DNA of 64,000 nt from NCBI GenBank assembly GCA_003161435.1, contig PMOS01000005.1, positions 62,001-126,000 of the forward strand. Direction: 5' to 3'. The first letter of the stretch is position 1. Every line of letters begins with the position of its first letter. The notes beneath the pieces were generated by a model. That model made no database searches. It saw only the letters and a list, made by a program, of their open reading frames with translations, and was not told where the DNA came from. This document shows, one piece after another, positions 1-64,000 of this stretch. The position numbers and the translations under genes were made by a program. The DNA comes from Vulcanimicrobiota bacterium (GTDB lineage: Bacteria > Vulcanimicrobiota > Vulcanimicrobiia > Vulcanimicrobiales > Vulcanimicrobiaceae).

Positions 1-17
1 GAACCCCTGTAGAAGAA

Positions 18-1523
18 CTATCGGCCGCCCAATGCCGCCTGGTGAGCAGTCGGCGGTTGCTTGAAGCCCGGAATCGGTCGCATCGGGAAGCGCCGCGGGA
101 CCCGCGAACGCGCCGCGTCGGCCAGAACGGCATACTCCGCGGCCATCGGCTCGATCCATGAGGCCGACGGCTCACCCGCCAGCAGCGGTGCTGCGTAGAT
201 CTTCGAGGCCGCGCTCCAGTGGGTGCCCGCCAAGACCTCGTCGTTTCGCGCCTCGGCGGCGGCCGCGAGGTTGACGTGCGATTCGAAACGATGGGCCGAG
301 CTGATCACCGCTTCGAAGCGCAGGCCGACCGTGTCGCCGACGGTGACGAAATAACGTTCGACCCCGTCCGCCCCGGCAGCGCGTGCGATCGCACCGCGGA
401 TCGCGCTGAGAGCGGTGCGCAGACCCTGCGCGGCGAGCTGCCGGTCACCGTCTTTCCAGAAGGCGTCCAACAGCTCGGCGCGAGTCGCCCGGCCGTTCGG
501 CTGCAACGCGAGAAATTGTACGATCTGCGCCTCGCGGCGGCGCGCGAAGCGAACCTCGCGCTCGTTCACGACCATCCGGAAACGCCCGAACATGTCGAGC
601 TGCGCCGGCGCGATTTCGTCGGGCGTGAGCCCCGTCGCCCAGGTCGCGCCGAGCATCGTCGCGACGACTGGGTTCGGGCGCAACGCGTCGCCCAACCGGT
701 CGACGAACAGCCCGGCCTGCTCGAGGGCGACCAGATCGGAGATCGCGGGCTCCTCGGGCGAGCCGAACACCCGACGGAATGCCTGCGCGTCGGACGGGCT
801 GGAGCGTTCCGTCGCGCGGTCGATCAACTCGCTGACCGCGCTCTTCTCGGCGGCGAACCAGCCGGGATACGCTTCGATCAACGGGACGCCGCGCTCGCGA
901 GCAGCGCGAACCGCGCCGGTGACCGCGACCGCCCAACCACCGGTCGCGCGGTGCAAGCGCGCACAGTCGAGGGGTGTCCAGCGTACGCCGAGCGAGTCGG
1001 CGAACAGCGCGATCTCATCGGCGCCGAACAGCAGGTGTCCGAGCGGCGCGGTGGCGACCAACCCGCGCGATTCGGGGAGCCGGACGTCGATCGCGATCCG
1101 CGAGCGAACGAGGTAGACGAACGTCACCGTGTCGGGCGCGAAGGCGCACAGGTTGGCCAGAAACGCGCGGCCGCTCGCGTCGGCGTTCTCGAGCTCGTCG
1201 ATGACGACGCTCGAGCGCAGGCGCTCCTCGCCGGAGGCTTCGACGTCGCGCAGAACGTGGGCGATCCGGTCGGAGAGCGACCGCGCGTCGCTGCCGGCGG
1301 GGACCGTCAGCCATCCGACCTTCGCCGGTTGTTGCTGCGCCCAGGCCAGCGTGGTGGTCGTCTTCCCGCTGCCCGCGGGCGCGACGACGAGGCGTAACGG
1401 CGTGTCCGCGTGCGCGTCGAGCCAGGCGGCGTAGCGGGAGCGGAAGAGGGTGGGACCGCCGGGCTCTCCGCGGAACGTCGGTTCCAACGGACCGTCGCCC
1501 GTCGCCAAACGTTCAGAGGTCAT
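18..1523 (-). CDS. NTPase / winged-helix transcriptional regulator, paralogue A
   Basis: This looks like a cytoplasmic transcriptional regulator with an N-terminal P-loop NTPase. The Walker A motif (APAGSGKT) lies at about residues 48-55 and a Walker B-like VVIDE at about 106-110. A long helical middle region follows, then an OmpR/SARP-like winged helix at roughly 305-400 (core FLALQPNGRA) and a helical tail resembling a BTAD domain. At 501 residues it lacks the LuxR helix-turn-helix of classical MalT/LAL proteins. It is the last gene of a minus-strand set and a paralogue of the gene at 3054-4493. The ATG start at 1523 follows an AAGGA, and a DevR-like inverted repeat sits just upstream. Ligand and targets cannot be read from the sequence. 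Confidence 0.8.
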   Translation of the reverse strand: MTSERLATGDGPLEPTFRGEPGGPTLFRSRYAAWLDAHADTPLRLVVAPAGSGKTTTTLAWAQQQPAKVGWLTVPAGSDARSLSDRIAHVLRDVEASGEERLRSSVVIDELENADASGRAFLANLCAFAPDTVTFVYLVRSRIAIDVRLPESRGLVATAPLGHLLFGADEIALFADSLGVRWTPLDCARLHRATGGWAVAVTGAVRAARERGVPLIEAYPGWFAAEKSAVSELIDRATERSSPSDAQAFRRVFGSPEEPAISDLVALEQAGLFVDRLGDALRPNPVVATMLGATWATGLTPDEIAPAQLDMFGRFRMVVNEREVRFARRREAQIVQFLALQPNGRATRAELLDAFWKDGDRQLAAQGLRTALSAIRGAIARAAGADGVERYFVTVGDTVGLRFEAVISSAHRFESHVNLAAAAEARNDEVLAGTHWSAASKIYAAPLLAGEPSASWIEPMAAEYAVLADAARSRVPRRFPMRPIPGFKQPPTAHQAALGGR

Positions 1524-1535
1524 CGCCTTAGGTCC

Positions 1536-3044
1536 TTACCCGGTTGGGACTGAAGTCCCATTTAATCTCACGACATCTTTACGGTGCAGAGGAAGAAACC
1601 GAGCGGCCGTCACGGCGAGCCCGAGCAACACGAGTTCGGCCGCCCACGTCACCATTCGCGCCGGCACCGTCGCGATTCGGAAGGCGGCCGAATCGACCGC
1701 GATCCCGATCGCCCACGTCTGCTCGGCCAGCGCGGCTGCGGGCGGCGGTACGATGGCGACGGGGTGCAGCGGATGGATCAGGTGCGCGAGAAGCAGCGCC
1801 AGGCCGATCAGGAAACCGCAGAACGCCGCCGCGAATCCGGCGACGGCCAACAGGCGCCACGGCGACGGCTTACGCCATTCGCCGGCCGCCGCCGCGAGCG
1901 CGAAGCCCGGGCCCCATTTCAGCGACATCAACGACACCCACGGGATCGCGACACCGTAGACGGCGGCCCGCGCCAGGCGCGGCGAGGTCCCCAGGCTGCA
2001 CAGCAGCAGCGCCCCGGGAAGCACGCAACTGAGCTGCTGGGTGTGGAGGTGCGGCGCCGCGATCGTACCGATCATCGTCGTCAGCCACACGAGGGCCTCG
2101 GGCCGGGCCGAGCTCCGCGCGACGCGGGTTGCGATGACGATTCCCGCCACGATGGCGAGCAGGAACGCTGCGTCGCCGAGCGCGAGCGCGACGTGGGGGG
2201 CGACGCCGGCCAACGACAAAGCGCTCGGAAGCGCAAGCTGCGACGCGTCAAGCAAATTGGCATCGGCATGGGCCGGTAGAACGCGCGTTACGTATTCGAA
2301 CGAAAGGTGCCCGGCGAAGGCCACGCTGACGGCGAGCAAGCCCGCACCCAGCGCAACGACCGCCCAGCGAGCGGCCCGGAACGGCGCGAACAGCATCGAC
2401 GCGAACGGCGCCACGGCGACGTGCGGCTGGATCGCCAAGACCGCGGGCCAGACGATCGCCCCGACACGAGAACGCGCGCGCAGGGCCAGCCCTGCGGCGA
2501 CGACGGCCAAGAGCACGATGCCCGAGGGCTGACCGAGCCGAATCCCCGCCGGCAGCACCGAGAGCACGACCATCGTACCGATGAACGGCGCCGAGAGCGC
2601 GGGGAAGGCGCGCCGGAGCAGCTCGGCCGCCCAAGCGGCACTTGCGACGTTGAGGCCGGTCCATAGCACGATCGCCGCCCCGAACGGCAGCAGCGCCAGC
2701 AGGGCAAACGGCAGCATCGCGACCGGCGGCAACGGCACGGGGACGACGATGTTGCGGGACCCCGGCCAGTCGTGCAGTTGGAGGGTTTGCAGCTTGATCT
2801 CGCAGCCCGTCAACGACGCATTGAGGTACGGGTCTCGGCCCGCGTCGAGCGCCTGACCGGCGCAAAAGAACGCCTTGGCGTCCACGAACAAGCCGTCGTC
2901 GACGTGCAGTGTCGCCCACGCCAGCACGCACGCCGACATGATGGCGATCAAGGAACCGGCGAAGAGAAAGCGCGCAGCCACCCCGCCAGGCCGCTCGAGC
3001 GTCATATCAGTTCTTGTTTCGGCGAATCGACCGATCAGGTGCAC
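1536..3044 (-). CDS. GT87-like (DUF2029) membrane glycosyltransferase
   Basis: This is a polytopic membrane protein of about 502 residues with roughly ten hydrophobic segments. After the first segment comes a loop with the pattern DAKAFFCAGQALDAGRDPY. This resembles the D-x-x-x-[FY]-x-A-[GA]-x-x-x-x-x-G-x-DPY signature of the GT87/DUF2029 family, which uses polyprenyl-phosphate-linked sugars to build cell-envelope glycans. The family assignment rests on this loop and the topology; the acceptor is unknown. The GTG start at 3044 overlaps no gene. An in-frame ATG at 3005 is an alternative that removes 13 residues. The gene sits 9 bases after regulator B and 12 bases before regulator A, so all three are probably co-transcribed. 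Confidence 0.7.
   Translation of the reverse strand: MHLIGRFAETRTDMTLERPGGVAARFLFAGSLIAIMSACVLAWATLHVDDGLFVDAKAFFCAGQALDAGRDPYLNASLTGCEIKLQTLQLHDWPGSRNIVVPVPLPPVAMLPFALLALLPFGAAIVLWTGLNVASAAWAAELLRRAFPALSAPFIGTMVVLSVLPAGIRLGQPSGIVLLAVVAAGLALRARSRVGAIVWPAVLAIQPHVAVAPFASMLFAPFRAARWAVVALGAGLLAVSVAFAGHLSFEYVTRVLPAHADANLLDASQLALPSALSLAGVAPHVALALGDAAFLLAIVAGIVIATRVARSSARPEALVWLTTMIGTIAAPHLHTQQLSCVLPGALLLCSLGTSPRLARAAVYGVAIPWVSLMSLKWGPGFALAAAAGEWRKPSPWRLLAVAGFAAAFCGFLIGLALLLAHLIHPLHPVAIVPPPAAALAEQTWAIGIAVDSAAFRIATVPARMVTWAAELVLLGLAVTAARFLPLHRKDVVRLNGTSVPTG
1546..1559. promoter_or_regulatory. DevR/NarL-type inverted repeat upstream of regulator A
   Basis: The sequence GGGACT-GA-AGTCCC is a perfect 6-base inverted repeat with a 2-base centre. 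It matches the core of the published DevR/DosR consensus (GGGACTWWAGTCCC) at 13 of 14 positions. It lies 22 bases upstream of the regulator A start codon and overlaps the last codons of the upstream glycosyltransferase gene. That it binds a NarL/FixJ-family regulator is inference. Confidence 0.5.
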
Positions 3045-3053
3045 CGTCGAGCA

Positions 3054-4493
3054 TCACACTGCGTGCGAAAGGGTTTCCGCCGCACGTTCCGCGCGCGATC
3101 TGCAGCGCGCGAGGTGCGCCACCAATTCGGCGCCGACGCCTTCGAGCGCAGGTGGCACGTCGCCGTTCAGAAACGGAGCGGCGGCGAGCGCCAAAGCTGC
3201 GCGATCGAGCTCGTTTCCGGCGAGCTCCGCGCCGGCTGCCCAAGCCGCGTCCGCATCGCGGACGTGTGCTCGGACGCTGCGCGCGTCAACGGAGAACAAG
3301 GCGAGATTGAGCGCGATGTCGTCGCCGAACGTAACATAGTGCGCAAGCGCCGCATACCCGACGACCTCGGCGAGCGCACGCCGCATCGTGCTGCACGCGC
3401 TGCGCAAGTTCTGCCCGCCGAGATGTCGTTCGGAGTCGGGCCAGAACGCGCGCAACAGTGCTTGACGGCTCGCGCGCCCATTCGGCTGCAGCGCGAGAAA
3501 CGCGAACACGTGCGCATCGCGACGGCGCACCCACGCAACAGTACGGTTGTCGTACGTCACCGACGGCGTGCCGAAAAGTCGCACGGAAAACGGAGTCAGC
3601 ACGTTGGTCGACGACGTCTCGACGAGGCGCGGACAGCGCGCGAGCGCGCGATACGGATGAAACGCACCGTCGCGCCAGCGCACGAACATCCCGCGCGTCT
3701 CGAGCCGGTCGATCATTTCGATGTCGAGTGTCTCGCCGTCGAACAGACGCCGTGCAGCGGCACCGAGCTCGATCTGCTCGGCTTGAAATGCGCGGTCCAC
3801 GAAGCTCGCGATGAGCCGCGATTCCTGACGCCGCCAGCGCGCGAACCCGCCGCCCAGCTCGGTTCCGGTCGCCGCTGAGTGCCGCAGGACGCTGCACAGC
3901 GCAAAGGCCCACCCTTCGGTTTCGTGAACGAGCCGCGCGATGTCGCTGTCGTCGGCCGCGACGCGGGCCGACACGGCGAGGCGCGATGCTTCTTCGAGCG
4001 TGAACGCCAGCAACTCGGCACCGAGAACCGCGGCCAGCCCGAGCGACACCAACCGTGTCACGTCGAGGACCTCGCGCGAGCGCGTCGCGTAGACGAACGT
4101 CACGTTCTCAGGTGCGTCGTAGACGAGCCGGCCCAAAAGCCTGGTGACCTCGTCCGAGCCGGCGTGGAGGTCGTCGATCAGGATCTCGCAGCGGCCGGCC
4201 GACGCCAGATTCTCGACGAGCGACGACTCGTCGCGGACTCCGTCCAGGCCGAGCCGGCCGCCGACGACCGAGCACAGATCGTCGCAGGTCGTTCCGGAAT
4301 CGAGCGCCACGTATGCGGTCGCATGCGCCGACGCGGTCGCGTAGGAGACGAGGGTCGTGGTCTTACCGGTGCCGGCTGGAGCGGCGATCAAGCGGACGGG
4401 AACATCGGCCCGCTCGCTGAGCCAAAGCAGAAGACGCTCCCGCAGTATCGTGTCGGGGGCAAGTTTCGGTAGCCGTGACCGGGAAGCGACCAC
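3054..4493 (-). CDS. NTPase / winged-helix transcriptional regulator, paralogue B
   Basis: This is a 479-residue paralogue of the regulator at 18-1523 with the same order of parts. A P-loop (APAGTGKT) lies at about residues 38-45 and a Walker B-like ILIDD near 115. A helical middle follows, then a winged helix from about residue 297 with the same FLALQPNGRA core, and a helical C-terminal region. It starts with GTG at 4493, preceded by a strong purine-rich ribosome binding site (GAGGAG and GGAGGA). It is probably the first gene of the regulator-glycosyltransferase-regulator set. The control region between it and the divergent DUF192 gene holds a DevR-like half-palindrome. The signal sensed is unknown. 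Confidence 0.8.
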   Translation of the reverse strand: MVASRSRLPKLAPDTILRERLLLWLSERADVPVRLIAAPAGTGKTTTLVSYATASAHATAYVALDSGTTCDDLCSVVGGRLGLDGVRDESSLVENLASAGRCEILIDDLHAGSDEVTRLLGRLVYDAPENVTFVYATRSREVLDVTRLVSLGLAAVLGAELLAFTLEEASRLAVSARVAADDSDIARLVHETEGWAFALCSVLRHSAATGTELGGGFARWRRQESRLIASFVDRAFQAEQIELGAAARRLFDGETLDIEMIDRLETRGMFVRWRDGAFHPYRALARCPRLVETSSTNVLTPFSVRLFGTPSVTYDNRTVAWVRRRDAHVFAFLALQPNGRASRQALLRAFWPDSERHLGGQNLRSACSTMRRALAEVVGYAALAHYVTFGDDIALNLALFSVDARSVRAHVRDADAAWAAGAELAGNELDRAALALAAAPFLNGDVPPALEGVGAELVAHLARCRSRAERAAETLSHAV

Positions 4494-4516
4494 TCCTCCG
4501 TGCTCCTCGCAGGCCT

Positions 4517-4530
4517 AGTCCTTTAGTCCC
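4517..4530. promoter_or_regulatory. Degenerate DevR/NarL-type repeat upstream of regulator B
   Basis: Read on the minus strand, the sequence is GGGACTAAAGGACT. The left half matches the DevR-type half site GGGACT exactly, while the right half is degenerate (GACT for TCCC). It lies 23 bases upstream of the regulator B start codon, almost the same offset as the perfect copy in front of regulator A. It also lies between divergent genes, so it could affect the DUF192 gene at 4576. The functional reading is inference. Confidence 0.4.
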
Positions 4531-4575
4531 CCTCAGCCTACCCCGATTGGGGCAACTCGTAACTGGATCGATCCC

Positions 4576-4947
4576 ATGAACGCATGGCTCGTGCGGGACG
4601 CGGCGACCGGCCGGGTCCTCGCCTCGCGCGTCCGGCGGGCCGACCGCTGGCTCGAACGAACGCTCGGTTTCTTGCCGCGATCGGCGCTCGGCATGGACGA
4701 AGGTCTGTGGATCCCGCGCTGCCGGGCGGTGCACACGCTCGGGATGCGTGTCCCGTTGGACGTCGTGTTCGTCGACCGCGACGGGCGGGTCGTGCGGATC
4801 GAGGCGGCCGTCGCAGCCGGCCGCTGGCACGTCGGCGAACCCAGGGCGCATGCGGTCGTCGAGTTCGCGGCCGGCTTCGCCGCCGCCAACGCCTTGGCCG
4901 TCGGGAGCGTCCTGGCGCTGGAGCCCGCCGTCAGCGCGAGCCGATGA
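4576..4947 (+). CDS. DUF192 family protein
   Basis: This is a small protein of 123 residues covering a complete DUF192 fold. Family hallmarks are visible: the R-x-LG-[FL]-L entry region near residues 33-40, the GLWIPRCRAVHTLGMR stretch near 49-64, the VDVVF-type strand (LDVVFVDRDGRV), and an EFAAGFA turn near the end. No signal peptide is evident, whereas many family members are exported. The function of DUF192 is not established. It is transcribed divergently from regulator B, and its last 17 bases overlap the convergent gene at 4931-6346. Confidence 0.8.
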   Translation: MNAWLVRDAATGRVLASRVRRADRWLERTLGFLPRSALGMDEGLWIPRCRAVHTLGMRVPLDVVFVDRDGRVVRIEAAVAAGRWHVGEPRAHAVVEFAAGFAAANALAVGSVLALEPAVSASR

Positions 4948-6346
4948 CGTGCAGCGGGTGGACGAGCGTCTCGGTTCCGACCCCGCGCTGGATGGTCACC
5001 CGCACGGTGAACGGGCCGTCGCGCATGGGTGCGGTGAGCATGACCTTACGATCGCCGGCTCGGAGATCGACCCAGGCAAGCTCGAGGCCGTCGCGATCGC
5101 GCACGAGCTCGACCCGCGCCGCGTTGGCGAACGGAATCTCGACCGAGAAGGACTGACCGGCCCGAACGGGATCCGGCGAGATCGTGAACGTCTCGGAGCC
5201 GCCGGCGTCGATGATGGTCGCGCCCGTACCGGGCGGCGCCGGGCCGCCGCGCTGTTGCTGGTCGGCGGCCGCCGCAGGCGAACCCGACGGCGAGGGTAGC
5301 GGCGACGGGGTGACGGCGGAGGCGATCGAGATCCGCGTCTCTTCGCCCCCCGCGGCGCCCTCGGCGCGCGCGATCAGTTGATACGGCGCATCCGGACCGG
5401 CCGGCGGCGCCGGGATCCGCACGACGCCGGTCCCCGAGTGCGTCGTCGTCTCGAAGTACGTCTTGCCGTTGCGGTCGATGACCGACAAGTGGAGGTCGCG
5501 CGCGCGCGCCGCATAGTGCACGGTGAGCGGCGCGTCAGGCTGCGGCGGATCGACGGTGATGCTTCCGATCGCCGGCGGCGGCGTGGTGACGATCGTGATC
5601 GGTGGCGGCGCCGTCGCGCGCGCATAGGCGGCGTCGCGGTCGTCGCGGCCGAACGCGTTGGCGACCGCGACGTGCAGGCTGGCCGCGTTGCCGTGGCCCA
5701 GGTCCAGCGTCCCGCTCGGAGCCGGCAGCGGCCCCTGTCCGACGATCGACCCGCCCGCGTCGCGCAACTCGTAGGTGCGCGTTCCGCTCCCGCTCGTCAC
5801 CCAGCTGGCCACCAGCCGGCCGTCGGGGTTTGCCAGCAGCGCCGCTTCGACGACGCGCGGCCGCTCGGCGCCGAACACGATCAAAACTGCTCCGGCCAGC
5901 AAACCGGCGGCTCCGAGTGCGATCACCGGCGGGACCCAGCGCCGCCGCGGCCGGCCGCCGCGCGGCGGCGGCGCGTCGACGACCAGATGGATCCCCACTC
6001 CGTGGACTTCTGCCGTCACGCGCTCGTATGCCAGCGACGCGTCGAGCGAGAAACCGGTCCGAATCGCGGCGTGCGGCTCGATCTCCACCGCAATGGCGGC
6101 AACCGGATGCGCTTCGTCGACCCGCACCGCGCTCGCGCGGGCTGCCAGCACGCCCGGCGTTCCGTTCGTGATGCGCAGCTCGTAGTGCGCACCGGAGGCG
6201 TCGATTCCGGTGGGCTCGAGCTCGCACGCGACCGCACCTTCGGGCGTCGCCAGCAGACCGCGCGCGCTCGGCGACAGCCGGTCCGGGATGCCAAGAGCGC
6301 TCGAGCCCGTCTTGGCGAGCGCGGTCGACGGGGTGTCCGCCTTCAC
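4931..6346 (-). CDS. Single-pass membrane protein with proline-rich C-terminal region, unknown function
   Basis: I do not recognise this 471-residue protein. Residues 1-135 form a mostly beta-type N-terminal domain. A basic stretch (GRPRRR) leads into one clear transmembrane helix at about 138-160, followed by repeated beta-rich segments that resemble fibronectin or Ig-like strands, with proline- and alanine-rich linkers between them (for example at about 365-390). By the positive-inside rule the N-terminal domain is cytoplasmic and the C-terminal part is outside. The start is GTG at 6346. It overlaps the 3' end of the DUF192 gene tail to tail by 17 bases. A role in envelope sensing or scaffolding is possible but is only a guess. 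Confidence 0.65.
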   Translation of the reverse strand: MKADTPSTALAKTGSSALGIPDRLSPSARGLLATPEGAVACELEPTGIDASGAHYELRITNGTPGVLAARASAVRVDEAHPVAAIAVEIEPHAAIRTGFSLDASLAYERVTAEVHGVGIHLVVDAPPPRGGRPRRRWVPPVIALGAAGLLAGAVLIVFGAERPRVVEAALLANPDGRLVASWVTSGSGTRTYELRDAGGSIVGQGPLPAPSGTLDLGHGNAASLHVAVANAFGRDDRDAAYARATAPPPITIVTTPPPAIGSITVDPPQPDAPLTVHYAARARDLHLSVIDRNGKTYFETTTHSGTGVVRIPAPPAGPDAPYQLIARAEGAAGGEETRISIASAVTPSPLPSPSGSPAAAADQQQRGGPAPPGTGATIIDAGGSETFTISPDPVRAGQSFSVEIPFANAARVELVRDRDGLELAWVDLRAGDRKVMLTAPMRDGPFTVRVTIQRGVGTETLVHPLHVIGSR

Positions 6347-6428
6347 GATCTTGATTCCGATCCTGCCCTTCTCCGCTGCTTGCTTCTGTGTTCACCGCCC
6401 GGGGGCTTTCCTCGCGCGAGCGATCGAT

Positions 6429-7679
6429 TCACCGGCCCTCGGCTGCGGCGATCGCCAACGTCAGCTCGCGCAAGAACGACGATGCATCCATCACGATTCC
6501 GAGCGTCTGATGCGAACCACGATCGGTCAGCTTCGTCACCGAAGCGGGGTTGATGTCCACGCACACGGTCTTACACGTCGCAGGCAGCAGGTTGCCGACG
6601 GCGACCGAGTGCAGCAGCGTGCAGACCATCAGCGCCATACCGATCTCCGGCACGTAGTGCCGCATCGCGCGCTGGCACTCGATGACGTCGGTGATCACGT
6701 CGGGGAGCGGGCCGTCGTCGCGGATCGAACCGCACAGCACGACCGGTATCTCCTTGGTATACGCCTCGTACATGACGCCGGCGCGCAGCATCCCGCTCTC
6801 GATCGCCGCACGGATCCCGCCGGCGGCCCGAATGCGGTTGACCGAGCGCAGGTGATGGACGTGGCCTTCTTCGGCCGGAAAAGCGTCTTCCAGATTCACC
6901 CCGAGCGAGGTGCCGAAGAACTGTGACTCGATGTCGTGCACGGCGAGCGCGTTGCCGGCGTAGAGCGCGCTGACGTAGCCGTCACGGATCAGCTCGGCGA
7001 GATACGGGCCGGCTCCGGTGTGGATGATCGCCGGGCCGCCGACGAGCAGCACGCGCTTGCCGGACGCGCGGACCGCCAGCAGCTCGCGCGCGAGCTCGCC
7101 GAGCAGCGCGTGCCGCGGCTTCTCGCTCGACACCGCGCTGGCCATGAACTCGAACACGGCCTTGCGGCGCGAGCGCTGCGGGAGGTTGACCTTCACGCCC
7201 TGATGGCCGACCACGACGCAGTCGCCGGCCTTCACGTCGGATGGGGCGACCGTCATCGCGCCGCCGTCGTCGAGCACGATCGCGCAGTCCATCTCGGGCC
7301 GTTCGACCGCCGCCCAGACGCCGTCGAGCCGAACCTCGGTCGCATAGTTGGTCGTCGCATAGAAATCGTCGGGCAGAATCCCGTCGCCGGGCGCCGGCTC
7401 CGTCGCGACGTCACCTTCCTCGAGTACGACCGCACCCGTCTCGCGCTGGAGCTTCTCCAGCACTTCGTCGAGGTGGGCGGGATCGCTGGCTTCGATGCGC
7501 AGCCGCGCATAGGACGCCTCGGTCTTGGTCTGGCCGGACTCGAACTCTTCGATCACGTAGGCGGTGAGCTCGTCGTCGGTCAGGATCCCCAGGACGCGAT
7601 TGAAGATCCCCGAGTCGATGATGTGACCGCGAAGCTCGATGCGGCGGACGCCCGCAGGGGACGGCGAAGCCGATGCCAT
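6429..7679 (-). CDS. TIGR00300 family LOR/SDH-domain protein, probable ornithine cyclodeaminase
   Basis: This protein of 416 residues begins with a LOR/SDH-type domain. It continues into an NAD-binding, cyclodeaminase-like half with glycine-rich VLLVGGPAIIHTGAGPY near the middle and NRIRAAGGIRAAIESG further on. The layout and length match archaeal TIGR00300 proteins. In methanogens and in the C-terminal half of cyanobacterial AgrE/ArgZ, the related region converts ornithine to proline and ammonia. The substrate here is inferred from the family. The ATG at 7679 is chosen because residues before it do not fit the family; the start codons of this gene and divergent rsmI overlap within CATG. An arginase at 50428-51315 could supply ornithine. 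Confidence 0.75.
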   Translation of the reverse strand: MASASPSPAGVRRIELRGHIIDSGIFNRVLGILTDDELTAYVIEEFESGQTKTEASYARLRIEASDPAHLDEVLEKLQRETGAVVLEEGDVATEPAPGDGILPDDFYATTNYATEVRLDGVWAAVERPEMDCAIVLDDGGAMTVAPSDVKAGDCVVVGHQGVKVNLPQRSRRKAVFEFMASAVSSEKPRHALLGELARELLAVRASGKRVLLVGGPAIIHTGAGPYLAELIRDGYVSALYAGNALAVHDIESQFFGTSLGVNLEDAFPAEEGHVHHLRSVNRIRAAGGIRAAIESGMLRAGVMYEAYTKEIPVVLCGSIRDDGPLPDVITDVIECQRAMRHYVPEIGMALMVCTLLHSVAVGNLLPATCKTVCVDINPASVTKLTDRGSHQTLGIVMDASSFLRELTLAIAAAEGR

Positions 7680-8520
7680 GGGGCTCGTGTTCGTACCGAC
7701 GCCGCTCGGCAACCTCCGGGACGTGACGCTTCGCGCGATCGACACGTTGCGCGAGGCTTCGCTGATCGTCGCCGAAGACTCGCGCGTCACGCGCCGGCTG
7801 CTCAGCGCGCTCGAAGTGCCGGGCAAGGAGATTTGGACCTACCACGACCACAATGCGCGCTCGACGACCGCAGCGATCCTGCAGCGCGCGCGCAGCGAAA
7901 CCGTCGCGGTGGTGACCGACGCGGGCACGCCGGGGATCAGCGACCCGGGGTCGGCGCTGGTGGCTGCTGCGCGCGAGCAGGGCGTCGCGGTCGAAGTGCT
8001 ACCCGGGCCGGCTGCTTTCGTCTGCGCCGCGGCGCTGTCGGGCTTCGACCTGCGGCGATTCGTCTTCGCCGGCTTCCCGCCGCGCGGCAGCGCCCAGCGG
8101 CGCAACGCATACCGCGCGTCGCTCGGCGAGACGACCGTCTGGTACGAAGCGCCGCACCGCATTCGCGAGTCGCTCGCCGATCTGGCGGCGGTCGCTCCGG
8201 AGCGCCGCGTGTTCCTGGTGCGCGAGCTCAGCAAGCTGCACGAGCAGCAGGCGCTCGGAACCGCCGCGCAGGTCGCGGCCGCGCTCGACGATCCGGTGCG
8301 GGGCGAGATCTCGTTCGTGGTCGAGGGCGGGGTGGTCGACGAGGATCCGGCGAGTTCGTGCGCCGCGGAAGACCTCGACGCGACGATCGACGCGCTCGTC
8401 GCCGAGGGGCTGACGACGTCGGCGATCGCGAAGCGGCTCGCCGACGCAGGGCACGGCGCGCGCCGGCATCTCTACGCGCGTGTCGGCGAGCGCCGCACAG
8501 GCCGCGCCGAACCGGAATGA
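7678..8520 (+). CDS. rsmI: 16S rRNA (cytidine(1402)-2'-O)-methyltransferase RsmI
   Basis: RsmI uses S-adenosylmethionine to 2'-O-methylate C1402 in the decoding centre of 16S rRNA. The 280-residue protein opens with the family's VPTPLGN motif, then has VAEDSR, TDAGTPGISDPG and LPGPAAF, all typical of the tetrapyrrole-methylase-fold RsmI family, and a FAGFPPR segment near the middle. I chose ATG 7678 because the homologous region begins immediately after it (GLVFVPTPLGN); an in-frame ATG at 7639 would add 13 unconserved residues. An AGGGGAC lies about 15 bases upstream. metG follows after 13 bases, so the two are likely co-transcribed. Confidence 0.92.
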   Translation: MGLVFVPTPLGNLRDVTLRAIDTLREASLIVAEDSRVTRRLLSALEVPGKEIWTYHDHNARSTTAAILQRARSETVAVVTDAGTPGISDPGSALVAAAREQGVAVEVLPGPAAFVCAAALSGFDLRRFVFAGFPPRGSAQRRNAYRASLGETTVWYEAPHRIRESLADLAAVAPERRVFLVRELSKLHEQQALGTAAQVAAALDDPVRGEISFVVEGGVVDEDPASSCAAEDLDATIDALVAEGLTTSAIAKRLADAGHGARRHLYARVGERRTGRAEPE

Positions 8521-8533
8521 CGAAACGGCACGA

Positions 8534-10066
8534 GTGCCCCACCAGCGCCCGTTCTACCTCACGACGCCGATCTTCTATATCAGCGGGACGCCGCACATCG
8601 GTCACGCCTATACCACGATCGCCGCGGACGTGCTGGTGCGGACCGCGCGCGCGCACGGTCCCGCGCGCGGACTGACCGGGACCGACGAGCACGGGCAGAA
8701 GGTAGCCAACGCCGCCGCCGCGGCCGGGATGACGCCGCAGCAATACGTCGACTCGCTGGCGCCCAAGTGGCGGACGCTCGCGCCCGCGTTCGACGCGCAC
8801 TTCGACGATTTCATTCGCACGACGGAACCGCGTCACGTGCGCGCCTGCTTGGCGTTGTTCGAGCGGATGCGCATCAGCGACGACGTCTACGAGGGCGTGT
8901 ACGAAGGCTGGTACTGCACGAACGACGAGACGTTCTGGCCCGAGGCCAAGCTCGTCGACGGACGCTGCCCGAACCCGGAGTGCCGGCGTGCGGTGCAATG
9001 GTTGTCGGAGAAGAACTGGTTCTTCCGGCTCTCGAAATATCAGCAACCGTTGCTCGACCTCTTCCGCACCAAACCCGAGTTCTTGCGGCCGCAGACGCGC
9101 TACAACGAGATGATGGCGATCCTCGAGGAGGGCTTGGAGGACTTCTCGATCTCACGCTCCTCGTTCGATTGGGGGATTCCGCTGCCGGGCGGCGGCGTGC
9201 TCTACGTGTGGTACGACGCGTTGATCAACTACATCAGCGCGCTGGGCTGGCCGGAAGATGCCGACGGGCTCTACGCGCGGTTCTGGCCCGGGGTGCACCT
9301 GATCGGCAAAGAGATCGCGCGCTTTCACACGATCATCTGGCCGGCGATGCTGATGTCGGCCGGGTTGCCGATACCGTCGCGCGTCTTCGCGCACGGCTGG
9401 ATCACCAGCGATGCGGGGACGAAAATCGGAAAGTCGCTCGGCAACGCAATGGATCCGTTCGCGATGCGGGGCGAGTTCGGCGCTGATTCGCTGCGCTATT
9501 TTCTGTTGCGCGAGGCGCCGTTCGGCAGCGACTTCTCGATCTCGATCGAGAAGCTGCGCCAACGCCACAACAGCGATCTCGGCAATGATTTGGGCAACCT
9601 GCTGCGGCGTTCGCTGGCAATGCTGCAAAAGTATCGCAACGGCTTGGTCCCCGAGGCCGGCGCAGGCACCGTGCAGGAACGTGTCGCCGACCTGCCGTCG
9701 CTGGTGAACGAGCACGTGATGGCGTTCCGCTTTCGCGAGGCACTCGACGAGATCTGGAACGTCGTCACGCTGCTCAACCGCACGATCGACGAGCAGAAAC
9801 CGTGGGAACTCTACAAGCACCAGCGCGAAGTCGAGCTGGACGCGGTGCTCTACGATCTGTGCGAAGGTCTGCGCTGGTTGAGCCTGCTGCTGTTCCCGTT
9901 CATGCCCGCGAAAGCGACCGAGATGTGGCGCCAACTCGGCCTCGCCGGCACGCCGGAGCTGCAGTGGAACGAGGAGCTCGTGTGGGGCCGCCTCGCCGCG
10001 AACACGCAAACGAATCCAGGCGACGCACTCTTCCCCCGCATCGAACCGCCCGTCTTGTCATCGTGA
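8534..10066 (+). CDS. metG: Methionyl-tRNA synthetase
   Basis: MetRS charges tRNA-Met with methionine. The class I signature appears as PHIGHAY near residues 18-24, and the KMSKS loop is present in the variant form KIGKS followed by LGN. A C-x2-C...C-x3-4-C type insertion is only partly kept (the CPNPEC segment near residues 140-150). A C-terminal anticodon-binding helical domain completes the 510 residues, and there is no C-terminal tRNA-binding extension. GTG 8534 gives the usual family N-terminus; an in-frame GTG at 8480 would overlap rsmI by 41 bases. The last codons and the TGA stop fall inside a REP-like element. Confidence 0.93.
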   Translation: MPHQRPFYLTTPIFYISGTPHIGHAYTTIAADVLVRTARAHGPARGLTGTDEHGQKVANAAAAAGMTPQQYVDSLAPKWRTLAPAFDAHFDDFIRTTEPRHVRACLALFERMRISDDVYEGVYEGWYCTNDETFWPEAKLVDGRCPNPECRRAVQWLSEKNWFFRLSKYQQPLLDLFRTKPEFLRPQTRYNEMMAILEEGLEDFSISRSSFDWGIPLPGGGVLYVWYDALINYISALGWPEDADGLYARFWPGVHLIGKEIARFHTIIWPAMLMSAGLPIPSRVFAHGWITSDAGTKIGKSLGNAMDPFAMRGEFGADSLRYFLLREAPFGSDFSISIEKLRQRHNSDLGNDLGNLLRRSLAMLQKYRNGLVPEAGAGTVQERVADLPSLVNEHVMAFRFREALDEIWNVVTLLNRTIDEQKPWELYKHQREVELDAVLYDLCEGLRWLSLLLFPFMPAKATEMWRQLGLAGTPELQWNEELVWGRLAANTQTNPGDALFPRIEPPVLSS

Positions 10067-10143
10067 GCTTATCGAAGGGAAGGATCGACAATGTTGCCAT
10101 ATCGGTCGATCGCAATGGTCGCCCTTCGACAAGCTCAGCTGAC
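10056..10143. repeat. Paired REP-like (BIME-like) element after metG
   Basis: Two copies of a short sequence face each other. At 10056-10079 it reads TGTCATCGTGAGCTTATCGA followed by AGGG. At about 10124-10143 it reads CCCTTCGACAAGCTCAGCTG followed by ACG, close to the reverse complement. About 45 bases separate them. The core resembles CTTCGACAAGCTCAG, a REP-like motif seen in many bacterial genomes. The left copy contains the last two codons and the stop of metG; the right copy ends 6 bases before the stop of the convergent gene at 10149. Confidence 0.6.
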
Positions 10144-10148
10144 GTGGA

Positions 10149-11144
10149 CTACTGCGAGGGTGCGGGTTGGTTGCCGTTCGCGCGCTCGCGTTCGATCAGC
10201 GATAGGCATTCGGCGCGGTAGAAGGAACAGAGCGCGCGCGACAGCGCGAACGGTTGCGGCAACGTGAAACCCGCCGGCGGCGGCTGCATCGGAAACGGGT
10301 GCGACATCTCGTCGAGGTACGCGAACGGATCGGTCCGGCGCAAGAAGCGGAACGCCCACGGAAAGCTCACCTCTTCGTAGTATCCGTCGGAGTAGCGGAT
10401 GAGGCAGCGCAGGTACCGATCGACGAGGGCCCCGTGCGCGTTCGACTGCACCGACGTGCAGTCGCCTTGCGCGGATAGGAACTGCTCCGGCGTGCCGGCC
10501 ATGATCGCTTGATACCGCTGCTCGTTGGGTGCGATCGCGGGCGGGCGGCGCTGGCGCGGCACGTCGGTCAACGAACGGTCCGCCGCGGCGATCGTCCGCC
10601 GGAACTGCTGATCGAGCGCCGCGAGCTGCTGGGCCGACAACGCGCTGCGCGGCGCCGGGTTGACGTCGGGGACACGGACGCGATGCGGCGGCGGCGGCGG
10701 TTGGGTCGGTGCGGTGCGCGGCGGCGGTTGCGCCGGCTGGATGCGCGAATGGTGGATCGTCGCCTGCACGGGCCGATACGTGGGGGTGATCGTCGGCGCG
10801 GTCGTCGGCAACGGCGGCAGCGTCGGCACGGGTAGCGCGCGCGGCCGCGGTACCCGCGCAAGCAGCGGCGGAGGCGGCTGCGCCCGGCGTTGTGGGCGCA
10901 TCGCGCGGCTGCGGTGCGCTTCGCGCGGCACCGTGCGCTTCTCGATCGTGATCGCGTCGGAGAGCGCGACGATCTCCGGCGTCGGCGTCGGCCGCGGCAG
11001 CACTTTGGCGATCGCGACCGCGATGCGGTGACCGAAGTACAACCATGCACCGCCGGCCAAGACGTGGATCAGCAGCGAGCCTGCGACGGCCAGCGGCAGC
11101 AGCCAACGATGCCGCGGCTCGTCCCGTTCGGGGAAGAGCAGCAC
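10149..11144 (-). CDS. TonB-like anchored protein, tandem paralogue 2
   Basis: This 331-residue protein has one N-terminal transmembrane segment (about residues 15-38) and a long proline-, arginine- and threonine-rich spacer (about 50-170). A C-terminal domain then carries the pattern YLRC-x2-RY-x-DGY-x-E-x-V-x-FPW, followed by PPP-x-GF-x-LP-x-PFAL-x-RA-x-C-x-FYR-x-EC. The overall architecture resembles TonB-type energy transducers, but the C-terminal domain is not a TonB domain I recognise. It is 6 bases downstream of a close paralogue (11151-12089), so the pair arose by tandem duplication. The start is GTG at 11144. Conserved cysteines in the C-terminal part suggest a disulfide-bonded periplasmic domain; this is inference. 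Confidence 0.7.
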   Translation of the reverse strand: MLLFPERDEPRHRWLLPLAVAGSLLIHVLAGGAWLYFGHRIAVAIAKVLPRPTPTPEIVALSDAITIEKRTVPREAHRSRAMRPQRRAQPPPPLLARVPRPRALPVPTLPPLPTTAPTITPTYRPVQATIHHSRIQPAQPPPRTAPTQPPPPPHRVRVPDVNPAPRSALSAQQLAALDQQFRRTIAAADRSLTDVPRQRRPPAIAPNEQRYQAIMAGTPEQFLSAQGDCTSVQSNAHGALVDRYLRCLIRYSDGYYEEVSFPWAFRFLRRTDPFAYLDEMSHPFPMQPPPAGFTLPQPFALSRALCSFYRAECLSLIERERANGNQPAPSQ

Positions 11145-11150
11145 GCCGCG

Positions 11151-12089
11151 CTACTCGGAGCCGGCCGGCGCGTCGCCGTTCGCCCGCTCCCGGTCGATGA
11201 CCGCCTTGCACTCCTCACGATAGAACGTGCACACCGCGCGCGTGAGCGCGAACGGATGCGGGAGAACGAACCCGGGCGGCGGCGGTTGACCCGGGAACTC
11301 ATGACGTCTGCCGTCATGGCGGTAGAACGGATCGTCGGCGCGCGTGAACTTGAACGGCCACGGAAACGTGACCGACTCGACGTAACCGTCGGCGTAGCGC
11401 ACCGTGCACCGCAAGTAGTACCACGTGTAACCGCCGCGGTTCGATCCGTCGTCGAGCGGATCGCAGCTCCCGTTCGCGCCGGTGACGTCCTCGATGTTCC
11501 CCATCAGGTATTTATCGTAGCGCTTCATCGTGCTGACACGGGCCGGGCCGGGCTGCGGCGTCGTGGCGACATCGTGCTGCGCCTGCGCGATCGTTTGGCG
11601 AAACTGCGCGTCGAGCGCGCCGACGTCGATCGATCCGCTCGCCGGCGCTGCGCCGCGATTGCCGTGCGGAACGCGTACCATCGCGACGCGCTGCGCGCGC
11701 GGAACGTGGATCTTGGCGACCCGCGGCGCTACCGTCGGCTCGGGGTTCGGCGCGAACGTCGCCTGCGCGAGGCGCGGCGTCTCGCGCCGTCGCGGCGGCG
11801 CCTGTTGCGCCGGCGGGCGGCGCGTGGCGCGCGGACGGCTCTGCGCGACGCGCGGGCGCGGGGTCGGCACCGGGGTCGGGACCGGCGTCGGCGACGGCGG
11901 CCGAAGCCGCTCGATGGTGATCGGCTCGGTCCGCGCCAGGACCTCCCTGGGTTCGTGCGTCAGCGCGCGCACCGACCGCGCCAGCAACGCCCAAAGCGAA
12001 CCCCCCGCAAAGTGCAGCACCAGCGAGAGGACGAGAGCCACGGCGAGGTAGCGACGGCTGCGGTGATCGCGCTCGGGGAACAACTGCAC
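11151..12089 (-). CDS. TonB-like anchored protein, tandem paralogue 1
   Basis: This is a 312-residue paralogue of the downstream gene at 10149-11144. Both begin with the same short motif (LFPERD) followed by a basic stretch and one transmembrane helix (about residues 13-37). Then come a spacer with repeated TPVP units and the same C-terminal domain: an RC-x2-RYADGY stretch, FPWPFKF, and a C-x3-C-type ending with RERANGDAP. The start is GTG at 12089, 20 bases from the divergent tatD start. I do not recognise the C-terminal domain; a role in envelope energy transduction or scaffolding is suggested only by the layout. Confidence 0.7.
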   Translation of the reverse strand: MQLFPERDHRSRRYLAVALVLSLVLHFAGGSLWALLARSVRALTHEPREVLARTEPITIERLRPPSPTPVPTPVPTPRPRVAQSRPRATRRPPAQQAPPRRRETPRLAQATFAPNPEPTVAPRVAKIHVPRAQRVAMVRVPHGNRGAAPASGSIDVGALDAQFRQTIAQAQHDVATTPQPGPARVSTMKRYDKYLMGNIEDVTGANGSCDPLDDGSNRGGYTWYYLRCTVRYADGYVESVTFPWPFKFTRADDPFYRHDGRRHEFPGQPPPPGFVLPHPFALTRAVCTFYREECKAVIDRERANGDAPAGSE

Positions 12090-12109
12090 GGGAGCTTTAA
12101 AGGTTCACC

Positions 12110-12895
12110 ATGATCGACACGCACGCCCACGTGCACGACCGCTCGTTCGATGAGGATCGCGACGCAATGGTCGCGAGAGCGCGCGAACGTGGTGTCGACG
12201 CGATCGTCACGGTCGGCTGCGACGTCGAGGATAGTCTGCGAGCCTGCGACGTGGCTGAGAGGTTCGGCCTGGCGGCGACGGTCGGGATCCACCCTCACGA
12301 GGCGAAGGACGCGCCCGGCGATCTTGCGGCGGCGTTCGACGCGCTGCGCGAACGTTTCGGGGCGCGCGTCGTCGCGGTCGGTGAGACCGGACTCGACTAC
12401 CACTACGACCACAGCCCGCGCGACGTGCAGCGCAGCGTCTTCGCAGCACAGCTCGCCTACGCGCGCGCGCGACATCTGCCGCTCGTCTTCCACCAGCGCG
12501 AGGCGCACGAAGACTTCGTCGCCGGGTTGCGCGCCGGTTACGATCCGCGCTCGCAGCGCGGCGTCGTCCACTGCTTCACCGAAACGTCGATCGAGGCGCG
12601 GATCTTCGCGCGCGAGTTCGGCTTGATGCTCGGAATCGGCGGGGTCGTCACCTTCAAGACCGCCGAACCGCTGCGCGACGCGGTTCGCGAGATCGGTCTC
12701 GACGCGATCGTGCTCGAAACCGACTGTCCCTACCTTGCGCCGGTCCCGCACCGCGGGCAACGCAACGAGGTCGCCTACGTCGCCGATACGGCGCGCGTCG
12801 TCGCCGAGGTGCTCGGCGTCGACGTGGCGACCGTCGTCGCGCGCACCGACGCCAACGCGCGCGCGCTGTTCGACCTGGCGGCGCCGCCCGCATAG
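12110..12895 (+). CDS. tatD: TatD family metal-dependent hydrolase
   Basis: TatD proteins are TIM-barrel, two-metal hydrolases with 3'-5' exonuclease activity in characterised members. The 261-residue protein shows the expected ligands in order: DTHAH at residues 3-7, GIHPHE near 58-63, GETGLDYH near 87-94, the FHQREAHED histidine near 125, HCF near 148, and ETDCPYL near 200. The length fits the family. A Shine-Dalgarno AAAGG precedes the ATG at 12110. Its 3' end is overlapped by 121 bases of the convergent phospholipase-D-like frame. Confidence 0.9.
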   Translation: MIDTHAHVHDRSFDEDRDAMVARARERGVDAIVTVGCDVEDSLRACDVAERFGLAATVGIHPHEAKDAPGDLAAAFDALRERFGARVVAVGETGLDYHYDHSPRDVQRSVFAAQLAYARARHLPLVFHQREAHEDFVAGLRAGYDPRSQRGVVHCFTETSIEARIFAREFGLMLGIGGVVTFKTAEPLRDAVREIGLDAIVLETDCPYLAPVPHRGQRNEVAYVADTARVVAEVLGVDVATVVARTDANARALFDLAAPPA

Positions 12896-13776
12896 GGTAG
12901 CGACGCGTCCCAGGTCTGCTGGAAACGTGCGCGCAACGCGGCCGCGATCGCCGGATCCGAGACGGTCATCCCCCAGTCGAGCTGGCGCGCGGTGGAGCCC
13001 CAGTCGCGGGTCGCGTTGCTCGAGCCGATCCAGGCCCCCGCGCCGCCCAGCGCCATCTTCTCCCCGGCCGGGGTGACGCGGACGTCCACGCCGTCGAGCA
13101 CCAACTGGTCGAGCGCGCGAATCTCGACCGGCGGCGGGCCGGCCCGGCGCGCGCGGCGCTGCGCCTCGCCGAGCTCCCGGTCGCAGATCAGCAGCCGCGT
13201 CACGCCGCGCGCCGCCGCGCGCTGCTCGAGCGCGTCGTAGATCGGCCCGATCCCGAACGACTCGCTCTCCACGTCGAGCGGCGCCTCACCGGCTTGCCCG
13301 ACGACGTGACGTTCCAACGCGAGGCTCTCGGGCTTGACGGTTCGCAGGTGCTCGTTGCCCGATGGGCGACGCGCCAAGGCGTCGCGGACGATCGCGACGT
13401 CGCCCGGGTCGTCGTCGATCAGGATCGTCTGCGGCCCGTCGTCGGACCAGTTCCGATCGTCCAAATACGCCGTCCGGTCGTCGATCAGGGCCGCCTTGAG
13501 GTGCAGCGGATCGCGCGGCGAGACGAGCGTCGCGATGCCACCCGCCCGGCGAACGGTTTCGACCGCGTCGCGGTTGGCCTGGGCGAGGTAGCGCCGCTCG
13601 GCGGGGGTGTCGCCGACCGGATTGCGCGCCAAGGCGAGCTCGACGTGCGCGTTGCGGCGCGCCGCGGCCGCGAGCCGCTCGGTGACGCTGACCGGTAAGA
13701 TATAGGCCGACAGGGAGACGGACCGGGCGCGGTCGATGGCGGCCAGGACGGCCGGACGGTCGGACAGGGCGATCAC
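12775..13776 (-). CDS. Phospholipase D-like domain protein
   Basis: This 333-residue protein resembles the PLD superfamily, whose members act on phosphodiester bonds through paired HKD motifs. A complete HxK-x4-D motif is visible at about residues 92-99 (LHLKAALID). The second half keeps only the downstream GSSN element near residue 258; glutamate stands where the second histidine of HxK would be, so the second active-site half looks degenerate. The recognisable domain ends about 40 residues before the stop, and those last residues are read antisense to the tatD 3' end. The start is GTG at 13776. Activity is doubtful if both histidines are required. Confidence 0.65.
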   Translation of the reverse strand: MIALSDRPAVLAAIDRARSVSLSAYILPVSVTERLAAAARRNAHVELALARNPVGDTPAERRYLAQANRDAVETVRRAGGIATLVSPRDPLHLKAALIDDRTAYLDDRNWSDDGPQTILIDDDPGDVAIVRDALARRPSGNEHLRTVKPESLALERHVVGQAGEAPLDVESESFGIGPIYDALEQRAAARGVTRLLICDRELGEAQRRARRAGPPPVEIRALDQLVLDGVDVRVTPAGEKMALGGAGAWIGSSNATRDWGSTARQLDWGMTVSDPAIAAALRARFQQTWDASLPYAGGAARSNSARALASVRATTVATSTPSTSATTRAVSAT

Positions 13777-13860
13777 ATCGTGCCTTCACGCGCTCGAGCC
13801 CGGCGGCAAGTCGGAGTGGATCGTCGCCTGGCCGCCGAACAGCCCCGGTCGACTCTGACG

Positions 13861-14556
13861 ATGGATAAGGCACTCTATGTCCGCGAGATGTTCGCGGCGA
13901 TCGCCCCGCGGTACGACCGCGCAAATCGGCTGCTCACGGCGGGCGTCGACGAAGCGTGGCGTAAGCGCGCCGTGGCCGAGCTCGCCGCACCGCGCGGCGG
14001 GAGCGTCGTCGACCTGTGCTGCGGGACCGGCGACCTGGTCTTCCACCTCTTGCGGACCGACCCGGCGCTGCGGGTGACCGGGGTCGACTTCACCCCCCCG
14101 ATGCTCGACGGCGCCCGCGCCCGGGCCAGGCGCGCCGACCCCGCGCAGCGCGCGACCTTTCTGGAGGGTGACGTGACGCGGCTGCCGTTCGGCGACGCGT
14201 CCTTCGACGGCGCGACGATGGGCTTCTCGATGCGCAACGTCGTCGACGTCCACCGGACGCTGGTCGAAGCCAAGCGCGTGCTGCGGCCGGGCGCACGGTT
14301 CGTCAACCTCGACGTCACCAAGCCGGCCAACCCGCTGATAAGGCGGCTCTTCGGGTTGTACTTTTATGGTATCGTCCCGCTCGTCGGCGGGATCGTCGGC
14401 GGGTCGAAGACCGCCTACCGCTACCTGCCCAACTCATTGACCAACTTCCCCGATGCCGACGGCCTGGCCGCACGGCTTCGGGCGGCGGGCTTCAACGACG
14501 TGCGGACGATTCGGCTCGGCTTCGGCGCGATCGCCATCCACGTCGGGGCCGCCTGA
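13861..14556 (+). CDS. ubiE: Demethylmenaquinone methyltransferase (UbiE/MenG family)
   Basis: This enzyme adds the final methyl group to demethylmenaquinone (or a ubiquinone precursor) using S-adenosylmethionine. The 231-residue protein has FAAIAPRYDRAN near residues 12-23, the SAM-binding VVDLCCGTGD near 50-59, GVDFTPPML, and the family motif FSMRNVVD near 122-129, with late RRLFGLYFYGIVPLVGG and YRYLPNS segments. ATG 13861 is used because the family N-terminus (MDKALYVREMF) starts there. Its stop overlaps the start of the next gene (TGATG), so it is coupled to the polyprenyl synthase. With no ubiquinone genes nearby, menaquinone is the likely product. Confidence 0.9.
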   Translation: MDKALYVREMFAAIAPRYDRANRLLTAGVDEAWRKRAVAELAAPRGGSVVDLCCGTGDLVFHLLRTDPALRVTGVDFTPPMLDGARARARRADPAQRATFLEGDVTRLPFGDASFDGATMGFSMRNVVDVHRTLVEAKRVLRPGARFVNLDVTKPANPLIRRLFGLYFYGIVPLVGGIVGGSKTAYRYLPNSLTNFPDADGLAARLRAAGFNDVRTIRLGFGAIAIHVGAA

Positions 14557-15512
14557 TGCTCGATCGCGCCCGCGGCGAACGCGACCTCTACGCGCTCATC
14601 GAAGCCTATTTCGACTCATCGTTCACGACCGACAACGCGCTGATCACCGAGGCGATCCGCCGGATGCTGGCCGCCGGCGGCAAGCGTTTACGGCCGCGGT
14701 TCACCTTGCTGGCGGCCGAATCGTGCGGCGCCGGCGCGGAAGAGCACCTGCGGCTCGCGGCGTTCATGGAGCTGATCCACGTCGCCACGCTGATCCACGA
14801 CGACGTGGTCGACGGCGCGCAGACGCGCCGCGGCGTGAACGCAACGGCGGTCGACTTCGGCAACCGGGTGAGCGTGCTCGCCGGCGACTATCTCTTCGCC
14901 TGGATCTTCAAGAACGTCACGGCCGCCTACCAGCACCCGATCCCGCACGTGCTCAGCTCGACGCTGGCCGACATTACCGACGGCGAGGTGCTGCAGCTGC
15001 GAGCGCTGGCCGATCTCGACACCACGCTGGCGGCTTACGTCGAGATCGCGACCAAGAAGACCGCGTCGCTGTTCGCGGCGTCGGCGGAGTGCGGCGTGCT
15101 CGCCGCCGGCGGTTCCCCGTTCGCGGTCAAGGCGCTGCGCGACTTCGGCACGGCCTTCGGCATCGCGTTCCAGATGCGCGACGACCTGCTCGACTTGACC
15201 GCCGACGAAGCCACGCTAGGCAAGCCCGTCGGCAACGATCTGCGCGAGCGCAAGATGACGGTCCCCTTGGTCCTCGCGCTCGAAGACGGCGATCGGGAAT
15301 TCCGCTCGGCCGTCGAACGTTTCTTCGCGCAGGACGACGACACGCCCGAGCAGGTCGCGGCGGTCGTCGCGGGGATCGCTGCGCACGGCGGCCTCACGCG
15401 AACCGAAGCGGTCTTAGCGGGGTACGTCGAACGAGCGAAGCAGTCGCTCGCGCCGCTCGGCAACGCTCCCGCCCGCACCGAACTCGCCGCCCTCGCAGAC
15501 GCCCTTCTCTGA
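14556..15512 (+). CDS. Polyprenyl diphosphate synthase (menaquinone side chain)
   Basis: This 318-residue all-alpha prenyltransferase condenses isopentenyl diphosphate onto allylic diphosphates. Both aspartate-rich motifs are present: LIHDDVVDG near residues 78-86 and QMRDDLLD near 205-212. GGKRLRPR near residues 43-50 is the usual substrate-binding entry. The small residues before the first aspartate motif indicate a medium or long chain product (heptaprenyl or longer), but the exact length cannot be read. It is translationally coupled to the methyltransferase upstream and leads into tatA, so it most likely makes the menaquinone tail. Confidence 0.88.
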   Translation: MLDRARGERDLYALIEAYFDSSFTTDNALITEAIRRMLAAGGKRLRPRFTLLAAESCGAGAEEHLRLAAFMELIHVATLIHDDVVDGAQTRRGVNATAVDFGNRVSVLAGDYLFAWIFKNVTAAYQHPIPHVLSSTLADITDGEVLQLRALADLDTTLAAYVEIATKKTASLFAASAECGVLAAGGSPFAVKALRDFGTAFGIAFQMRDDLLDLTADEATLGKPVGNDLRERKMTVPLVLALEDGDREFRSAVERFFAQDDDTPEQVAAVVAGIAAHGGLTRTEAVLAGYVERAKQSLAPLGNAPARTELAALADALL

Positions 15513-15525
15513 ACCGGAGACCCGA

Positions 15526-15816
15526 ATGTTTTCACCCGTAGAAATCGCCGTCGTCGCAGGCATCGCGATCTTGATCTTCGGCGCCGACAAGCTCCCGAAG
15601 CTCGCCCGCAGCGCCGGCCTGGCGAAGAAAGAGTTCATGGTCGGTCAAGCGGAGGCCGACATCGCCGCCGAACGCGCGCGCGATGAGGCGCGCCGCACCG
15701 CCGAAGCACAGACCGTCGCGACCGAATCGACCGTGAACGGTGTCGGACAACCGCCGATCGTCCCCGACCCGCTGACCGGGACCGCCGGACCGACGCACGT
15801 AGCCCCGCCTCACTAA
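15526..15816 (+). CDS. tatA: Sec-independent translocase protein TatA/TatE
   Basis: TatA forms the pore of the twin-arginine translocase. The 96-residue protein has the short N-terminal transmembrane helix (about residues 4-19) followed by the FGADKLPKLARSAG hinge and an amphipathic helix to about residue 60, then a low-complexity tail. That is the standard TatA plan. It lies directly upstream of tatC. The Rieske protein at 23966 carries a twin-arginine signal and is a likely client. Confidence 0.9.
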   Translation: MFSPVEIAVVAGIAILIFGADKLPKLARSAGLAKKEFMVGQAEADIAAERARDEARRTAEAQTVATESTVNGVGQPPIVPDPLTGTAGPTHVAPPH

Positions 15817-15825
15817 GAACGTAGC

Positions 15826-16611
15826 GTGCTCGCCGCGCGGCCACCGCTCGACGACGAAAAGCGCGAGCGCGAGATCGATTGGGATCAAAAGGAGATGCCG
15901 TTCACCGAGCACCTGCGGGAGCTTCGGAACCGGCTCTTCGTCTGTCTCATCACGATCGCCGGGCTGGCGGTCGCGTTGTTGTACCCGGCGCAGCTCGCGA
16001 TCCCGTGGATCACGCACGTCTACTTCGGGTCGATTCAACTCCACGCGTTCGGCCCGGCCGACGCGATCTGGGCGATCTTCAAGATCGCGTTGTACGGTGC
16101 GATCGTCCTCGGCTTGCCGGTCATTCTGTTCCAGGTGTGGATGTTCGTCGTGCCGGCGGTTCATCCGCGCACGCGCCGCGCCGTGTACTCGTACATCTTC
16201 CCGTCATTCCTGCTCGCGCTGGCCGGAATCGCGTTCGCGCACTTTCTCGTCCTGCCGCGCGCGATCAAAGGCCTGGACTACTTCACCGAACAGATCGCCG
16301 TCCCGACGTACGGCATCGAGTCGACGCTCAACCTCGTTCTGTTGATGCTGCTCGCGTTCGCGATCGTCTTCCAGACGCCGGTCGTCATGCTGTTGCTGGC
16401 GCGCATCGGGCTGATCAACAGCAAGCTGCTGCGCAGCTATCGCAAATACATCGGCTTCGGCATGCTCGTCGCCGGTGCGGTCCTCGCGCCCGACGGCAGC
16501 CCCGTGACGATGGCGATCATCGCCGCGCCGATGTACGTGCTGTTCGAGCTCTCGATCTGGCTCATCGTCTTCATGGATAAGCGTTGGAAGCGCGAAGCCG
16601 AAACGGTCTAG
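15826..16611 (+). CDS. tatC: Sec-independent translocase protein TatC
   Basis: TatC is the receptor for twin-arginine signal peptides. The 261-residue protein opens with a charged cytoplasmic N-terminus containing the conserved FTEHLRELRNRL (near residues 25-36), followed by six hydrophobic segments. It includes the FQVWMFVVPA region and a glutamate-bearing cytoplasmic loop. The start is GTG at 15826, 9 bases after the tatA stop. The 3' end overlaps the proposed start of resB by 28 bases. Confidence 0.93.
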   Translation: MLAARPPLDDEKREREIDWDQKEMPFTEHLRELRNRLFVCLITIAGLAVALLYPAQLAIPWITHVYFGSIQLHAFGPADAIWAIFKIALYGAIVLGLPVILFQVWMFVVPAVHPRTRRAVYSYIFPSFLLALAGIAFAHFLVLPRAIKGLDYFTEQIAVPTYGIESTLNLVLLMLLAFAIVFQTPVVMLLLARIGLINSKLLRSYRKYIGFGMLVAGAVLAPDGSPVTMAIIAAPMYVLFELSIWLIVFMDKRWKREAETV

Positions 16612-18011
16612 TCTCGGCAGCGGGGGTATCGCTGCGCGAAGGTTGGGGCGATGTCGTGCGGCTGTTCGCGCACGTTCCGTTCGGCGTCTCGCTGCTCGCG
16701 ATCTGGGGACTGCTCACGCTGATCGGCGTGATCGTCGAGCAGGGGAAAGACCCGTCGTTCTACGCCGGCGCGTACGCACCGCCGATCGCGCGGCTAATCG
16801 TGCGGCTGGACCTGGACAACATCTATCACAGCGCGGCGTACCTCGGCGTGATCGGCCTGATCCTGTGCTCGATGGCGGCGGCGACGTTTACCAAGGTCAT
16901 CCCGCGCCGCATCCCGCGCCTCAACCCCGTCAAGATCGACGCGATCCCGCTGCACGCGACCGTGCACGTCTCCGGCGATGCGGAGAGCGCGCGCGAACGG
17001 ATCGCCGCGTTCTTCGCCGCGCGCGGCTGGCAGGTGCGCAAGCGCGAGTTCGGCGGCACCGAGTGGACCTTCGCCGACAAGAACAACTGGGCGCGGCGCG
17101 GCGTGCTGGTCGCGCACATCGGCTTCGTGCTCATCGCAGCCGGGACGACGATCTACTGGGCGAAGGGGTACAGCGGACAGTTCGCGGTGCTGAGCGGGCA
17201 GACCGCGACGATCCCCGAGAACGGAACGACCGTCGACCTGAAGCGCTTCGCGTATCGCATCGATCCGGTCCAGACCAAAGCGGGGACCGTCTACCAGCCG
17301 ATCGACTACGTTTCGGACGCGACGATCACAGGACGCGACGGCGTGGCCCACAACGCGATCATTCGGGTCAACCAGCCGTACGACGCAGACGGCACGTTGA
17401 TCTATCAGGCGACCTACGGTTTCGCGATCGACTTCCGGCTCACCAAAGACGGCCGGCCCGTCCCGGGTCCGGACCATCCGCTCAAAGAAGGCGAAGGCTT
17501 CGCGATCGACGGCACGTCGCGCGCGATCCAATACCAGCGTTTCGTCGGCACGATCGATCGCAGCACCGGTCAGCCCGGCGCCGATCCGCGACCGAACGAT
17601 CCCGGCATCGTGATTCAAGCGTTCGACGGTGACCGCCCGGTGGGCGGCGCGCTGATCCCCTTGGGTCAGCCCGTCGACCTCGGCGCAGGCTACAAGCTCG
17701 ACGCCGCGCGCTACGTCTTGTACTCGGGCTTCCAATACCGTTACGATCCCGGGATCCCCGTGGTCGGGATCGGCGCGTTCGTGCTGCTCGCCGGGCTGTG
17801 CATCTCGTTCTACTTCTTGCCGGCGCGGCTGTTCGTGCTCGTCCGCGACGCCGCCGGCGGCGGCGCGGAGGTCGGACTCGCAGCGACGACCGTGCGCGGC
17901 TACGAGGTGTTCGAGGAGCGGTTCGCCGAGATCATTGAAGCCGTTCGCCGTACCGAACCAGTCGCGCCGGAAAACGAAGTCACCACCACGCCGGTCCTCG
18001 GAGGAGTATAA
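16584..18011 (+). CDS. resB: Cytochrome c biogenesis protein ResB
   Basis: ResB works with CcsA in System II to deliver haem and reduce apocytochrome c on the outer face of the membrane. The protein of about 475 residues has three N-terminal membrane helices (near 30-50, 75-95 and 170-190), a large extracytoplasmic domain and a last helix near 400-425, as expected. The start is uncertain. TTG 16584 overlaps tatC, while GTG 16656 would begin inside the conserved first-helix region. CcsA follows after 6 bases, and the cytochromes that need this system are encoded at 19105 and 24603. Confidence 0.88.
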   Translation: MEARSRNGLVSAAGVSLREGWGDVVRLFAHVPFGVSLLAIWGLLTLIGVIVEQGKDPSFYAGAYAPPIARLIVRLDLDNIYHSAAYLGVIGLILCSMAAATFTKVIPRRIPRLNPVKIDAIPLHATVHVSGDAESARERIAAFFAARGWQVRKREFGGTEWTFADKNNWARRGVLVAHIGFVLIAAGTTIYWAKGYSGQFAVLSGQTATIPENGTTVDLKRFAYRIDPVQTKAGTVYQPIDYVSDATITGRDGVAHNAIIRVNQPYDADGTLIYQATYGFAIDFRLTKDGRPVPGPDHPLKEGEGFAIDGTSRAIQYQRFVGTIDRSTGQPGADPRPNDPGIVIQAFDGDRPVGGALIPLGQPVDLGAGYKLDAARYVLYSGFQYRYDPGIPVVGIGAFVLLAGLCISFYFLPARLFVLVRDAAGGGAEVGLAATTVRGYEVFEERFAEIIEAVRRTEPVAPENEVTTTPVLGGV

Positions 18012-18017
18012 GAAGGT

Positions 18018-19001
18018 ATGGATCCGACCAGACAGCTGCTCGATCAGGCGCTGCTCGAGATCGGGATCGCCGCCTACGTCACGGGTGCGCTGGTCCTGTT
18101 CGCATATTTCCTCACCCGCCGGCCGGTGCTGCGCTCGATCGGGATGCCGCTGGCGATCCTGGGCGCCGCCTCCCAGTTCGCCGAGCTGGGCGCGCGCTGG
18201 TGGATGACGGGCGTCTGGCCGCTAACGAACCTGTACGGTTCACTCTCGCTGTTCAGCGCCTGCGCGGTCACGATTTTCGTGGTGTTCGCCTATCGCTACG
18301 AGATGGATTTCATCGGCGGCCCGGTCTTGGCGCTCGCCGCGATCGCGCTCGGCTACGCGACGACCTGGAACGAAGGCTACATGCCGGCCGTACCGGCACT
18401 GCAGTCGTACTGGATCAAGATCCACGTCCCGATCGTGATCACCGCGTACGCATCGTTCATGGTCGCGTTCTGCCTCTCATTGCTCTATCTGGTCAAAGCC
18501 GCGGTCGAGCACCGCTACCGCACGGGCTCGCCCAGCGTGCGCGGCGTCGCCGCGGGCGCGGGCGCGAGCATCGACGTCCCGCTGAACTATGCTGCCCTGC
18601 CCGGGTTCGGGGCGGTCCGCACCGACACGCCGGCGTTGGCGAGCGCTGCCGCGGCCGGCGACGGGGCCGCGCAATGGCTGAGTGGGCTTCCGTCGCTCGC
18701 CAAGCTCGACATCATGCAATATCGCGTCATCGCCGTCGGCCTGCCGCTGCTCTCGCTCGGGATCATCACCGGCGCGATGTGGGCCAAAGAAGCGTGGGGC
18801 GCATACTGGCAATGGGATCCCAAAGAAACCGCCGCGCTGCTCTCCTGGATCGTCTACGCGGCGTACATGCACTTACACACCCGTCCCGAATGGCGCGGCA
18901 CGCGCACGTCGATTGTGAGCGTCATCGGATTCGCGTCGATCGTCTTTTGCTACCTCGGCGTCAACATCTGGATCAGCGGCCTCCACAGCTACAAAATGTA
19001 G
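18018..19001 (+). CDS. ccsA: Cytochrome c assembly protein CcsA/CcsB (System II haem handling)
   Basis: This 327-residue polytopic protein carries the tryptophan-rich signature of the haem-handling family (AWGAYWQWDPKE near residues 258-269). Histidines that could serve as haem ligands occur in the flanking helices (KIHVP near 136, MHLH near 285). It has about eight hydrophobic segments. The conserved region ends with LGVNIWISGLHSYKM, typical of the family C-terminus. It is immediately downstream of resB, completing a two-protein System II synthetase. A REP-like sequence follows its stop. Confidence 0.93.
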   Translation: MDPTRQLLDQALLEIGIAAYVTGALVLFAYFLTRRPVLRSIGMPLAILGAASQFAELGARWWMTGVWPLTNLYGSLSLFSACAVTIFVVFAYRYEMDFIGGPVLALAAIALGYATTWNEGYMPAVPALQSYWIKIHVPIVITAYASFMVAFCLSLLYLVKAAVEHRYRTGSPSVRGVAAGAGASIDVPLNYAALPGFGAVRTDTPALASAAAAGDGAAQWLSGLPSLAKLDIMQYRVIAVGLPLLSLGIITGAMWAKEAWGAYWQWDPKETAALLSWIVYAAYMHLHTRPEWRGTRTSIVSVIGFASIVFCYLGVNIWISGLHSYKM

Positions 19002-19008
19002 ACCGCCG

Positions 19009-19035
19009 CTGTCAGCCTGAGCTCGTCGAAGGGCG
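19009..19035. repeat. REP-like sequence after ccsA
   Basis: The sequence TGTCAGCCTGAGCTCGTCGA, followed by AGGGCGA, matches the same REP-like core found at 10056, 33308 and 37903, here in the GAGCT-x-GTCGAAGGG orientation. It begins about 11 bases after the ccsA stop codon. The gap up to the convergent cytochrome gene at 19105 holds nothing else that I can identify. Confidence 0.55.
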
Positions 19036-19104
19036 AACTCCGTCGTCTAGAGACCACTCGAACACGCCGCGCGAAAATCGCAACGTCGCCCTGATGACAC
19101 GACA

Positions 19105-19683
19105 CTATCGTTTGGCAGCATTCCGTTTGGGGTCCGGAAGCGCGGGCATCGGCGTTGGTGCGGCTACTTGGCTGGGGTTCTCCCAAATCGATTTTGCGGC
19201 CGCCGGGAGACTGTCCGGGACGCGCTTCATGAAGTACGTGATCTGCCAGATCGACTTCTGGTCGAGCGATTTTCCGTAGGCCGGCATGCCGGTGAAGCGG
19301 ATGCCGTGCTCGATCTTCCAGTACGTCTCGCCTTCGGGATCGTCGCTGACGCCGTGCTTGTTGAACTGCGGCGGCTGGACGACGCCCAGACCGCGCGCGA
19401 CCGCGTTGGGGGTCGTGTTCGCAGTGCCGTGACAGACGGCGCAGTTTTGCACGTACAGGGTTGCCCCTTGCGCGACGTCGGCGTCGGTCGGCGGGAAGGG
19501 GTATGGCGGCTTGGGTGCCTGGCGCGCGATCGTCGCGTTGAGCGAGGTGCGCGCGGCCCAACGCTCGCCCGGCAGCGGTGGCCCGTCGGCGCGCGCAGGA
19601 ACCACGCCGGTTTCGACGGCGGCGAAGACGACCAGGGCGAGCACAACCAGCGCGGCCACGAAGCCGCCGATGAATCCACGCAT
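19105..19683 (-). CDS. Membrane-anchored monohaem cytochrome c
   Basis: This 192-residue protein has an uncleaved N-terminal anchor (about residues 3-24) and one class I c-type haem site, CAVCH, at residues 81-85. A likely axial methionine occurs in the FTGMPAYG segment near residue 136. The region after the haem site resembles small electron-transfer cytochromes found near cytochrome oxidases. ATG 19683 starts just before the anchor; an in-frame ATG at 19713 would add ten residues. It converges on the ResB/CcsA operon that would mature it. Its partner is not visible, but it could carry electrons from the b-c complex at 24-26 kb. Confidence 0.85.
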   Translation of the reverse strand: MRGFIGGFVAALVVLALVVFAAVETGVVPARADGPPLPGERWAARTSLNATIARQAPKPPYPFPPTDADVAQGATLYVQNCAVCHGTANTTPNAVARGLGVVQPPQFNKHGVSDDPEGETYWKIEHGIRFTGMPAYGKSLDQKSIWQITYFMKRVPDSLPAAAKSIWENPSQVAAPTPMPALPDPKRNAAKR

Positions 19684-19764
19684 ACCCCCGGTACTTCTCC
19701 ACTTTGCGGCCATTTCAGGCCTGCGCCGCAACGCTGGACGGCTCCCGGCGGGTTCCGTGCGGCG

Positions 19765-21225
19765 ATGGCAATCGCGCCGCCGCGCTCGAAAACGCTCGAG
19801 GACCTTCGTTTCGCCAACTCGTTCGCCGGGCTGGGCGACGCGTTCTCCGAACGCCGAACCCCGGCCGGGATCCCCTGCGCGCGCCTCGTTGCTTTCAGCC
19901 CCGAGGCTGCCGCGCTGATCGATCTGCGGGCCGGCGAACAGATGCGGCCCGAGTTCGCGGCACTGGTGAGCGGCAACGCGCTGCTGCACGGGATGGAACC
20001 GGTCGCGGCCCTTTACGGCGGGCACCAGTTCGGCGTCTGGGCCGGCCAGCTCGGCGACGGACGGGCCATCTTGCTCGGAGAGGTCGATCAGACCGAACCC
20101 TACGAGCTGCAGATCAAGGGCGGCGGGATGACCGCCTTCTCACGTTTCGCCGACGGCCGCGCCGTCGTCCGTTCGACGGTCCGCGAGTACCTCGCCAGCG
20201 AGGCGCTGCATCACCTCGGAATCCCGACGACCCGCGCGCTGGCGATGGCCGCCGGCGAAGAACCGGTCCTGCGCGAGCGGGTCGAGCGCGCGGCCACGCT
20301 GATTCGCATGGCGCCCTCGTTCGTGCGCTTCGGCTCGTTCGAGATCTTCCACTATCGCAACCGTCACGCCGAGCTCAAGACGCTCGCCGACTACGTGATC
20401 GACCGGTTCTATCCCGAGTGCGGCACGAGCGACGATCGGTACGAGCGCTTCTTCGCGACCGTCGTCGAGCGCACGGCGGCGCTGATGGCGCAGTGGCAAG
20501 CCGTCGGCTTCGCGCACGGCGTGATGAACACCGACAACTTCTCGATCCTGGGGCTCACGCTCGACTACGGCCCCTACGGGTTTGTCGAAGAGTACGATCC
20601 GGGATTCATCTGCAACCACACCGACGAGAGCGGCCGCTACGCGTTCGACCGGCAGCCGACGATCGGCTTGTGGAACTGCTACGCGCTTGCCGAAGCGCTG
20701 TCGTCGCTGATCCCGCGCGCGCAGCTCGACGCCGCGCTCGCAGGCTACCAAGACGTCTACCGCACGACGTTCCTGTCGCTGATGCGCGCCAAGCTGGGAA
20801 TTCTCGACGTTCGCGACGACGATGCCGACCTCGCGCTCGAGCTGTTCGGATTGCTGCACGCGCGCCGCGTCGACTGGACCAACTTCTGGCGCGCGCTCTC
20901 GCGCGCCGACGCGGACGCGCTCGCGATGCTCGGCGAAGACGCGACCTCGCGCACCTGGTTCGAGCGTTACGCCGAACGCCGCGCAGGCGACCCGCGCGGC
21001 GAGGAACATCGTCACGCAGCGATGCGCGCGGTCAACCCGAAGTACGTGCTGCGCAATTGGGTCGCGCAAGAAGCGATCGAAGCGTGCGAGGCCGGCAATG
21101 ATTCCGTCGTCGCCGCCGTCTACGACGTGCTGCGCGCACCGTACGACGAGCACCCCGAGCGCGAAGCTTGGGCGCAACCCGCGCCCGCCCGCTACCGCGA
21201 CTTGTCGGTCAGCTGCTCGTCGTAA
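19765..21225 (+). CDS. selO: Protein adenylyltransferase SelO (YdiU/SELENOO family)
   Basis: SelO is a pseudokinase-fold enzyme that transfers AMP to proteins in redox stress. The 486-residue protein has the family's YGGHQFG...QLGDGRA region (near 88-105), the long KGGGMTAFSRFADGRA block with R-x-TVREYLASEA, the catalytic-region HGVMNTDNFSILG and the metal-binding YGPYGF. It ends in SVSCSS. The cysteine three residues from the C-terminus occupies the selenocysteine position of eukaryotic SELENOO, as in Escherichia coli. ATG 19765 gives the family N-terminus. The last 17 bases overlap a convergent VOC pseudogene. Confidence 0.93.
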   Translation: MAIAPPRSKTLEDLRFANSFAGLGDAFSERRTPAGIPCARLVAFSPEAAALIDLRAGEQMRPEFAALVSGNALLHGMEPVAALYGGHQFGVWAGQLGDGRAILLGEVDQTEPYELQIKGGGMTAFSRFADGRAVVRSTVREYLASEALHHLGIPTTRALAMAAGEEPVLRERVERAATLIRMAPSFVRFGSFEIFHYRNRHAELKTLADYVIDRFYPECGTSDDRYERFFATVVERTAALMAQWQAVGFAHGVMNTDNFSILGLTLDYGPYGFVEEYDPGFICNHTDESGRYAFDRQPTIGLWNCYALAEALSSLIPRAQLDAALAGYQDVYRTTFLSLMRAKLGILDVRDDDADLALELFGLLHARRVDWTNFWRALSRADADALAMLGEDATSRTWFERYAERRAGDPRGEEHRHAAMRAVNPKYVLRNWVAQEAIEACEAGNDSVVAAVYDVLRAPYDEHPEREAWAQPAPARYRDLSVSCSS

Positions 21226-21589
21226 CCCGTTCGCTGAACGTGAGCCGGTTGCCGACCGGATCGATGACCCCGAGATCGCGCGTCCCCCACTCGGTGTCTT
21301 GAATCCCGGGATTCATGTAGCGATACTTCTTCGCTTGCAGCTAGCGGTGAAGATCGTCGACGCCCGTCATCTCGATCGTGACGTGGACGCCCGGGCTGCC
21401 GTCGCCGTGGTGCTCGCTCAAGTGCAGCACCAGGCCGTCGCGCGAGATACCCATGTACAGCGGCGCGTTGTCGTGGAAACGGTGCTCGAAGTCGACCGTG
21501 AAGCCGAGATAGTCGAGGTAGAACTCGCGCGTCTTGGCGATGTCGAACATCCGCAAAGTCGGGACCACGCGCGTGACGACAAGCGCCAT
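21209..21589 (-). pseudogene. VOC / bleomycin-resistance-like glyoxalase-fold gene interrupted by an in-frame amber codon
   Basis: From ATG 21589 the frame encodes a VOC-fold protein (MALVVTRVVPTLRMFDIAKT, then REFYLDYLGF). A TAG stops it at 21343-21341 after 82 codons. The same frame then continues without another stop for 43 codons to a TGA at 21209, reading LQAKKYRYMNPGIQDTEWGT and later IDPVGNRLTF, which is the usual C-terminal half of this family. The context CGC-TAG-CTG suggests a single GAG-to-TAG change, since glutamate is common at that place. It may be a pseudogene, an assembly error or a readthrough site. The 3' end overlaps selO by 17 bases. Confidence 0.75.
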
Positions 21590-21728
21590 TAAAAACGTCC
21601 TCCGGCTGCCCAGCCTAGCCTTGACGGCCTCGACGAAGTCATTTGTTTCCGAGAAGCCTCGATCATGTTAGGTCGCCCAAATTGGTAACGTGGCCTCCGC
21701 ACCTGCGGTCATCCCCACGTTGCCTTAT

Positions 21729-21738
21729 TGCATATGCA
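21729..21738. promoter_or_regulatory. Palindrome TGCATATGCA upstream of marR
   Basis: TGCATATGCA is a perfect 10-base palindrome four bases upstream of the proposed -35 element of the marR gene. MarR-family genes commonly carry palindromic operators in this position. Binding by the encoded regulator is inference. Confidence 0.35.
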
Positions 21739-21742
21739 CGCC

Positions 21743-21772
21743 TTGACGAGAGCGCGCCGCTTACGCTAGCAT
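21743..21772 (+). promoter_or_regulatory. Putative sigma-70-type promoter of marR, leaderless
   Basis: TTGACG at 21743-21748 and TAGCAT at 21767-21772 are separated by 18 bases. The GTG start codon at 21778 begins 6 bases after the -10 element, so a transcript would start at or next to the start codon and have no ribosome binding site. No purine-rich Shine-Dalgarno sequence is present before the GTG, which agrees with leaderless translation. Confidence 0.45.
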
Positions 21773-21777
21773 AGTTC

Positions 21778-22233
21778 GTGACGAACGATCTCGACGTGCT
21801 GACCGCCGACATCGGGCGTCTGTACCCCGCCGTCTACCTTCGCTTCCACGTCTCGAAGCAGCGTCTTGCCGGGACCGACATCACCTCGCGCATGCTATGG
21901 GCTCTGCAGCATCTCGCGTCGGTCGGGCCGTCGACGCTGGGCGAGCTCGCGCATGCGTCGGGCGTCAAGAAGTCGACGATGACCGAGCTCATCGATCGCC
22001 TCGAGGCGAAAGGCTACGTGGCGCGGATACGCGACGAACGCGACGCACGCCGCGTCTTCGTCGGGTTGACCCCGTCCGGCGAGCGGCGCGCACGGCGCGC
22101 GCCCAGCGTCTTAGCGGACGATGCGTTGCGCGCCGCACTCGCGCGCATGACGGTGGACGAACGCGCGGCGCTCGTTCGCGGACTTCGTGCGCTCGTGCGC
22201 GCGGGTGAGGAGATCGCACATGACCAGATGTGA
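21778..22233 (+). CDS. MarR family transcriptional regulator
   Basis: This is a 151-residue winged-helix regulator of the MarR family. The DNA-binding core reads STLGELAHASGVKKSTMTEL (near 53-72) and ends with the wing signature RDERDARRVFVGLT-x-SG (near 82-97), with flanking dimerisation helices. The start is GTG at 21778 without a ribosome binding site. The next gene overlaps by 14 bases, so the regulator and a zinc-ribbon protein are coupled. The ligand is unknown; the nearby VOC fragment hints at a past resistance function, but that is weak. Confidence 0.88.
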   Translation: MTNDLDVLTADIGRLYPAVYLRFHVSKQRLAGTDITSRMLWALQHLASVGPSTLGELAHASGVKKSTMTELIDRLEAKGYVARIRDERDARRVFVGLTPSGERRARRAPSVLADDALRAALARMTVDERAALVRGLRALVRAGEEIAHDQM

Positions 22234-22477
22234 GAGTTGCGGCAACGAGATGACCGGCGCGGACGACCATGCCCCCGGCGACGCGCACAGCCGCCATTGC
22301 CGCTATTGCAGCAACGCCGATGGGACGCTGCAAGACTTCGACGAGCGCTTCGAACGAATGGTGCAATGGTCGCTGCGGCGCGACGGCGTCGACCGCGGCC
22401 AGGCCGAGGAGCGCACCCGCGCGTACATGCGCACGATGCCGCTCTGGAAGAATCATCCCGCGTTGGCCCAAGGCTAG
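22220..22477 (+). CDS. Small putative zinc-ribbon protein
   Basis: This 85-residue protein begins RCESCGNEM and continues to RHCRYCSNADGTL, giving two C-x2-C pairs (about residues 4-7 and 26-29). It resembles the putative zinc-ribbon family Pfam PF12674 and ends in a helical region (DERFERMVQWSLRR). ATG 22220 lies inside the end of marR (14-base overlap), indicating translational coupling. No enzymatic motif is visible. A metal-binding or protein-interaction role is likely. Confidence 0.75.
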   Translation: MTRCESCGNEMTGADDHAPGDAHSRHCRYCSNADGTLQDFDERFERMVQWSLRRDGVDRGQAEERTRAYMRTMPLWKNHPALAQG

Positions 22478-22479
22478 CG

Positions 22480-23085
22480 GTGGGACGCGAGGCGCGGTGC
22501 AATGCGCGTTGGGGCGCGCGCAGCGGCGAGGTGAAGGTGCTCCTCGAGTCGACCGAGGTCGTCGTGCGCGGAGCGTTCCGCGCGGTCGCTCCGCTGGCCG
22601 AACTGCGCGACGTTCGCGCCGACGGCGACACGCTGCGGTTCTCCGTGCGCGGCGAGGAGGTCGCGCTCGTACTGGGAGCCGCCGCGCCGCGCTGGGCCGC
22701 CAAGATCGCCGCACCGCCACCCTCACTCGCGGCCAAGCTGGGCCTGGGCGCGACGACGCGGCTTTTCGTCGCGGGCCGGATCGACGATCCCGCGCTGGGT
22801 ACCGCGCTTGGCGCCGCGATGCGAACCCGTTCCGCCGATTCGGCCGACGTCATCGTCGCGCGCGTCGACGCCGCCGATGCGCTCGCGCGCGTCGCCGAAA
22901 CGCACCGAGTGCAGCTCGAACGTGGCGTCCCGCTCTGGGTGATCTACACGAAAGGCAAGGCTGCACCGCTAGGCGAGACCACCGTGCGCGCGATGCTGCG
23001 CGAACGCGGGCTGATCGACCTCAAGGTGGCGTCGGTCTCGCCGTCGCTCACCGCGCTCAAGTTCGCGCGCGCAACCAAGCAATAA
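22480..23085 (+). CDS. DUF3052-like protein
   Basis: This is a protein of about 201 residues. The C-terminal two thirds resemble DUF3052-type proteins: KLGLGATTRLFVAG, a middle strand SADVIVARVDAADAL, then VPLWVIYTKGKAAPLGETTV, GLIDLKVASVSPSLTALKF near the end. The N-terminal ~60 residues form a separate small domain. GTG 22480 follows an AAGG six bases upstream and the stop of the zinc-ribbon gene by two bases; a second in-frame GTG lies at 22531. The family has no established function. It is probably co-transcribed with marR. Confidence 0.65.
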   Translation: MGREARCNARWGARSGEVKVLLESTEVVVRGAFRAVAPLAELRDVRADGDTLRFSVRGEEVALVLGAAAPRWAAKIAAPPPSLAAKLGLGATTRLFVAGRIDDPALGTALGAAMRTRSADSADVIVARVDAADALARVAETHRVQLERGVPLWVIYTKGKAAPLGETTVRAMLRERGLIDLKVASVSPSLTALKFARATKQ

Positions 23086-23141
23086 GCGCCGCTCGCAGTG
23101 CTGCCGAGGACGGCGCGCCCCTGGGCGGGAAACGCGAGGGA

Positions 23142-23450
23142 ATGGAACGGCACGGCGAGGTTCGATTACTCGTTCGCGGTATCGCGCGCGGCGTCTCGAG
23201 CGACGAGATCGCGGAGCTGTTCGCACCGTTCGGTGTCGACCGGGAAAGCATCGCGTTGCCGCGCGACCGCCGTACGCGCCGCCGCAAAGGGATCGCCTAC
23301 GTGATGGTTCCGAGCGCGCAGCACGCCGCCGACGCGATCAAAGCGCTGAACGAGACGCTGCTGCAAGACAAGGCGATCACGATCGAAACTGCCGCGGAGC
23401 GTCCGCCCAAGCGTCCGCGCCGCTTCAACGGCCCCCCGCGCCGCTTTTAG
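23142..23450 (+). CDS. RRM-type RNA-binding protein
   Basis: This 102-residue protein has one RNA recognition motif. RNP-2 reads RLLVRGI near residues 7-13 and RNP-1 reads KGIAYVMV near 46-53. The expected helix SDEIAELFAPFG lies between them and AADAIKALNETLL follows. The tail is basic and proline-rich (RPPKRPRRFNGPPRRF). Single-RRM proteins of this size occur in cyanobacteria and several other phyla. RNP-1 lacks one of the usual aromatic residues (V for F). ATG 23142 is preceded by GAGGGA. It ends the marR-side gene run and is followed by two hairpins. Confidence 0.85.
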   Translation: MERHGEVRLLVRGIARGVSSDEIAELFAPFGVDRESIALPRDRRTRRRKGIAYVMVPSAQHAADAIKALNETLLQDKAITIETAAERPPKRPRRFNGPPRRF

Positions 23451-23488
23451 CGCACCGGCTGAACGCAGCCTGTCTTGAAGCTGGCGGA

Positions 23489-23534
23489 TCGGCCGAAGGC
23501 CGAACGCGAGTGTTCGCGCATTTTGCGCGAACAC
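23489..23534. terminator. Two adjacent hairpins between convergent genes
   Basis: TCGGCC-GAA-GGCCGA (23489-23503) and the perfect 11-base stem GTGTTCGCGCA-TTT-TGCGCGAACAC (23510-23534) lie between the RRM gene and the convergent DUF2630 gene. There is no long T-run. They could act as a bidirectional transcription stop or protect the 3' ends of both messages. Confidence 0.5.
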
Positions 23535-23535
23535 A

Positions 23536-23772
23536 CTACTGTAGGTACTTCTCGACCGTCTCGGCGCTGCGCTCGTGCGTGACGCTGGGGTCCTGGCCGA
23601 ACTCCTCTCGGGCACGGCGCTGGCGCAGCAGATCCCACAGGCGGTCGAGCTGCACGTTGATGTTGCCCAGGCGCGAGCGCTCGTCGGCCGTCACTTCGCC
23701 GCCCTTCTCGAGCAACGCGTGCTCCTCGCCGACGAGGCGTTCGATCTGCTGGTGCAGCTGTTGGTCGTCCAC
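23536..23772 (-). CDS. DUF2630 family protein
   Basis: This is a small helical protein of 78 residues. The sequence VDDQQLHQQIERLVGEEHAL, then LDRLWDLLRQRRA, is typical of DUF2630, whose members are about 80 residues long and have no known function. GTG 23772 is chosen because it gives the family length and is preceded by an AGGA; the longer frame would add a basic tail not seen in relatives. The stop lies 2 bases from a strong hairpin shared with the convergent RRM gene. Confidence 0.78.
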   Translation of the reverse strand: MDDQQLHQQIERLVGEEHALLEKGGEVTADERSRLGNINVQLDRLWDLLRQRRAREEFGQDPSVTHERSAETVEKYLQ

Positions 23773-23965
23773 GTCCTGACCGTTCCCGTTTCTCGGCCGA
23801 ACCCCCACACCGCGTCCGGCGCGACCGCGCCGAGTGGGTAGACGCAAGGGGACCGACCCAAGCTCCTACGAAGGTACGCGAGTTTTGCCGGGGCCGTCTC
23901 CTAAGATACGGGGGACGGCTGATGGTGACCGACGTCCGATCCCGTCTTCGACCTGAGGAGAGAGA

Positions 23966-24592
23966 GTGGCTCACGCAGAGGCGTACAAAGACCCCGGGAC
24001 ACCGGACGAACAAAGCCGGCGAACCTTCATGGCCAACGCGGTCATCGCGCTGGGCGGAGTGATCAGCCTGGGAATTGCCATCCCGGTCGTGGCGTCGCTA
24101 CTCCCCGCCGCGGGGACGGATACCGACCAGTGGTCGGGGCTCACGCCCCAACAGGCCGAAGCGTTCAAAAAGGCGACCAACCAGCCGGTGAAGGTCGTCT
24201 TCGACGTCCATGACGTGAACGGGTATTTCGGCGCAATCGACGTCGAGCAGTTCGTCTGGGCGGTGAAGTCGACCGACGAGCAGCTGCGCAGCGAGCGGCC
24301 CGAGCTCTTCGCGACCGAGAAACCTCCGTACCCGGTACTGAACATGGGCTTCGTGATCTTCAGCCCGATCTGCCCGCACCTCGGCTGCAAGTACGCCTGG
24401 AATCAAGCGCAGAACAAGTTCATCTGTCCGTGCCACGGCTCGGTCTACAGCGAGCTCGGAAAGCACGAAGCCGGACCGGCGCTGCGCGGGCTCGACCCGT
24501 TGCCGATGCGGAACTATCAAGGGAAAGTGCAGATCACATGGATCGAGTACGCACAGAACTCGCCGCAGCTGATCGTCCAAAAGGTCGGATGA
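23966..24592 (+). CDS. qcrA: Rieske iron-sulfur protein of a cytochrome b-c complex
   Basis: The Rieske subunit accepts an electron from menaquinol at the Qo site and passes it to cytochrome c. The 208-residue protein has a twin-arginine signal/anchor ([16 protein letters not shown], residues about 16-31), then the 2Fe-2S ligands in CPHLGC and CPCHGS (near residues 137-158). It is thus a probable Tat substrate, and tatA/tatC are in this window. The start is GTG at 23966 after a GAGGAGAGAGA ribosome binding site. The cytochrome b-c gene follows after 10 bases. Confidence 0.94.
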
Positions 24593-24602
24593 GGCGGACA
24601 CG

Positions 24603-26126
24603 ATGCTGACTTGGCTCGACCAGCGCACCGGATTGGTCACCCTGACCAAGGACTTCCTCACCGAGGACGTTCCCGGCGGCGCTTCCTACTGGTACGCGTT
24701 CGGCAGCGCGACGCTGTTCGCGATGATCCTGCAGATCGTCACCGGCATCTTCCTGTGCTTCTACTACGCGCCGTCGACCGCCACAGCGTACGAGTCGACG
24801 AAGTTCATCATGGACAAGGTCCCGGCCGGCCATCTCGTCCTCTCGCTCCACTACTGGGGCGCTTCGGCGATGATCGCCTTCGTCGCGATGCACTTGCTGC
24901 AAGTGCTGCTGTGGGGCGCGTACAAGAAGCCGCGCGAACTGCAGTGGATCGTCGGCGTGATCCTGTTCATCATCACGCTGGTCCTCGGTTTGACAGGCTA
25001 CTTGCTCCCGTGGGATCTCAACGCGCTGCTTGCGTCGCGCGTCGCGATCAACGTCGCCGGCAACGCGCCGATCCTTGGCCCCGCGGTCCAGCAGTTCTTG
25101 CAGGACGGCACCGGGATCACGACGCTCACCATCAACCGCTTCTTCGGCATCCACGTCTGGCTGATGCCGGCGATGCTGGTGCTGCTGGTCGCCTTACACC
25201 TGATGATCTTCCGCTGGAACGGCCCGGCCGGGCCGCCGATCGACGAGGCGCCCAAGCTCAAGCCGGGCCGCTTCTGGCCGGATCAAATGTTCATGGACAC
25301 CGTGTTGTCGTTCGCGATGTTCGTGATCGTGGTGGCACTCGCGGTGTGGGCACCCGTGCCGCTCGACGACAAGGCCGACTTGAACAACTCGCAGTTCGTG
25401 CCGTACCCCGCGTGGTATTTTCTCGCCTTGTACGCGCTGCTCGACGTCGTGGGCGCATTCCCGCCGGCGATCGTGCAGGTCGCGACGCTGTTCGCCACGA
25501 TCGTCGGCCCGACGCTGCTCATCCTCGTGCTGATCGTCCTGCCGTTCGTCGACCGCAACCCGTCGCGCCGGCTGTCGCGACGCCCGTGGGTGCTGGGAAT
25601 CACCGCGCTGGTGATGGCCGGCGCTATCGGCCTGAGCTGGGTCGGCCAGCGTAACGTCTACGAGCAACAACTCGCGCACGGCATCATCGGACCCAACGCC
25701 ACGGCAGCCGCCGCCACCAACAGCAGCGGCGCACTTCAAACCGGTCCTCAAGGGACGGCCGGATCCGCCAGCGGCAGCACCGCTTCGGGCACGACGCCGG
25801 CGACGGCCGGGCCCGGCGCGGCCGTGTACTCGCAGAGTTGCGCCGGCTGCCACGGCGCCACGGGTACCGGCGTTGCCGGTCAGTTCCCGCCGCTGGCCGG
25901 CAATCCGGTCGTCGTCGGCGATCCGAGCAAGGTGATCCCCATCGTGCTCAACGGGCTCAATGGCAGCATCACCGTCAAGGGTCAGACCTACAACAACACG
26001 ATGCCGCCCTGGAAAGGCACGCTCAGCAACAAGCAGATCGCCGACGTGATCACGTACATCCGCAACGCCTGGGGCAACAAAGCGAGCACGGTCACCGCAG
26101 CGCAGGTCGCAGCAGGCGGCAAGTAG
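24603..26126 (+). CDS. qcrB: Single-chain cytochrome b - cytochrome c (QcrB-QcrC fusion)
   Basis: This 507-residue protein joins a full-length cytochrome b to a c-type cytochrome. The b part has two histidine pairs in the four-helix bundle (H at about 81/95 and 181/196), then the subunit-IV-like helices. The Qo-site motif normally read as PEWY appears as PAWYF near residue 270, so the usual glutamate is alanine. After an Ala/Ser/Thr-rich linker (about 365-405) a class I haem site CAGCH appears near residue 417, with a likely methionine ligand in NTMPPWKG near 467. The Rieske gene is just upstream and a strong terminator follows. The fusion implies a compact menaquinol:cytochrome c oxidoreductase. 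Confidence 0.92.
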   Translation: MLTWLDQRTGLVTLTKDFLTEDVPGGASYWYAFGSATLFAMILQIVTGIFLCFYYAPSTATAYESTKFIMDKVPAGHLVLSLHYWGASAMIAFVAMHLLQVLLWGAYKKPRELQWIVGVILFIITLVLGLTGYLLPWDLNALLASRVAINVAGNAPILGPAVQQFLQDGTGITTLTINRFFGIHVWLMPAMLVLLVALHLMIFRWNGPAGPPIDEAPKLKPGRFWPDQMFMDTVLSFAMFVIVVALAVWAPVPLDDKADLNNSQFVPYPAWYFLALYALLDVVGAFPPAIVQVATLFATIVGPTLLILVLIVLPFVDRNPSRRLSRRPWVLGITALVMAGAIGLSWVGQRNVYEQQLAHGIIGPNATAAAATNSSGALQTGPQGTAGSASGSTASGTTPATAGPGAAVYSQSCAGCHGATGTGVAGQFPPLAGNPVVVGDPSKVIPIVLNGLNGSITVKGQTYNNTMPPWKGTLSNKQIADVITYIRNAWGNKASTVTAAQVAAGGK

Positions 26127-26157
26127 CCGCCGCACGATCACCATCGCACGTAGCGAA

Positions 26158-26188
26158 AAAGCCCGCCGGGATCTCGGCGGGCTTTCTT
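26158..26188 (+). terminator. Rho-independent terminator after the qcr operon
   Basis: AAAGCCCGCCG and CGGCGGGCTTT form an 11-base stem with a short GATCT-type loop, followed by TTTCTT. It begins 31 bases after the cytochrome b-c stop. The A-run on the other side makes it usable for the convergent gene at 26208 as well. Confidence 0.85.
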
Positions 26189-26207
26189 CGTTCGGCGACG
26201 GGGCGGT

Positions 26208-26474
26208 TTACTCGCGCCGCTTCGCCTCGAGCGCTGACGGCGAGAGGTTCGACGCAACGTCGCGGTAGAGGTGCCGCATCGCGTTGACCATCAGCGAGCC
26301 GACGCGAAAGACGCCGTCGCCCGAGAACTGAACGCCGCTCCAAGGCATCGACTGATGCCGCTGCACCAGCAGATAGGTATCCGCGCCGACGGCGTAGATC
26401 GCGAACTGATCCGACTCCGCGATCGGCTTCTGACCCTCGAGCGTGCTCTGATCGACCCGGTCGATAAAGTTCAT
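26208..26474 (-). CDS. Small hypothetical protein
   Basis: I do not recognise this 88-residue protein. It has no signal peptide or membrane helix. The middle is beta-rich (FAIYAVGADTYLLVQRH) and the C-terminal part is helical and charged. It starts at ATG 26474 and converges on the qcr operon across the terminator at 26158. Codon use matches its neighbours, so it is likely a real gene. Confidence 0.5.
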   Translation of the reverse strand: MNFIDRVDQSTLEGQKPIAESDQFAIYAVGADTYLLVQRHQSMPWSGVQFSGDGVFRVGSLMVNAMRHLYRDVASNLSPSALEAKRRE

Positions 26475-26591
26475 TATTGGTCACCGATCCTCTGGATGAT
26501 GCCGTAGAAACGCTCCTCGATCTATATAGAATCGGTACGCGGTGAACCTTCGTCGTGCGTGCAAAGTAGCGCGCTTATTGGATTGTGGCTT

Positions 26592-26802
26592 GGGAGCGGC
26601 CACTCCCCAGGCACGATGGTTTCGGGCGCAACGCAGTGCACGAATCGTGCCGGAGGGGCGGGCGTCGTACACTGCGTCAGCAGGGCGTTTCGTAGCGAGC
26701 GGAGCCCGGAGGGCGAGAGCGAGCGAAGAACCGAGCGAACGGAACCGCAGGATGCGGCGGAGTGAGCGTCCCAGCTGACGCAGGGTACGACGCCCGTCCC
26801 TC
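26592..26802. ncRNA. Candidate structured RNA or palindromic element in a gene-free region
   Basis: The 349 bases between 26475 and 26823 hold no convincing gene but many inverted repeats. GGGAG/CTCCC (26592-26607) and GGCACGAT/ATCGTGCC (26610-26651) come first. Then two 29-base arms (26653-26681 and 26774-26802) pair with one G-U and one mismatch. Between those arms sit three further small hairpins: GCCC-GGA-GGGC (26704-26714), CCG-AGCGAA-CGG (26731-26742) and CCGC-AGGAT-GCGG (26745-26757). The layout is a closed multibranch structure. It matches none of tRNA, tmRNA, RNase P, SRP or 6S RNA as I know them. It could instead be a mobile palindromic unit; the transcribed strand is unknown. Confidence 0.4.
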
Positions 26803-26823
26803 TGCCACCGACCTAACGGAACG

Positions 26824-28482
26824 TCATCCGTGCGAGCATTCGCCGCCGTCAACATGTAGGAGGACCGCCCGCGGGCGCTGCTCGGTGGGCGTTTGCATGA
26901 CGATGTCGGCGTTGCGTTGCAGCGAGCGAGCTAGATCGACCAGGCGTTGTGCATCCTGTGGGCGCACGACGATCCAATGATCGCCGTCGACGCAGATCGT
27001 CGACACGAAGCCTGCGTTGTTCTTGATGTCGCGCACCGGCGGCGCCGTGTAGAAGATCAACCCGTTGCCGCCGCTCACGCCGCCGATCGCCACCGTATCG
27101 CCTGGTTTGCGAGCGGCGTCGATCGTGCGCGCGATCGGCGGTATCGGCTTGAGGGGTTCGGCGACCGGTTCGGCGACGAGCGCGATGAACAGCACGAGCG
27201 CTCCGCTGGTGACTGCGAGCACGTACGGTGACCATGCCGCGGTGCTGCGGCGCGCGATCGCAACGACGGTCAACAGCGAACCTGCCAGCATCGCGACGCC
27301 GAGCACCGCGAGTTGTTCGTTGACCGCGACCATGTCGAAGTCGAGCCGGTTGCTGCGCGAGAAGATGCCGATCGCGAGCGCCACCAACCCGACGAAGGCC
27401 GGGATCGTCGCAGCCGAGATCACCGCGGCCCGTCGATCCTCGCCGGCGCGAACGCGCTGGAACCACAGCGCGACGAGGATCGCCAGCGCGGGCAGCATGA
27501 GCGCGACGTAGTTCGGCAACTTGGTGTTTGCGAAGCTGAAGAAGAGAAACGGCGCAACGGTCCACACGATCGCGAGCCGGGCGAACGCGCCGTCGGCCCG
27601 GCGTGCGGCGCGCAGCGCGGCGGCGACGGCGACCGGGACGAACGCGATCCACGGAAAGAAGCCCAGGATCACGACGGGGATGTAGTACCAGATGGGACCG
27701 GTCTGGTTTTCGATCACGCCGGTGTACCGGCCGACGGTGTAGTGACCGATCAGCTGGACGATCGCGCCGGGACCGACACGGGCCGCCAACGCGATGAACC
27801 ACGGCAGCGTGACGGCAACGTACGCGAGAGCTGCCAGTGCAAACGCGCGACCGCGCGGTGCGGCCAAGCGTCCCGCGCGCCGTTCCCACACCACCCACAC
27901 GGCGACGACAAGGAGGGCGATCACCGGCGCCACCGGTCCCTTGGCCAGCGTCCCCACCGCTAGCGCGAGGGCGCCGCAGATGAACGCCGTGTCGCGCCGC
28001 CGCGGGCTGCCGGACGGTTCGAAGGCGCGATACCACCACAGCACGGCGGCGGTGACGGCAAAATCGAGCAGCGCGTCCATGATCGCCAGGCGTCCGACGA
28101 TCGCCTGCATCAGGCTGGTCGAGAGCACGATCGCGGCGACCATCCCGGCGCGCCCGCCGGCGATCCGCGCCGTCGCGTAACCGACGGTGCCGCCCATCGC
28201 GATCGTCGCGAGCGCCGAAGGGAGCCGCACCGCGAAGGCCGTCGGCCCAAAGACGTGCGCGAACAGCGCCGCGATCCAGAAGTACAACGGCGGCTGCACG
28301 TACCACTCGAACCCGTTGAGGTGCATGACGACCCAGTCGTGGGTGAGCAGGATCTCGCGCGCGACCTCTCCGTACGTCGTCTCGCTGTTGTCCCACAGCG
28401 TGCCGATCCCCAGGCCGGGTAGCGTGACGAGCGCAGCAAAGAACGCGCCGAGTAGGGCTGCGCGCGCGGGGACAGATGGCAT
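26824..28482 (-). CDS. ArnT/PMT-type (GT83-like) membrane glycosyltransferase
   Basis: This membrane glycosyltransferase of 552 residues has about eleven hydrophobic segments. The first extracytoplasmic loop carries LWDNSETTYGEVAREIL, matching the D/E-containing catalytic loop of the dolichyl- or undecaprenyl-phosphate mannosyltransferase superfamily (consensus D-E-x-x-Y-x-x-x-A/x-E-M/I). A WYVQPPLYFW segment follows, like the KPPLxYW motif of ArnT-type enzymes. It should use a polyprenyl-linked sugar to modify lipid A-like or other envelope targets; the target is unknown. ATG 28482 starts just before the first helix and is 19 bases from the divergent SirC-HemC-HemD gene. Confidence 0.8.
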   Translation of the reverse strand: MPSVPARAALLGAFFAALVTLPGLGIGTLWDNSETTYGEVAREILLTHDWVVMHLNGFEWYVQPPLYFWIAALFAHVFGPTAFAVRLPSALATIAMGGTVGYATARIAGGRAGMVAAIVLSTSLMQAIVGRLAIMDALLDFAVTAAVLWWYRAFEPSGSPRRRDTAFICGALALAVGTLAKGPVAPVIALLVVAVWVVWERRAGRLAAPRGRAFALAALAYVAVTLPWFIALAARVGPGAIVQLIGHYTVGRYTGVIENQTGPIWYYIPVVILGFFPWIAFVPVAVAAALRAARRADGAFARLAIVWTVAPFLFFSFANTKLPNYVALMLPALAILVALWFQRVRAGEDRRAAVISAATIPAFVGLVALAIGIFSRSNRLDFDMVAVNEQLAVLGVAMLAGSLLTVVAIARRSTAAWSPYVLAVTSGALVLFIALVAEPVAEPLKPIPPIARTIDAARKPGDTVAIGGVSGGNGLIFYTAPPVRDIKNNAGFVSTICVDGDHWIVVRPQDAQRLVDLARSLQRNADIVMQTPTEQRPRAVLLHVDGGECSHG

Positions 28483-28501
28483 CCCAGGGAAGATAGGGCC
28501 T

Positions 28502-30427
28502 GTGTATCCCGTCGCCCTCTCGATGCGCGGACGGCGCGCCCTCGTCGTCGGCGGCGGAGTCGTCGCCGAGCGCAAGGTTCGCGGTCTGCTCACCGCCGGC
28601 GCGGAGGTCGTCGTGGTTGCCCCGCGCTTGACCCCGCCGCTTGCGGCGCTAGCCGAGGCGGGCGCCGTCGAATGGCGCGATCGCACCTATGCGGAGGGAG
28701 ACCTCGCCGGCACCTTTCTCGCGTTTGCGGCGACGGATGACGATGCGGTCAACGCCGCCGTCGTCGCCGCCGCGCGCGCCGCGGCGATCCTGGTCAACGA
28801 CGGTTCGAATGCCGTCCGTGGTGATTTCGCGACGCCGGCCGTCCATCGCGCCGGTCCGTTGACGGTCGCCGTCGATTCGGGCGGGCTCTCGCCGTCGTTC
28901 ACCAAGCGCATCCGCGACGAGCTGGCGCTGCAATTCGACGCGCGGTACGCGCGCGCGGCGGCGACGTTGGCCGCGCTGCGCGAACGTGTCGCCGCGGTCG
29001 TGCCGCTCGAGCAGCGCGCAGCGGTCATGCAGCATTTCGCCGAGCGCGACATCGACGAGCTCGCGACGATGAAACCCGGTGCCGTCGAGCACGAGGTCGA
29101 GCGAGCCGCCGAGACGCTGGCCGGCGTCGTTCCGTCGCAGACGCGCCCGGTGATCTGCGCATCACGGGCGAGCCGGCTCGCGATGATCCAGACGCGGACG
29201 GTGATGGCGGCATTGGCGAAGGCCGGGCTGCCGTCGACGGTCATTGAGATCACCACCCGGGGCGATGCCGTACAGGACCGTTCGATCGCGGCGATCGGGA
29301 GCGACAACGTGTTCGTGACCGAGCTCGAGCTTGCGCTGCGCGAACGGCGCGCCGATTACGCGGTTCACTCGTGCAAGGATCTGCCCAGCGCGCTCGCCGA
29401 CGACATGACCTTGGCGGCCGTCACCACGCGCGAAGACGCGCGCGACGCCTACTGCAGCGAGCGGTATGCGGCGTTCTACGATTTGCCGGCGGGTGCACGC
29501 GTCGGGACGTCGTCGCCGCGACGCCGCGCGCAGCTGCGCGCGTTGCGGTCCGATCTCACCTACGACGACATCCGCGGCAACGTCGATACGCGGCTGCGCA
29601 AGCTGCGGGACGGCGAGTACGACGCCATCGTGCTGGCCTGCGCGGGGTTGAACCGGCTTGGCGTGCGGGCGACGCACACCGTGCCGTTCGGAATCGATGC
29701 CCTGACGCCGGCGGTCGGCCAAGGTGCGCTCGGGATCGAAGCGCGGGCCGGCGATCCGATCGCGAGCCGGCTCGACGACGTGCTGAGCGACCGCGCGACG
29801 TCGATCGCGGTCCGGGCCGAGCGCGCGTTTCTGCGCGCCCTGCGCGGCGGCTGCCAGGCGCCGATCGGCTGCCATGCGGTGTGGTCGGACGGACGGTTTC
29901 GGATCGAGGGCGCGATCGCGGCCTCCGACGGCAGCCGCGTGATGCGCGGATCGCGCGAAGCGGTCCTCGCTCTGCGCGAGGTAGAGGCGGCCGAAACGCT
30001 GGGCGCCGCCCTGGCCGCGGAGCTGTTGGACGAAGGCGCCGGCGCGCTGCTCGGCGCCGGGCCGCTCACCGGCCGCGTCTTCTTGCTCCCGCGGACCCAA
30101 GACCGGCCGAGCCGGATCGCCCCTGCCTTACGCGACGCCGGCGCGGAGGTGGTCGAGGCCAGCGACAGCGCCGGGGCGACGCGGGCCCTCGCCGGCCGGA
30201 TCCCCAGCGCGATCCTGTTCCCCTCGTCGGGTTCGGTCAGCGCGATCGCGGCGTATCTGGGAACGCTACGGAACGATGGGTATCGGCCGGTGGTCGCCGC
30301 CATGGGTCCGTCGTCGTCGGCGACGGCGGGAGAGCACGGCTGGCCCCCCGACGTGGTTGCACCTTCCGCGGAGGTTGGCGCGTTCGTACAGTCTGTGACC
30401 CGTTTCGTGTTGGAGAACGACGGATGA
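28502..30427 (+). CDS. hemC: Fusion of precorrin-2 dehydrogenase (SirC), porphobilinogen deaminase (HemC) and a short HemD-like domain
   Basis: One 641-residue chain carries three tetrapyrrole activities. Residues 1-~205 resemble SirC/CysG-N/Met8p: MYPVALSMRGRRALVVGGG opens an NAD-binding fold that oxidises precorrin-2 to sirohydrochlorin. Residues ~217-520 are HemC, with SRASRLAMIQT, HSCKDLPS, GTSSPRRRAQL and RGNVDTRLRKL; Cys451 in LRGGCQAPIG is the dipyrromethane cofactor attachment site. Residues ~524-641 resemble only part of HemD (uroporphyrinogen III synthase), about half the usual length. A full HemD is fused to CobA at 34664. GTG 28502 gives the normal SirC N-terminus. hemB overlaps the stop by 4 bases. 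Confidence 0.88.
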   Translation: MYPVALSMRGRRALVVGGGVVAERKVRGLLTAGAEVVVVAPRLTPPLAALAEAGAVEWRDRTYAEGDLAGTFLAFAATDDDAVNAAVVAAARAAAILVNDGSNAVRGDFATPAVHRAGPLTVAVDSGGLSPSFTKRIRDELALQFDARYARAAATLAALRERVAAVVPLEQRAAVMQHFAERDIDELATMKPGAVEHEVERAAETLAGVVPSQTRPVICASRASRLAMIQTRTVMAALAKAGLPSTVIEITTRGDAVQDRSIAAIGSDNVFVTELELALRERRADYAVHSCKDLPSALADDMTLAAVTTREDARDAYCSERYAAFYDLPAGARVGTSSPRRRAQLRALRSDLTYDDIRGNVDTRLRKLRDGEYDAIVLACAGLNRLGVRATHTVPFGIDALTPAVGQGALGIEARAGDPIASRLDDVLSDRATSIAVRAERAFLRALRGGCQAPIGCHAVWSDGRFRIEGAIAASDGSRVMRGSREAVLALREVEAAETLGAALAAELLDEGAGALLGAGPLTGRVFLLPRTQDRPSRIAPALRDAGAEVVEASDSAGATRALAGRIPSAILFPSSGSVSAIAAYLGTLRNDGYRPVVAAMGPSSSATAGEHGWPPDVVAPSAEVGAFVQSVTRFVLENDG

Positions 30428-31443
30428 ACATTACTGCCCCGCGGTTGGTTCGAGGCCAGGCGACCCGGCTTGTCGCTCGGCCCAGGCGCCTGCGCTCGAG
30501 CCCGGCGATGCGCGCGCTGGTGCGCGAGACGCGCATCAATCCCGACGGCCTGGTCCAGCCGTTATTCGTGGTCGAGGGAACCAACGTCGTGCAGCCGATC
30601 GGTTCGATGCCCGGCGTGTCGCGCTACTCGGTCGACGCCGTCGTTCGCGAGTGCCGCGAGCTCGACGCCGTGGGCGTGCGGGCCGTGCTGCTGTTCGGCA
30701 TCCCCGACGAGGCGCAGAAAGACGCGTACGCGACCGTCAACTACGATCCGAACGGGATCGTGCAGCGTGCCGCCGCGGCGATCAAGGATGCCTTACCGAA
30801 GCTGTTGGTGATCGCGGACCTGTGCAACTGCGAGTACACCGACCACGGCCACTGCGGCATCCTCGACCACACCGGCGACGTCGACAACGACCAGACGCTG
30901 GACCTACTGGCGAAGACCGCGCTGAGCTACGCGCACGCGGGCGTCGACATTGTCGCTCCGTCCGACATGATGGACGGGCGCGTCGCCGCGATCCGCACCG
31001 CGCTCGACGACGACGGCTTCACCAAGACCGCGATCATGTCGTATGCCGCGAAGTATGCGTCCGCGTTCTACGGCCCGTTTCGCGAGGCCGCCGAGTCGAC
31101 GCCGGCGTTCGGCGACCGCCGCACGTACCAGATGGATCCGGCCAACGGTCGCGAGGCGCTCAAGGAAGTACGGCTCGACGTCGAGGAAGGCGCCGACATC
31201 GTGATGGTCAAGCCGGCGATGGCGTACCTCGACGTCGTGCGCGCGGTGCGCGAGTCGACCGATCTCCCCGTCGCCGTGTATCACGTGAGCGGCGAGTACT
31301 CGATGCTCAAGGGTGCCGCGGAGCGCGGCTGGATCGACGAAGTGCGCGCCGTCGAGGAGACGCTCACCGCGATTGCGCGAGCAGGTGCCGACGTGATTAT
31401 CACCTACTTCGCCAAAGACTACTTGCGGCGCGTGCGCGCATGA
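30424..31443 (+). CDS. hemB: Delta-aminolevulinic acid dehydratase (porphobilinogen synthase)
   Basis: HemB condenses two 5-aminolevulinate molecules into porphobilinogen. The 339-residue protein shows the zinc-site cysteines (LCNCEYTDHGHCG near residues 135-147) and the two active-site lysines in SYAAKYASAFYGPFR and MVKPAMAYLD. The length and motif order match the family. The zinc cysteines indicate the zinc-dependent, not the magnesium-only, type. It overlaps the fusion gene upstream (ATGA) and the MobA-like gene downstream (ATGA), so translation of all three is coupled. Confidence 0.95.
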   Translation: MNITAPRLVRGQATRLVARPRRLRSSPAMRALVRETRINPDGLVQPLFVVEGTNVVQPIGSMPGVSRYSVDAVVRECRELDAVGVRAVLLFGIPDEAQKDAYATVNYDPNGIVQRAAAAIKDALPKLLVIADLCNCEYTDHGHCGILDHTGDVDNDQTLDLLAKTALSYAHAGVDIVAPSDMMDGRVAAIRTALDDDGFTKTAIMSYAAKYASAFYGPFREAAESTPAFGDRRTYQMDPANGREALKEVRLDVEEGADIVMVKPAMAYLDVVRAVRESTDLPVAVYHVSGEYSMLKGAAERGWIDEVRAVEETLTAIARAGADVIITYFAKDYLRRVRA

Positions 31444-32024
31444 GCGATGCCGCAGTGTGCATCTTGGCGGGCGGCGAGGCGACGCGCCTCCCCGGCAAGC
31501 TCGCGCTGGACGTCGGTGAACTGCCGATGCTGGTGCGCGTGTACCGCAACGTCTCGCCGGGGCGCGTGACGTGGTTGTCCACCAAAGGTCCGCTCGCACC
31601 GGAGCTCGCGGCGCACATCGACGCGCCGCAGGTCGTCGACCGCTGGCCGCTGCGCGGACCGCTCTCGGGCCTGTTGTCGACGCTCAGCGAGATGCGGTCC
31701 GAATGGGTGTTCGCGGTGGCAGGCGACGCACCGTTCGTCGACGCGGCGTTCATCGACAGCCTCGAAGCGTCGATCGCCACGCAATACGAAGCGATCGTCC
31801 CGATGCACGACGACGAGAAGCAGCGCATCGAACCGCTGGCCGCGCTGTATCGCCGCGAGGCCTTTCTGCGCGAAGGAATGCCGGTGCTGCTGGGCGGCGA
31901 GGGCGCGCTGCGGCTGGTGATCGACCGGCTGAAGACGCGTTTCGTTCCGGTGCGCGAACAACGCGTGTTCGAGAACGTCAACACGCCGGCCGACTACGCG
32001 AAGCTGCGCGAGGTGCTCGCGTGA
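31440..32024 (+). CDS. MobA-like nucleotidyltransferase
   Basis: This 194-residue protein of the MobA/NTP_transf_3 type opens with CILAGGEATRLPGKLALDVG, the nucleotide-binding loop, and has AGDAPFVD near residue 97 for the metal-binding aspartate. MobA attaches GMP to molybdopterin; relatives transfer other nucleotides. It is locked into the haem operon by a 4-base overlap with hemB and lies 10 bases before hemL. Its role there is unknown. A link to molybdenum enzymes that also need siroheme or haem is possible, but nothing else for molybdopterin is in the window. Confidence 0.78.
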   Translation: MSDAAVCILAGGEATRLPGKLALDVGELPMLVRVYRNVSPGRVTWLSTKGPLAPELAAHIDAPQVVDRWPLRGPLSGLLSTLSEMRSEWVFAVAGDAPFVDAAFIDSLEASIATQYEAIVPMHDDEKQRIEPLAALYRREAFLREGMPVLLGGEGALRLVIDRLKTRFVPVREQRVFENVNTPADYAKLREVLA

Positions 32025-32034
32025 CGGCGCGCGC

Positions 32035-33345
32035 GTGAATCGCCAACGGTCGGAAGCCGCGTTCGCCGCGGCCAAGCGGGTGATCCCGGGCGGCGTCAAC
32101 TCGACGGTCCGCGCGTTTCGCGCGGTGGGCGGCACGCCGGTGTTCGTCCGCGAGGCGCACGGCGCGTACCTCGTCGACGTCGACGGGAATCGCTATCTCG
32201 ACTATGTCCTCTCGTGGGGCCCGATGATCGCCGGTCACGCCCATCCGGCGGTGGTCGAGGCGCTGCATCGTGCCGCAGAGCGCGGGACGTCGTACGGAAC
32301 GCCGACCGAGTACGAAACCGAGTTGGCCGATGTGATCGTCGAAGCGGTGCCGTCGGTCGACAAGGTGCGCTTCTGCTCGTCTGGGACCGAGGCGACGGCA
32401 AACGCGATCCGATTGGCGCGCGGGTACACCGGGCGCGAAAAGTTCATCAAGTTCGAGGGCTGCTACCACGGCTCGGCCGATCCGTTCTTGATCGCCGCGG
32501 GGTCGAGCGCGCTCACGATGGGCGTACCGAACTCGTTGGGCGTGCCGGCGGCAACGGCGCAAGACACCCTCATCGTGCCCTATAACGATGCGGCGGCGGT
32601 GCGCGCCGCGTTCGAGCACAACCCGGGCGAGATCGCGGCGGTGATCGTCGAGCCGTACGTCGGGAACATGGGGATGGTGCTGCCGCTCCCAGGCTTTCTG
32701 CACGCGCTCCGCACGATGACCCGCGAATACGGTGCGCTGCTGATCTTCGACGAGGTGATGACCGGCTTTCGGGTCGCTCGCGGCGGCGTGCAGGCGCGCG
32801 AAGGGGTGCTTCCCGACCTCACCACGCTGGGCAAAGTGATCGGCGGCGGGCTGCCGGTGGGGGCGTTCGGCGGGCGAGCGGAGATCATGGACCGGCTCAC
32901 GCCGGACGGCCAGGTGTTCCAGGCCGGGACCCTCTCGGGGAACCCGCTCGCGATGGCGGCCGGCCTGGCGACGCTCCGGCTGCTCGGCGATGACACGTTC
33001 CTGCAACTCGAGCGCCTCGGGCAGCGTCTGGTCGACGGGATGGCGGAGGTTTTCACTGGGCGCGGCGTCCCGCACACGGTCGCTGCTGCCGGCTCGATGT
33101 TCGGATTTTTCTTCGCCGACGGCCCGGTGACCGATCTGGCCGGCGCGAAGCGTTCGGACACCGCGCTCTACGGCCGGTTCTTTCACGCGATGCTCGACCG
33201 GGGATTCTACTTCGCGCCCTCGCAGTTCGAGGCGGCGTTCCTCTCGCTGGCCCATACCGAAGCGGAGATCGACCGGACGGTCGAGGCCGCCGACGACGCT
33301 CTGGCGGCCCTTCGACCGGCTCAGGATGACGTGGTATGCCGATAG
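32035..33345 (+). CDS. hemL: Glutamate-1-semialdehyde 2,1-aminomutase
   Basis: HemL converts glutamate-1-semialdehyde into 5-aminolevulinate with a pyridoxamine phosphate cofactor. The 436-residue protein has GGVNSTVRAF near residues 19-28, the cofactor-binding CSSGTEATANAIRLAR near 114-129, IFDEVMTGFR near 241-250, and the catalytic lysine in TTLGKVIGGGLPVGA near 266-280. The start is GTG at 32035. The last ~14 residues (from LRPAQDD) are not family sequence: they are encoded by a REP-like element that also runs into the hemA start region. Confidence 0.95.
   Translation: MNRQRSEAAFAAAKRVIPGGVNSTVRAFRAVGGTPVFVREAHGAYLVDVDGNRYLDYVLSWGPMIAGHAHPAVVEALHRAAERGTSYGTPTEYETELADVIVEAVPSVDKVRFCSSGTEATANAIRLARGYTGREKFIKFEGCYHGSADPFLIAAGSSALTMGVPNSLGVPAATAQDTLIVPYNDAAAVRAAFEHNPGEIAAVIVEPYVGNMGMVLPLPGFLHALRTMTREYGALLIFDEVMTGFRVARGGVQAREGVLPDLTTLGKVIGGGLPVGAFGGRAEIMDRLTPDGQVFQAGTLSGNPLAMAAGLATLRLLGDDTFLQLERLGQRLVDGMAEVFTGRGVPHTVAAAGSMFGFFFADGPVTDLAGAKRSDTALYGRFFHAMLDRGFYFAPSQFEAAFLSLAHTEAEIDRTVEAADDALAALRPAQDDVVCR
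33308..33331. repeat. REP-like sequence across the hemL/hemA junction
   Basis: CCCTTCGACCGGCTCAGGAT, followed by GACG, matches the CTTCGACAAGCTCAGGATGAC type with two changes. It lies inside the hemL reading frame near its end. The AGGA within it (33323-33326) is 9 bases before the hemA ATG and is the only plausible ribosome binding site for hemA. Confidence 0.55.
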
Positions 33346-34667
33346 TCTGTCTTGGGCTCTCGCATCACACCGCGCCGCTCGAGGTTCGCGAGCGGCACGC
33401 TTTCCCGCCGCAGAAGATGGGCGAGGCGCTCATCGCGCTGCGCGACTACGAAGCGGTCCGCGAAGCGCTGATGCTGCAAACCTGCGGGCGGCTCGAGATC
33501 TATGCCGAGCTCGAAGACTACGAGATCGGCGTCCGGCAGCTCAAGGCGTTCCTGGACAACTTCCGCCACGGCGACGTCAGCGACATGGAATCGTACATGT
33601 ACACGTTGCTGGGGACGCAGGCGATCGAGCATCTGATCCGAGTCAGCACCGGGCTGGACTCGATGCTGATCGGCGAGGCGGAGATCCTCGGCCAGGTCAA
33701 GGACGCCTACGTGCAGGCGCAGCGCGCGCGTTCGCTCGGCCAGACGCTGCACACGTTGTTCCGCGGGGCGCTCGAGGCCGGGAAGTCGGCCCGAACGCAC
33801 ACCGCGATCTCCGGTGACTCCACCTCGATCGCGAGCGCCGCAGTCGCCTACGCCAAACAACACGTCGGTACGCTGAGCGGGAAGAACGTGCTGGTCATCG
33901 GCGCCGGCAAGATGGGTGCCCTCGCCGCGCGCCGCTTGAAGGTCGAAGGTGCGGGCGAGATCGTCGTGATGAACCGCTCGCGGGAGCGCGCGCGGGTGGT
34001 CGCCGCGGAGCTGGGCGAAACGGTGCGTGCGGCGGAGTCGACGCGGCTGGTCGATGTGCTCGCGGCGGCCGATGTCGTCGTCACCTCGACCGGCGCATCT
34101 CATTTCGTCCTCACGCCGGCCAACGTCACCGAAGCGATGGCGGCGCGCCCGCAGCGGCCGCTCTTCATCGTCGACATTGCGGTGCCGCGCGACGTCGATC
34201 CGGAGGTGGCCGGCATCGCGGGCGTCAGCGTCGTCGACGTCGATGGCCTCAAGAGCGCCGTCGACGTCACCCTCGAGAAACGCCGCGAAGCGATCCCGCT
34301 GGTCGAAGAGATCGTCGCCGAGCACGTCGCACGATTCGGGCAATGGTATCAGTCGCGCGTGGCGATTCCGGTGATCTCTTCGCTGACGCAGAAGGCCGAG
34401 GCGATCCGGGCCGCCGAGCTCGAACGGCTCTTCGCGCGCGCACCCGAGTTGACCGAGCGCGAACGGATGTTGATCACCGGCGCGTCGCTCACGATCGTCT
34501 CGAAGCTGCTGCACAGCGCGATCGTGCGGATTCGCGACAAGGCCGTGGAGAACCGCGCCGAGGCGCTGATGCACGCGCGCATCCTCGACGAGCTGTTCGA
34601 GCTGCAGGCGACAACGGAGGATCCCTCGTTCGCGCCGGCGCCGACCGTCGAAGAGATCGGTGAGTGA
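33336..34667 (+). CDS. hemA: Glutamyl-tRNA reductase
   Basis: HemA reduces glutamyl-tRNA to glutamate-1-semialdehyde, the first committed step of the C5 pathway. The 443-residue protein begins with CLGLSHHTAPLEVRE. The catalytic cysteine sits in LQTCGRLEIY near residue 50, where the usual TCNR is TCGR. A GEAEILGQVKDAY segment (near 113-125) and the NADPH-binding VLVIGAGKMGALAARRL (near 185-201) follow, then a C-terminal dimerisation helix. It overlaps the hemL stop by 10 bases and shares 4 bases with cobA-hemD. Confidence 0.94.
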   Translation: MPIVCLGLSHHTAPLEVRERHAFPPQKMGEALIALRDYEAVREALMLQTCGRLEIYAELEDYEIGVRQLKAFLDNFRHGDVSDMESYMYTLLGTQAIEHLIRVSTGLDSMLIGEAEILGQVKDAYVQAQRARSLGQTLHTLFRGALEAGKSARTHTAISGDSTSIASAAVAYAKQHVGTLSGKNVLVIGAGKMGALAARRLKVEGAGEIVVMNRSRERARVVAAELGETVRAAESTRLVDVLAAADVVVTSTGASHFVLTPANVTEAMAARPQRPLFIVDIAVPRDVDPEVAGIAGVSVVDVDGLKSAVDVTLEKRREAIPLVEEIVAEHVARFGQWYQSRVAIPVISSLTQKAEAIRAAELERLFARAPELTERERMLITGASLTIVSKLLHSAIVRIRDKAVENRAEALMHARILDELFELQATTEDPSFAPAPTVEEIGE

Positions 34668-36166
34668 ATAGGGGGAAGGTCTGGCTGGTCGGTGCGGGTC
34701 CCGGTGATCCGGGGCTCCTGACGATTCGCGGCGCCCGGGCGCTCGCGCAGTGCGATACGCTGGTCTATGATTACCTCGCCTCGCCGCCGATCGTGAACCT
34801 CGCCCCGCCCGACTGCGAACGGATCTACGTCGGCAAGAAGGCCGGAGCGCACACGCTCACCCAGGACGAGATCACCGCGCTGCTCGTGCGTCTCGGCTTG
34901 GCTGGGAAGAAGGTCGTGCGGCTCAAAGGCGGCGACGTGTTCGTGTTCGCGCGCGGCGGCGAAGAAGCGCGCGCGCTGGCCGAGGCCGGCGTGCCGTTCG
35001 AGATCGTTCCGGGGATCACGTCGGCGATCGCCGCCCCGGCCTACGCCGGAATCCCCGTCACGCACCGCGAGCACAACACGTCGTTCACGATCGCGACCGG
35101 TCACGAGGATCCGACCAAAGGCTACTCCTCGCTCGATTTCGCCAAGCTCGCCAACCGCAAGGCGACGACGATTTTCTTGATGGCGATGGGTCACTTGGCG
35201 GCGATCGTCGCCAAGCTGCGCGAGTACGGCCTCGAAGGCGATACGCCGGTCGGGGTCGTGCACGAGGGAACGAAGCCGTCGCAGCGCGTCGTCACCGCGA
35301 CGCTCGACACGATCGTCGATGAGGTCGAACGCGCCGGGATCGGTGCGCCGGCGATCGTCGTGATCGGCGACGTCGTGCGCGAACGGGAGCACCTGCGCTG
35401 GTTCGACGCGCAACCGCTGTTCGGCAAGCGTGTTCTCGTCACGCGGCCCGCGCATCAAGCCGACGATTTCGCGGCGCAGCTGTGGGAAGCCGGTGCTGAG
35501 CCGATCGTCGCGCCGACGATCGCGGTCGGCCCGCCGGACAATCCGGCGGCCGCGCGCGAGGCCGTGGCGCGCGTGCGCGAGTACGACTGGGTCGCGTTCA
35601 CCAGCCGCAACGGTGTCGACGCGTTCTTCGACGTCCTGGGAGAACTCGGGCGTGACGCGCGGGCGTTCGGCGACGCGCGGATCGCGGCGATCGGCCCCAA
35701 GACAGGCCAGGCACTCGCGCGCCGCGGGATCCGGGTGGATCTGATCCCGGCCGAGTTCGTCAACGAAGCCATCGCCGCGGAACTCCTGGCGCGCACCGCT
35801 GCCGGCGATCGCGTGTTGGTCTACCGCGCGCAAGAAGCGCGTGACGTGCTGCCGGAAACGTTGCGCGAGCAAGGCCGCGTCGTCGACGTAGTGGGCGCGT
35901 ACCGCACGCGTCCGGTCGACGATCCGGAGCTGCGCGCCAAGGCCGAACGCGCCGACATCGTGACGTTCACCAGCGCGAGCACGGTCGCGGGTTTCGTGCA
36001 CAACGTCGCCGACGCCGCTGCCGTGCTCGCCGGCAGGACGGTCGCCGTGATCGGCCCGGTCACGGCGGGTGCCGCGGGCGATGCGGGGATTCACGTCGAC
36101 GTGGTCGCCGAGGAGTTCACCGTCGACGGCCTGCTGCGCGTGCTGGCGGAGCGCTCGACCGCCTGA
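34664..36166 (+). CDS. cobA: Fusion of uroporphyrinogen-III C-methyltransferase (CobA) and uroporphyrinogen-III synthase (HemD)
   Basis: Residues 1-~245 are CobA/SUMT: WLVGAGPGDPGLLTIRGA, VVRLKGGDVFVFARGGEE, VPGITSAIAAPAYAGIPVTH and MAMGHL are diagnostic. It methylates uroporphyrinogen III twice to give precorrin-2. Residues ~250-500 are a full-length HemD, which closes the hydroxymethylbilane ring; FTSRNGVDAFF and FTSASTVAGF are its paired loop motifs. Fusions of this type occur in several phyla. The precorrin-2 made here would feed the SirC domain at 28502. The GTG start at 34664 overlaps the hemA stop by 4 bases. Confidence 0.93.
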   Translation: MNRGKVWLVGAGPGDPGLLTIRGARALAQCDTLVYDYLASPPIVNLAPPDCERIYVGKKAGAHTLTQDEITALLVRLGLAGKKVVRLKGGDVFVFARGGEEARALAEAGVPFEIVPGITSAIAAPAYAGIPVTHREHNTSFTIATGHEDPTKGYSSLDFAKLANRKATTIFLMAMGHLAAIVAKLREYGLEGDTPVGVVHEGTKPSQRVVTATLDTIVDEVERAGIGAPAIVVIGDVVREREHLRWFDAQPLFGKRVLVTRPAHQADDFAAQLWEAGAEPIVAPTIAVGPPDNPAAAREAVARVREYDWVAFTSRNGVDAFFDVLGELGRDARAFGDARIAAIGPKTGQALARRGIRVDLIPAEFVNEAIAAELLARTAAGDRVLVYRAQEARDVLPETLREQGRVVDVVGAYRTRPVDDPELRAKAERADIVTFTSASTVAGFVHNVADAAAVLAGRTVAVIGPVTAGAAGDAGIHVDVVAEEFTVDGLLRVLAERSTA

Positions 36167-37038
36167 TACCGTTCAACATCCTGATCGGCGCGCTGTTCGC
36201 CGGCGCGGTCGCCGCTGTCGCGTTTCGCGCGCATGCGCTCACGCGCAGTGGTGCGATCGCGGCGTTCGCCGTCGGCACGCTGACGTACGCAAGCGGTACG
36301 GTCGGTTTCACGCTGCTGCTGCTGGCGTTCTTCGTGCCGTCGGTACTTTTGTCGCGCATCGGAAGAGCGCGCAAGCGCCAGCTCGTCGACATCGGCAAGG
36401 GCGGCGCACGCGACGCGCTGCAGGTGCTCGCGAACGGTGGCGTCGCGACCGCCTGCGCCGTCGTGTGGGCTTTCAACCACAACATCCACTGGACGCTGGC
36501 GTTCGCCGGCGCCTATGCCGCGTCGACCGCCGATACGTGGGCGACCGAGATCGGTACGCTGGCGTCGGGGCCGCCGCGCTCCATCCTGACCTGGAGGCCA
36601 TTGGGCACGGGCATGTCGGGCGGAGTCACCACGCGCGGGACGCTGGCCGAGGTGGCCGGCGCGTTGTGGATCGGAATCATCGCGCCGCCGGCGGTCGTCA
36701 TCGCGTACCTGTACGGCTCGTTCGACTTCGGGTGGTCGTTCGCATACGCCGGCGGCGCGCACGTCCTCGCGCACATGGTCACGATCTTCGGCGCAGCGGT
36801 CTTCGCGGGCGGCATCGTGGGCGCAACCGTCGACTCGCTGCTGGGCGCGACGCTTCAGGAACTGCGGCGCTGCGACTTCTGCGATCGCACCTGCGAAACG
36901 AACCCTCACACATGTGGCAACCCGACGCGCCTGGTCCGCGGCCTCCCCGGCATCTCCAACGACGCCGTGAACCTCGCCGCGACGCTCACGGGCGCGATCG
37001 TGGCACCGCTCCTCTACCTCTGGCTGATCTCGTTCTAG
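36163..37038 (+). CDS. DUF92 family membrane protein with a non-standard start
   Basis: This polytopic membrane protein of the DUF92/TIGR00297 family has ~291 residues. Family features are GGARDALQVLANGGVATA, the ASTADTWATEIG loop, PLGTGMSGGVTTRGTLAE, a C-terminal cysteine cluster (CDFCDRTCETNPHTCG) and LPGISNDAVNLAAT. The first canonical start in this frame is GTG 36334, which would delete the first two helices and the ALTRSGAIAAFAVGTL motif. Homology extends back to the cobA-hemD stop, so initiation probably uses CTG 36163 (overlapping TGA as CTGA, with GGAG 11 bases upstream) or ATA 36166. The eukaryotic relative TMEM19 and some plant and cyanobacterial members are linked to prenol or phytol phosphorylation; that role here is speculative. 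Confidence 0.75.
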   Translation: MIPFNILIGALFAGAVAAVAFRAHALTRSGAIAAFAVGTLTYASGTVGFTLLLLAFFVPSVLLSRIGRARKRQLVDIGKGGARDALQVLANGGVATACAVVWAFNHNIHWTLAFAGAYAASTADTWATEIGTLASGPPRSILTWRPLGTGMSGGVTTRGTLAEVAGALWIGIIAPPAVVIAYLYGSFDFGWSFAYAGGAHVLAHMVTIFGAAVFAGGIVGATVDSLLGATLQELRRCDFCDRTCETNPHTCGNPTRLVRGLPGISNDAVNLAATLTGAIVAPLLYLWLISF

Positions 37039-37181
37039 GAGCCGCGTCCGCGGTCGGCGCGTCCGCCGGCGCTACACCCCATTCCGATACCGCAGGGTAG
37101 GGAGCCCCCCCATACGCTCGCAGTGGCTGCCGGTGTAGGCTTACCGCAGACTTGAGATTCTTTTCCTTGCCGGAGGTCATC

Positions 37182-37529
37182 ATGATCCGAACGATCGCAT
37201 ACGCCGCGTTCCTGTCGATAGCGGCAGCCGTTCCGGTGCAGGCCGCGACGCCGGCGCAGGCGGCGGTTGCCGCAATGGTCGCCGCCGAACGCGCCCACGG
37301 GCAGACCGACGTCGAGCAGCCGGCATGCTCCATCGTGCAGACCTGGGCCCAGTGCGTCTTCCTCACCGCCAGCGGCCACCTCGACAAGTATGACTGGCTG
37401 CATCTCAAGAACGGCAAGTGGGCGTTCCTCGGCGGCGAAATCGGAAACCCGATCGAGCCCTACTTCGCGAAGTTCGGCGTGCCCGCGGCTATCGGCAAGC
37501 AGTTCGAAGCGCAATGCAAATGCCGCTGA
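37182..37529 (+). CDS. Small secreted cysteine-containing protein, tandem paralogue 1
   Basis: I do not recognise this 115-residue exported protein. A signal peptide covers about residues 1-21 with cleavage near QAA-TPA. The mature domain has four cysteines, two in the middle (QPACSIVQTWAQC) and two at the end (QCKC), plus a conserved DWLHLKNGKW motif. It shares the whole plan with the next gene. ATG 37182 follows GGAGG by about 5 bases; an in-frame GTG-type start at 37152 is less likely. Expression from the 143-base gap after DUF92 is plausible. Confidence 0.7.
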   Translation: MIRTIAYAAFLSIAAAVPVQAATPAQAAVAAMVAAERAHGQTDVEQPACSIVQTWAQCVFLTASGHLDKYDWLHLKNGKWAFLGGEIGNPIEPYFAKFGVPAAIGKQFEAQCKCR

Positions 37530-37876
37530 ATCGAGCGACGCGGATCGCGTGCATCGCGTTGCTTTTCCCGGCCGCGACGATCCCGGCGCAGGCCGCTACG
37601 CCGAAGCAGGCCGCGCAGACCGCGATGATCGCGTACGAACGCGGACATGGAACGAGCGACATCGAGAACCCGTCGTGCTACATCGTGCAGGATTGGGCGC
37701 AGTGCTTCTTCGCGACTGCTGGCGGCAATCTCGGCAAGTGGGACTGGCTGCACCTCAAAGGCGGCAAATGGGTCGTTGCCGGCGGAGAAGGCGGCGATCC
37801 GGCGCTGCCCTACATGAAGAAGTTCGGCGTTCCCTCGGCGATCGCCGCAAAGTTCGAAGCGCAATGCAAGTGTTGA
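37520..37876 (+). CDS. Small secreted cysteine-containing protein, tandem paralogue 2
   Basis: This is a 118-residue paralogue of the preceding gene and overlaps it by 10 bases. The signal peptide spans about residues 1-25 (ending PAQA). The mature domain has the same CYIVQDWAQC, DWLHLKGGKW and FEAQCKC motifs, while the signal peptides differ. An alternative ATG two codons upstream (37514) is in frame. The high similarity of the mature parts indicates recent tandem duplication. The fold is unknown; the four cysteines suggest two disulfides in the periplasm or outside the cell. Confidence 0.7.
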   Translation: MPLNRATRIACIALLFPAATIPAQAATPKQAAQTAMIAYERGHGTSDIENPSCYIVQDWAQCFFATAGGNLGKWDWLHLKGGKWVVAGGEGGDPALPYMKKFGVPSAIAAKFEAQCKC

Positions 37877-37902
37877 GCGGTCGCACGAGCAACGTCGTTC
37901 GC

Positions 37903-37926
37903 GCTTCGACAGGCTCAGCGTGACAG
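37903..37926. repeat. REP-like sequence truncating an acetyltransferase remnant
   Basis: GCTTCGACAGGCTCAGCGTG, followed by ACAG, is another copy of the REP-like core. It follows the second secreted-protein gene by about 27 bases. Its reverse strand supplies the TGA that ends the GNAT-like remnant at 37915. Confidence 0.55.
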
Positions 37927-38067
37927 CGGGCCCTTAGGCGAGACGGCGGCGCCGCCCCGGTAGGCGTAGACCTCGGGGTCGCTGAGCCAACCGCCGACGA
38001 GCGCCTCGTCCGACGCGGCGGCGGGCCGGACCCCGACCTGAGCGGCGTGCAGCGCCGGCTGTTCCAT
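37915..38067 (-). pseudogene. Truncated N-terminus of a GNAT acetyltransferase
   Basis: From ATG 38067 the frame gives 50 residues including QVGVRPAAASDEALVGGWLS followed by DPEVYAYRGG. This resembles the first strand-helix-helix of GNAT acetyltransferases (pattern LRP-x4-D-x3-L-x2-W-x-x-DPEV). The frame then runs into a REP-like sequence and stops; no acetyl-CoA-binding motif follows in any frame. It looks like the 5' remnant of a gene cut off at the repeat. It could be translated, but it cannot form a GNAT fold. Confidence 0.5.
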
Positions 38068-38156
38068 TCTGCTCGCCCTTCGGTGCAAGTGCCGAAACCG
38101 ACCTCGGTCGGCGCGGTGTCCCAGCCGTCGTGCGACCATACGTCGCACCCAACATC

Positions 38157-39716
38157 ATGGCAACCCAAATGACCGCGACCCGCGATGTGAGCGAGAGCGG
38201 CGCCCGGATGATCCTGATCACCCTCGGGATCATGGCCGCGACGCTCATGCAGACGCTCGACTCGACGATCGTCACCGTCGCGCTCCCCACGATCCAGGGC
38301 AACCTCGGCGCCACGCAGGACGAAGGCGCCTGGGTCGTCACGGGTTACATCATCTCGGCGGTCATCGTCATCCCGCTCACGCCGTGGCTGCAAGCGCGTT
38401 TCGGGCGGCGCCAGTACTACGTCGTCGCGATCGTCGGCTTCACGATCGCCTCGATGCTGTGCGGGATCGCGAGCACGATCGGCCAGCTGATCGCCTACCG
38501 CGTCATCCAAGGATTGTTCGGCGGCGGGCTCGTCGCGACCGGACAGGCGGCGCTGCGCGACACGTTTCCGCGTCACCTACTCGGGGCATCACAGGCGGTC
38601 TTCGCGCTGGGCGCGATCGTCGGGCCCTCGGTCGGACCGACCGTCGGCGGTTGGCTGACCGACAACTTCTCGTGGAACTACGTCTTCTACATCAACCTCG
38701 CCCCGGGGATCTTCGCGGCGATCGTGATCCTGACGATGATGCGCAATCCGACCGACCCGGCGCGCATCCCGGTCGACGGGGTCGGCCTCGGTCTGCTCGC
38801 CATGGGGTTGGGGTCGCTGCAATACATCTTGGACGAGGGGCAGCGCAACGACTGGTTCGACGACCCGATCGTTCGCGTCTTCGGCTTCACCACCGTCGTC
38901 GGCATCGGAGCGTTCATTTGGTGGGAGCTGTGGGGCACCAAACGTCCGATCGTCGACCTGCGCGCGTACAAATATCGCGCGATCGCCGCGGGCAGCGTAC
39001 TCGGCTTTGCGATCGGCGCCGTGCTGTTCGGTGCGACCGTGATCTTGCCGCAATACGTCCAGGGCGTGCTCGGCTTCACCGCCACGCTGTCCGGCGAGCT
39101 GGTGTTCGTGCGCGCTTTCTTCATCGCGCTGCTGACGCCGTTCATCGCCCGCTTCGCCGGCGGCGGGAAGATCGACACCAAGATCTTGTTGGTGTGCGGG
39201 TTCGTATTGATCGGCGTGAGCCAAATCTGGCTCGGCTACATCACGACGTCACTGAACGACTTCAACTCACTTCTCGGGCCGGCGATCATGGCCGGGGTCG
39301 GTCTCGGACTGCTATTCGTCCCGATTTCGATCGCAGTGCTGAGCGCGATCCCGCCGGATATGATTCCGAAGGCGACGTCGTTTCAGGCGCTCTCGCTGCA
39401 GCTCGGCGGCTCGTTCTCGACGGCAGCACTCATCACGCTTCTGACCCGTCGCGAGGCGTTCCATCAATCCGTGCTCGCGCAGGCGGCGACGCCAAACAAC
39501 ATCGCGCTGCAGAACCTCATCCAGGCGACACACAGCACGACCGCCGCAGTCGGCAACTTATATCAGCAAATCCTCACGCAGGCCACGGTCATGGCATATG
39601 CTGACTGCCAGTGGGCGCTCGGCGCGCTCACCTTCGTGCTGCTGCCGCTCGTCTTCGTGCTGCCTCGACGCGCCAAGGGCGCGCCGCCTCCACCGGTCCA
39701 CATCCCGGCGGAATAG
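38157..39716 (+). CDS. EmrB/QacA-type (DHA2) MFS exporter
   Basis: This 519-residue membrane protein has about fourteen helices, typical of the DHA2 drug:H+ antiporter group. Helix 1 carries LDSTIVTVALPTIQ, the motif D1 of this group. The second loop has WLQARFGRRQYYV (motif A-like), and motif C appears as ALGAIVGPSVGPTVGGWL near residues 145-162. ATG 38157 is preferred; GTG 38130 is in frame upstream. No periplasmic adaptor (EmrA) is next to it. The substrate is not predictable. Confidence 0.88.
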   Translation: MATQMTATRDVSESGARMILITLGIMAATLMQTLDSTIVTVALPTIQGNLGATQDEGAWVVTGYIISAVIVIPLTPWLQARFGRRQYYVVAIVGFTIASMLCGIASTIGQLIAYRVIQGLFGGGLVATGQAALRDTFPRHLLGASQAVFALGAIVGPSVGPTVGGWLTDNFSWNYVFYINLAPGIFAAIVILTMMRNPTDPARIPVDGVGLGLLAMGLGSLQYILDEGQRNDWFDDPIVRVFGFTTVVGIGAFIWWELWGTKRPIVDLRAYKYRAIAAGSVLGFAIGAVLFGATVILPQYVQGVLGFTATLSGELVFVRAFFIALLTPFIARFAGGGKIDTKILLVCGFVLIGVSQIWLGYITTSLNDFNSLLGPAIMAGVGLGLLFVPISIAVLSAIPPDMIPKATSFQALSLQLGGSFSTAALITLLTRREAFHQSVLAQAATPNNIALQNLIQATHSTTAAVGNLYQQILTQATVMAYADCQWALGALTFVLLPLVFVLPRRAKGAPPPPVHIPAE

Positions 39717-39745
39717 GCCGTCCACGCAACCCTACAAATTGTGTG

Positions 39746-40009
39746 CTACGAGGCTTGCGCCTGCGACCCGTACTTCTTGTCGAGATACGGAATGATGTCG
39801 TCGTCGTCGTCCAGGATCACGTCGCCGTCGACCAGGACCGGGATCGACGTCTGACCGGAAACCTCTTTCACGACGTCGCGCTGCGCGTGCGAGTGCGGCA
39901 CGTTCACGATCGTGTAGTCGAGCAGCAGATCGGTCATCTTCTTGCGCACGCGTGCGCAATACGGACACCACTCGGCTTGATAGAGGACCATGTCGGTGTG
40001 TTGACCCAT
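39746..40009 (-). CDS. Glutaredoxin
   Basis: This 87-residue thioredoxin-fold protein has the dithiol active site CPYC at residues 15-18, the TSIPVLVDG cis-proline segment near 54-62, and a DDDDDIIPYL region that replaces the usual GG-x-D-D. It should reduce disulfides or glutathione/mycothiol-type mixed disulfides; the thiol used by this organism is not known. The start is ATG at 40009. It is divergent from the TonB-like gene at 40084. Confidence 0.88.
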   Translation of the reverse strand: MGQHTDMVLYQAEWCPYCARVRKKMTDLLLDYTIVNVPHSHAQRDVVKEVSGQTSIPVLVDGDVILDDDDDIIPYLDKKYGSQAQAS

Positions 40010-40083
40010 CGCTTCTTCCAGGACAATCGGAAGCGAAAAAGGTTGCGCGCCTGCGCGCGTCGGACTTCACTCCTGCTACAGCG

Positions 40084-40830
40084 ATGGAGACTGCCGGCCG
40101 ACCCCTTGGGCGTGACCGCACCGCGATCGCCGCTTCGATCGCGCTCCATCTCTGCGCCATTATCGCGCTGGCGACGCTGCCGCGCGCATCGTTCCCGGTC
40201 GACGATCCGGACGAACGCCTGCTGATCGTGAGCACCATTCAAGTCGAGCATCGGGCACCGCCGCCGCGCGCCGTACTCACCCGGCGAACGCTCGTTCCTC
40301 ACACCCAGGCGGCCAAGCCAGCCTTCCGGCCGATCATTCACACAGCGGTTACCGTCGAGCACGCCACCCGCCACCTCGTCGTTGCGGCTGAGGCTCCCAA
40401 CGCGTATGCCACGGCGGCCGACGCGCCGACGCGCCCGCGCGACGTGAACGACAACCCGGCGCCGTCGCGGCCGGAAGCCACCGACGCCGGCGCGCCTTCC
40501 GTCGCGGGCACGCCGGCTCCGTCATCGGCGCCGAGCGCGGCGACGGTGGCCCCCGTCGCGCAGAACGACGAAGGGATCGGGAACTTCGGCGAAACCTATC
40601 CGGCCTCGATCGAGCCGTCGATACGCAGTGCGCTGGTCGCCGTCGGGGCCGGATTCGTCGTGCGCGTCACCGTCGACGAAAACGGACGCGCGACGGCGGT
40701 GGAGTTCATGCGGTCGCCGCCCGACGCGACGCTGCGCGAGGAGCTTCGCGCGAAGCTGCTCGCGGCGCGCTTCATCCCGGCCGCCTGCAACGGCCTGCGC
40801 TGCGCCGGAACGGTCGAACTCCGAACGTAG
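40084..40830 (+). CDS. TonB-like protein with C-terminal TonB-type domain
   Basis: This 248-residue protein has one N-terminal transmembrane segment (about residues 12-30), a proline/alanine-rich spacer to about residue 165, and a C-terminal domain (YPASIEPSIRSALVAVGAGF, then VVRVTVDENGRATAVEF). The latter resembles the TonB C-terminal fold (TonB_C type). TonB couples inner-membrane proton motive force to outer-membrane transport; no ExbB/ExbD is in the window. The start is ATG at 40084. Its C-terminal domain differs from the two TonB-like paralogues at 10-12 kb. Confidence 0.72.
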   Translation: METAGRPLGRDRTAIAASIALHLCAIIALATLPRASFPVDDPDERLLIVSTIQVEHRAPPPRAVLTRRTLVPHTQAAKPAFRPIIHTAVTVEHATRHLVVAAEAPNAYATAADAPTRPRDVNDNPAPSRPEATDAGAPSVAGTPAPSSAPSAATVAPVAQNDEGIGNFGETYPASIEPSIRSALVAVGAGFVVRVTVDENGRATAVEFMRSPPDATLREELRAKLLAARFIPAACNGLRCAGTVELRT

Positions 40831-40840
40831 TTTGTTCGCG

Positions 40841-41938
40841 CTAGCGTTGTTCGAAGTCGAAGGGAACGCCGAGCTCGCCGGCTAGCTTCTCGAGACCGTT
40901 CCACACTTTCACGTGCACCGGCACGCCGTGCTCGCGATTGTAGAGCGTCTTCTCGTACTCGATCTCGCCGGCAACGTAGATGCGTTCTTGCCCCGGCGCC
41001 TTGGCGGAGTCTTTGAACGCGCGCAGCTCGACGTCCATGTCGCGCTTGAACGCCGCGGGGTCGCGGAACCCGTCGATCTTGAAGGCCGCGAAGAAATGCG
41101 AGATCTTGCCCGGCAACGGGCCGTCGGTCGGCAGCGGCAACTCGTCGCCGAACGCGCCGCCGGAGAGCACGCCGCACAGGATGTCGACCAACAAACCCAG
41201 GCCGTAACCTTTGTGACCGCCGTTGTCGACGCCGAAGCCGCCCAACGGCAGCAGTGCACCGTGGAGCGCGACCTGCGGATCCAGCGTCTCGTGTCCGTTC
41301 GCGTCGATCGCCCAACCGGGGTTGAGCTGCTTCTCCTTGCGCGCGTAGACTTCGAGCTTGCCTTTGGGGACGGTCGTCGTCGCGAAATCGAGCACGAACG
41401 CCGGCTCGTTTTGAGCCGGGATCGCGAAGGCCAGCGGGTTCGTTCCGAGCAGGATGTCGCGGCCGAAGGTCGGCGCGCCGAATCGCGTGCTGTTGGTCGA
41501 CGCAATCCCGATCATGTCGTGGTCGAGCGCGAGCATCGCGTAGTAGCCGGCGATCCCGAAGTGGTTCGAGCTACGAACCGCGCCGAACGCCGCGCCGCTC
41601 TGTCCGGCCTTGTCGAGCAGGCGTTCCATCGTGCGCTTTGCGGTCGGGTGGCCGAGGCCATTGCCGGCGTCGACCAGCAGCGACGTCGCCGTTTCGCGGA
41701 CGGTCTGGACGTCCGGCTTAGGCACCATCTGGCCGTTGCGCAACCGGCTCACGTAGTACGATTCCAGCCGAGCCACGCCGTGGGACTCGACGCCCCGCAG
41801 GTCGGCCGCGACCAGCACCTCGGCGACGATTCCCGCGTCCTCCGCGGTGACGCCGGCCTTCTCGAGGACGGTCTGTACGAAGCTCTTGAGCCCGGTTTCG
41901 GTCGCGAGCCGATACTCGGACGTGATGACGTCGGCCAT
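40841..41938 (-). CDS. Malate/L-lactate dehydrogenase family oxidoreductase (Ldh2/ComC type)
   Basis: This is a cytoplasmic NAD(P)-dependent 2-hydroxyacid dehydrogenase of the Ldh_2 superfamily, unrelated to classical lactate dehydrogenase. The 365-residue protein has DLRGVESHGVARL near residues 46-58, SNHFGIAGYYA near 124-134, TNPLAFAIP and LDFATTTVPKGK, and GHKGYGLGLLVDILCGVLSG near 240-260. These are the family's substrate- and cofactor-binding segments. The substrate may be malate, lactate, sulfolactate or ureidoglycolate. It is divergent from the glycolate-oxidase-like gene at 42039, which suggests 2-hydroxyacid metabolism. Confidence 0.88.
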   Translation of the reverse strand: MADVITSEYRLATETGLKSFVQTVLEKAGVTAEDAGIVAEVLVAADLRGVESHGVARLESYYVSRLRNGQMVPKPDVQTVRETATSLLVDAGNGLGHPTAKRTMERLLDKAGQSGAAFGAVRSSNHFGIAGYYAMLALDHDMIGIASTNSTRFGAPTFGRDILLGTNPLAFAIPAQNEPAFVLDFATTTVPKGKLEVYARKEKQLNPGWAIDANGHETLDPQVALHGALLPLGGFGVDNGGHKGYGLGLLVDILCGVLSGGAFGDELPLPTDGPLPGKISHFFAAFKIDGFRDPAAFKRDMDVELRAFKDSAKAPGQERIYVAGEIEYEKTLYNREHGVPVHVKVWNGLEKLAGELGVPFDFEQR

Positions 41939-42038
41939 GGTATCCAGTGTACCCTAGCCGGCGCCGCTTGCGTAGGACCCCCGTCGCAGCCACGGCGGCC
42001 CGCGGGCTTTCTAGCCCGGGGGTGCGAAGCGCGAGCCG

Positions 42039-43451
42039 ATGCTCGACATCGCGCCCGACGTCGTCGCGGCGCTGCGCGACGCCGTCCCGGGCGGCGTCCT
42101 GACCGCCGCCGAGGACCTCATCGCCTACGGCTTCGACGGGACGTTCTACAGCCACACGCCGCCGCTGGTCGTGCTGCCGACGACGACCGCACAGGTCAGC
42201 GCGGTCCACCGGATCGCGACCGCACGGCGCATCGCGCTGACGCCGCGCGCGATGGGGAGCGGGCTGTCGGGCGGCGCGGTGCCGCTGGCGGGGAGCATCG
42301 TGCTGGGCGTTGCGCGGATGGACCGGATCGTCGAGATCGATCCGATCGACCGCGTCGCGGTCGTCGAAGCCGGCGTCATCAACGCGCACTTGCAGCGCGA
42401 GGTCGAACGGCTCGGCCTGTTCTACCCGCCGGATCCGTCGAGCCTCAAGCAGAGCGCGATCGGCGGCAACGTCGCCGAAAACGCCGGCGGTGCGCGCTGT
42501 CTGAAGTACGGCGTGACCGGCGACTACGTGCTCGCGCTCGAAGTCGTCTTGCCGGACGGCACGGTGATCAGAACGGGCGGCCGGACGGTGAAGAACGTCA
42601 CCGGCTACGACCTGCGCCGGTTGTTCACCGGCGCCGAAGGGACGCTGGGCACGATCACCGAGATCACGCTGCGGCTCTTGTCGAAACCGAAGTTCGCGCG
42701 CGCTGCGCTGGCGGTCTTCGATCGCATCGAGGACGCCGCCGAAGCGACGACCGCGGTGATGTCGAGCGGGATCCTGCCGTCGGCGATCGAGCTGCTCGAC
42801 AACCTGACGATGCGCTGCGTCGAGGCGAACAATCCGATCGGTCTCCCGCTCGACGCCGACGCGATCCTGATCTTCGGGGTCGACGGGAACTATGAGAACG
42901 TGCTGGCCGAAGAGCTCGCCACGATCGACCGGATCGCGCGCCAGCATCACGCGCGCGACGTGAGCGTCGCACGCAGCGACGCCGAGTCCGAGCGGCTCTG
43001 GACCGCGCGCCGTTCGATCTCGCCTGCGCTGGCGCGCCGGCGGCCGAACAAGCTGGGCGAGGACGTTTGCGTCCCACCGCGTGCGATCACGTCGCTCGTG
43101 CGGCGCGTCCGCGAGATCGCCGCGACGTACGCGCTGCCGATCCCCTTGTTCGGCCACATCGGCGACGGCAATCTCCATCCCAACATCCTGTGCGACAAGA
43201 CCGATCGGGAAGAGATGGCGCGCGTCGCCGGCGCCGCGCGCGCGATCTTCGAAGCGACGGTCGAGCTGGGCGGGACGCTCTCGGGCGAGCACGGCATCGG
43301 GCTGCTCAAGAAACAGTTCATGGAGCTCGACCTCGGCCCCGACGCGATCGCCGTGATGCGCAAGATCAAGGACGCCATCGATCCGCTCGGCATCATGAAC
43401 CCCGGCAAGGTCTTCCCCGACCCCGGCGGCGCTGACGCCTTTCGGCTGTGA
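42039..43451 (+). CDS. glcD: FAD-linked glycolate/D-lactate oxidase subunit GlcD
   Basis: This 470-residue flavoprotein of the vanillyl-alcohol-oxidase family oxidises glycolate, D-lactate or related acids. The FAD-binding region shows RAMGSGLSGGAVPL near residues 69-82 and DPSSLKQSAIGGNVAENAGG near 131-150, and GVTGDYVLALEVVLPDG follows. The C-terminal cap ends in GEHGIGLLKK and NPGKVFP. GlcE and GlcF are not adjacent, so it may act alone or with unlinked partners. A short CGGGCT/AGCCCG hairpin (42003-42018) lies in its leader. The ATG start at 42039 fits the family. Confidence 0.9.
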   Translation: MLDIAPDVVAALRDAVPGGVLTAAEDLIAYGFDGTFYSHTPPLVVLPTTTAQVSAVHRIATARRIALTPRAMGSGLSGGAVPLAGSIVLGVARMDRIVEIDPIDRVAVVEAGVINAHLQREVERLGLFYPPDPSSLKQSAIGGNVAENAGGARCLKYGVTGDYVLALEVVLPDGTVIRTGGRTVKNVTGYDLRRLFTGAEGTLGTITEITLRLLSKPKFARAALAVFDRIEDAAEATTAVMSSGILPSAIELLDNLTMRCVEANNPIGLPLDADAILIFGVDGNYENVLAEELATIDRIARQHHARDVSVARSDAESERLWTARRSISPALARRRPNKLGEDVCVPPRAITSLVRRVREIAATYALPIPLFGHIGDGNLHPNILCDKTDREEMARVAGAARAIFEATVELGGTLSGEHGIGLLKKQFMELDLGPDAIAVMRKIKDAIDPLGIMNPGKVFPDPGGADAFRL

Positions 43452-43466
43452 TTGCTTGCGGCGCAG

Positions 43467-44345
43467 CTAGGGGGCGTAGATCACGTGACCTCGCACCAAC
43501 TTGATGTTCGCGACGCTCGTTTGTACGACCACACAGAAGTTCTTCTCATCGCCGACGGTCTTGCGAAGCACCCGCCAGTTCTTGACGAGAAACCTTGCCG
43601 CCGCCGGCGTACCTCTGGGTCCGAGTCCGGCCACCAGAAACCAACGGCGACCGGAGACATCTTTTTCCGGCGCATACCGTACGATGACCGAGCAATCCGC
43701 GTCGGCGGTATTGCGGAACTCACGACTGTCCGCCAGTCTCAGCGAGACCTCGCCCCCGGAAAGCTCGATGATCTCGAAGAGCTTCTTTTCGCGGTGCTTG
43801 TCGAGGTACATGAAGGTGCAATCGTTGCTCGTCAACCCGAAGCTGATGAAGCTCAACTCGCATTTCTCGAACGCCCGTCCATCCGTAGCAAAAGTACTGA
43901 TGTCCTCGTCGACGTCTTTGAACATCGAGGCTACTTCAAGCAGTGCCTCGATGTCATTGGAGGCGACGATACGTTCGACGTCGATGTGCCGTGCCTGGTG
44001 ATAGGCTGACGTGTCGGGCTTGTCATACATTAGCGGTTGGTTGTCACGGGCGAGCAATTGCATGACGTCGTCATGCACTACGAACTCCGGGTACACGAGA
44101 TTGAGTTCTTTCCACACGAGCTCGGATCCGAAGAATCCGGCGAGCTCGCGCCGCAGCAGCCGGCGCCGCACCGTTACGACGAGTGGCGCAACCGCGGCCG
44201 CCAACACGGTCGCAGCCAATGCGACGAAAAACTCGTTGACCGGATCGCGTACCGCCGCCGAGGCGACGATGAGGACTGTGCACGCGACGATTCCGAAGGC
44301 GGCAAGCGCGATCCGCCTTGGCAGCGCGCGTCGAAAGAGCTCCAA
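43467..44345 (-). CDS. Two-helix membrane protein with cytoplasmic C-terminal domain, unknown function
   Basis: I do not recognise this 292-residue protein. Two transmembrane helices lie at about residues 11-32 and 38-59, followed by a basic turn ([10 protein letters not shown]) and a cytoplasmic domain of about 225 residues with alternating strands and helices. The start is inferred as TTG 44345 because GGGAGGG stands 7 bases before it. Upstream codons in the same frame would run into glpK and lack any ribosome site. Base and codon use are less GC-rich than in neighbours, which hints at transfer. It is divergent from glpK. Confidence 0.6.
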
Positions 44346-44426
44346 CGTGACACCCTCCCACTGCGTACGGTTGCTTTGCTTGTCCGAACGCTTGTCACCT
44401 CCCAGCGCCTCGTTCCGGGTGACGGT

Positions 44427-45920
44427 ATGTCCGTGATTCTGGCACTCGATCAAGGAACGACTAGCTCGCGGGCGCTGGTGTTCGACGAGAACGGCGACGT
44501 CGTAGCGTTCGATCAGCGGGAATTTCCCCAGGGCTTTCCCCGGCCCGGCTGGGTCGAGCACGACCCCGTCGAGATCTGGCGCTCGCAGCTAGAGACCGCG
44601 CGCGGCGCGCTGCGGAACGGGCACGTCTCGACCGCCGACGTCGCAGCGATCGGAATCACCAATCAGCGCGAGACGACGGTCCTCTGGGACCGTGCCTGCG
44701 GGACGCCGGTCGCGAGCGCGATCGTCTGGCAAGACCGGCGGACCGCCGCGATGTGCGAGGGCCTGCGCGCTCGCGGTCTCGACTCGCTGATTCGCGAGCA
44801 AACCGGGTTGCTGTTGGACCCCTACTTCTCGGCGACCAAGATCGCCTGGCTGCTCGATCACGTCCACGGCCTACGCGCGCGCGCCGAAGCCGGCGAGATC
44901 GCGTTCGGCACCGTCGATTCTTGGCTCATCTGGAACCTGACAGGCGGCGCGCGGCACGTCACCGACGTCACCAACGCGTCGCGCACGATGCTCTTCGACA
45001 TCCATCGATTGCGCTGGAGCGATGAACTGCTCGCTGCGTTCGGCGTCCCGGCAGCGATCTTGCCCGACGTCCTTCCATGTACTGGCGATTTCGGGACGAC
45101 GGCAGTCGAGCACTTCGGCGCACCAATTCGCATCGCAGGTGTTGCGGGCGATCAGCAGGCGGCGCTCGTCGGCCAAGCCGGCTTCGCTCCCGGATTGGCG
45201 AAGAACACATACGGGACGGGATCGTTCGTCGTGCTCAACACCGGCGACCGGATCGTGCGCAGCGAGCAAGGTCTGCTGTCGACGATTGCGTTCGCGTTCG
45301 AGCCCGGCCGCGCTACGTACGCGCTCGAAGGCTCGATCTTCGTCACCGGCGCTGCGGTGCAGTGGCTGCGCGACGGCCTGGGAATCATCGAGCGTTCGTC
45401 TGACGTCGAAGCCCTTGCGCGCGAAGTCGATGACAGCGGGGGCTGCTACTTCGTTCCGGCCTTTGCCGGACTCGGAGCGCCGTACTGGGATCCGTACGCG
45501 CGCGGTACGATCGTCGGCGTTACCCGCGGGACGACGCGGGCGCACCTCGCGCGTGCGGCGCTCGATGCGATGGCGTACCAGACCGCTGACGTCGTCGCCG
45601 CAATGGAACGCGAGGCCGGCATCACGCTGTCCGAACTGCGCGTCGACGGCGGCGCCTCGGCGAACGATCTTGCGATGCAGTTCCAAGCCGACGTGCTCGG
45701 CGTCCCCGTCGTGCGGCCGGCCTGCATCGAGACGACCGCGCTCGGCGCGGCGTATCTCGCGGGGCTGCAGGTCGGGTTTTGGCCGGACATCGACACGATC
45801 GCGGGCCAATGGCGCGAAGACGTGCGCTTCACGCCGTCGATGGAAGCCGCGCGCCGGGCGGAGTCGTTGGCACGTTGGCGGCGCGCGGTGGAACGCAGTC
45901 GTGACTGGGCACGCGATTGA
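44427..45920 (+). CDS. glpK: Glycerol kinase
   Basis: GlpK phosphorylates glycerol to glycerol-3-phosphate. The 497-residue protein opens with [17 protein letters not shown] (phosphate-binding loop) and has [22 protein letters not shown], the catalytic aspartate in [13 protein letters not shown] near residue 240, [11 protein letters not shown], and [16 protein letters not shown] near residue 405. The family length is complete. It is translationally coupled to glpD through a TTGA overlap; no glycerol facilitator gene is in this stretch. Confidence 0.96.
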
Positions 45921-47434
45921 ACCGTGACGTCGGGCTGTCGCGGCTGGCCGGCGAGCAGTTCGACGTCGTCGTAATCGGCGGCGGCGCGACCGGGCTCGGC
46001 GCCGCGGTCGACGCCGGGTCGCGCGGCTATCGCACGGCGCTGATCGAAGCGGCAGACTTTGGCTCGGCGACGTCGAGCCGTTCGACCAAACTCGTGCACG
46101 GTGGCGTGCGCTACCTCGAACAGGGCAACGTCGGTCTGGTGCGCGAGGCGCTGCGCGAACGCTCGACGCTGCTCCGGAACGCTCCGCACCTCATCCACGA
46201 CCTCGCCTTCGTCGTCCCCGCGTACCGCCGCTTCGATCTCGCTTTCTACGCGGTGGGCCTGAAGGTGTATGACGCGCTGGCGGGTCGAACCGAGTTTCCG
46301 CGCAGCCACGTCGTCTCACCGGCGGATGCGCGCACCCTGATCCCGGCGCTCGCCCCGAACGGGCTGCGCGGCGCGGTCGTCTACCACGACGGCCAGTTCG
46401 ACGACGCTCGGCTCGCGCTGGCGCTAGCGCGAACCGCGGTCGACCATGGCGCAGCGGTCGCGAACTACGTGCGAGCGACGGGGTTCTTCTACGATTCGGC
46501 CGGACGCGTGACGGGAGTCGACGCGGTCGACGCGGAGTCGGGTGCGCAACTCACCGTTCGTGCGCGCGCGGTGATCAACGCGACGGGAATCTTCGCCGAC
46601 ACGATGCGCACTCTCGACGATCCGGCCGCGCGGCCGCTGCTCGCCCACAGCCGTGGCTCGCACATCGTGGTGTCCTCTGCGGCGCTGGGATCGGCCGCGG
46701 CTTTGTTGGTGCCGAAGACGTCCGACGGGCGCGTGCTGTTCGCGCTACCGTGGCACGAGCGCACGATCGTGGGAACGACCGACGTCCCGGTCGACGCCCC
46801 CGAACGTGATCCCAAACCCAGCGCCGACGAGATCGCGTACCTGCTCGCGACCGTGAACCGCTACCTCGAAGCACCGCTCGCGCAGCGCGACATCCTAGCC
46901 GTCTTCGCCGGGCTGCGGCCGCTGATCCGTCGCGGGGCGACCTCAACGGCGCGGCTCTCGCGCGAGCATCTCGTCGACGTCTCGCGGTCCGGGATCGTCA
47001 CGATCGCCGGCGGCAAATGGACGACCTATCGCAAGATGGCGCAGGACGCCGTCGACGCCGCGGCACGCAGCGCCGGCCTTGGGGCATCGCCGTCACGAAC
47101 CGTGTCCCTGCCGCTGCACGGCGCGCAACACGACACGCCGGACAACGTTCTGCTGCGTGAGTACGGCACCGACGCAGCCAACGTGCTGCAGCTCGTCGCC
47201 GCCGATGCAACGCTCGCAACGCGGCTCGATCCACGGCTACCGTACACGGAGGCGCAGGTCGTCTACGCCGTGCGCGCCGAGATGGCGCGGACAGTCGAAG
47301 ACGTGCTCGCGCGCCGCACGCGCGCGCTCGTTCTCGACGCCGGCGCGGCCCGTGCCGCTGGGCCGCGCGTCGCCGCGCTGATGTCGGCAGAGCTCGGACG
47401 CCGCGTTACGCCGCCGCCTGGGACTCCTCCGTGA
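45917..47434 (+). CDS. glpD: Glycerol-3-phosphate dehydrogenase, FAD-dependent
   Basis: GlpD oxidises glycerol-3-phosphate to dihydroxyacetone phosphate at the membrane and passes electrons to quinone (here likely menaquinone). The 505-residue protein has the FAD fingerprint [20 protein letters not shown] near residues 17-36, [18 protein letters not shown] near 52-70, and GLRPLIRR with [12 protein letters not shown] later. The start is TTG at 45917, sharing bases with the glpK stop. The last 29 bases overlap the convergent transporter gene. Confidence 0.95.
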
Positions 47435-48668
47435 AGGAGATGCCGCGGCGTTCCCTGCCGATCGCAGTCAGGATGAATACGGCCACGAACACTCCGAGCA
47501 TGATGATGACCATTGCGTGGCCGTAATCCGCCGTGGCCGGAAGCGGTAGCGGAAAGCTCTTGGTGGCGTACGCGGCCTCCCACTGCGCCGCGTAGGCGGT
47601 GATCAAGTTGCCGAGCTGGTAGGTGAAGCCCGGGAACGTTCCGCGCACGTTTGACGGTGAAAGCTCGTTGAGGTGCGCGGGAACGACGCCCCACGCGCCC
47701 TGCACGAAGAACTGCATCGCGAACGCCCCGGCGGCGAGCAGCGCCGGCGTCGCGGCGCCCGTCCAGAACGGGATCACCAGCGCGCCGAGCACGCAGCACG
47801 CCATGATCGTGATCCGGCGCCCAATCCGTTGCGAGAGCGCGCCGAGCAGCGTGCCGCCGATGATCGCTCCGATGTTCATCACGACGACGATGTTTTGGGT
47901 GATGTGCGGATCGAAGCCGCGCTGCTTCTGCAAGAACGTCGGATACAGATCCTGCGACCCGTGCGACATGAAGTTGAACGCCGCCATCAGCAGAATCGCG
48001 TAGAGGTAGAGCCACGGCTGGCGGACGATCGATCGGAGCAGGGTGTTGCGCTCGCCCAGCCTCCGTGCCTTACCTGCGACCCAGGCCGGCGACTCTTTCA
48101 CCCCGTAGCGGACGAAGAACACGAGTAGCGCCGGCAGGACGCCGACGATGAACATGCCGCGCCAGCCGATCACCTCGACGAACTGGCCGAAAACCAGCGC
48201 GGCAAGCAGATAGCCGACCGCGTAGCCCTGCTGGATGATCCCCGACGCGATGCCGCGCGCCTGCGCGGGGAGCGTCTCGAGCGCGAGCGCTGCGCCGACC
48301 CCCCACTCGCCGCCCATCGCGACGCCGTAGAGCGCGCGCAGCAGCAAGAACACGCCGAAGTTCGGCGAGAACGCGGTCAGCAACTCGAAGAGCGAGTAGA
48401 GCAGGATGCTGATCATCAGCGGACCGCGGCGGCCGTAGCGGTCGGCCAGCATCCCGAAGATCAATGCGCCCAGCGGCCGGCACATCAGCGTCACCGTTAC
48501 CGCGAGCAGCACGCCCGGGATCGTCATCGCGAAGTCGGTCGCAATGCGCGACACGACGAACGTGACCAAGAAGAAATCGAACGCGTCGAGCGTCCAGCCC
48601 AGGAAGGCCGCGATGAACGCGCGGCGCTGGACCGGCGTCAGGCCGGCGAGCGGTGTGAAGATCGCCAC
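47406..48668 (-). CDS. MFS transporter of the SHS/AAHS type (carboxylate:H+ symporter)
   Basis: This 420-residue, twelve-helix MFS protein has the helix-1 motif GWTLDAFDFFLV. That is characteristic of the sialate/aromatic-acid symporter groups that include NanT and the lactate permease Jen1. Motif A appears as FGMLADRYGRRGPLM near residues 71-85, and GGEWGVGAALALE lies in helix 4. The family and the nearby 2-hydroxyacid oxidoreductases and glycerol genes suggest a lactate- or carboxylate-uptake role, which is inference. The start is ATG at 48668, and its 3' end overlaps glpD tail to tail. Confidence 0.85.
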   Translation of the reverse strand: MAIFTPLAGLTPVQRRAFIAAFLGWTLDAFDFFLVTFVVSRIATDFAMTIPGVLLAVTVTLMCRPLGALIFGMLADRYGRRGPLMISILLYSLFELLTAFSPNFGVFLLLRALYGVAMGGEWGVGAALALETLPAQARGIASGIIQQGYAVGYLLAALVFGQFVEVIGWRGMFIVGVLPALLVFFVRYGVKESPAWVAGKARRLGERNTLLRSIVRQPWLYLYAILLMAAFNFMSHGSQDLYPTFLQKQRGFDPHITQNIVVVMNIGAIIGGTLLGALSQRIGRRITIMACCVLGALVIPFWTGAATPALLAAGAFAMQFFVQGAWGVVPAHLNELSPSNVRGTFPGFTYQLGNLITAYAAQWEAAYATKSFPLPLPATADYGHAMVIIMLGVFVAVFILTAIGRERRGISFTEESQAAA

Positions 48669-48752
48669 GATGTTCGCGCTATACCCACCTTGCGACGGGA
48701 GCTGCGGACCCGCTTGCCGTAGCTTGCCTGACCGCCCCCGAGGAGGGAACCG

Positions 48753-49193
48753 ATGCCTCTCCCCACCGTTTTCGCCGAGCTACTGTGCGCGCTGGCGCGC
48801 GAGCACGCTCGTGTCCTGGTCGTGGGAGGGCTGGCGAAGCGGTTGCACGGCGAGCAGGCAGACGCGCACGACCACTGCTTGTGGTACGACGCCGACGAGG
48901 ACAACGCCGCGCACGTCTACCGCGCGCTCTCGCGGATCGGCGCGCCGCTCGACGGCGTCGCAATCGCAGATCTGGCCGAGGTCGACTACGAGTACCGCTA
49001 CGGCGAAGGCGACGACGAGATCTGCTTACTCGGCGGCCTCGACGGCACCACCTTCGCCGACGCCTGGGTCGAGCGCCTAGAAACCCACTGGCACGACGTC
49101 CCGCTCTGCGTCATCGGCCGCACCACCCTCCGCGCTACCGAGCTTGCCGCCCGGCCTTCGAACATTTTCACTAAGGCCAGCGTGCCTCGATAG
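48753..49193 (+). CDS. Nucleotidyltransferase-fold protein, possibly inactive
   Basis: This 146-residue protein resembles the DUF6036/AbiEii-type nucleotidyltransferase fold. VLVVGGLAKRLHGEQADAHD near residues 21-40 corresponds to the usual VVGG-x-A-x2-HG-x-x-R-x-T-x-D block, and a later CLLGGLDGTTFADAW matches the ILTSIDGVTFDEAW type. The second catalytic D of the D-x-D pair is not conserved (DHC), so catalysis is doubtful. A GGAGGG precedes ATG 48753. Such proteins are often the enzymatic half of toxin-antitoxin pairs, but no clear partner is next to it. Confidence 0.6.
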   Translation: MPLPTVFAELLCALAREHARVLVVGGLAKRLHGEQADAHDHCLWYDADEDNAAHVYRALSRIGAPLDGVAIADLAEVDYEYRYGEGDDEICLLGGLDGTTFADAWVERLETHWHDVPLCVIGRTTLRATELAARPSNIFTKASVPR

Positions 49194-49236
49194 AGTTCAC
49201 ACATGATCGCGATTCAACGATTTGGGGGTAATTGTT

Positions 49237-49818
49237 GTGGAAGGCTACCAAGAACTTGCCGATGCCATCGGCGTCGGGTCCGGCCTCCTTGCGGCCACGA
49301 TAATGTTCGGGCGTGCTTTCTGGTTAGGAATACATGAAGCGCGAACAATTCCAAAGCCCGAAGTCATAAAGAGCAAGAGCGCCGCGAATTCTGCACCGGG
49401 AGGCGCAATAATTGCTGCGGATGAGGCGCTAGCCTTTAGCCTTGTGAGCAGCTACAAGCAGGAGCAGAGCATTTGGTTCTTCCTGCGACTGGGCACGGGT
49501 GTGGCGATTGCCGAGCTTACCGCTGCCGGCATCCTCGCCTCAAGACACGAGATAAAGGAGGCACAAACCATTGGAGGTCTCATCACCGTGTTCGGAACCT
49601 TTCTCGCCGCGACTACTATGGTTGGACTGGCGCGCCTCAAGGCAGAGAGAGGCTATCTCCTCGGCCTGCGAGAGATGGAATCGATGTTCGAACGCAAGGT
49701 TGCACTATTGGCACTTCTAGGCGATGCAGTTCGTGACCAGGGCATTTGTCAGCTACTTCAAATGCCCGCCGCCCAGCTAACCATTGAAGAGCCTTTAGCG
49801 CCACCGCAGGTCAAGTGA
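49237..49818 (+). CDS. Membrane protein of unknown function with atypical composition
   Basis: I do not recognise this 193-residue protein. It has a first hydrophobic segment near residues 11-26, two further membrane helices near 78-97 and 108-130, and a charged C-terminal helix with MESMFERKVALLALLG. GTG 49237 follows GGGGG by 8 bases; the TTG at 49222 is an alternative. Codon use is clearly less GC-rich at third positions than in surrounding genes, so it was probably acquired. The 139 bases after it hold no gene. Confidence 0.55.
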   Translation: MEGYQELADAIGVGSGLLAATIMFGRAFWLGIHEARTIPKPEVIKSKSAANSAPGGAIIAADEALAFSLVSSYKQEQSIWFFLRLGTGVAIAELTAAGILASRHEIKEAQTIGGLITVFGTFLAATTMVGLARLKAERGYLLGLREMESMFERKVALLALLGDAVRDQGICQLLQMPAAQLTIEEPLAPPQVK

Positions 49819-49957
49819 CGAAGCCCAGGAGCTAGCCTCGTGTCAACCGATTCAATTGCGCTCGCGAACTTGTGAGGGAACTCTGAGCCATATCGTTGGG
49901 CGTGGAGGCAGGGGCGACATGACCTTGCCAAGACTTTGCGCTGCTGCGCATCTTGGT

Positions 49958-50377
49958 CTAAGCTAAATCATCGATCAGTGCGCGTGCTTCGGCGTCGGCT
50001 TCGGCGAAGGTGGTTTCGCCGTCGACGGCGCGGTCGTAGGCGGTGATGATGCGGCGCTTGACGTCGGTCTGTGCGCGTTCGTGCTCGAAATCGCGGTCGG
50101 TCGGGCGGTACATCGTGACGTACTCGGCGAAGTTGCGGCGCGCTTCGGAGAGCGAGTAGTCCAGGTTCGGGCCGCCGGCGACGTCGTCAGGCCGCCCTTT
50201 GCCGGGTGGCCCGCTCTCGGCGTCGTCCTGGCCGTCGTCCTCCCAACCGCACAGCGCGCAGATATCGTATGCGCCGCGCCCGTTGATCGTCGGATAGGCG
50301 CAGCACGGGCACGTCGCGCGCACGCCGTCGAGCACTTGCTGGCGCAAGCGCTGCTGGGGTGTGAGCTTCGGCGCCAA
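49958..50377 (-). CDS. CPCC family cysteine-rich protein
   Basis: This 139-residue protein has the Pfam Cys_rich_CPCC pattern CPCCAYPTINGRGAYDICAL and then CGWEDDGQDD, giving a four-cysteine zinc knuckle-like region near residues 23-43. A helical tail follows. Family members are widespread and uncharacterised, often next to immunity or antitoxin genes. The start is TTG at 50377 with GAGGA upstream. It lies 50 bases downstream of the arginase gene on the same strand. Confidence 0.8.
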   Translation of the reverse strand: MAPKLTPQQRLRQQVLDGVRATCPCCAYPTINGRGAYDICALCGWEDDGQDDAESGPPGKGRPDDVAGGPNLDYSLSEARRNFAEYVTMYRPTDRDFEHERAQTDVKRRIITAYDRAVDGETTFAEADAEARALIDDLA

Positions 50378-50427
50378 GACGTCCTCGAACGTATCGCGCC
50401 GCAGCTCGAAGGCCGCCCGGTCGAAGA

Positions 50428-51315
50428 TCAGAGCGTCGTCTTTCCCAGCGCGGAAAGGATCAGCTCGACGGCTAGGATCGCGGTTTGGTTCTCGCGGTCG
50501 AGGATCGGGTTGATCTCGGTGATCTCCAGCGAGCCGAGCGTGCCGCTCGCCGCGACGCCCTCCATGAGCAGGTGCGCCTCGCGGTACGAGATCCCGCCGC
50601 GCACCGGCGTGCCGACACCGGGTGCCTCTTGCGGGTCGACACCGTCCATGTCGAAGCTGACGTGCACCGAGTTCTCGCCGTCGCCGACGATCGACAGCGC
50701 TTCGTCGAGCACGCGGCTCATCCCAAGCCGGTCGAGGTCGTTCATCGTGAACGCGCGCACGCCGAGATCGCGGATCGTCTTCTTCTCGCCGTCGTCGACG
50801 TCGCGCAATCCGATGAACACCATGCGCTTGGGGTCGACGGCGTGCTGCTCGAGCGCGAAGTGCACCGGCATGCCGTGAACGTTGCCCGTCGGCGACGTCA
50901 GCGGCGTGTTGATGTCGCCGTGCGCATCGACCCAGATCACGCCGGGCGCTCTGCCGCGCGCCCGCGCGACGCCGGCGATCGTTCCCATCGCGATCGAGTG
51001 ATCGCCCCCGAGCACCAACGGAAACCCGCCGCGACCGATGATCGCGTACACGACGTCCGCGAGCTCGTCGCAGACGGCCTTGATGATCGGGTAGAACTTC
51101 GCGCTCTGTTCTTCGATGGTGGCCGACTCGGGAACGGGGACGCGCAGGTTGCCGTGGTCGTTGACCGCGATCCCGAGCCGCTCGAGCGACTCCTTCAAGC
51201 GCGCGTAGCGGATCGCCGACGGGCCCATGTCGACGCCGCGCCGGTCGGCGCCCAAGTCCATCGGAACGCCGACGACCTCGACGCGCGCGACGTGCTTGCG
51301 GCTCGAAACGATCAT
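50428..51315 (-). CDS. rocF: Arginase
   Basis: Arginase hydrolyses arginine to ornithine and urea with two manganese ions. The 295-residue protein has GVPMDLGADRRGVDMGPSAI near the start. All metal-binding motifs are present: GGDHSIAMG near residues 98-106, WVDAHGDINTP near 123-133, and SFDMDGVDPQEAPGVGTP near 226-243. The length fits bacterial arginases. ATG 51315 is used; the upstream extension would be read antisense to the next gene. No urease or ornithine aminotransferase is nearby. The ornithine cyclodeaminase-like gene at 6429 could turn the product into proline. Confidence 0.94.
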   Translation of the reverse strand: MIVSSRKHVARVEVVGVPMDLGADRRGVDMGPSAIRYARLKESLERLGIAVNDHGNLRVPVPESATIEEQSAKFYPIIKAVCDELADVVYAIIGRGGFPLVLGGDHSIAMGTIAGVARARGRAPGVIWVDAHGDINTPLTSPTGNVHGMPVHFALEQHAVDPKRMVFIGLRDVDDGEKKTIRDLGVRAFTMNDLDRLGMSRVLDEALSIVGDGENSVHVSFDMDGVDPQEAPGVGTPVRGGISYREAHLLMEGVAASGTLGSLEITEINPILDRENQTAILAVELILSALGKTTL

Positions 51316-51319
51316 ACCT

Positions 51320-52525
51320 TCAGCTCCGTGACCGTCGCCGGCCGAGACTTGCGCGCACCTTCGGCGGCCGGGTCGCATCGAGCGGCGGCCCCGTCGTCGC
51401 GGGCGCCGCATCGGCACGCGTCGCCGGGCGCGGCAGCAGGTGCTCGCGCAGCACGCGAATCATCGCCGCCACCGGAACGGCGAGAAAGGTCCCGGGCAAG
51501 CCGAACAACTCGCTGAAGCCCAGGATGGAGATCACGATCCAGAACGGCGAGAGCCCGACGTTGTCCTTGAGCACGCGCGGCGCGACGAAGTTGCCGTCGA
51601 TCTGATGGATCACGACGATCAGCACGGCGACCAGCACCGCGCTCCCCAACCCGTTGGTGACGTACGCTATGATGACCGCCGGAACGAACGCGATCAACGC
51701 TCCCGCGTAGGGGATGAAGTTCAGCGCGCCCGAGACTACGCCGATCAGCAGCGCGTAGTGCACGTGGGTGAAGGTCAGCATGACGGTGAGCATCGCGCCC
51801 AGGATCGAACCGTCGATGAGCTGGCCGCGAATGAAGCCGCCGACGACTCGGTCGAGGTCGGCGATGATCGACTCGGTCTTGGCATGCAGCCTGGCGGGGA
51901 TAAGTCCGATGAAGTTTCTCTTCAGCTCCTCGGCGTCGAGCAACATGTAGGCGGCAAGCACCGGAACCACGACCACCGTCGCGAGCACCGAGACCGTCGA
52001 GAGCAGCACGTTGACGGTCTTCTGCGCCGTGTCGAGCGCGTTGGTCTGCAGAAAGGACGCAACTTGCGCCGGAAGCGTGGCCACGTAGAGCCGCTCGTCG
52101 CTCGGCAGCCACCGAATGAAGCGGTTGTTCGGGTCCTGCAGAATTTGACCCAAGTTCTTGACCAGGTCAGGGGCCGCTTTGACGGCGGCCTGCGTGTCGA
52201 AGATCAGCGGCGGGATCAACCATTCCGCGATCGCGACGCCGGCGACGATGAGCGCGACGTACACGAGCAAAATCGACCACCCCAGCGGCAGCCGCTCGTT
52301 GAACAGGCGGACCATCGGATAGACGAGGTACGCGAAGAACAGCGCCACGACGAACAGCATCGCCGTCGCCTTCACGCTGGCCAGGAATTGCAGCAGGCCG
52401 ACGCCCAGGTAGATCGTGACGGCGATCAGCAACAGCGTCTTGAGCAGGAACGTAATGCGGCGTTCCGCGCGCGACATCGGCCGGCGTGGGCGCGGCACGG
52501 CGTCCGGCGGTCTGGCTGGGTTCAC
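51320..52525 (-). CDS. AI-2E family (PerM/UPF0118) membrane transporter
   Basis: This protein of about 401 residues has roughly eight hydrophobic segments: two at the N-terminus, a long soluble stretch, then a C-terminal bundle containing GALNFIPYAGALIAFVPAVI and VIHQIDGNFVAPRVL. These are the strongest conserved parts of the AI-2E/PerM family. Characterised relatives export autoinducer-2 or act as Na+/H+ antiporters; the role here is unknown. GTG 52525 with an AGGGG upstream avoids overlap with the divergent gene at 52585; in-frame ATGs at 52564 and 52615 are alternatives. It lies 4 bases before the arginase gene. Confidence 0.85.
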   Translation of the reverse strand: MNPARPPDAVPRPRRPMSRAERRITFLLKTLLLIAVTIYLGVGLLQFLASVKATAMLFVVALFFAYLVYPMVRLFNERLPLGWSILLVYVALIVAGVAIAEWLIPPLIFDTQAAVKAAPDLVKNLGQILQDPNNRFIRWLPSDERLYVATLPAQVASFLQTNALDTAQKTVNVLLSTVSVLATVVVVPVLAAYMLLDAEELKRNFIGLIPARLHAKTESIIADLDRVVGGFIRGQLIDGSILGAMLTVMLTFTHVHYALLIGVVSGALNFIPYAGALIAFVPAVIIAYVTNGLGSAVLVAVLIVVIHQIDGNFVAPRVLKDNVGLSPFWIVISILGFSELFGLPGTFLAVPVAAMIRVLREHLLPRPATRADAAPATTGPPLDATRPPKVRASLGRRRSRS

Positions 52526-52584
52526 GGGACCCCTGTTCCCTATGCGCGAGAGGCCGCCCCGCATCGGCGTCGTAGCTCCCGCCG

Positions 52585-53610
52585 ATGTCCCGTCGACGCG
52601 TGGCGGCTCTCGCACTCGCGCTGGTCTGGTTCGCCGCTGTCCCCGCCGGCTGCGCTCGGCAGCGCGCGGCGGGCGGGGCGGTCCGCATCGGAATGGTGAC
52701 CGACACGGGCGGCTTGGGCGACCGCTCGTTCAACGATTCGGCCTACGCGGGGCTGATGCGCGCGCAGCGCGAGCTGCACGTCGACACGGTCGCGCTGCAG
52801 TCACGCTCGGCGGCGGACTATCAAGTCAACCTGACCGTGCTCGCGAACAAAGAGTACGACGAGATCTTCGCGATCGGCTTCTTGATGGCGAGAGACGTCG
52901 CAGAAGTGTCGGAGCGCTATCCCACGCGACACTTCTCCATCATCGATGCGGTCGTCGATGAGCCCAACGTCACGTCGGTGACCTTCAAGGAAGAGCAAGG
53001 TTCGTTTCTGGCCGGCGCGCTGGCCGCAATGACGACCAAGACGAAGACGATCGCGTTCCTGGGCGGGATCGACATCCCGCTGCTGCGCAAGTTCGAAGCG
53101 GGCTACGCCGCGGGCGCGCGGCAAGTCGATCCCAGCGTCAAGGTGATCTCGAAGTACATCGGGTCGTTCGACGACGTCGCCTCCGGCAAGGAGCTCGCCG
53201 GCGTGCAGTTCGATCAAGGCGCCGACATCATCTACGTCGCGGCGGGCAAAGGCGGCTTGGGCGCGATCGATCAGGTGAAGTCGCGGCCGAACGCATATCT
53301 GATCGGGGTCGACGCGGATCAGGACGGGATCGTACCGGGGAAGATCCTCACCAGCATGGTCAAGCGCGTCGACGTCGGCGTGTTCCGCGTCTGCCAGCAG
53401 GCCGCCGCGCACAAGCCGCGGCCGGTTCATCTCACGCTGGGCCTGAAGGAAGGCGGCGTCGGGCTGACCGATTTCCGCTACACGCGCAGCGTCGTCACGC
53501 CGCCGAAGATCGCGGCGCTCGCCAAACTTCGCGCGGCGATCATCGCGGGGAAGATCGTCGTGCCGTCAACGCGGGAGGAACTGGCATCGTTCAAACCCGT
53601 CCCGCTCTAG
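52585..53610 (+). CDS. BMP family nucleoside-binding lipoprotein (ABC transporter)
   Basis: This 341-residue periplasmic binding protein of the Bmp/PnrA/Med family has a lipoprotein signal (VPAG then Cys23). IGMVTDTGGLGDRSFNDSAY near residues 36-55 is the family's ligand-binding entry. GSFLAGALAAMTTKTKTIAF, then GGIDIPLLRKFEAGYAAGA, and VGVDADQDG follow. Members bind purine nucleosides. It heads an operon with an ATPase and two permeases, so a nucleoside uptake system is well supported. Confidence 0.92.
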   Translation: MSRRRVAALALALVWFAAVPAGCARQRAAGGAVRIGMVTDTGGLGDRSFNDSAYAGLMRAQRELHVDTVALQSRSAADYQVNLTVLANKEYDEIFAIGFLMARDVAEVSERYPTRHFSIIDAVVDEPNVTSVTFKEEQGSFLAGALAAMTTKTKTIAFLGGIDIPLLRKFEAGYAAGARQVDPSVKVISKYIGSFDDVASGKELAGVQFDQGADIIYVAAGKGGLGAIDQVKSRPNAYLIGVDADQDGIVPGKILTSMVKRVDVGVFRVCQQAAAHKPRPVHLTLGLKEGGVGLTDFRYTRSVVTPPKIAALAKLRAAIIAGKIVVPSTREELASFKPVPL

Positions 53611-53621
53611 TCCTGACCGGC

Positions 53622-55025
53622 GTGCGCCGTCGTTTCGGCGCCGTGCAGGCGGTCGACGGCGTCGACATCGAGCTGCAGTCCGGCGAGATCCACGCACTGG
53701 TCGGCGAGAACGGTGCGGGCAAGTCCACGCTCGCCGCGATCGCGTACGGTGCGGTCAAGGCCGACGAAGGCAGCGTCGTCGCGGGCGGCGTCGTCGGCCT
53801 CGTCCATCAGCATTTCAAGTTGATCGAACGGCTGCGCGTGTGGGAGAACGTGCTGCTCAACCGCGAGCCGCGCCGCGGTTGGGTGATCGACGTGGCGGCG
53901 GCACGCGAACGGGTGAACCGGTTGGCGGCGACGTACGGTCTGGCCGTCGATCCCGACGCCGTCGTCGAGACGCTCCCGGTCGGGATCAAGCAGCGCGTCG
54001 AGCTCCTGCGCGAGCTCGACCGCGAGCCGACCGTGCTGCTGCTCGACGAGCCGACGGCGGCGCTGGCACCCAGCGAGATCGCGTCGTTCTTCACCACGAT
54101 CGGCGCGCTCGCCGCGCGCGGCACCGCGATCTTGGTGGTGACGCACAAGCTGGCCGAGGTGATCGCCTACTCGCAGCGCGTGACCGTGATGCGCGCGGGA
54201 CGCGTCGTCGCGCGTCACGTCACCAGCGAGACGAGCGCCGACGCGATCGCGCGCGAGATGGTCGGCGGCGAGGTTCCGGCCCTCGCCGCGCGCGGTTCGA
54301 CCGCGACCGCGCCGTTGCTCGAGGTGCGCGGTCTCTCGGCGCGCTCGGCGACGAGTACGCTCGAAGACGCGACGTTCGAGGTTCGGGCCGGCGAGATCGT
54401 CGGCATCGCCGGGATCGAGGGCAACGGACAAACCGCGCTCGCCGACGCGCTCGCCGGCGTCGTCCCGTTCACCGGCGAGCTGCGGTTCGAGGGCGACGCA
54501 CTGCGCCCCGACGATTCGCCGGCGTCGCGCCTGCGGCGCGGGATTCGGGTGATCCCGCAGGATCGCCGGCACGAGGCGCTCGTGCTCGGCTGGAACGTGC
54601 GCGACAACGTCGTGCTGGGGCGTCAGCGCACGCTGGCGCGGTCGCAGTACGCCGAAGCGGCGCGCGAGGTGATCGAACGCTTCGACGTGCGACCGCCCGA
54701 TCCGGAGGCGACGGTCGGCGCGCTCTCGGGCGGCAACCAGCAGAAGATCGTGGTCGGCCGCACGCTGGCCGCGCATGCGAAGCTCGTCGTCGCCTACCAG
54801 CCGACGCGCGGGATCGACATCGGCGCGGCCGTGCTGGTGCAATCGCGGTTGATCGAGGCACGGAACGCCGGCGTCGGCGTGCTGCTGATCTCGTTCGAGC
54901 TCGACGAGATCTTCGCGTGCGCCGATCGCGTGCTGGTGATCGCGAACGGGAGGTTCGCCGGTTCGTTCGACCGTGCGACGATCGATCGCGGCCGCATCGG
55001 CGCGCTGATGGCGGGAAACGTATGA
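53622..55025 (+). CDS. Nucleoside ABC transporter ATPase (two fused NBDs)
   Basis: This ATPase of ~467 residues carries two nucleotide-binding domains, as in RbsA/YufO-type importers. The first NBD has GENGAGKST near residue 26, LLLDEPTAAL and a degenerate signature. The second has EGNGQTALADA (a loop lacking the Walker lysine) and LSGGNQQKIVVGR. GTG 53622 truncates the first strand. The frame is open farther back, and a GGAGGA at 53575-53580 stands before an ATC (53586) that would begin IVQTRPALVLTGV, so the true start may be non-standard and overlap the lipoprotein gene. The permease gene overlaps the 3' end by 4 bases. Confidence 0.9.
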   Translation: MRRRFGAVQAVDGVDIELQSGEIHALVGENGAGKSTLAAIAYGAVKADEGSVVAGGVVGLVHQHFKLIERLRVWENVLLNREPRRGWVIDVAAARERVNRLAATYGLAVDPDAVVETLPVGIKQRVELLRELDREPTVLLLDEPTAALAPSEIASFFTTIGALAARGTAILVVTHKLAEVIAYSQRVTVMRAGRVVARHVTSETSADAIAREMVGGEVPALAARGSTATAPLLEVRGLSARSATSTLEDATFEVRAGEIVGIAGIEGNGQTALADALAGVVPFTGELRFEGDALRPDDSPASRLRRGIRVIPQDRRHEALVLGWNVRDNVVLGRQRTLARSQYAEAAREVIERFDVRPPDPEATVGALSGGNQQKIVVGRTLAAHAKLVVAYQPTRGIDIGAAVLVQSRLIEARNAGVGVLLISFELDEIFACADRVLVIANGRFAGSFDRATIDRGRIGALMAGNV

Positions 55026-56044
55026 GCGCGCTGCTGCGCGGGCGCGCGTTCCGTGACGTCGCCGTCGTGATCGTCGTCGTGTTCGGCTTCGGTTCGATCG
55101 CGATGTTGCTCGCCCACGTCTCGCCGCTGGACGGATTCGGCGCCCTGTTCGACGGCGCGTTCGGCACGCGCAGCGAGCTGGCCGAAACGTTGGTGCAGAC
55201 GACCAGCCTGCTCTTTCCGGCGCTCGGGGTCGCGATCGCGGCACGTGCCGGCCTGTTCAATATCGGTGCGGACGGCCAGCTGATCCTGGGCGGGTTCGCG
55301 GCCGGCTGGATCGGCGCGCAGTTTCCGTTGCCCGGCTACCTCGCGATCCCGATGGTGCTGCTCGCCGGCACGTTCGCCGGCGGTGCGTGGGGCGCGATCG
55401 CCGGTTTTCTGCGCGCGCGTTTCGGCGCCAACGAAGTGATCGCGACGCTGATGCTCAACTACGTCGCCGTCCTGCTCGCGACGTACCTGGTGAACGGCCC
55501 GCTGCAGCAAGGCGGTGCCGGCGCGTCGGAAACCGCGGGGCTCCCCAAAGCAGCGCAGTTGCCCGATCTGATCGCGGACTCGCGACTGACCTGGGCGTTC
55601 GTCATCGCGCTCGTCGTCGCGTTCGTGCTGCGCTGGGTGCTGCAGCGCACCGTGTTCGGCTACGAGCTGCGCGCCGCCGGCGACGCGCCGGAGGCCGCCA
55701 AGCGCGCGGGGATCGATCTGGGCCGCACGGCCTTCGTAGCGATGACGCTGTCGGGCGCGCTCGCCGGGCTGGGCGGGGCGACGATCGTCTCGGGCGTGCT
55801 GCACCGCTTCAACACCGGCTTGTCGCCGGGCTACGGCTTCATCGCGATCGCGGTCGCGCTGGTCGGGAACCTCGATCCGCTGTGGATCGTGGTCGCATCG
55901 TTCGCGTTCGGCGTGCTGCAGAGCGGCGGGGTCGCGATGCAGGCCGAGGCGCTCGTCCCGCGCGACGTCGTCACCCTGGTGACCGGCTTGGCGATCATCG
56001 CGCTCGCCGGCCGGCGCGTCGTCGCGTCGCTGAGGTCGACGTGA
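55022..56044 (+). CDS. Nucleoside ABC transporter permease 1
   Basis: This 340-residue BPD_transp_2-type permease has about nine to ten hydrophobic segments. The motifs AARAGLFNIGADGQLILGGF and RFGANEVIATLMLNYVA are typical of the nucleoside/simple-sugar permease class, as is ELRAAGDAPEAAKRAGI in the cytoplasmic coupling loop. ATG 55022 overlaps the ATPase stop (ATGA), and its own stop overlaps the next permease (GTGA). It pairs with the second permease to form the channel. Confidence 0.92.
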   Translation: MSALLRGRAFRDVAVVIVVVFGFGSIAMLLAHVSPLDGFGALFDGAFGTRSELAETLVQTTSLLFPALGVAIAARAGLFNIGADGQLILGGFAAGWIGAQFPLPGYLAIPMVLLAGTFAGGAWGAIAGFLRARFGANEVIATLMLNYVAVLLATYLVNGPLQQGGAGASETAGLPKAAQLPDLIADSRLTWAFVIALVVAFVLRWVLQRTVFGYELRAAGDAPEAAKRAGIDLGRTAFVAMTLSGALAGLGGATIVSGVLHRFNTGLSPGYGFIAIAVALVGNLDPLWIVVASFAFGVLQSGGVAMQAEALVPRDVVTLVTGLAIIALAGRRVVASLRST

Positions 56045-56916
56045 ACGCTACGCTGGCCGCGGTGCTGGCCCTGCTGGGGCTCACGCTGGTCAAGGCGACG
56101 CCGCTGATCTATGCCGCCCTCGGCGGCGTCGTCAGCGAGCGCTCAGGCGTCATCAACATCGGGCTCGAGGGGATCCTCGTCGCCGGCGCGTTCACGTCGG
56201 TGGTGGTCAGCGGCGCGACCGGCAATCCGATTCTGGGAGCGCTGGCAGGCGTCGTCGCCGGGATGGCGCTCGCCGCCGTCCTCGCCTTTGCGGCGACCCG
56301 GCTGGGCGTCGACCAGATCGTCGCGGGAGCCGGGCTCAACATCGCCGCGCTCGCCGCCGCCGCGTTCGGATTGGTGCTCGTGTACCATCAGCCGGGCGCT
56401 TCGCACGAAGTGCCGGCGCTCGGGAACACGGGCGAGCGGGTGCTGATCGTCCTGGCGTTCGTTGCGGCGGCTGCGCTGCAGTTCGTGCTCACGCGCACGC
56501 CGTGGGGGCTGCGCGTGCGCGCCTGTGGCGAGGATCCCAGCGCCGCCGAGGCGGCCGGGATCAATGCGCTGCAGACCCGCTTCTGGGCGGTGGTGATCGG
56601 CGGCGCGATCGCCTCGCTGGGCGGCGTGTACCTTTCGTTGGCCGAGCTCGACCTGTACTCCGACGGGATGACCGCCGGCCGCGGCTTCATCGCGCTCGCG
56701 GCGATCATCTTCGGCCGCTGGACGCCGCTGGGCGCAACCGGCGCCGCGCTGTTCTTCGGCTTCTTCGCCGCGCTGCAGTACTCGCTCCAGCGCGCGGGCG
56801 TGCCCAGCGAGCTCATGCAGGCGCTGCCATATCTCGCCGCGTTGGTCGCCCTGGCGGGCTTCGCCGGACGCGTTCGCGCGCCGGCCTCCGACGGCGTCCC
56901 GTACGTCCGACCGTAA
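56041..56916 (+). CDS. Nucleoside ABC transporter permease 2
   Basis: This 291-residue permease has about eight hydrophobic segments. LGGVVSERSGVINIGLEGIL and LGVDQIVAGAGLNIAA match the second permease of BMP-type nucleoside systems, with RVRACGEDPSAAEAAGIN as the coupling loop. The start is GTG at 56041 in a 4-base overlap with permease 1. It is the last gene of the transporter operon; the 56 bases after it contain the promoter of the next gene. Confidence 0.92.
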   Translation: MNATLAAVLALLGLTLVKATPLIYAALGGVVSERSGVINIGLEGILVAGAFTSVVVSGATGNPILGALAGVVAGMALAAVLAFAATRLGVDQIVAGAGLNIAALAAAAFGLVLVYHQPGASHEVPALGNTGERVLIVLAFVAAAALQFVLTRTPWGLRVRACGEDPSAAEAAGINALQTRFWAVVIGGAIASLGGVYLSLAELDLYSDGMTAGRGFIALAAIIFGRWTPLGATGAALFFGFFAALQYSLQRAGVPSELMQALPYLAALVALAGFAGRVRAPASDGVPYVRP

Positions 56917-56934
56917 ATGTTGTACACGCGCACC

Positions 56935-56966
56935 TTGACTTTCGCGTCGTAGGGACGACATATACA
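56935..56966 (+). promoter_or_regulatory. Putative promoter of the beta-lactamase-like gene, leaderless
   Basis: TTGACT at 56935-56940 and TATACA at 56961-56966 are separated by 20 bases, longer than ideal. The ATG at 56973 begins 6 bases after the -10 element and there is no Shine-Dalgarno sequence, so the message may be leaderless, as proposed for marR at 21778. Confidence 0.35.
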
Positions 56967-56972
56967 AAGACA

Positions 56973-58013
56973 ATGCCGGTTCCGCGACGACTCGTTGCCA
57001 TCGTCGTCCTGCTGACCGTTCCGCTTGCCGTTGTGTCACCGGCGGGTGCGACGCCCATGCCCGGACCGCTCGAGGCGTTTCAGGAGCAGCTCACCGCCTT
57101 CTCGACTCGAGCGCCCGGCCGCGTCGCGATCGCCGTCGAGGATGTCGCGACCGGCGTGACGACCGGGATCAATTCCGGCCGCGAGATGCCCGCTGCCTCG
57201 ACGATCAAGATCCCGGTGATGGTCGAGGTGTTCCGCCAGCTCGTCGCCGGCGACTTCGACCTCAACACCAAGATCACGCTGCGCAAGTCGGATCGCGACT
57301 GGGGCTACGGCGAGCTGTGCGATGCGCACGTCGGCTCGACGTATACGGTGTCCCGGCTGCTTTCGCTGATGATCGACGTGAGCGACAATACCGCGACCAA
57401 CATGCTGATCCGGCGGGTGGGTCGCCAGCGCATCAACGCAACGATGCGCGAGCTCGGCCTCAACCATACGCATCTCGGCGATTTCATTCGGTCGGAAGGA
57501 CCGATCCGCTGGGCCCTCCGCTCGAGCCCGGCCGACATGATGCACCTGCTCGGAGCGATGGCGAAGGATCAACTGGTCGATGAGTGGTCGTCGCGCGCGA
57601 TGATCGCGATCCTGCGCGGACAGCATCACAACGGCCTGATCCCCGAACCGCTCCCGCCGGGAACCGAGATCGCGCACAAGACCGGAACGCTGCACGACAC
57701 GCTCAACGACGTCGGGATCGTCTACGGTGACGGCGACGACCCGTACGTCATCGCGGTAATGACGACCGACCTGCCGACGCTCGACGCCGGTCGCCGCTTC
57801 ATCCGCGGCGTCTCGAAGATGGCCTACACCGCGCTCGGCAAGTTCGCCACCTGGCGCGGCGACACGGGCTTCACCCAGCCGGATCGCGCGCCCGCGACGC
57901 TTCCCGACCAGCAGATGTGGACGCCGCAAGGCACGACCGACGTGCCACCCGCCGCCGGGCCGGTCGAACCGCCCGTCCCCAGCCCGGCGCCTTCGCCCGA
58001 GCCTGGCGAGTAG
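56973..58013 (+). CDS. Secreted serine hydrolase with class A beta-lactamase fold
   Basis: This 346-residue exported protein has a signal peptide at about residues 1-26. The penicillin-recognising motifs are all present: SxxK as STIK at 76-79, SDN near 139-141, and HKTG near 228-231. The omega-loop has SEGPIRW near 165, where the class A E-x-x-x-N pattern has arginine in place of asparagine, so efficient deacylation of beta-lactams is uncertain. A proline-rich tail follows the domain. It may be a beta-lactamase or a cell-wall-related serine hydrolase. It follows the nucleoside transporter but probably has its own promoter. Confidence 0.82.
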   Translation: MPVPRRLVAIVVLLTVPLAVVSPAGATPMPGPLEAFQEQLTAFSTRAPGRVAIAVEDVATGVTTGINSGREMPAASTIKIPVMVEVFRQLVAGDFDLNTKITLRKSDRDWGYGELCDAHVGSTYTVSRLLSLMIDVSDNTATNMLIRRVGRQRINATMRELGLNHTHLGDFIRSEGPIRWALRSSPADMMHLLGAMAKDQLVDEWSSRAMIAILRGQHHNGLIPEPLPPGTEIAHKTGTLHDTLNDVGIVYGDGDDPYVIAVMTTDLPTLDAGRRFIRGVSKMAYTALGKFATWRGDTGFTQPDRAPATLPDQQMWTPQGTTDVPPAAGPVEPPVPSPAPSPEPGE

Positions 58014-58027
58014 GGTTAAAGCCCGCC

Positions 58028-58531
58028 GTGCAGCGTGGGGTCGTTGCAATCGGGGCGCTCATCATCGCGGCGACCGCGGCGCCGGCTCGTTCGTTCCCCC
58101 AGGACGATCTCGCGTGGCTGCAAGGGCGGTGGTCGTGCGATGAAGGCGGCTACGCCGGACCTGCTTGGGTCGACGTGCTCGCTCAACCGATCGGTCCGTC
58201 TGCCATAGCGGTGTCGTGGAAGAGCCAAGGTGAACAACCACGGTACGTGCTGCGCCGCGGAGCAGATGGAAAGTGGACTCTTCGTGGACGTACGAACACT
58301 ACGAGCAATCGCGACGTCGTCATTTGGGATCTCGTGGAGAGCGCGGCAAGTTCCGGCGACGACGTGACGTTCAAGGGCGCCTCGCACCAGATCAACGCCG
58401 GCCGGCGAATGGAAATTGGTATAGAGTGGGAGTTCATCCGAACCGGTGACGGCGAATACGCGGAGTGGCAGACGCTCACCAAGGGCAGTCAATCGCAAAA
58501 ACACAGCCGCCATTGTCACCGGGCCGGCTAG
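58028..58531 (+). CDS. Small secreted protein, unknown function
   Basis: This 167-residue protein has a signal peptide (about residues 1-24) and a beta-rich mature part beginning DDLAWLQGRWSCDEGG. It resembles the entry strand of lipocalin- or DUF6265-type domains (WLxGxW), with a later IEWEFIRTGDGEYAEW. The similarity is short, so the assignment stays open. The start is GTG at 58028, 15 bases after the beta-lactamase-like gene. Its end overlaps the convergent TetR gene by 56 bases. Confidence 0.55.
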   Translation: MQRGVVAIGALIIAATAAPARSFPQDDLAWLQGRWSCDEGGYAGPAWVDVLAQPIGPSAIAVSWKSQGEQPRYVLRRGADGKWTLRGRTNTTSNRDVVIWDLVESAASSGDDVTFKGASHQINAGRRMEIGIEWEFIRTGDGEYAEWQTLTKGSQSQKHSRHCHRAG

Positions 58532-59081
58532 CTAGCTCCTCGCACATCGAACTGATTTCCGTCGCGCGCTTCTCGCGTTCGCGCGACGGCGCTTCCAGCG
58601 CGTCGGCGAGCATGGCCAGCAACGCGCCGACGATCGCGATCGCACGGACGCGATCGCCGAGCCGATCGTGGATTACGTCCGCGAGCAGCGCGCGCGTCTC
58701 CGCACGCGCGCGGTCGACCGCCGGTGCGGCGGGGCCCGACAGGAGAACACCCGCGATTGCATTTCCTGTGTACGCGCGTACGACGAATTGGTGGGTGGCT
58801 GCTCGTATCGCGTCACGAACGTTCGCGTGAACGCTCAGCATCCGTCGAAACGCGTCGCGCTCTTTTGCGCTGACGCGGCGCAAGACGTCCGCCAATAGTT
58901 CGTCGCGGCTCGGCGCGAAGCGATAGATCGCCGCCGGCGATACGCCCGCTGCGCGGGCGACGTCGCCGAGCCGGGCGTCCTCGAACCCCTTTTTCATGAC
59001 GACATCGTGGGCCGCACGCCGTACCCGCCGTTCGAGCTCCAATCTCCGCGCACGTCCCTGAGCGGTGACGCGATAAGCCAC
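58476..59081 (-). CDS. TetR family transcriptional regulator
   Basis: This 201-residue regulator has an N-terminal TetR helix-turn-helix near residues 30-60 (ARLGDVARAAGVSPAAIYRF), followed by a helical ligand/dimerisation domain. GTG 59081 follows GGAGG by 8 bases. It is divergent from a short-chain dehydrogenase gene, and an inverted repeat between them is the likely operator. The C-terminal end overlaps the convergent secreted-protein gene. The ligand is unknown and may be a substrate of the dehydrogenase. Confidence 0.85.
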   Translation of the reverse strand: MAYRVTAQGRARRLELERRVRRAAHDVVMKKGFEDARLGDVARAAGVSPAAIYRFAPSRDELLADVLRRVSAKERDAFRRMLSVHANVRDAIRAATHQFVVRAYTGNAIAGVLLSGPAAPAVDRARAETRALLADVIHDRLGDRVRAIAIVGALLAMLADALEAPSREREKRATEISSMCEELASRPGDNGGCVFAIDCPW

Positions 59082-59092
59082 GTTCCAACCTC

Positions 59093-59121
59093 CGAAGGCC
59101 GAATTTGCATTTCGACCTTCG
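59093..59121. promoter_or_regulatory. Inverted repeat between tetR and the SDR gene (candidate operator)
   Basis: CGAAGGCCGAA and TTCGACCTTCG form an inverted repeat (10 of 11 positions) with a 7-base centre. It lies in the 58-base gap between the divergent TetR and SDR start codons and overlaps the upstream part of the TetR ribosome binding site. This is a typical place for a TetR autoregulatory operator; binding is inferred. Confidence 0.5.
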
Positions 59122-59139
59122 ACGTCGTATCGAGAGAGC

Positions 59140-59877
59140 ATGCGAGCGGTCCTCATCACCGGCGCGACCTCCGGAATCGGCCGAGCGGCAGCGGTCGCGT
59201 TTGCGGCGCTCGGAGACTCCGTTATCGCGGTAGGACGGAACGCCGAACGAGGCAAATCGATCGTCGACGAATGCGCCTCGCTGCCTGGCGGCGTCGAGTT
59301 CTTTGAAGCCGACGTAACCGCAGCGTCTGCGGCCGCCGAGATGGTCGCTTTCGCGCGGAGGCGGTACGGGCGGCTCGACATTGCGTGCAATAACGCCGGT
59401 TGGCAAGAGCCGCGCCGCCTGCTCGCCGATCAGCCGTTCGATCTCTACTCGCGCGTTTTCGACACGAACGTCGGTGCCGTGGTGCGCGCGATGTGCGCGG
59501 AGCTCGAATGCATGGTCGAACAGAGGACGGGGATCATCGTCAACGTGGGGTCGGCGAGCGCATATCGAAATCCCAATGTCGGCCTATCGCTCTATTCCGC
59601 CTCAAAGGCGGCGGTCGCGTCCTTGACGCGCTCCGCCGCTATGGAATATGGGCCGATGGGCATACGGATCAACCTCGTTTCGCCTGGGCGCGTCCTAACT
59701 CCAATGATGGCGGCGTCGGGCGTCGGCGACGTCGACGCGATCGCTGCGTCGTTGCCGGCTCAACGGATGGGTCGTCCGGCGGACGTGGCGCATGCGATCA
59801 CTTGGCTGTCGTCCGAAAACGCATCCTACGTTTTCGGCGCCGACCTTCGCATAGACGGCGGCTTCGGCGCGACCTGA
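59140..59877 (+). CDS. Short-chain dehydrogenase/reductase
   Basis: This 245-residue classical SDR has a Rossmann entry TGATSGIG at residues 7-14 and NNAG near 84-87. The catalytic serine lies in VNVGSASAYRN, Tyr-x3-Lys reads YSASK near 149-153, and a C-terminal VFGADLRIDGGFGAT is typical of the family. The substrate is unknown. It is divergent from the TetR gene and likely controlled by it. The 151 bases after it hold no gene I can support. Confidence 0.92.
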   Translation: MRAVLITGATSGIGRAAAVAFAALGDSVIAVGRNAERGKSIVDECASLPGGVEFFEADVTAASAAAEMVAFARRRYGRLDIACNNAGWQEPRRLLADQPFDLYSRVFDTNVGAVVRAMCAELECMVEQRTGIIVNVGSASAYRNPNVGLSLYSASKAAVASLTRSAAMEYGPMGIRINLVSPGRVLTPMMAASGVGDVDAIAASLPAQRMGRPADVAHAITWLSSENASYVFGADLRIDGGFGAT

Positions 59878-60028
59878 CACGCCGTGCACTCGAGCCGTGT
59901 CGAATTCGACGCCGCGCTCGACGCGGTCGCGCAATCCGACTGATGCGGCGACCAACCGCCGCCATCGTGCAGCGCGACGAATGCCTCGTGGGCTCCGCTT
60001 AGTGGCACATGCGAAAGAAGGGCCGCCG

Positions 60029-60790
60029 TTAGTTGCCCGCGTGATCGAACTTCGCAAGATCTACGGGCAACTTCTTGAGCACCTCGTCCAGGTCTGCGAC
60101 AACACCGGCTGCGCTCCGGGATATCCTCGGGCCATGCGGGTCCGCGCGCCCGCTAGCGTCGTCGGGCTCCTTCTGTAGCTTGACTATGTTGTGCAACGAG
60201 ACGCGCATCTTCGACACGACGAGATAGACGCGTCGTAATACATCGGGTTTGAGCGCGTTGGCGACATCCGTCCCGAATACTTCTCCGATTAGTGAGTCCC
60301 AGTTCCCGGTCGTCGCCTCTACGCCCATCTCGGGATTGTGGCCGAAGCCGCTCATCCCCGCCTTGAATATCGAAAGGATGCTCGCGACCTTGTAAGCCGT
60401 TGCGGAATTTCGCGTTCGGTCCTGCAACAACGGTACGACAGCGAGGATTAACGTCGCGATAACGAGACCCAGCGTCAGCAACGCGATGGGGTCGCTCCAT
60501 AGCCGATTCCAAAGTGGCCGTTCCATATCAGCGCTGGCCGTGAGAATCGCCGAGTGGTCTTTGTATCTTTCCGACTCGACCAAGACCCCGCTGCCCTTTA
60601 GCACAGCCGCGGCGGCGTGTTGCTGATTCGCATCGCTTGAGCGCAGTTCGCTCGCAACGATGTTTTTGATCGCCTTCGTTTGAACCGAAGAGAACGGCTG
60701 TTTCTGTGCCGCTGATTCGGATGGCGCAAGAGCGATGGCGCCCGTGAGCGCGACGATGAGACAGCCGACTTTGATGCTGCGCTTGATCAT
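60029..60790 (-). CDS. Exported membrane-anchored protein, unknown function
   Basis: I do not recognise this 253-residue protein. It has a signal peptide (about residues 1-28), a short extracytoplasmic stretch, one transmembrane helix near 105-122, and a C-terminal domain of about 130 residues that would be cytoplasmic, rich in charged helices. The start is ATG at 60790. Codon third positions are less GC-rich than in the core genes of the window. Confidence 0.6.
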   Translation of the reverse strand: MIKRSIKVGCLIVALTGAIALAPSESAAQKQPFSSVQTKAIKNIVASELRSSDANQQHAAAAVLKGSGVLVESERYKDHSAILTASADMERPLWNRLWSDPIALLTLGLVIATLILAVVPLLQDRTRNSATAYKVASILSIFKAGMSGFGHNPEMGVEATTGNWDSLIGEVFGTDVANALKPDVLRRVYLVVSKMRVSLHNIVKLQKEPDDASGRADPHGPRISRSAAGVVADLDEVLKKLPVDLAKFDHAGN

Positions 60791-60921
60791 AGTGCGATAT
60801 TCCCCATGCGTGCGAAGGCATCCGGCAGTATCGAGCTGGAAGCAAAGCTAGTGCTTCGGGGCGTGAATCGACCCGCAACCCCGTCAGGACGGCATGGACC
60901 CCGACTCGGGCTGGCCTAGAT

Positions 60922-61311
60922 GTGCACTATGCGGGTGATGGGGTCGGGTGCGCCGTGACGTTTCGCGCATTCGCGGACACCATCAAGAACGGGCTCCAGC
61001 TGCTCGGCATCGAGGCCCGAGTACGAGTCACGTCCGCGCGGTGGACGCTGGTTCAATGCGTCGTCGATTTCGTCGCGATCGACGCATCGCACTGGCGGGT
61101 GTCGTCATGGCGAACTGCCTTAGCATCCGAGCCGGGCCCGCAGACCGACCTGGGCACGAAGATCCCCGAGGAACTCGATTGCGTCGCCGCTCGTCTGCAT
61201 GAAGCAAACCGCGGCAGTGCCCTTTCGGCGGATTGGATGCGGCCCAAGCGCTGTGATCCTCCTGCCACAACCACAACCGCCCGGACAACGCCCCAGCCAA
61301 AGGGGCTATGA
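60922..61311 (+). CDS. Possible small protein, unknown function
   Basis: This open frame of 129 residues starts with GTG at 60922 or GTG 60955. The part VTFRAFADTIKNGLQLLGIE to WTLVQCVVDFVAIDASHW looks like genuine strand-helix sequence with typical codon use, but there is no family match I can name and no clear ribosome binding site. An antisense frame of similar length exists, so this call is weak. Confidence 0.35.
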   Translation: MHYAGDGVGCAVTFRAFADTIKNGLQLLGIEARVRVTSARWTLVQCVVDFVAIDASHWRVSSWRTALASEPGPQTDLGTKIPEELDCVAARLHEANRGSALSADWMRPKRCDPPATTTTARTTPQPKGL

Positions 61312-61385
61312 CCTGCTTGACTAAGAGGTCAAGGGAATTATGGTTGCCCTGCGTGGGTGAGCAATGGACCTGGTTCATCGATCAC

Positions 61386-61712
61386 ATGAGCGACGAGATT
61401 CGCTTCGTGACGGGAGCGCCAGTCCTGTCGGTCACCGGGCTCCTATTCGCTATTGCAATCGCCTACGTTCTCGCTCGCGCTCGGTATCATGGGATCGTCG
61501 CCAACCTAAAGTCTGTCGTTGACCTTCGAAACGAGCAGTTAGCTGATTCTCAAAACAAGCTCAGCGGAGCACAGCGGACGCTCAGTGAACCTCGACCGCA
61601 TATCCTGTGGATCCAAGAATCAGGAAGATTCCGAGTCGCTACCGAGGATGAGGTGCGGATTCACGCGGGTTGGGCCACGCCGCAGGATGATCCATCCACT
61701 TTCGGGGCTTAA
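61386..61712 (+). CDS. Small single-pass membrane protein with coiled-coil segment
   Basis: This is a protein of about 108 residues with one transmembrane helix (about residues 14-33), a following helix with heptad-like leucines (NLKSVVDLRNEQLADSQNKL), and a short C-terminal domain (HILWIQESGRFRVATEDEV). No family is recognised. ATG 61386 is chosen over upstream starts because the helix begins soon after it. It precedes the lipase gene by 53 bases. Confidence 0.45.
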   Translation: MSDEIRFVTGAPVLSVTGLLFAIAIAYVLARARYHGIVANLKSVVDLRNEQLADSQNKLSGAQRTLSEPRPHILWIQESGRFRVATEDEVRIHAGWATPQDDPSTFGA

Positions 61713-61765
61713 CTGCCCCTGGGCAGTTTGCTCGACCAGCCTCAACATGAAGAAGGGCGAGTCAT

Positions 61766-62722
61766 ATGGCTGTATTGCCGACTCCGCAACAATATGCATC
61801 AGCCATGGAGTTGGCTGCGATCGCGTACACGGACGAGACGAATCTCGGTGCGCAGCACGCCGATATGCAAAAGGCGCTCCAGGCACTTCAAGCGTGGGAG
61901 CTCGGACCGTGGACGCTCGTGTGGGGACCGGCGACCGATCAAGGAATCCTCGCCTACGTCGCGCAGGCCGCGGACAAGACGACCTACGCTCTGGCGTTTC
62001 GCGGATCGCTGAGCCAGATCGTCGCGCACGACTTCTTACGAAATTGGCTCGACAATGACGCCGACGTGCTCAAACAGGTTCCGTTCGACTACCCGGCGAG
62101 CGCGGGCGCGCACATCTCGTCCGGCGCAAACGCCTTCCTAGGCTCGGTGCAAGGCTTGGTCGATCCGATCACCCAGCAGAAGCTGCCCGCGTTCATCGGC
62201 GGGCTCGCCGGCAACGGGCCGATCAACCTCATCATCACCGGCCACAGTCTCGGCGGCGGGCTGGTTCAGATTGGCTCGCTGTGGCTGTACGCGCAGCTCG
62301 CGCCCGCGACGCGCGCGAAGATCACGTTCCTGCCATGCACCTTCGCGGCGCCGACGTTCGGCAATCAGCAATTCGCGACGCTGTACGAGACGACGTTCCC
62401 GAATGCGTATCGCGCGGTGAACACGCTCGACATCGTGCCGATGGCGTTCGAGAATCTTTCCGGCGTGCAGCAGAGCTATCCGAGTCCGGGCCAGACGCTG
62501 ACCGAGTTCGACCCGGTGCTCGACGCGGTCGCGCAGACGTTCAAGGACTCGACCGGAAACGTGTACCGCTCGGTGAACGGCGGTACGCTCTTCTCATTCA
62601 CCGGCTGGATGCCGCAGAGCGCCGCGGGATGGGATCAAATCGCCGCCACCAATCACGCCACGGCTACGTATCTCGACTTCGTGCGAAAGCAGGCGTACCA
62701 AACGCTGTACGGCGGATCTTGA
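61766..62722 (+). CDS. Class 3 lipase (alpha/beta hydrolase)
   Basis: This 318-residue protein of the Lipase_3 family has the nucleophile elbow GHSLGG at residues 159-164 (Ser161). Upstream is AFRGS near 78-82, which is the usual oxyanion-region motif, and downstream FAAPTFGNQQF near 193, then a D-containing strand (NTLDIVPMAF). A catalytic histidine candidate is in the TNHATATYLDF stretch near the end. No signal peptide is visible, so it may act inside the cell or be exported by another route. GAAGGGCGAG precedes ATG 61766. The next gene follows after 5 bases. Confidence 0.88.
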   Translation: MAVLPTPQQYASAMELAAIAYTDETNLGAQHADMQKALQALQAWELGPWTLVWGPATDQGILAYVAQAADKTTYALAFRGSLSQIVAHDFLRNWLDNDADVLKQVPFDYPASAGAHISSGANAFLGSVQGLVDPITQQKLPAFIGGLAGNGPINLIITGHSLGGGLVQIGSLWLYAQLAPATRAKITFLPCTFAAPTFGNQQFATLYETTFPNAYRAVNTLDIVPMAFENLSGVQQSYPSPGQTLTEFDPVLDAVAQTFKDSTGNVYRSVNGGTLFSFTGWMPQSAAGWDQIAATNHATATYLDFVRKQAYQTLYGGS

Positions 62723-62727
62723 GCGCT

Positions 62728-63210
62728 ATGATCGCGCCGTTGCTCTTGGCCGTCGACTTCATGAACTTCACGTACGCGACGAACCCGTGCAAGAGCAACG
62801 TACCGGTGCCCGTCGTGATGCGCAAAGGCCAGTTCTCCTATTTCGACAAGAAGATGGCGGCCGGCTTCGACCTCCACGTCGATTCGGTCAGCGCGGGTAG
62901 CCTCCAAAGCGGGACGCGACAAGACGTCGTCATCGTCGCGTGCGACTTTCCGGTCGGCGGCACCGCGGCGGCATATCTCTTCGACGAGCGCAAGGGGAGC
63001 GCAGTATTGCTCGCGCAGGTCGGGACCGCCAACTGGGGCGGCGATTGGGGAGCCGGACCCAGCTCGATCCACGTGCGCTTCACGAAGAACTTCTTGTACG
63101 TCGATGACTGCAAAGACACCGACTGCACGATGAACCTCGTGACGACGTACGCCCTGCGCGCCGGAAAGCTCGAGAAAGTCTACGTCGAGACGCACAAGCG
63201 CAAGCAATAG
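62728..63210 (+). CDS. Secreted or periplasmic protein, unknown function
   Basis: I do not recognise this 160-residue protein. A short hydrophobic N-terminus (MIAPLLLAVDFMNF) may be a signal peptide. The rest is beta-rich, with four cysteines (PCKSN, VACDF, DDCKDTDC) and repeated strand patterns such as VIVACDFPVGGTAAAYLFDE. It is 5 bases downstream of the lipase and probably co-transcribed, so it could be a partner or chaperone; that is inference. Confidence 0.6.
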   Translation: MIAPLLLAVDFMNFTYATNPCKSNVPVPVVMRKGQFSYFDKKMAAGFDLHVDSVSAGSLQSGTRQDVVIVACDFPVGGTAAAYLFDERKGSAVLLAQVGTANWGGDWGAGPSSIHVRFTKNFLYVDDCKDTDCTMNLVTTYALRAGKLEKVYVETHKRKQ

Positions 63211-63264
63211 CCGATCTCGGGCTCGTCCCCAGGCCCGGGGGTGAAGTTACCGAATAGGCTCCCT

Positions 63265-63741
63265 ATGCAAAACAAGCTGCTGCTCGGTACCATCGGCGCA
63301 ATCGTCGGTGCCGTCATCGGCGCCATCGCTTGGGCCGCCATCACCGCGACCACGAACTTCCAGATCGGTTACATGGCGATCGGAATCGGCTTCCTGGTGG
63401 GCTTCGCGATGCGAACGTTCAGCGGCGGGCGAGAGCGCATCGAAGGGATCGTCGCCGGCGCCGTTGCGCTGCTGGGTTGCGCGCTCGGCAATCTCTTGGC
63501 GATCGTCGTTACGATCGGGCAACACGATCACTACCCGCTCGCGGGCATGCTGCTGGGGTTGGCGCGAAATCCGCTCGCGGCGGTCGAGCTGTTGCGCATC
63601 GGATTCGACTGGATGGATCTGCTGTTCTACGCGATCGCGGCGTACGCGGCATACCGCACGGCCCTCGCACCGGCGCGTCGCGCGCCGGTGCCGCAACCCG
63701 TACAACCCGCGCCGCCGCCGGTCGAACCAAACGCGTCGTGA
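63265..63741 (+). CDS. Small polytopic membrane protein
   Basis: This is a protein of about 158 residues with four hydrophobic segments: near 5-24, 35-50, 62-85 and 110-130. A proline-rich cytoplasmic tail ends it (PVPQPVQPAPPPVEP). Glycine-rich GAIVGAVIGAIAW in the first helix resembles small membrane proteins with GxxxG packing. ATG 63265 is preferred over GTG 63241. No function can be assigned. Confidence 0.6.
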   Translation: MQNKLLLGTIGAIVGAVIGAIAWAAITATTNFQIGYMAIGIGFLVGFAMRTFSGGRERIEGIVAGAVALLGCALGNLLAIVVTIGQHDHYPLAGMLLGLARNPLAAVELLRIGFDWMDLLFYAIAAYAAYRTALAPARRAPVPQPVQPAPPPVEPNAS

Positions 63742-64000
63742 CCGCGTCCGCGATCAGCTAGCGGCTACCCGGCCCGCGTACATGCGTTGAGCCACGATCC
63801 GTGCTCGGCGGGCCACCGCGGATTGGGCTAGGCGGAAGTCGACCATGTGGCCGTCGCGCTGGATCTCGACCAGAGACGATGCATTGTGTCGACGAGCGAT
63901 TTTCTGGCTTTGGCACTCGTCGCGGAACGGTCGTCGACGCTCTTAATTACCGGGCTCCATGACTTTCAGAGCCCTGGAATCGATTACAGCTACTTGCCAA
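63742..64000. other. Window end without a supported gene
   Basis: The last 259 bases contain no convincing start-to-stop gene. A minus-strand frame ending at TGA 63754 is open back to about 63910 and reads like protein sequence (IARRHNASSLVEIQRDGHM), but it has no ATG, GTG or TTG before an upstream TAA except a late ATG. It may be the decayed end of a gene, or it may be chance. Confidence 0.4.

Follow-up and report, generated by a model that had tools for sequence, protein, structure and literature searches.

The segment from 26648 to 26807 (plus strand) of the window, the 64,000-nucleotide stretch of DNA that was analysed here, belongs to a dispersed repeat family that is so far undescribed. 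This is probably a REP/MITE-like element, non-autonomous and about 140-160 nt long, which would work as a folded single strand: a hairpin of 22-38 bp, free in sequence, that carries a conserved three-way-junction tip. As its copies are gained or lost as a unit and yet keep their fold by matching mutations, it appears to be a mobile gene-end element of a large and so far unrecognised kind. The parts of the window copy and its immediate surroundings are as follows.

26648 to 26807, plus strand: whole element, 160 bases, covariance-model match of 152.7 bits
26653 to 26691, plus strand: 5' arm of P1, the long closing helix; sequence varies among copies, pairing is kept
26764 to 26802, plus strand: 3' arm of P1, partner of 26653 to 26691
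26680 to 26775, plus strand: conserved core, a three-way junction, 84-94% identical among most copies of the window's own genome
26699 to 26722, plus strand: motif conserved across phyla, GCGGAGCCCGGAGGGCGAGAGCGA, containing hairpin 1
26704 to 26714, plus strand: hairpin 1, GCC-C-GGA-G-GGC, inside GCGGAGCCCGGAGGGCGAGAGCGA
26745 to 26757, plus strand: hairpin 2, CCGCAGGATGCGG, of variable stem length and sequence, loop N-[G/C]GA-N
26824 to 28482, minus strand: neighbouring PMT/ArnT-like glycosyltransferase gene, its stop codon toward the 3' end of the element, gap 16 nt
26582 to 26617, minus strand: short hairpin with edge motifs ATCGTGCC ... GCCACAAT as in the big element, head-to-head with it and without the core

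Folding of 26592-26802 as RNA gave -121.8 kcal/mol (z = -7.1), and none of 200 dinucleotide shuffles was equally stable. A sequence-only reading of this block had proposed that two 29-base arms pair with each other. They do, and the helix is longer than claimed, about 39 bp (26647-26685 with 26770-26808, 87% complementary). The multibranch layout of enclosed hairpins is present as described, and this inner part (about 26680-26775) is the best-conserved stretch of the family; the purine-rich GAGCG units pointed out there are the purine-rich strands of the conserved core. Two further hairpins said to precede the long arms do exist, but they lie outside the conserved element. The block was rightly called gene-free: its codon usage is non-coding, and a 124-aa minus-strand ORF across it was passed over by a codon-model gene finder. 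For the family, a protein-coding repeat was rejected, as indel lengths are not divisible by three and the codon model speaks against coding. The first of the two preceding hairpins lies in 26582-26617 and is possibly a mini-relative of the big element, although it is a single case.

A covariance search and a count of copies, both suggested by the same reading, revealed a dispersed structured family. The window's own genome is a 3.83-Mb draft (G000), in which blastn found about 17 further places, with more in relatives. Twenty-five copies of the genus were aligned and used to build a covariance model, which recognised 20 dispersed copies in G000, plus six reverse-strand shadows. Within the class, 78 of 117 genomes, from 30 of 48 genera, contained matches. 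The E-values of the model are rough, and a bare long hairpin also raises the score; the distant class copies that were examined do contain the core. When 84,980 species genomes were scanned with the strictest part of the core, GCGRAGCCNGGANGGCGRGAGCGA, 68 stretches were found. The majority belong to Candidatus Eremiobacterota (WPS-2), a result that also assigns the window to this phylum, and the others, with the reservation that labels of metagenome bins may be wrong, to several MAGs of Planctomycetota (among them one of Pirellulales, with numerous copies), a Kuenenia-labelled MAG, Deltaproteobacteria-labelled MAGs and several unnamed bins. The stretches inspected from outside Eremiobacterota have a long closing helix of lineage-specific sequence around the branched core, except for contigs ending at the element and for a Micromonosporaceae match (L247), which lacks the long helix and is probably due to chance.

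In the Pirellulales MAG (L206:3073-3634, L213:352-894, L240:1287-1854, L231:108-565) the elements are often arranged as direct tandem copies at intervals of about 300-400 bp. Their arms are nearly identical and the spacers between them partly conserved, which suggests recent amplification of a larger unit. One copy in G000 contains an assembly gap (NN at L013:4700-4710), as expected for long palindromes.

The family could not be assigned to a known one. A search of Rfam gave no family above the gathering threshold; the matches, to generic long-hairpin miRNA families, were all far below it, in agreement with the first reading, which had recognised no known RNA. The element had no match in collections of plasmids, phages and viral contigs, and a plasmid or phage origin was rejected on this ground. 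No description of the repeat was found by a literature search, from whose reach most subscription papers were excluded.

Within G000, the core of about 95 nt is mostly 84-94% identical among copies, and the flanking arms differ strongly yet are complementary within each copy. The consensus derived from the 25 genus copies comprises 46 pairs, 36 of them with changes on both sides. Pairing according to this consensus is kept in 95.8% of the cells, with 257 doubly changed cells against a mean of 69 after shuffling; none of 500 shuffles showed covariation comparable to that observed, and none of six slid versions came near. P1 measures 22-38 bp (median 31). It leads to the junction and two further arms, the first of which contains the hairpin GCC-N-GGA-N'-GGC and a purine-rich internal loop that is conserved. 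In hairpin 1, N and N' covary and GGA is present in all aligned copies; in the second arm the stem length varies around the loop N-[G/C]GA-N, and the loop of hairpin 2 has CGA in many copies. The unpaired loops and internal loops of the core are conserved across phyla, and a U.G pair is fixed in the junction helix of one subfamily. These comparisons show that the fold is conserved through compensatory changes. Of the "new structured RNA" that the first reading had proposed, structure and novelty thus appear to stand, in view of the strong covariation and the lack of an Rfam family.

Some copies have stayed in place for a long time. Orthologous positions, with gene identities according to Pfam, are found behind infB in six species, behind rpsI in three and behind ffh in two, in addition to others, so that these positions have been kept across species. 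Comparison of the six infB copies gave two-sided changes in 33 of 61 pairs and pairing in 97.5% of the cells, and the inner helices covary as well. Covariation among copies that are orthologous indicates that the structure is maintained in place, and the infB copy is old. Where its neighbour was called, a same-strand gene follows, probably rbfA.

The two strands of the element are not equivalent. Among 89 copies of the genus, mismatched positions in P1 were G.U on the plus strand in 77 and A.C on the plus strand (equal to G.U on the minus strand) in 17, counted in an alignment without strand preference. More plus-strand G.U occurred in 48 copies and more A.C in 7. The plus strand folds better than the minus strand in 81 of the 89 copies, and in all 89 when only the core is considered, although the minus strand is also a strong folder (mean -106 kcal/mol). 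As the copies are related, nominal probabilities for this strand test are optimistic. The excess of G.U together with the better folding shows the plus strand to be the one under pairing constraint, with selection acting on it as a single strand, either RNA or DNA.

Placement relative to genes was examined by calling the neighbours of the 89 copies with a codon model. Copies sit at the 3' ends of genes, and their plus strand is antisense to the gene concerned. In 80 of 88 cases the 3'-side neighbour points at the element, and the distance from its stop codon to the edge of the model has a median of about 12 nt. For the 84 copies with both neighbours called, only the 3'-side gene ends within 40 nt in 49, only the 5'-side gene in none, and both in 9; the layout is convergent in 52, tandem with the element antisense in 24, tandem in the sense direction in 7 and divergent in 1. 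Head-to-head pairs thus lie mostly between convergent genes, each of which has its own element. An apparent exception, a copy facing the 3' end of a tRNA-Leu gene at a distance of 48 nt, indicates that a stop codon is not required for placement. Outside Eremiobacterota the same placement was seen in several copies but not in all, the Pirellulales MAG being mixed. The polymorphic copy of G008 (see below) lies behind a tRNA-Leu gene (L111:2526-2818), and a terminator-like hairpin with a T-run is present between the tRNA and the element.

Such placement raises the possibility that the element is part of the 3' UTR of the adjacent gene and is transcribed in the sense of that gene, its hairpin ending or protecting the mRNA or affecting translation termination. 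The median gap of about 12 nt agrees with this, as does the retention behind infB, rpsI and ffh, and the minus strand folds strongly too. E. coli REPs are reported to reduce translation when they lie no more than 15 nt from a stop codon (PMC12306157). However, the wobble asymmetry and the stability of the core indicate the opposite strand, one copy is at a tRNA gene, and the infB copy is followed by a gene on the same strand, a position in which a strong terminator would be unexpected. The T content behind P1 is not raised (11% and 19% on the two strands against a background of 20%), there is no U-tract on either strand, and no terminator-like site was found in the region of the window. An intrinsic terminator was rejected because both strands lack the U-tract, and a 3'-UTR element in the wider sense seems unlikely to us.

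Replication readily subjects long inverted repeats to template-switch (quasi-palindrome) correction, and pairing might be kept in this way, without selection, in an inert palindromic repeat. The lineage-specific occurrence of many copies would fit. Such correction would, however, give no preference for G.U on one strand, and the unpaired and internal loops of the core have remained uncorrected and conserved across phyla; moreover, inner helices also covary, and placement and orientation are strict. We consider an inert repeat improbable. That the arms could partly stay complementary through template-switch mutation rather than selection counts against the preferred mobile gene-end element.

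A third explanation is a multicopy gene for a trans-acting small RNA, with a plus-strand transcript and GGA loops serving as protein-binding sites of the CsrA type. This is consistent with the plus-strand fold and its conserved purine-rich loops, including the GGA of hairpin 1, and CsrA is encoded in 93 of the 117 class genomes. On the other hand, no conserved promoter or other sequence for the plus strand was found upstream of orthologous copies, the strict placement at gene ends would be left unexplained, and CsrA is present in element-free genomes (genus g32) while it was not found in G065, a 93% complete genome with 8 copies. A CsrA-sequestering RNA was rejected, as there is no pattern of co-occurrence with CsrA and many second loops have CGA. 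A gene for a trans-acting small RNA appears distinctly improbable.

The preferred account of a REP/MITE-like repeat takes the element to be mobile, and relatives do differ in its presence. The window copy is absent behind the orthologous glycosyltransferase gene in nine relatives, one of which has an ordinary terminator-like hairpin at that spot. Two other copies, one behind an AAA+ ATPase gene (L012) and one behind ppk (L015), are absent at the orthologous gene ends of ten and seven relatives, respectively. These three copies, found in G000 only, favour gains. At a site that is empty in one species and filled in another, G003 has TCCTGCCTGG-CCCGCCAAGC and G008 has TCCTGCCAGG-[about 138 bp]-CCCGCCAAGC; the flanks align on both sides, and there is no target duplication at this single clean site. 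Copies thus come and go whole, with no duplication of the target, although the G003/G008 difference, compared without an outgroup, could be a precise loss. The edge consensus is ATCGTGCCGG ... CGCCAC, and the motifs TGCC.GG and GCCA flank most elements of the genus. Since both motifs are present at the empty G003 site, they represent either the target or a footprint. A palindromic mobile element had been named as the main alternative to a structured RNA. Dispersed copies, lineage-specific presence and a clean empty site support it, although the target duplications that the reading expected are absent from that site; the two readings are mutually compatible.

Between two head-to-head elements, a bare palindrome of the edge motifs without hairpin or core, ATCGTGTCCGCCACGAT (L148:1703-1719), is possibly an unoccupied target. 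A second dispersed repeat of the genus, a short REP-like palindrome around CCCTGAGCTTGTCGAAGGG (L113:2360-2476, with dozens of matches in G008; also L110, L114 and L272), shares intergenic spacers with some of the large elements. ATCGTGCC was rejected as a separate genome-wide repeat because the sampled sites look almost all coding (Ile-Val-Pro codons). The genome has 87 exact occurrences of ATCGTGCCGG and 2 of the reversed pattern; given the coding nature of these sites, this control is misleading and the abundance is a codon artefact.

REPs are short palindromes that lie mostly downstream of genes, often as inverted pairs, and are regarded as non-autonomous mobile elements (PMC3733652, PMC3116915). 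The present family resembles REPs in location and pairing, but it exceeds them by far in size, and its branched core is conserved. The best-supported account is that of a non-autonomous mobile element which is recognised by its structure and retained wherever a hairpin downstream of a gene is of use. Like REPs, BIMEs and REPINs (GTAG and CGTC families), the family comprises many extragenic palindromes that lie for the most part downstream of genes, in convergent or tandem arrangements; REPs are also believed to act as RNA hairpins (same sources). REPs measure 20-40 bp with stems of 6-13 bp, in contrast to 140-160 nt with arms of 22-38 bp and a 95-nt core here, and no GTAG/CGTC tag was seen at the edges. 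REPs of the GTAG type go with a RAYT/Y1 transposase in the genome, whereas PF01797 is absent from 10 of 11 genomes of the genus, including G005, which is a single contig and 99% complete. For this reason a RAYT/Y1 transposase was rejected as the mover.

Bacterial MITEs and structured repeats (Correia/NEMIS, ERIC, bcr1, RUP, BOX) have conserved terminal inverted repeats and usually target duplications. The present element shares with them its size, intergenic location, folding, many non-coding and non-autonomous copies, and presence or absence at orthologous sites. It differs in that its arms are the least conserved part, with only short edge motifs in common within the genus, and in the lack of duplication at the one clean site. 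HEARO and omega RNAs are structured mobile nucleic acids, with many ORF-less copies in the case of HEARO, and group IIC introns insert in association with gene 3' ends or terminators. Structured mobility, the link with gene 3' ends (IIC) and the lack of target duplication are common features, but neither structure is recognisable here, Rfam gave no match, and no accompanying ORF came to notice. Integron attC sites lie behind gene ends with the folded strand antisense to the gene, conserve structure rather than sequence and carry R boxes (RYYYAAC/GTTRRRY). Despite this shared geometry, a recombination site of the attC kind is highly improbable, as the conserved tip and variable arms reverse the attC arrangement with its conserved base, the edges are TGCC/GCCA, and copies occur singly or as head-to-head pairs behind housekeeping genes (infB, rpsI) with no cassette arrays.

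For the preferred mobile gene-end element, the following steps can be envisaged: an enzyme acting in trans would recognise the folded plus strand (ssDNA or RNA) and place the element behind gene ends; copies that persist would be kept because a stable hairpin at a gene boundary is useful; and the conserved tip would let the hairpin block or mark transcripts, which is the weakest step of the proposal. Since the strand under constraint runs antisense to the gene, the hairpin is most likely to be of use in transcripts that arrive from downstream, and it would most likely form in those entering the gene from its 3' side, either antisense or by read-through from a convergent neighbour. The mixed placement in the Pirellulales MAG and the lack of a conserved plus-strand promoter upstream of orthologous copies count against this explanation. 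We suggest, tentatively, that the family represents a new class of mobile elements, in which the unit of selection is the structure itself (the free-sequence hairpin with its conserved three-way-junction tip). Such elements may be recognised in folded form, as RNA or ssDNA, and inserted with a fixed, antisense orientation behind the 3' ends of transcription units, the target not being duplicated; the class would extend over Eremiobacterota and Planctomycetota at least, and its copies would repeatedly have been kept because they function at gene ends. Within a single family, mobility is found together with a strictly antisense position at gene ends and with strong selection on structure at orthologous sites of essential genes, and this in phyla that have seen few experiments. 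This joins two questions that are usually separate, the role of dispersed bacterial palindromes and the origin of structured RNAs, and makes testable whether a dedicated structured element guards 3' gene boundaries in bacteria and what enzyme moves this element in place of the known REP transposase.

In the window, an 88-aa minus-strand ORF (26208-26474) without a Pfam match lies between the cytochrome and glycosyltransferase genes of G000; in relatives, other genes come after the glycosyltransferase gene. As judged by eye from the translations, the cytochrome gene is a single 507-aa ORF (24603-26126), cytochrome b-like and fused to a C-terminal cytochrome c domain (CAGCH motif), and a Rieske-like protein is encoded beside it (23966-24592).
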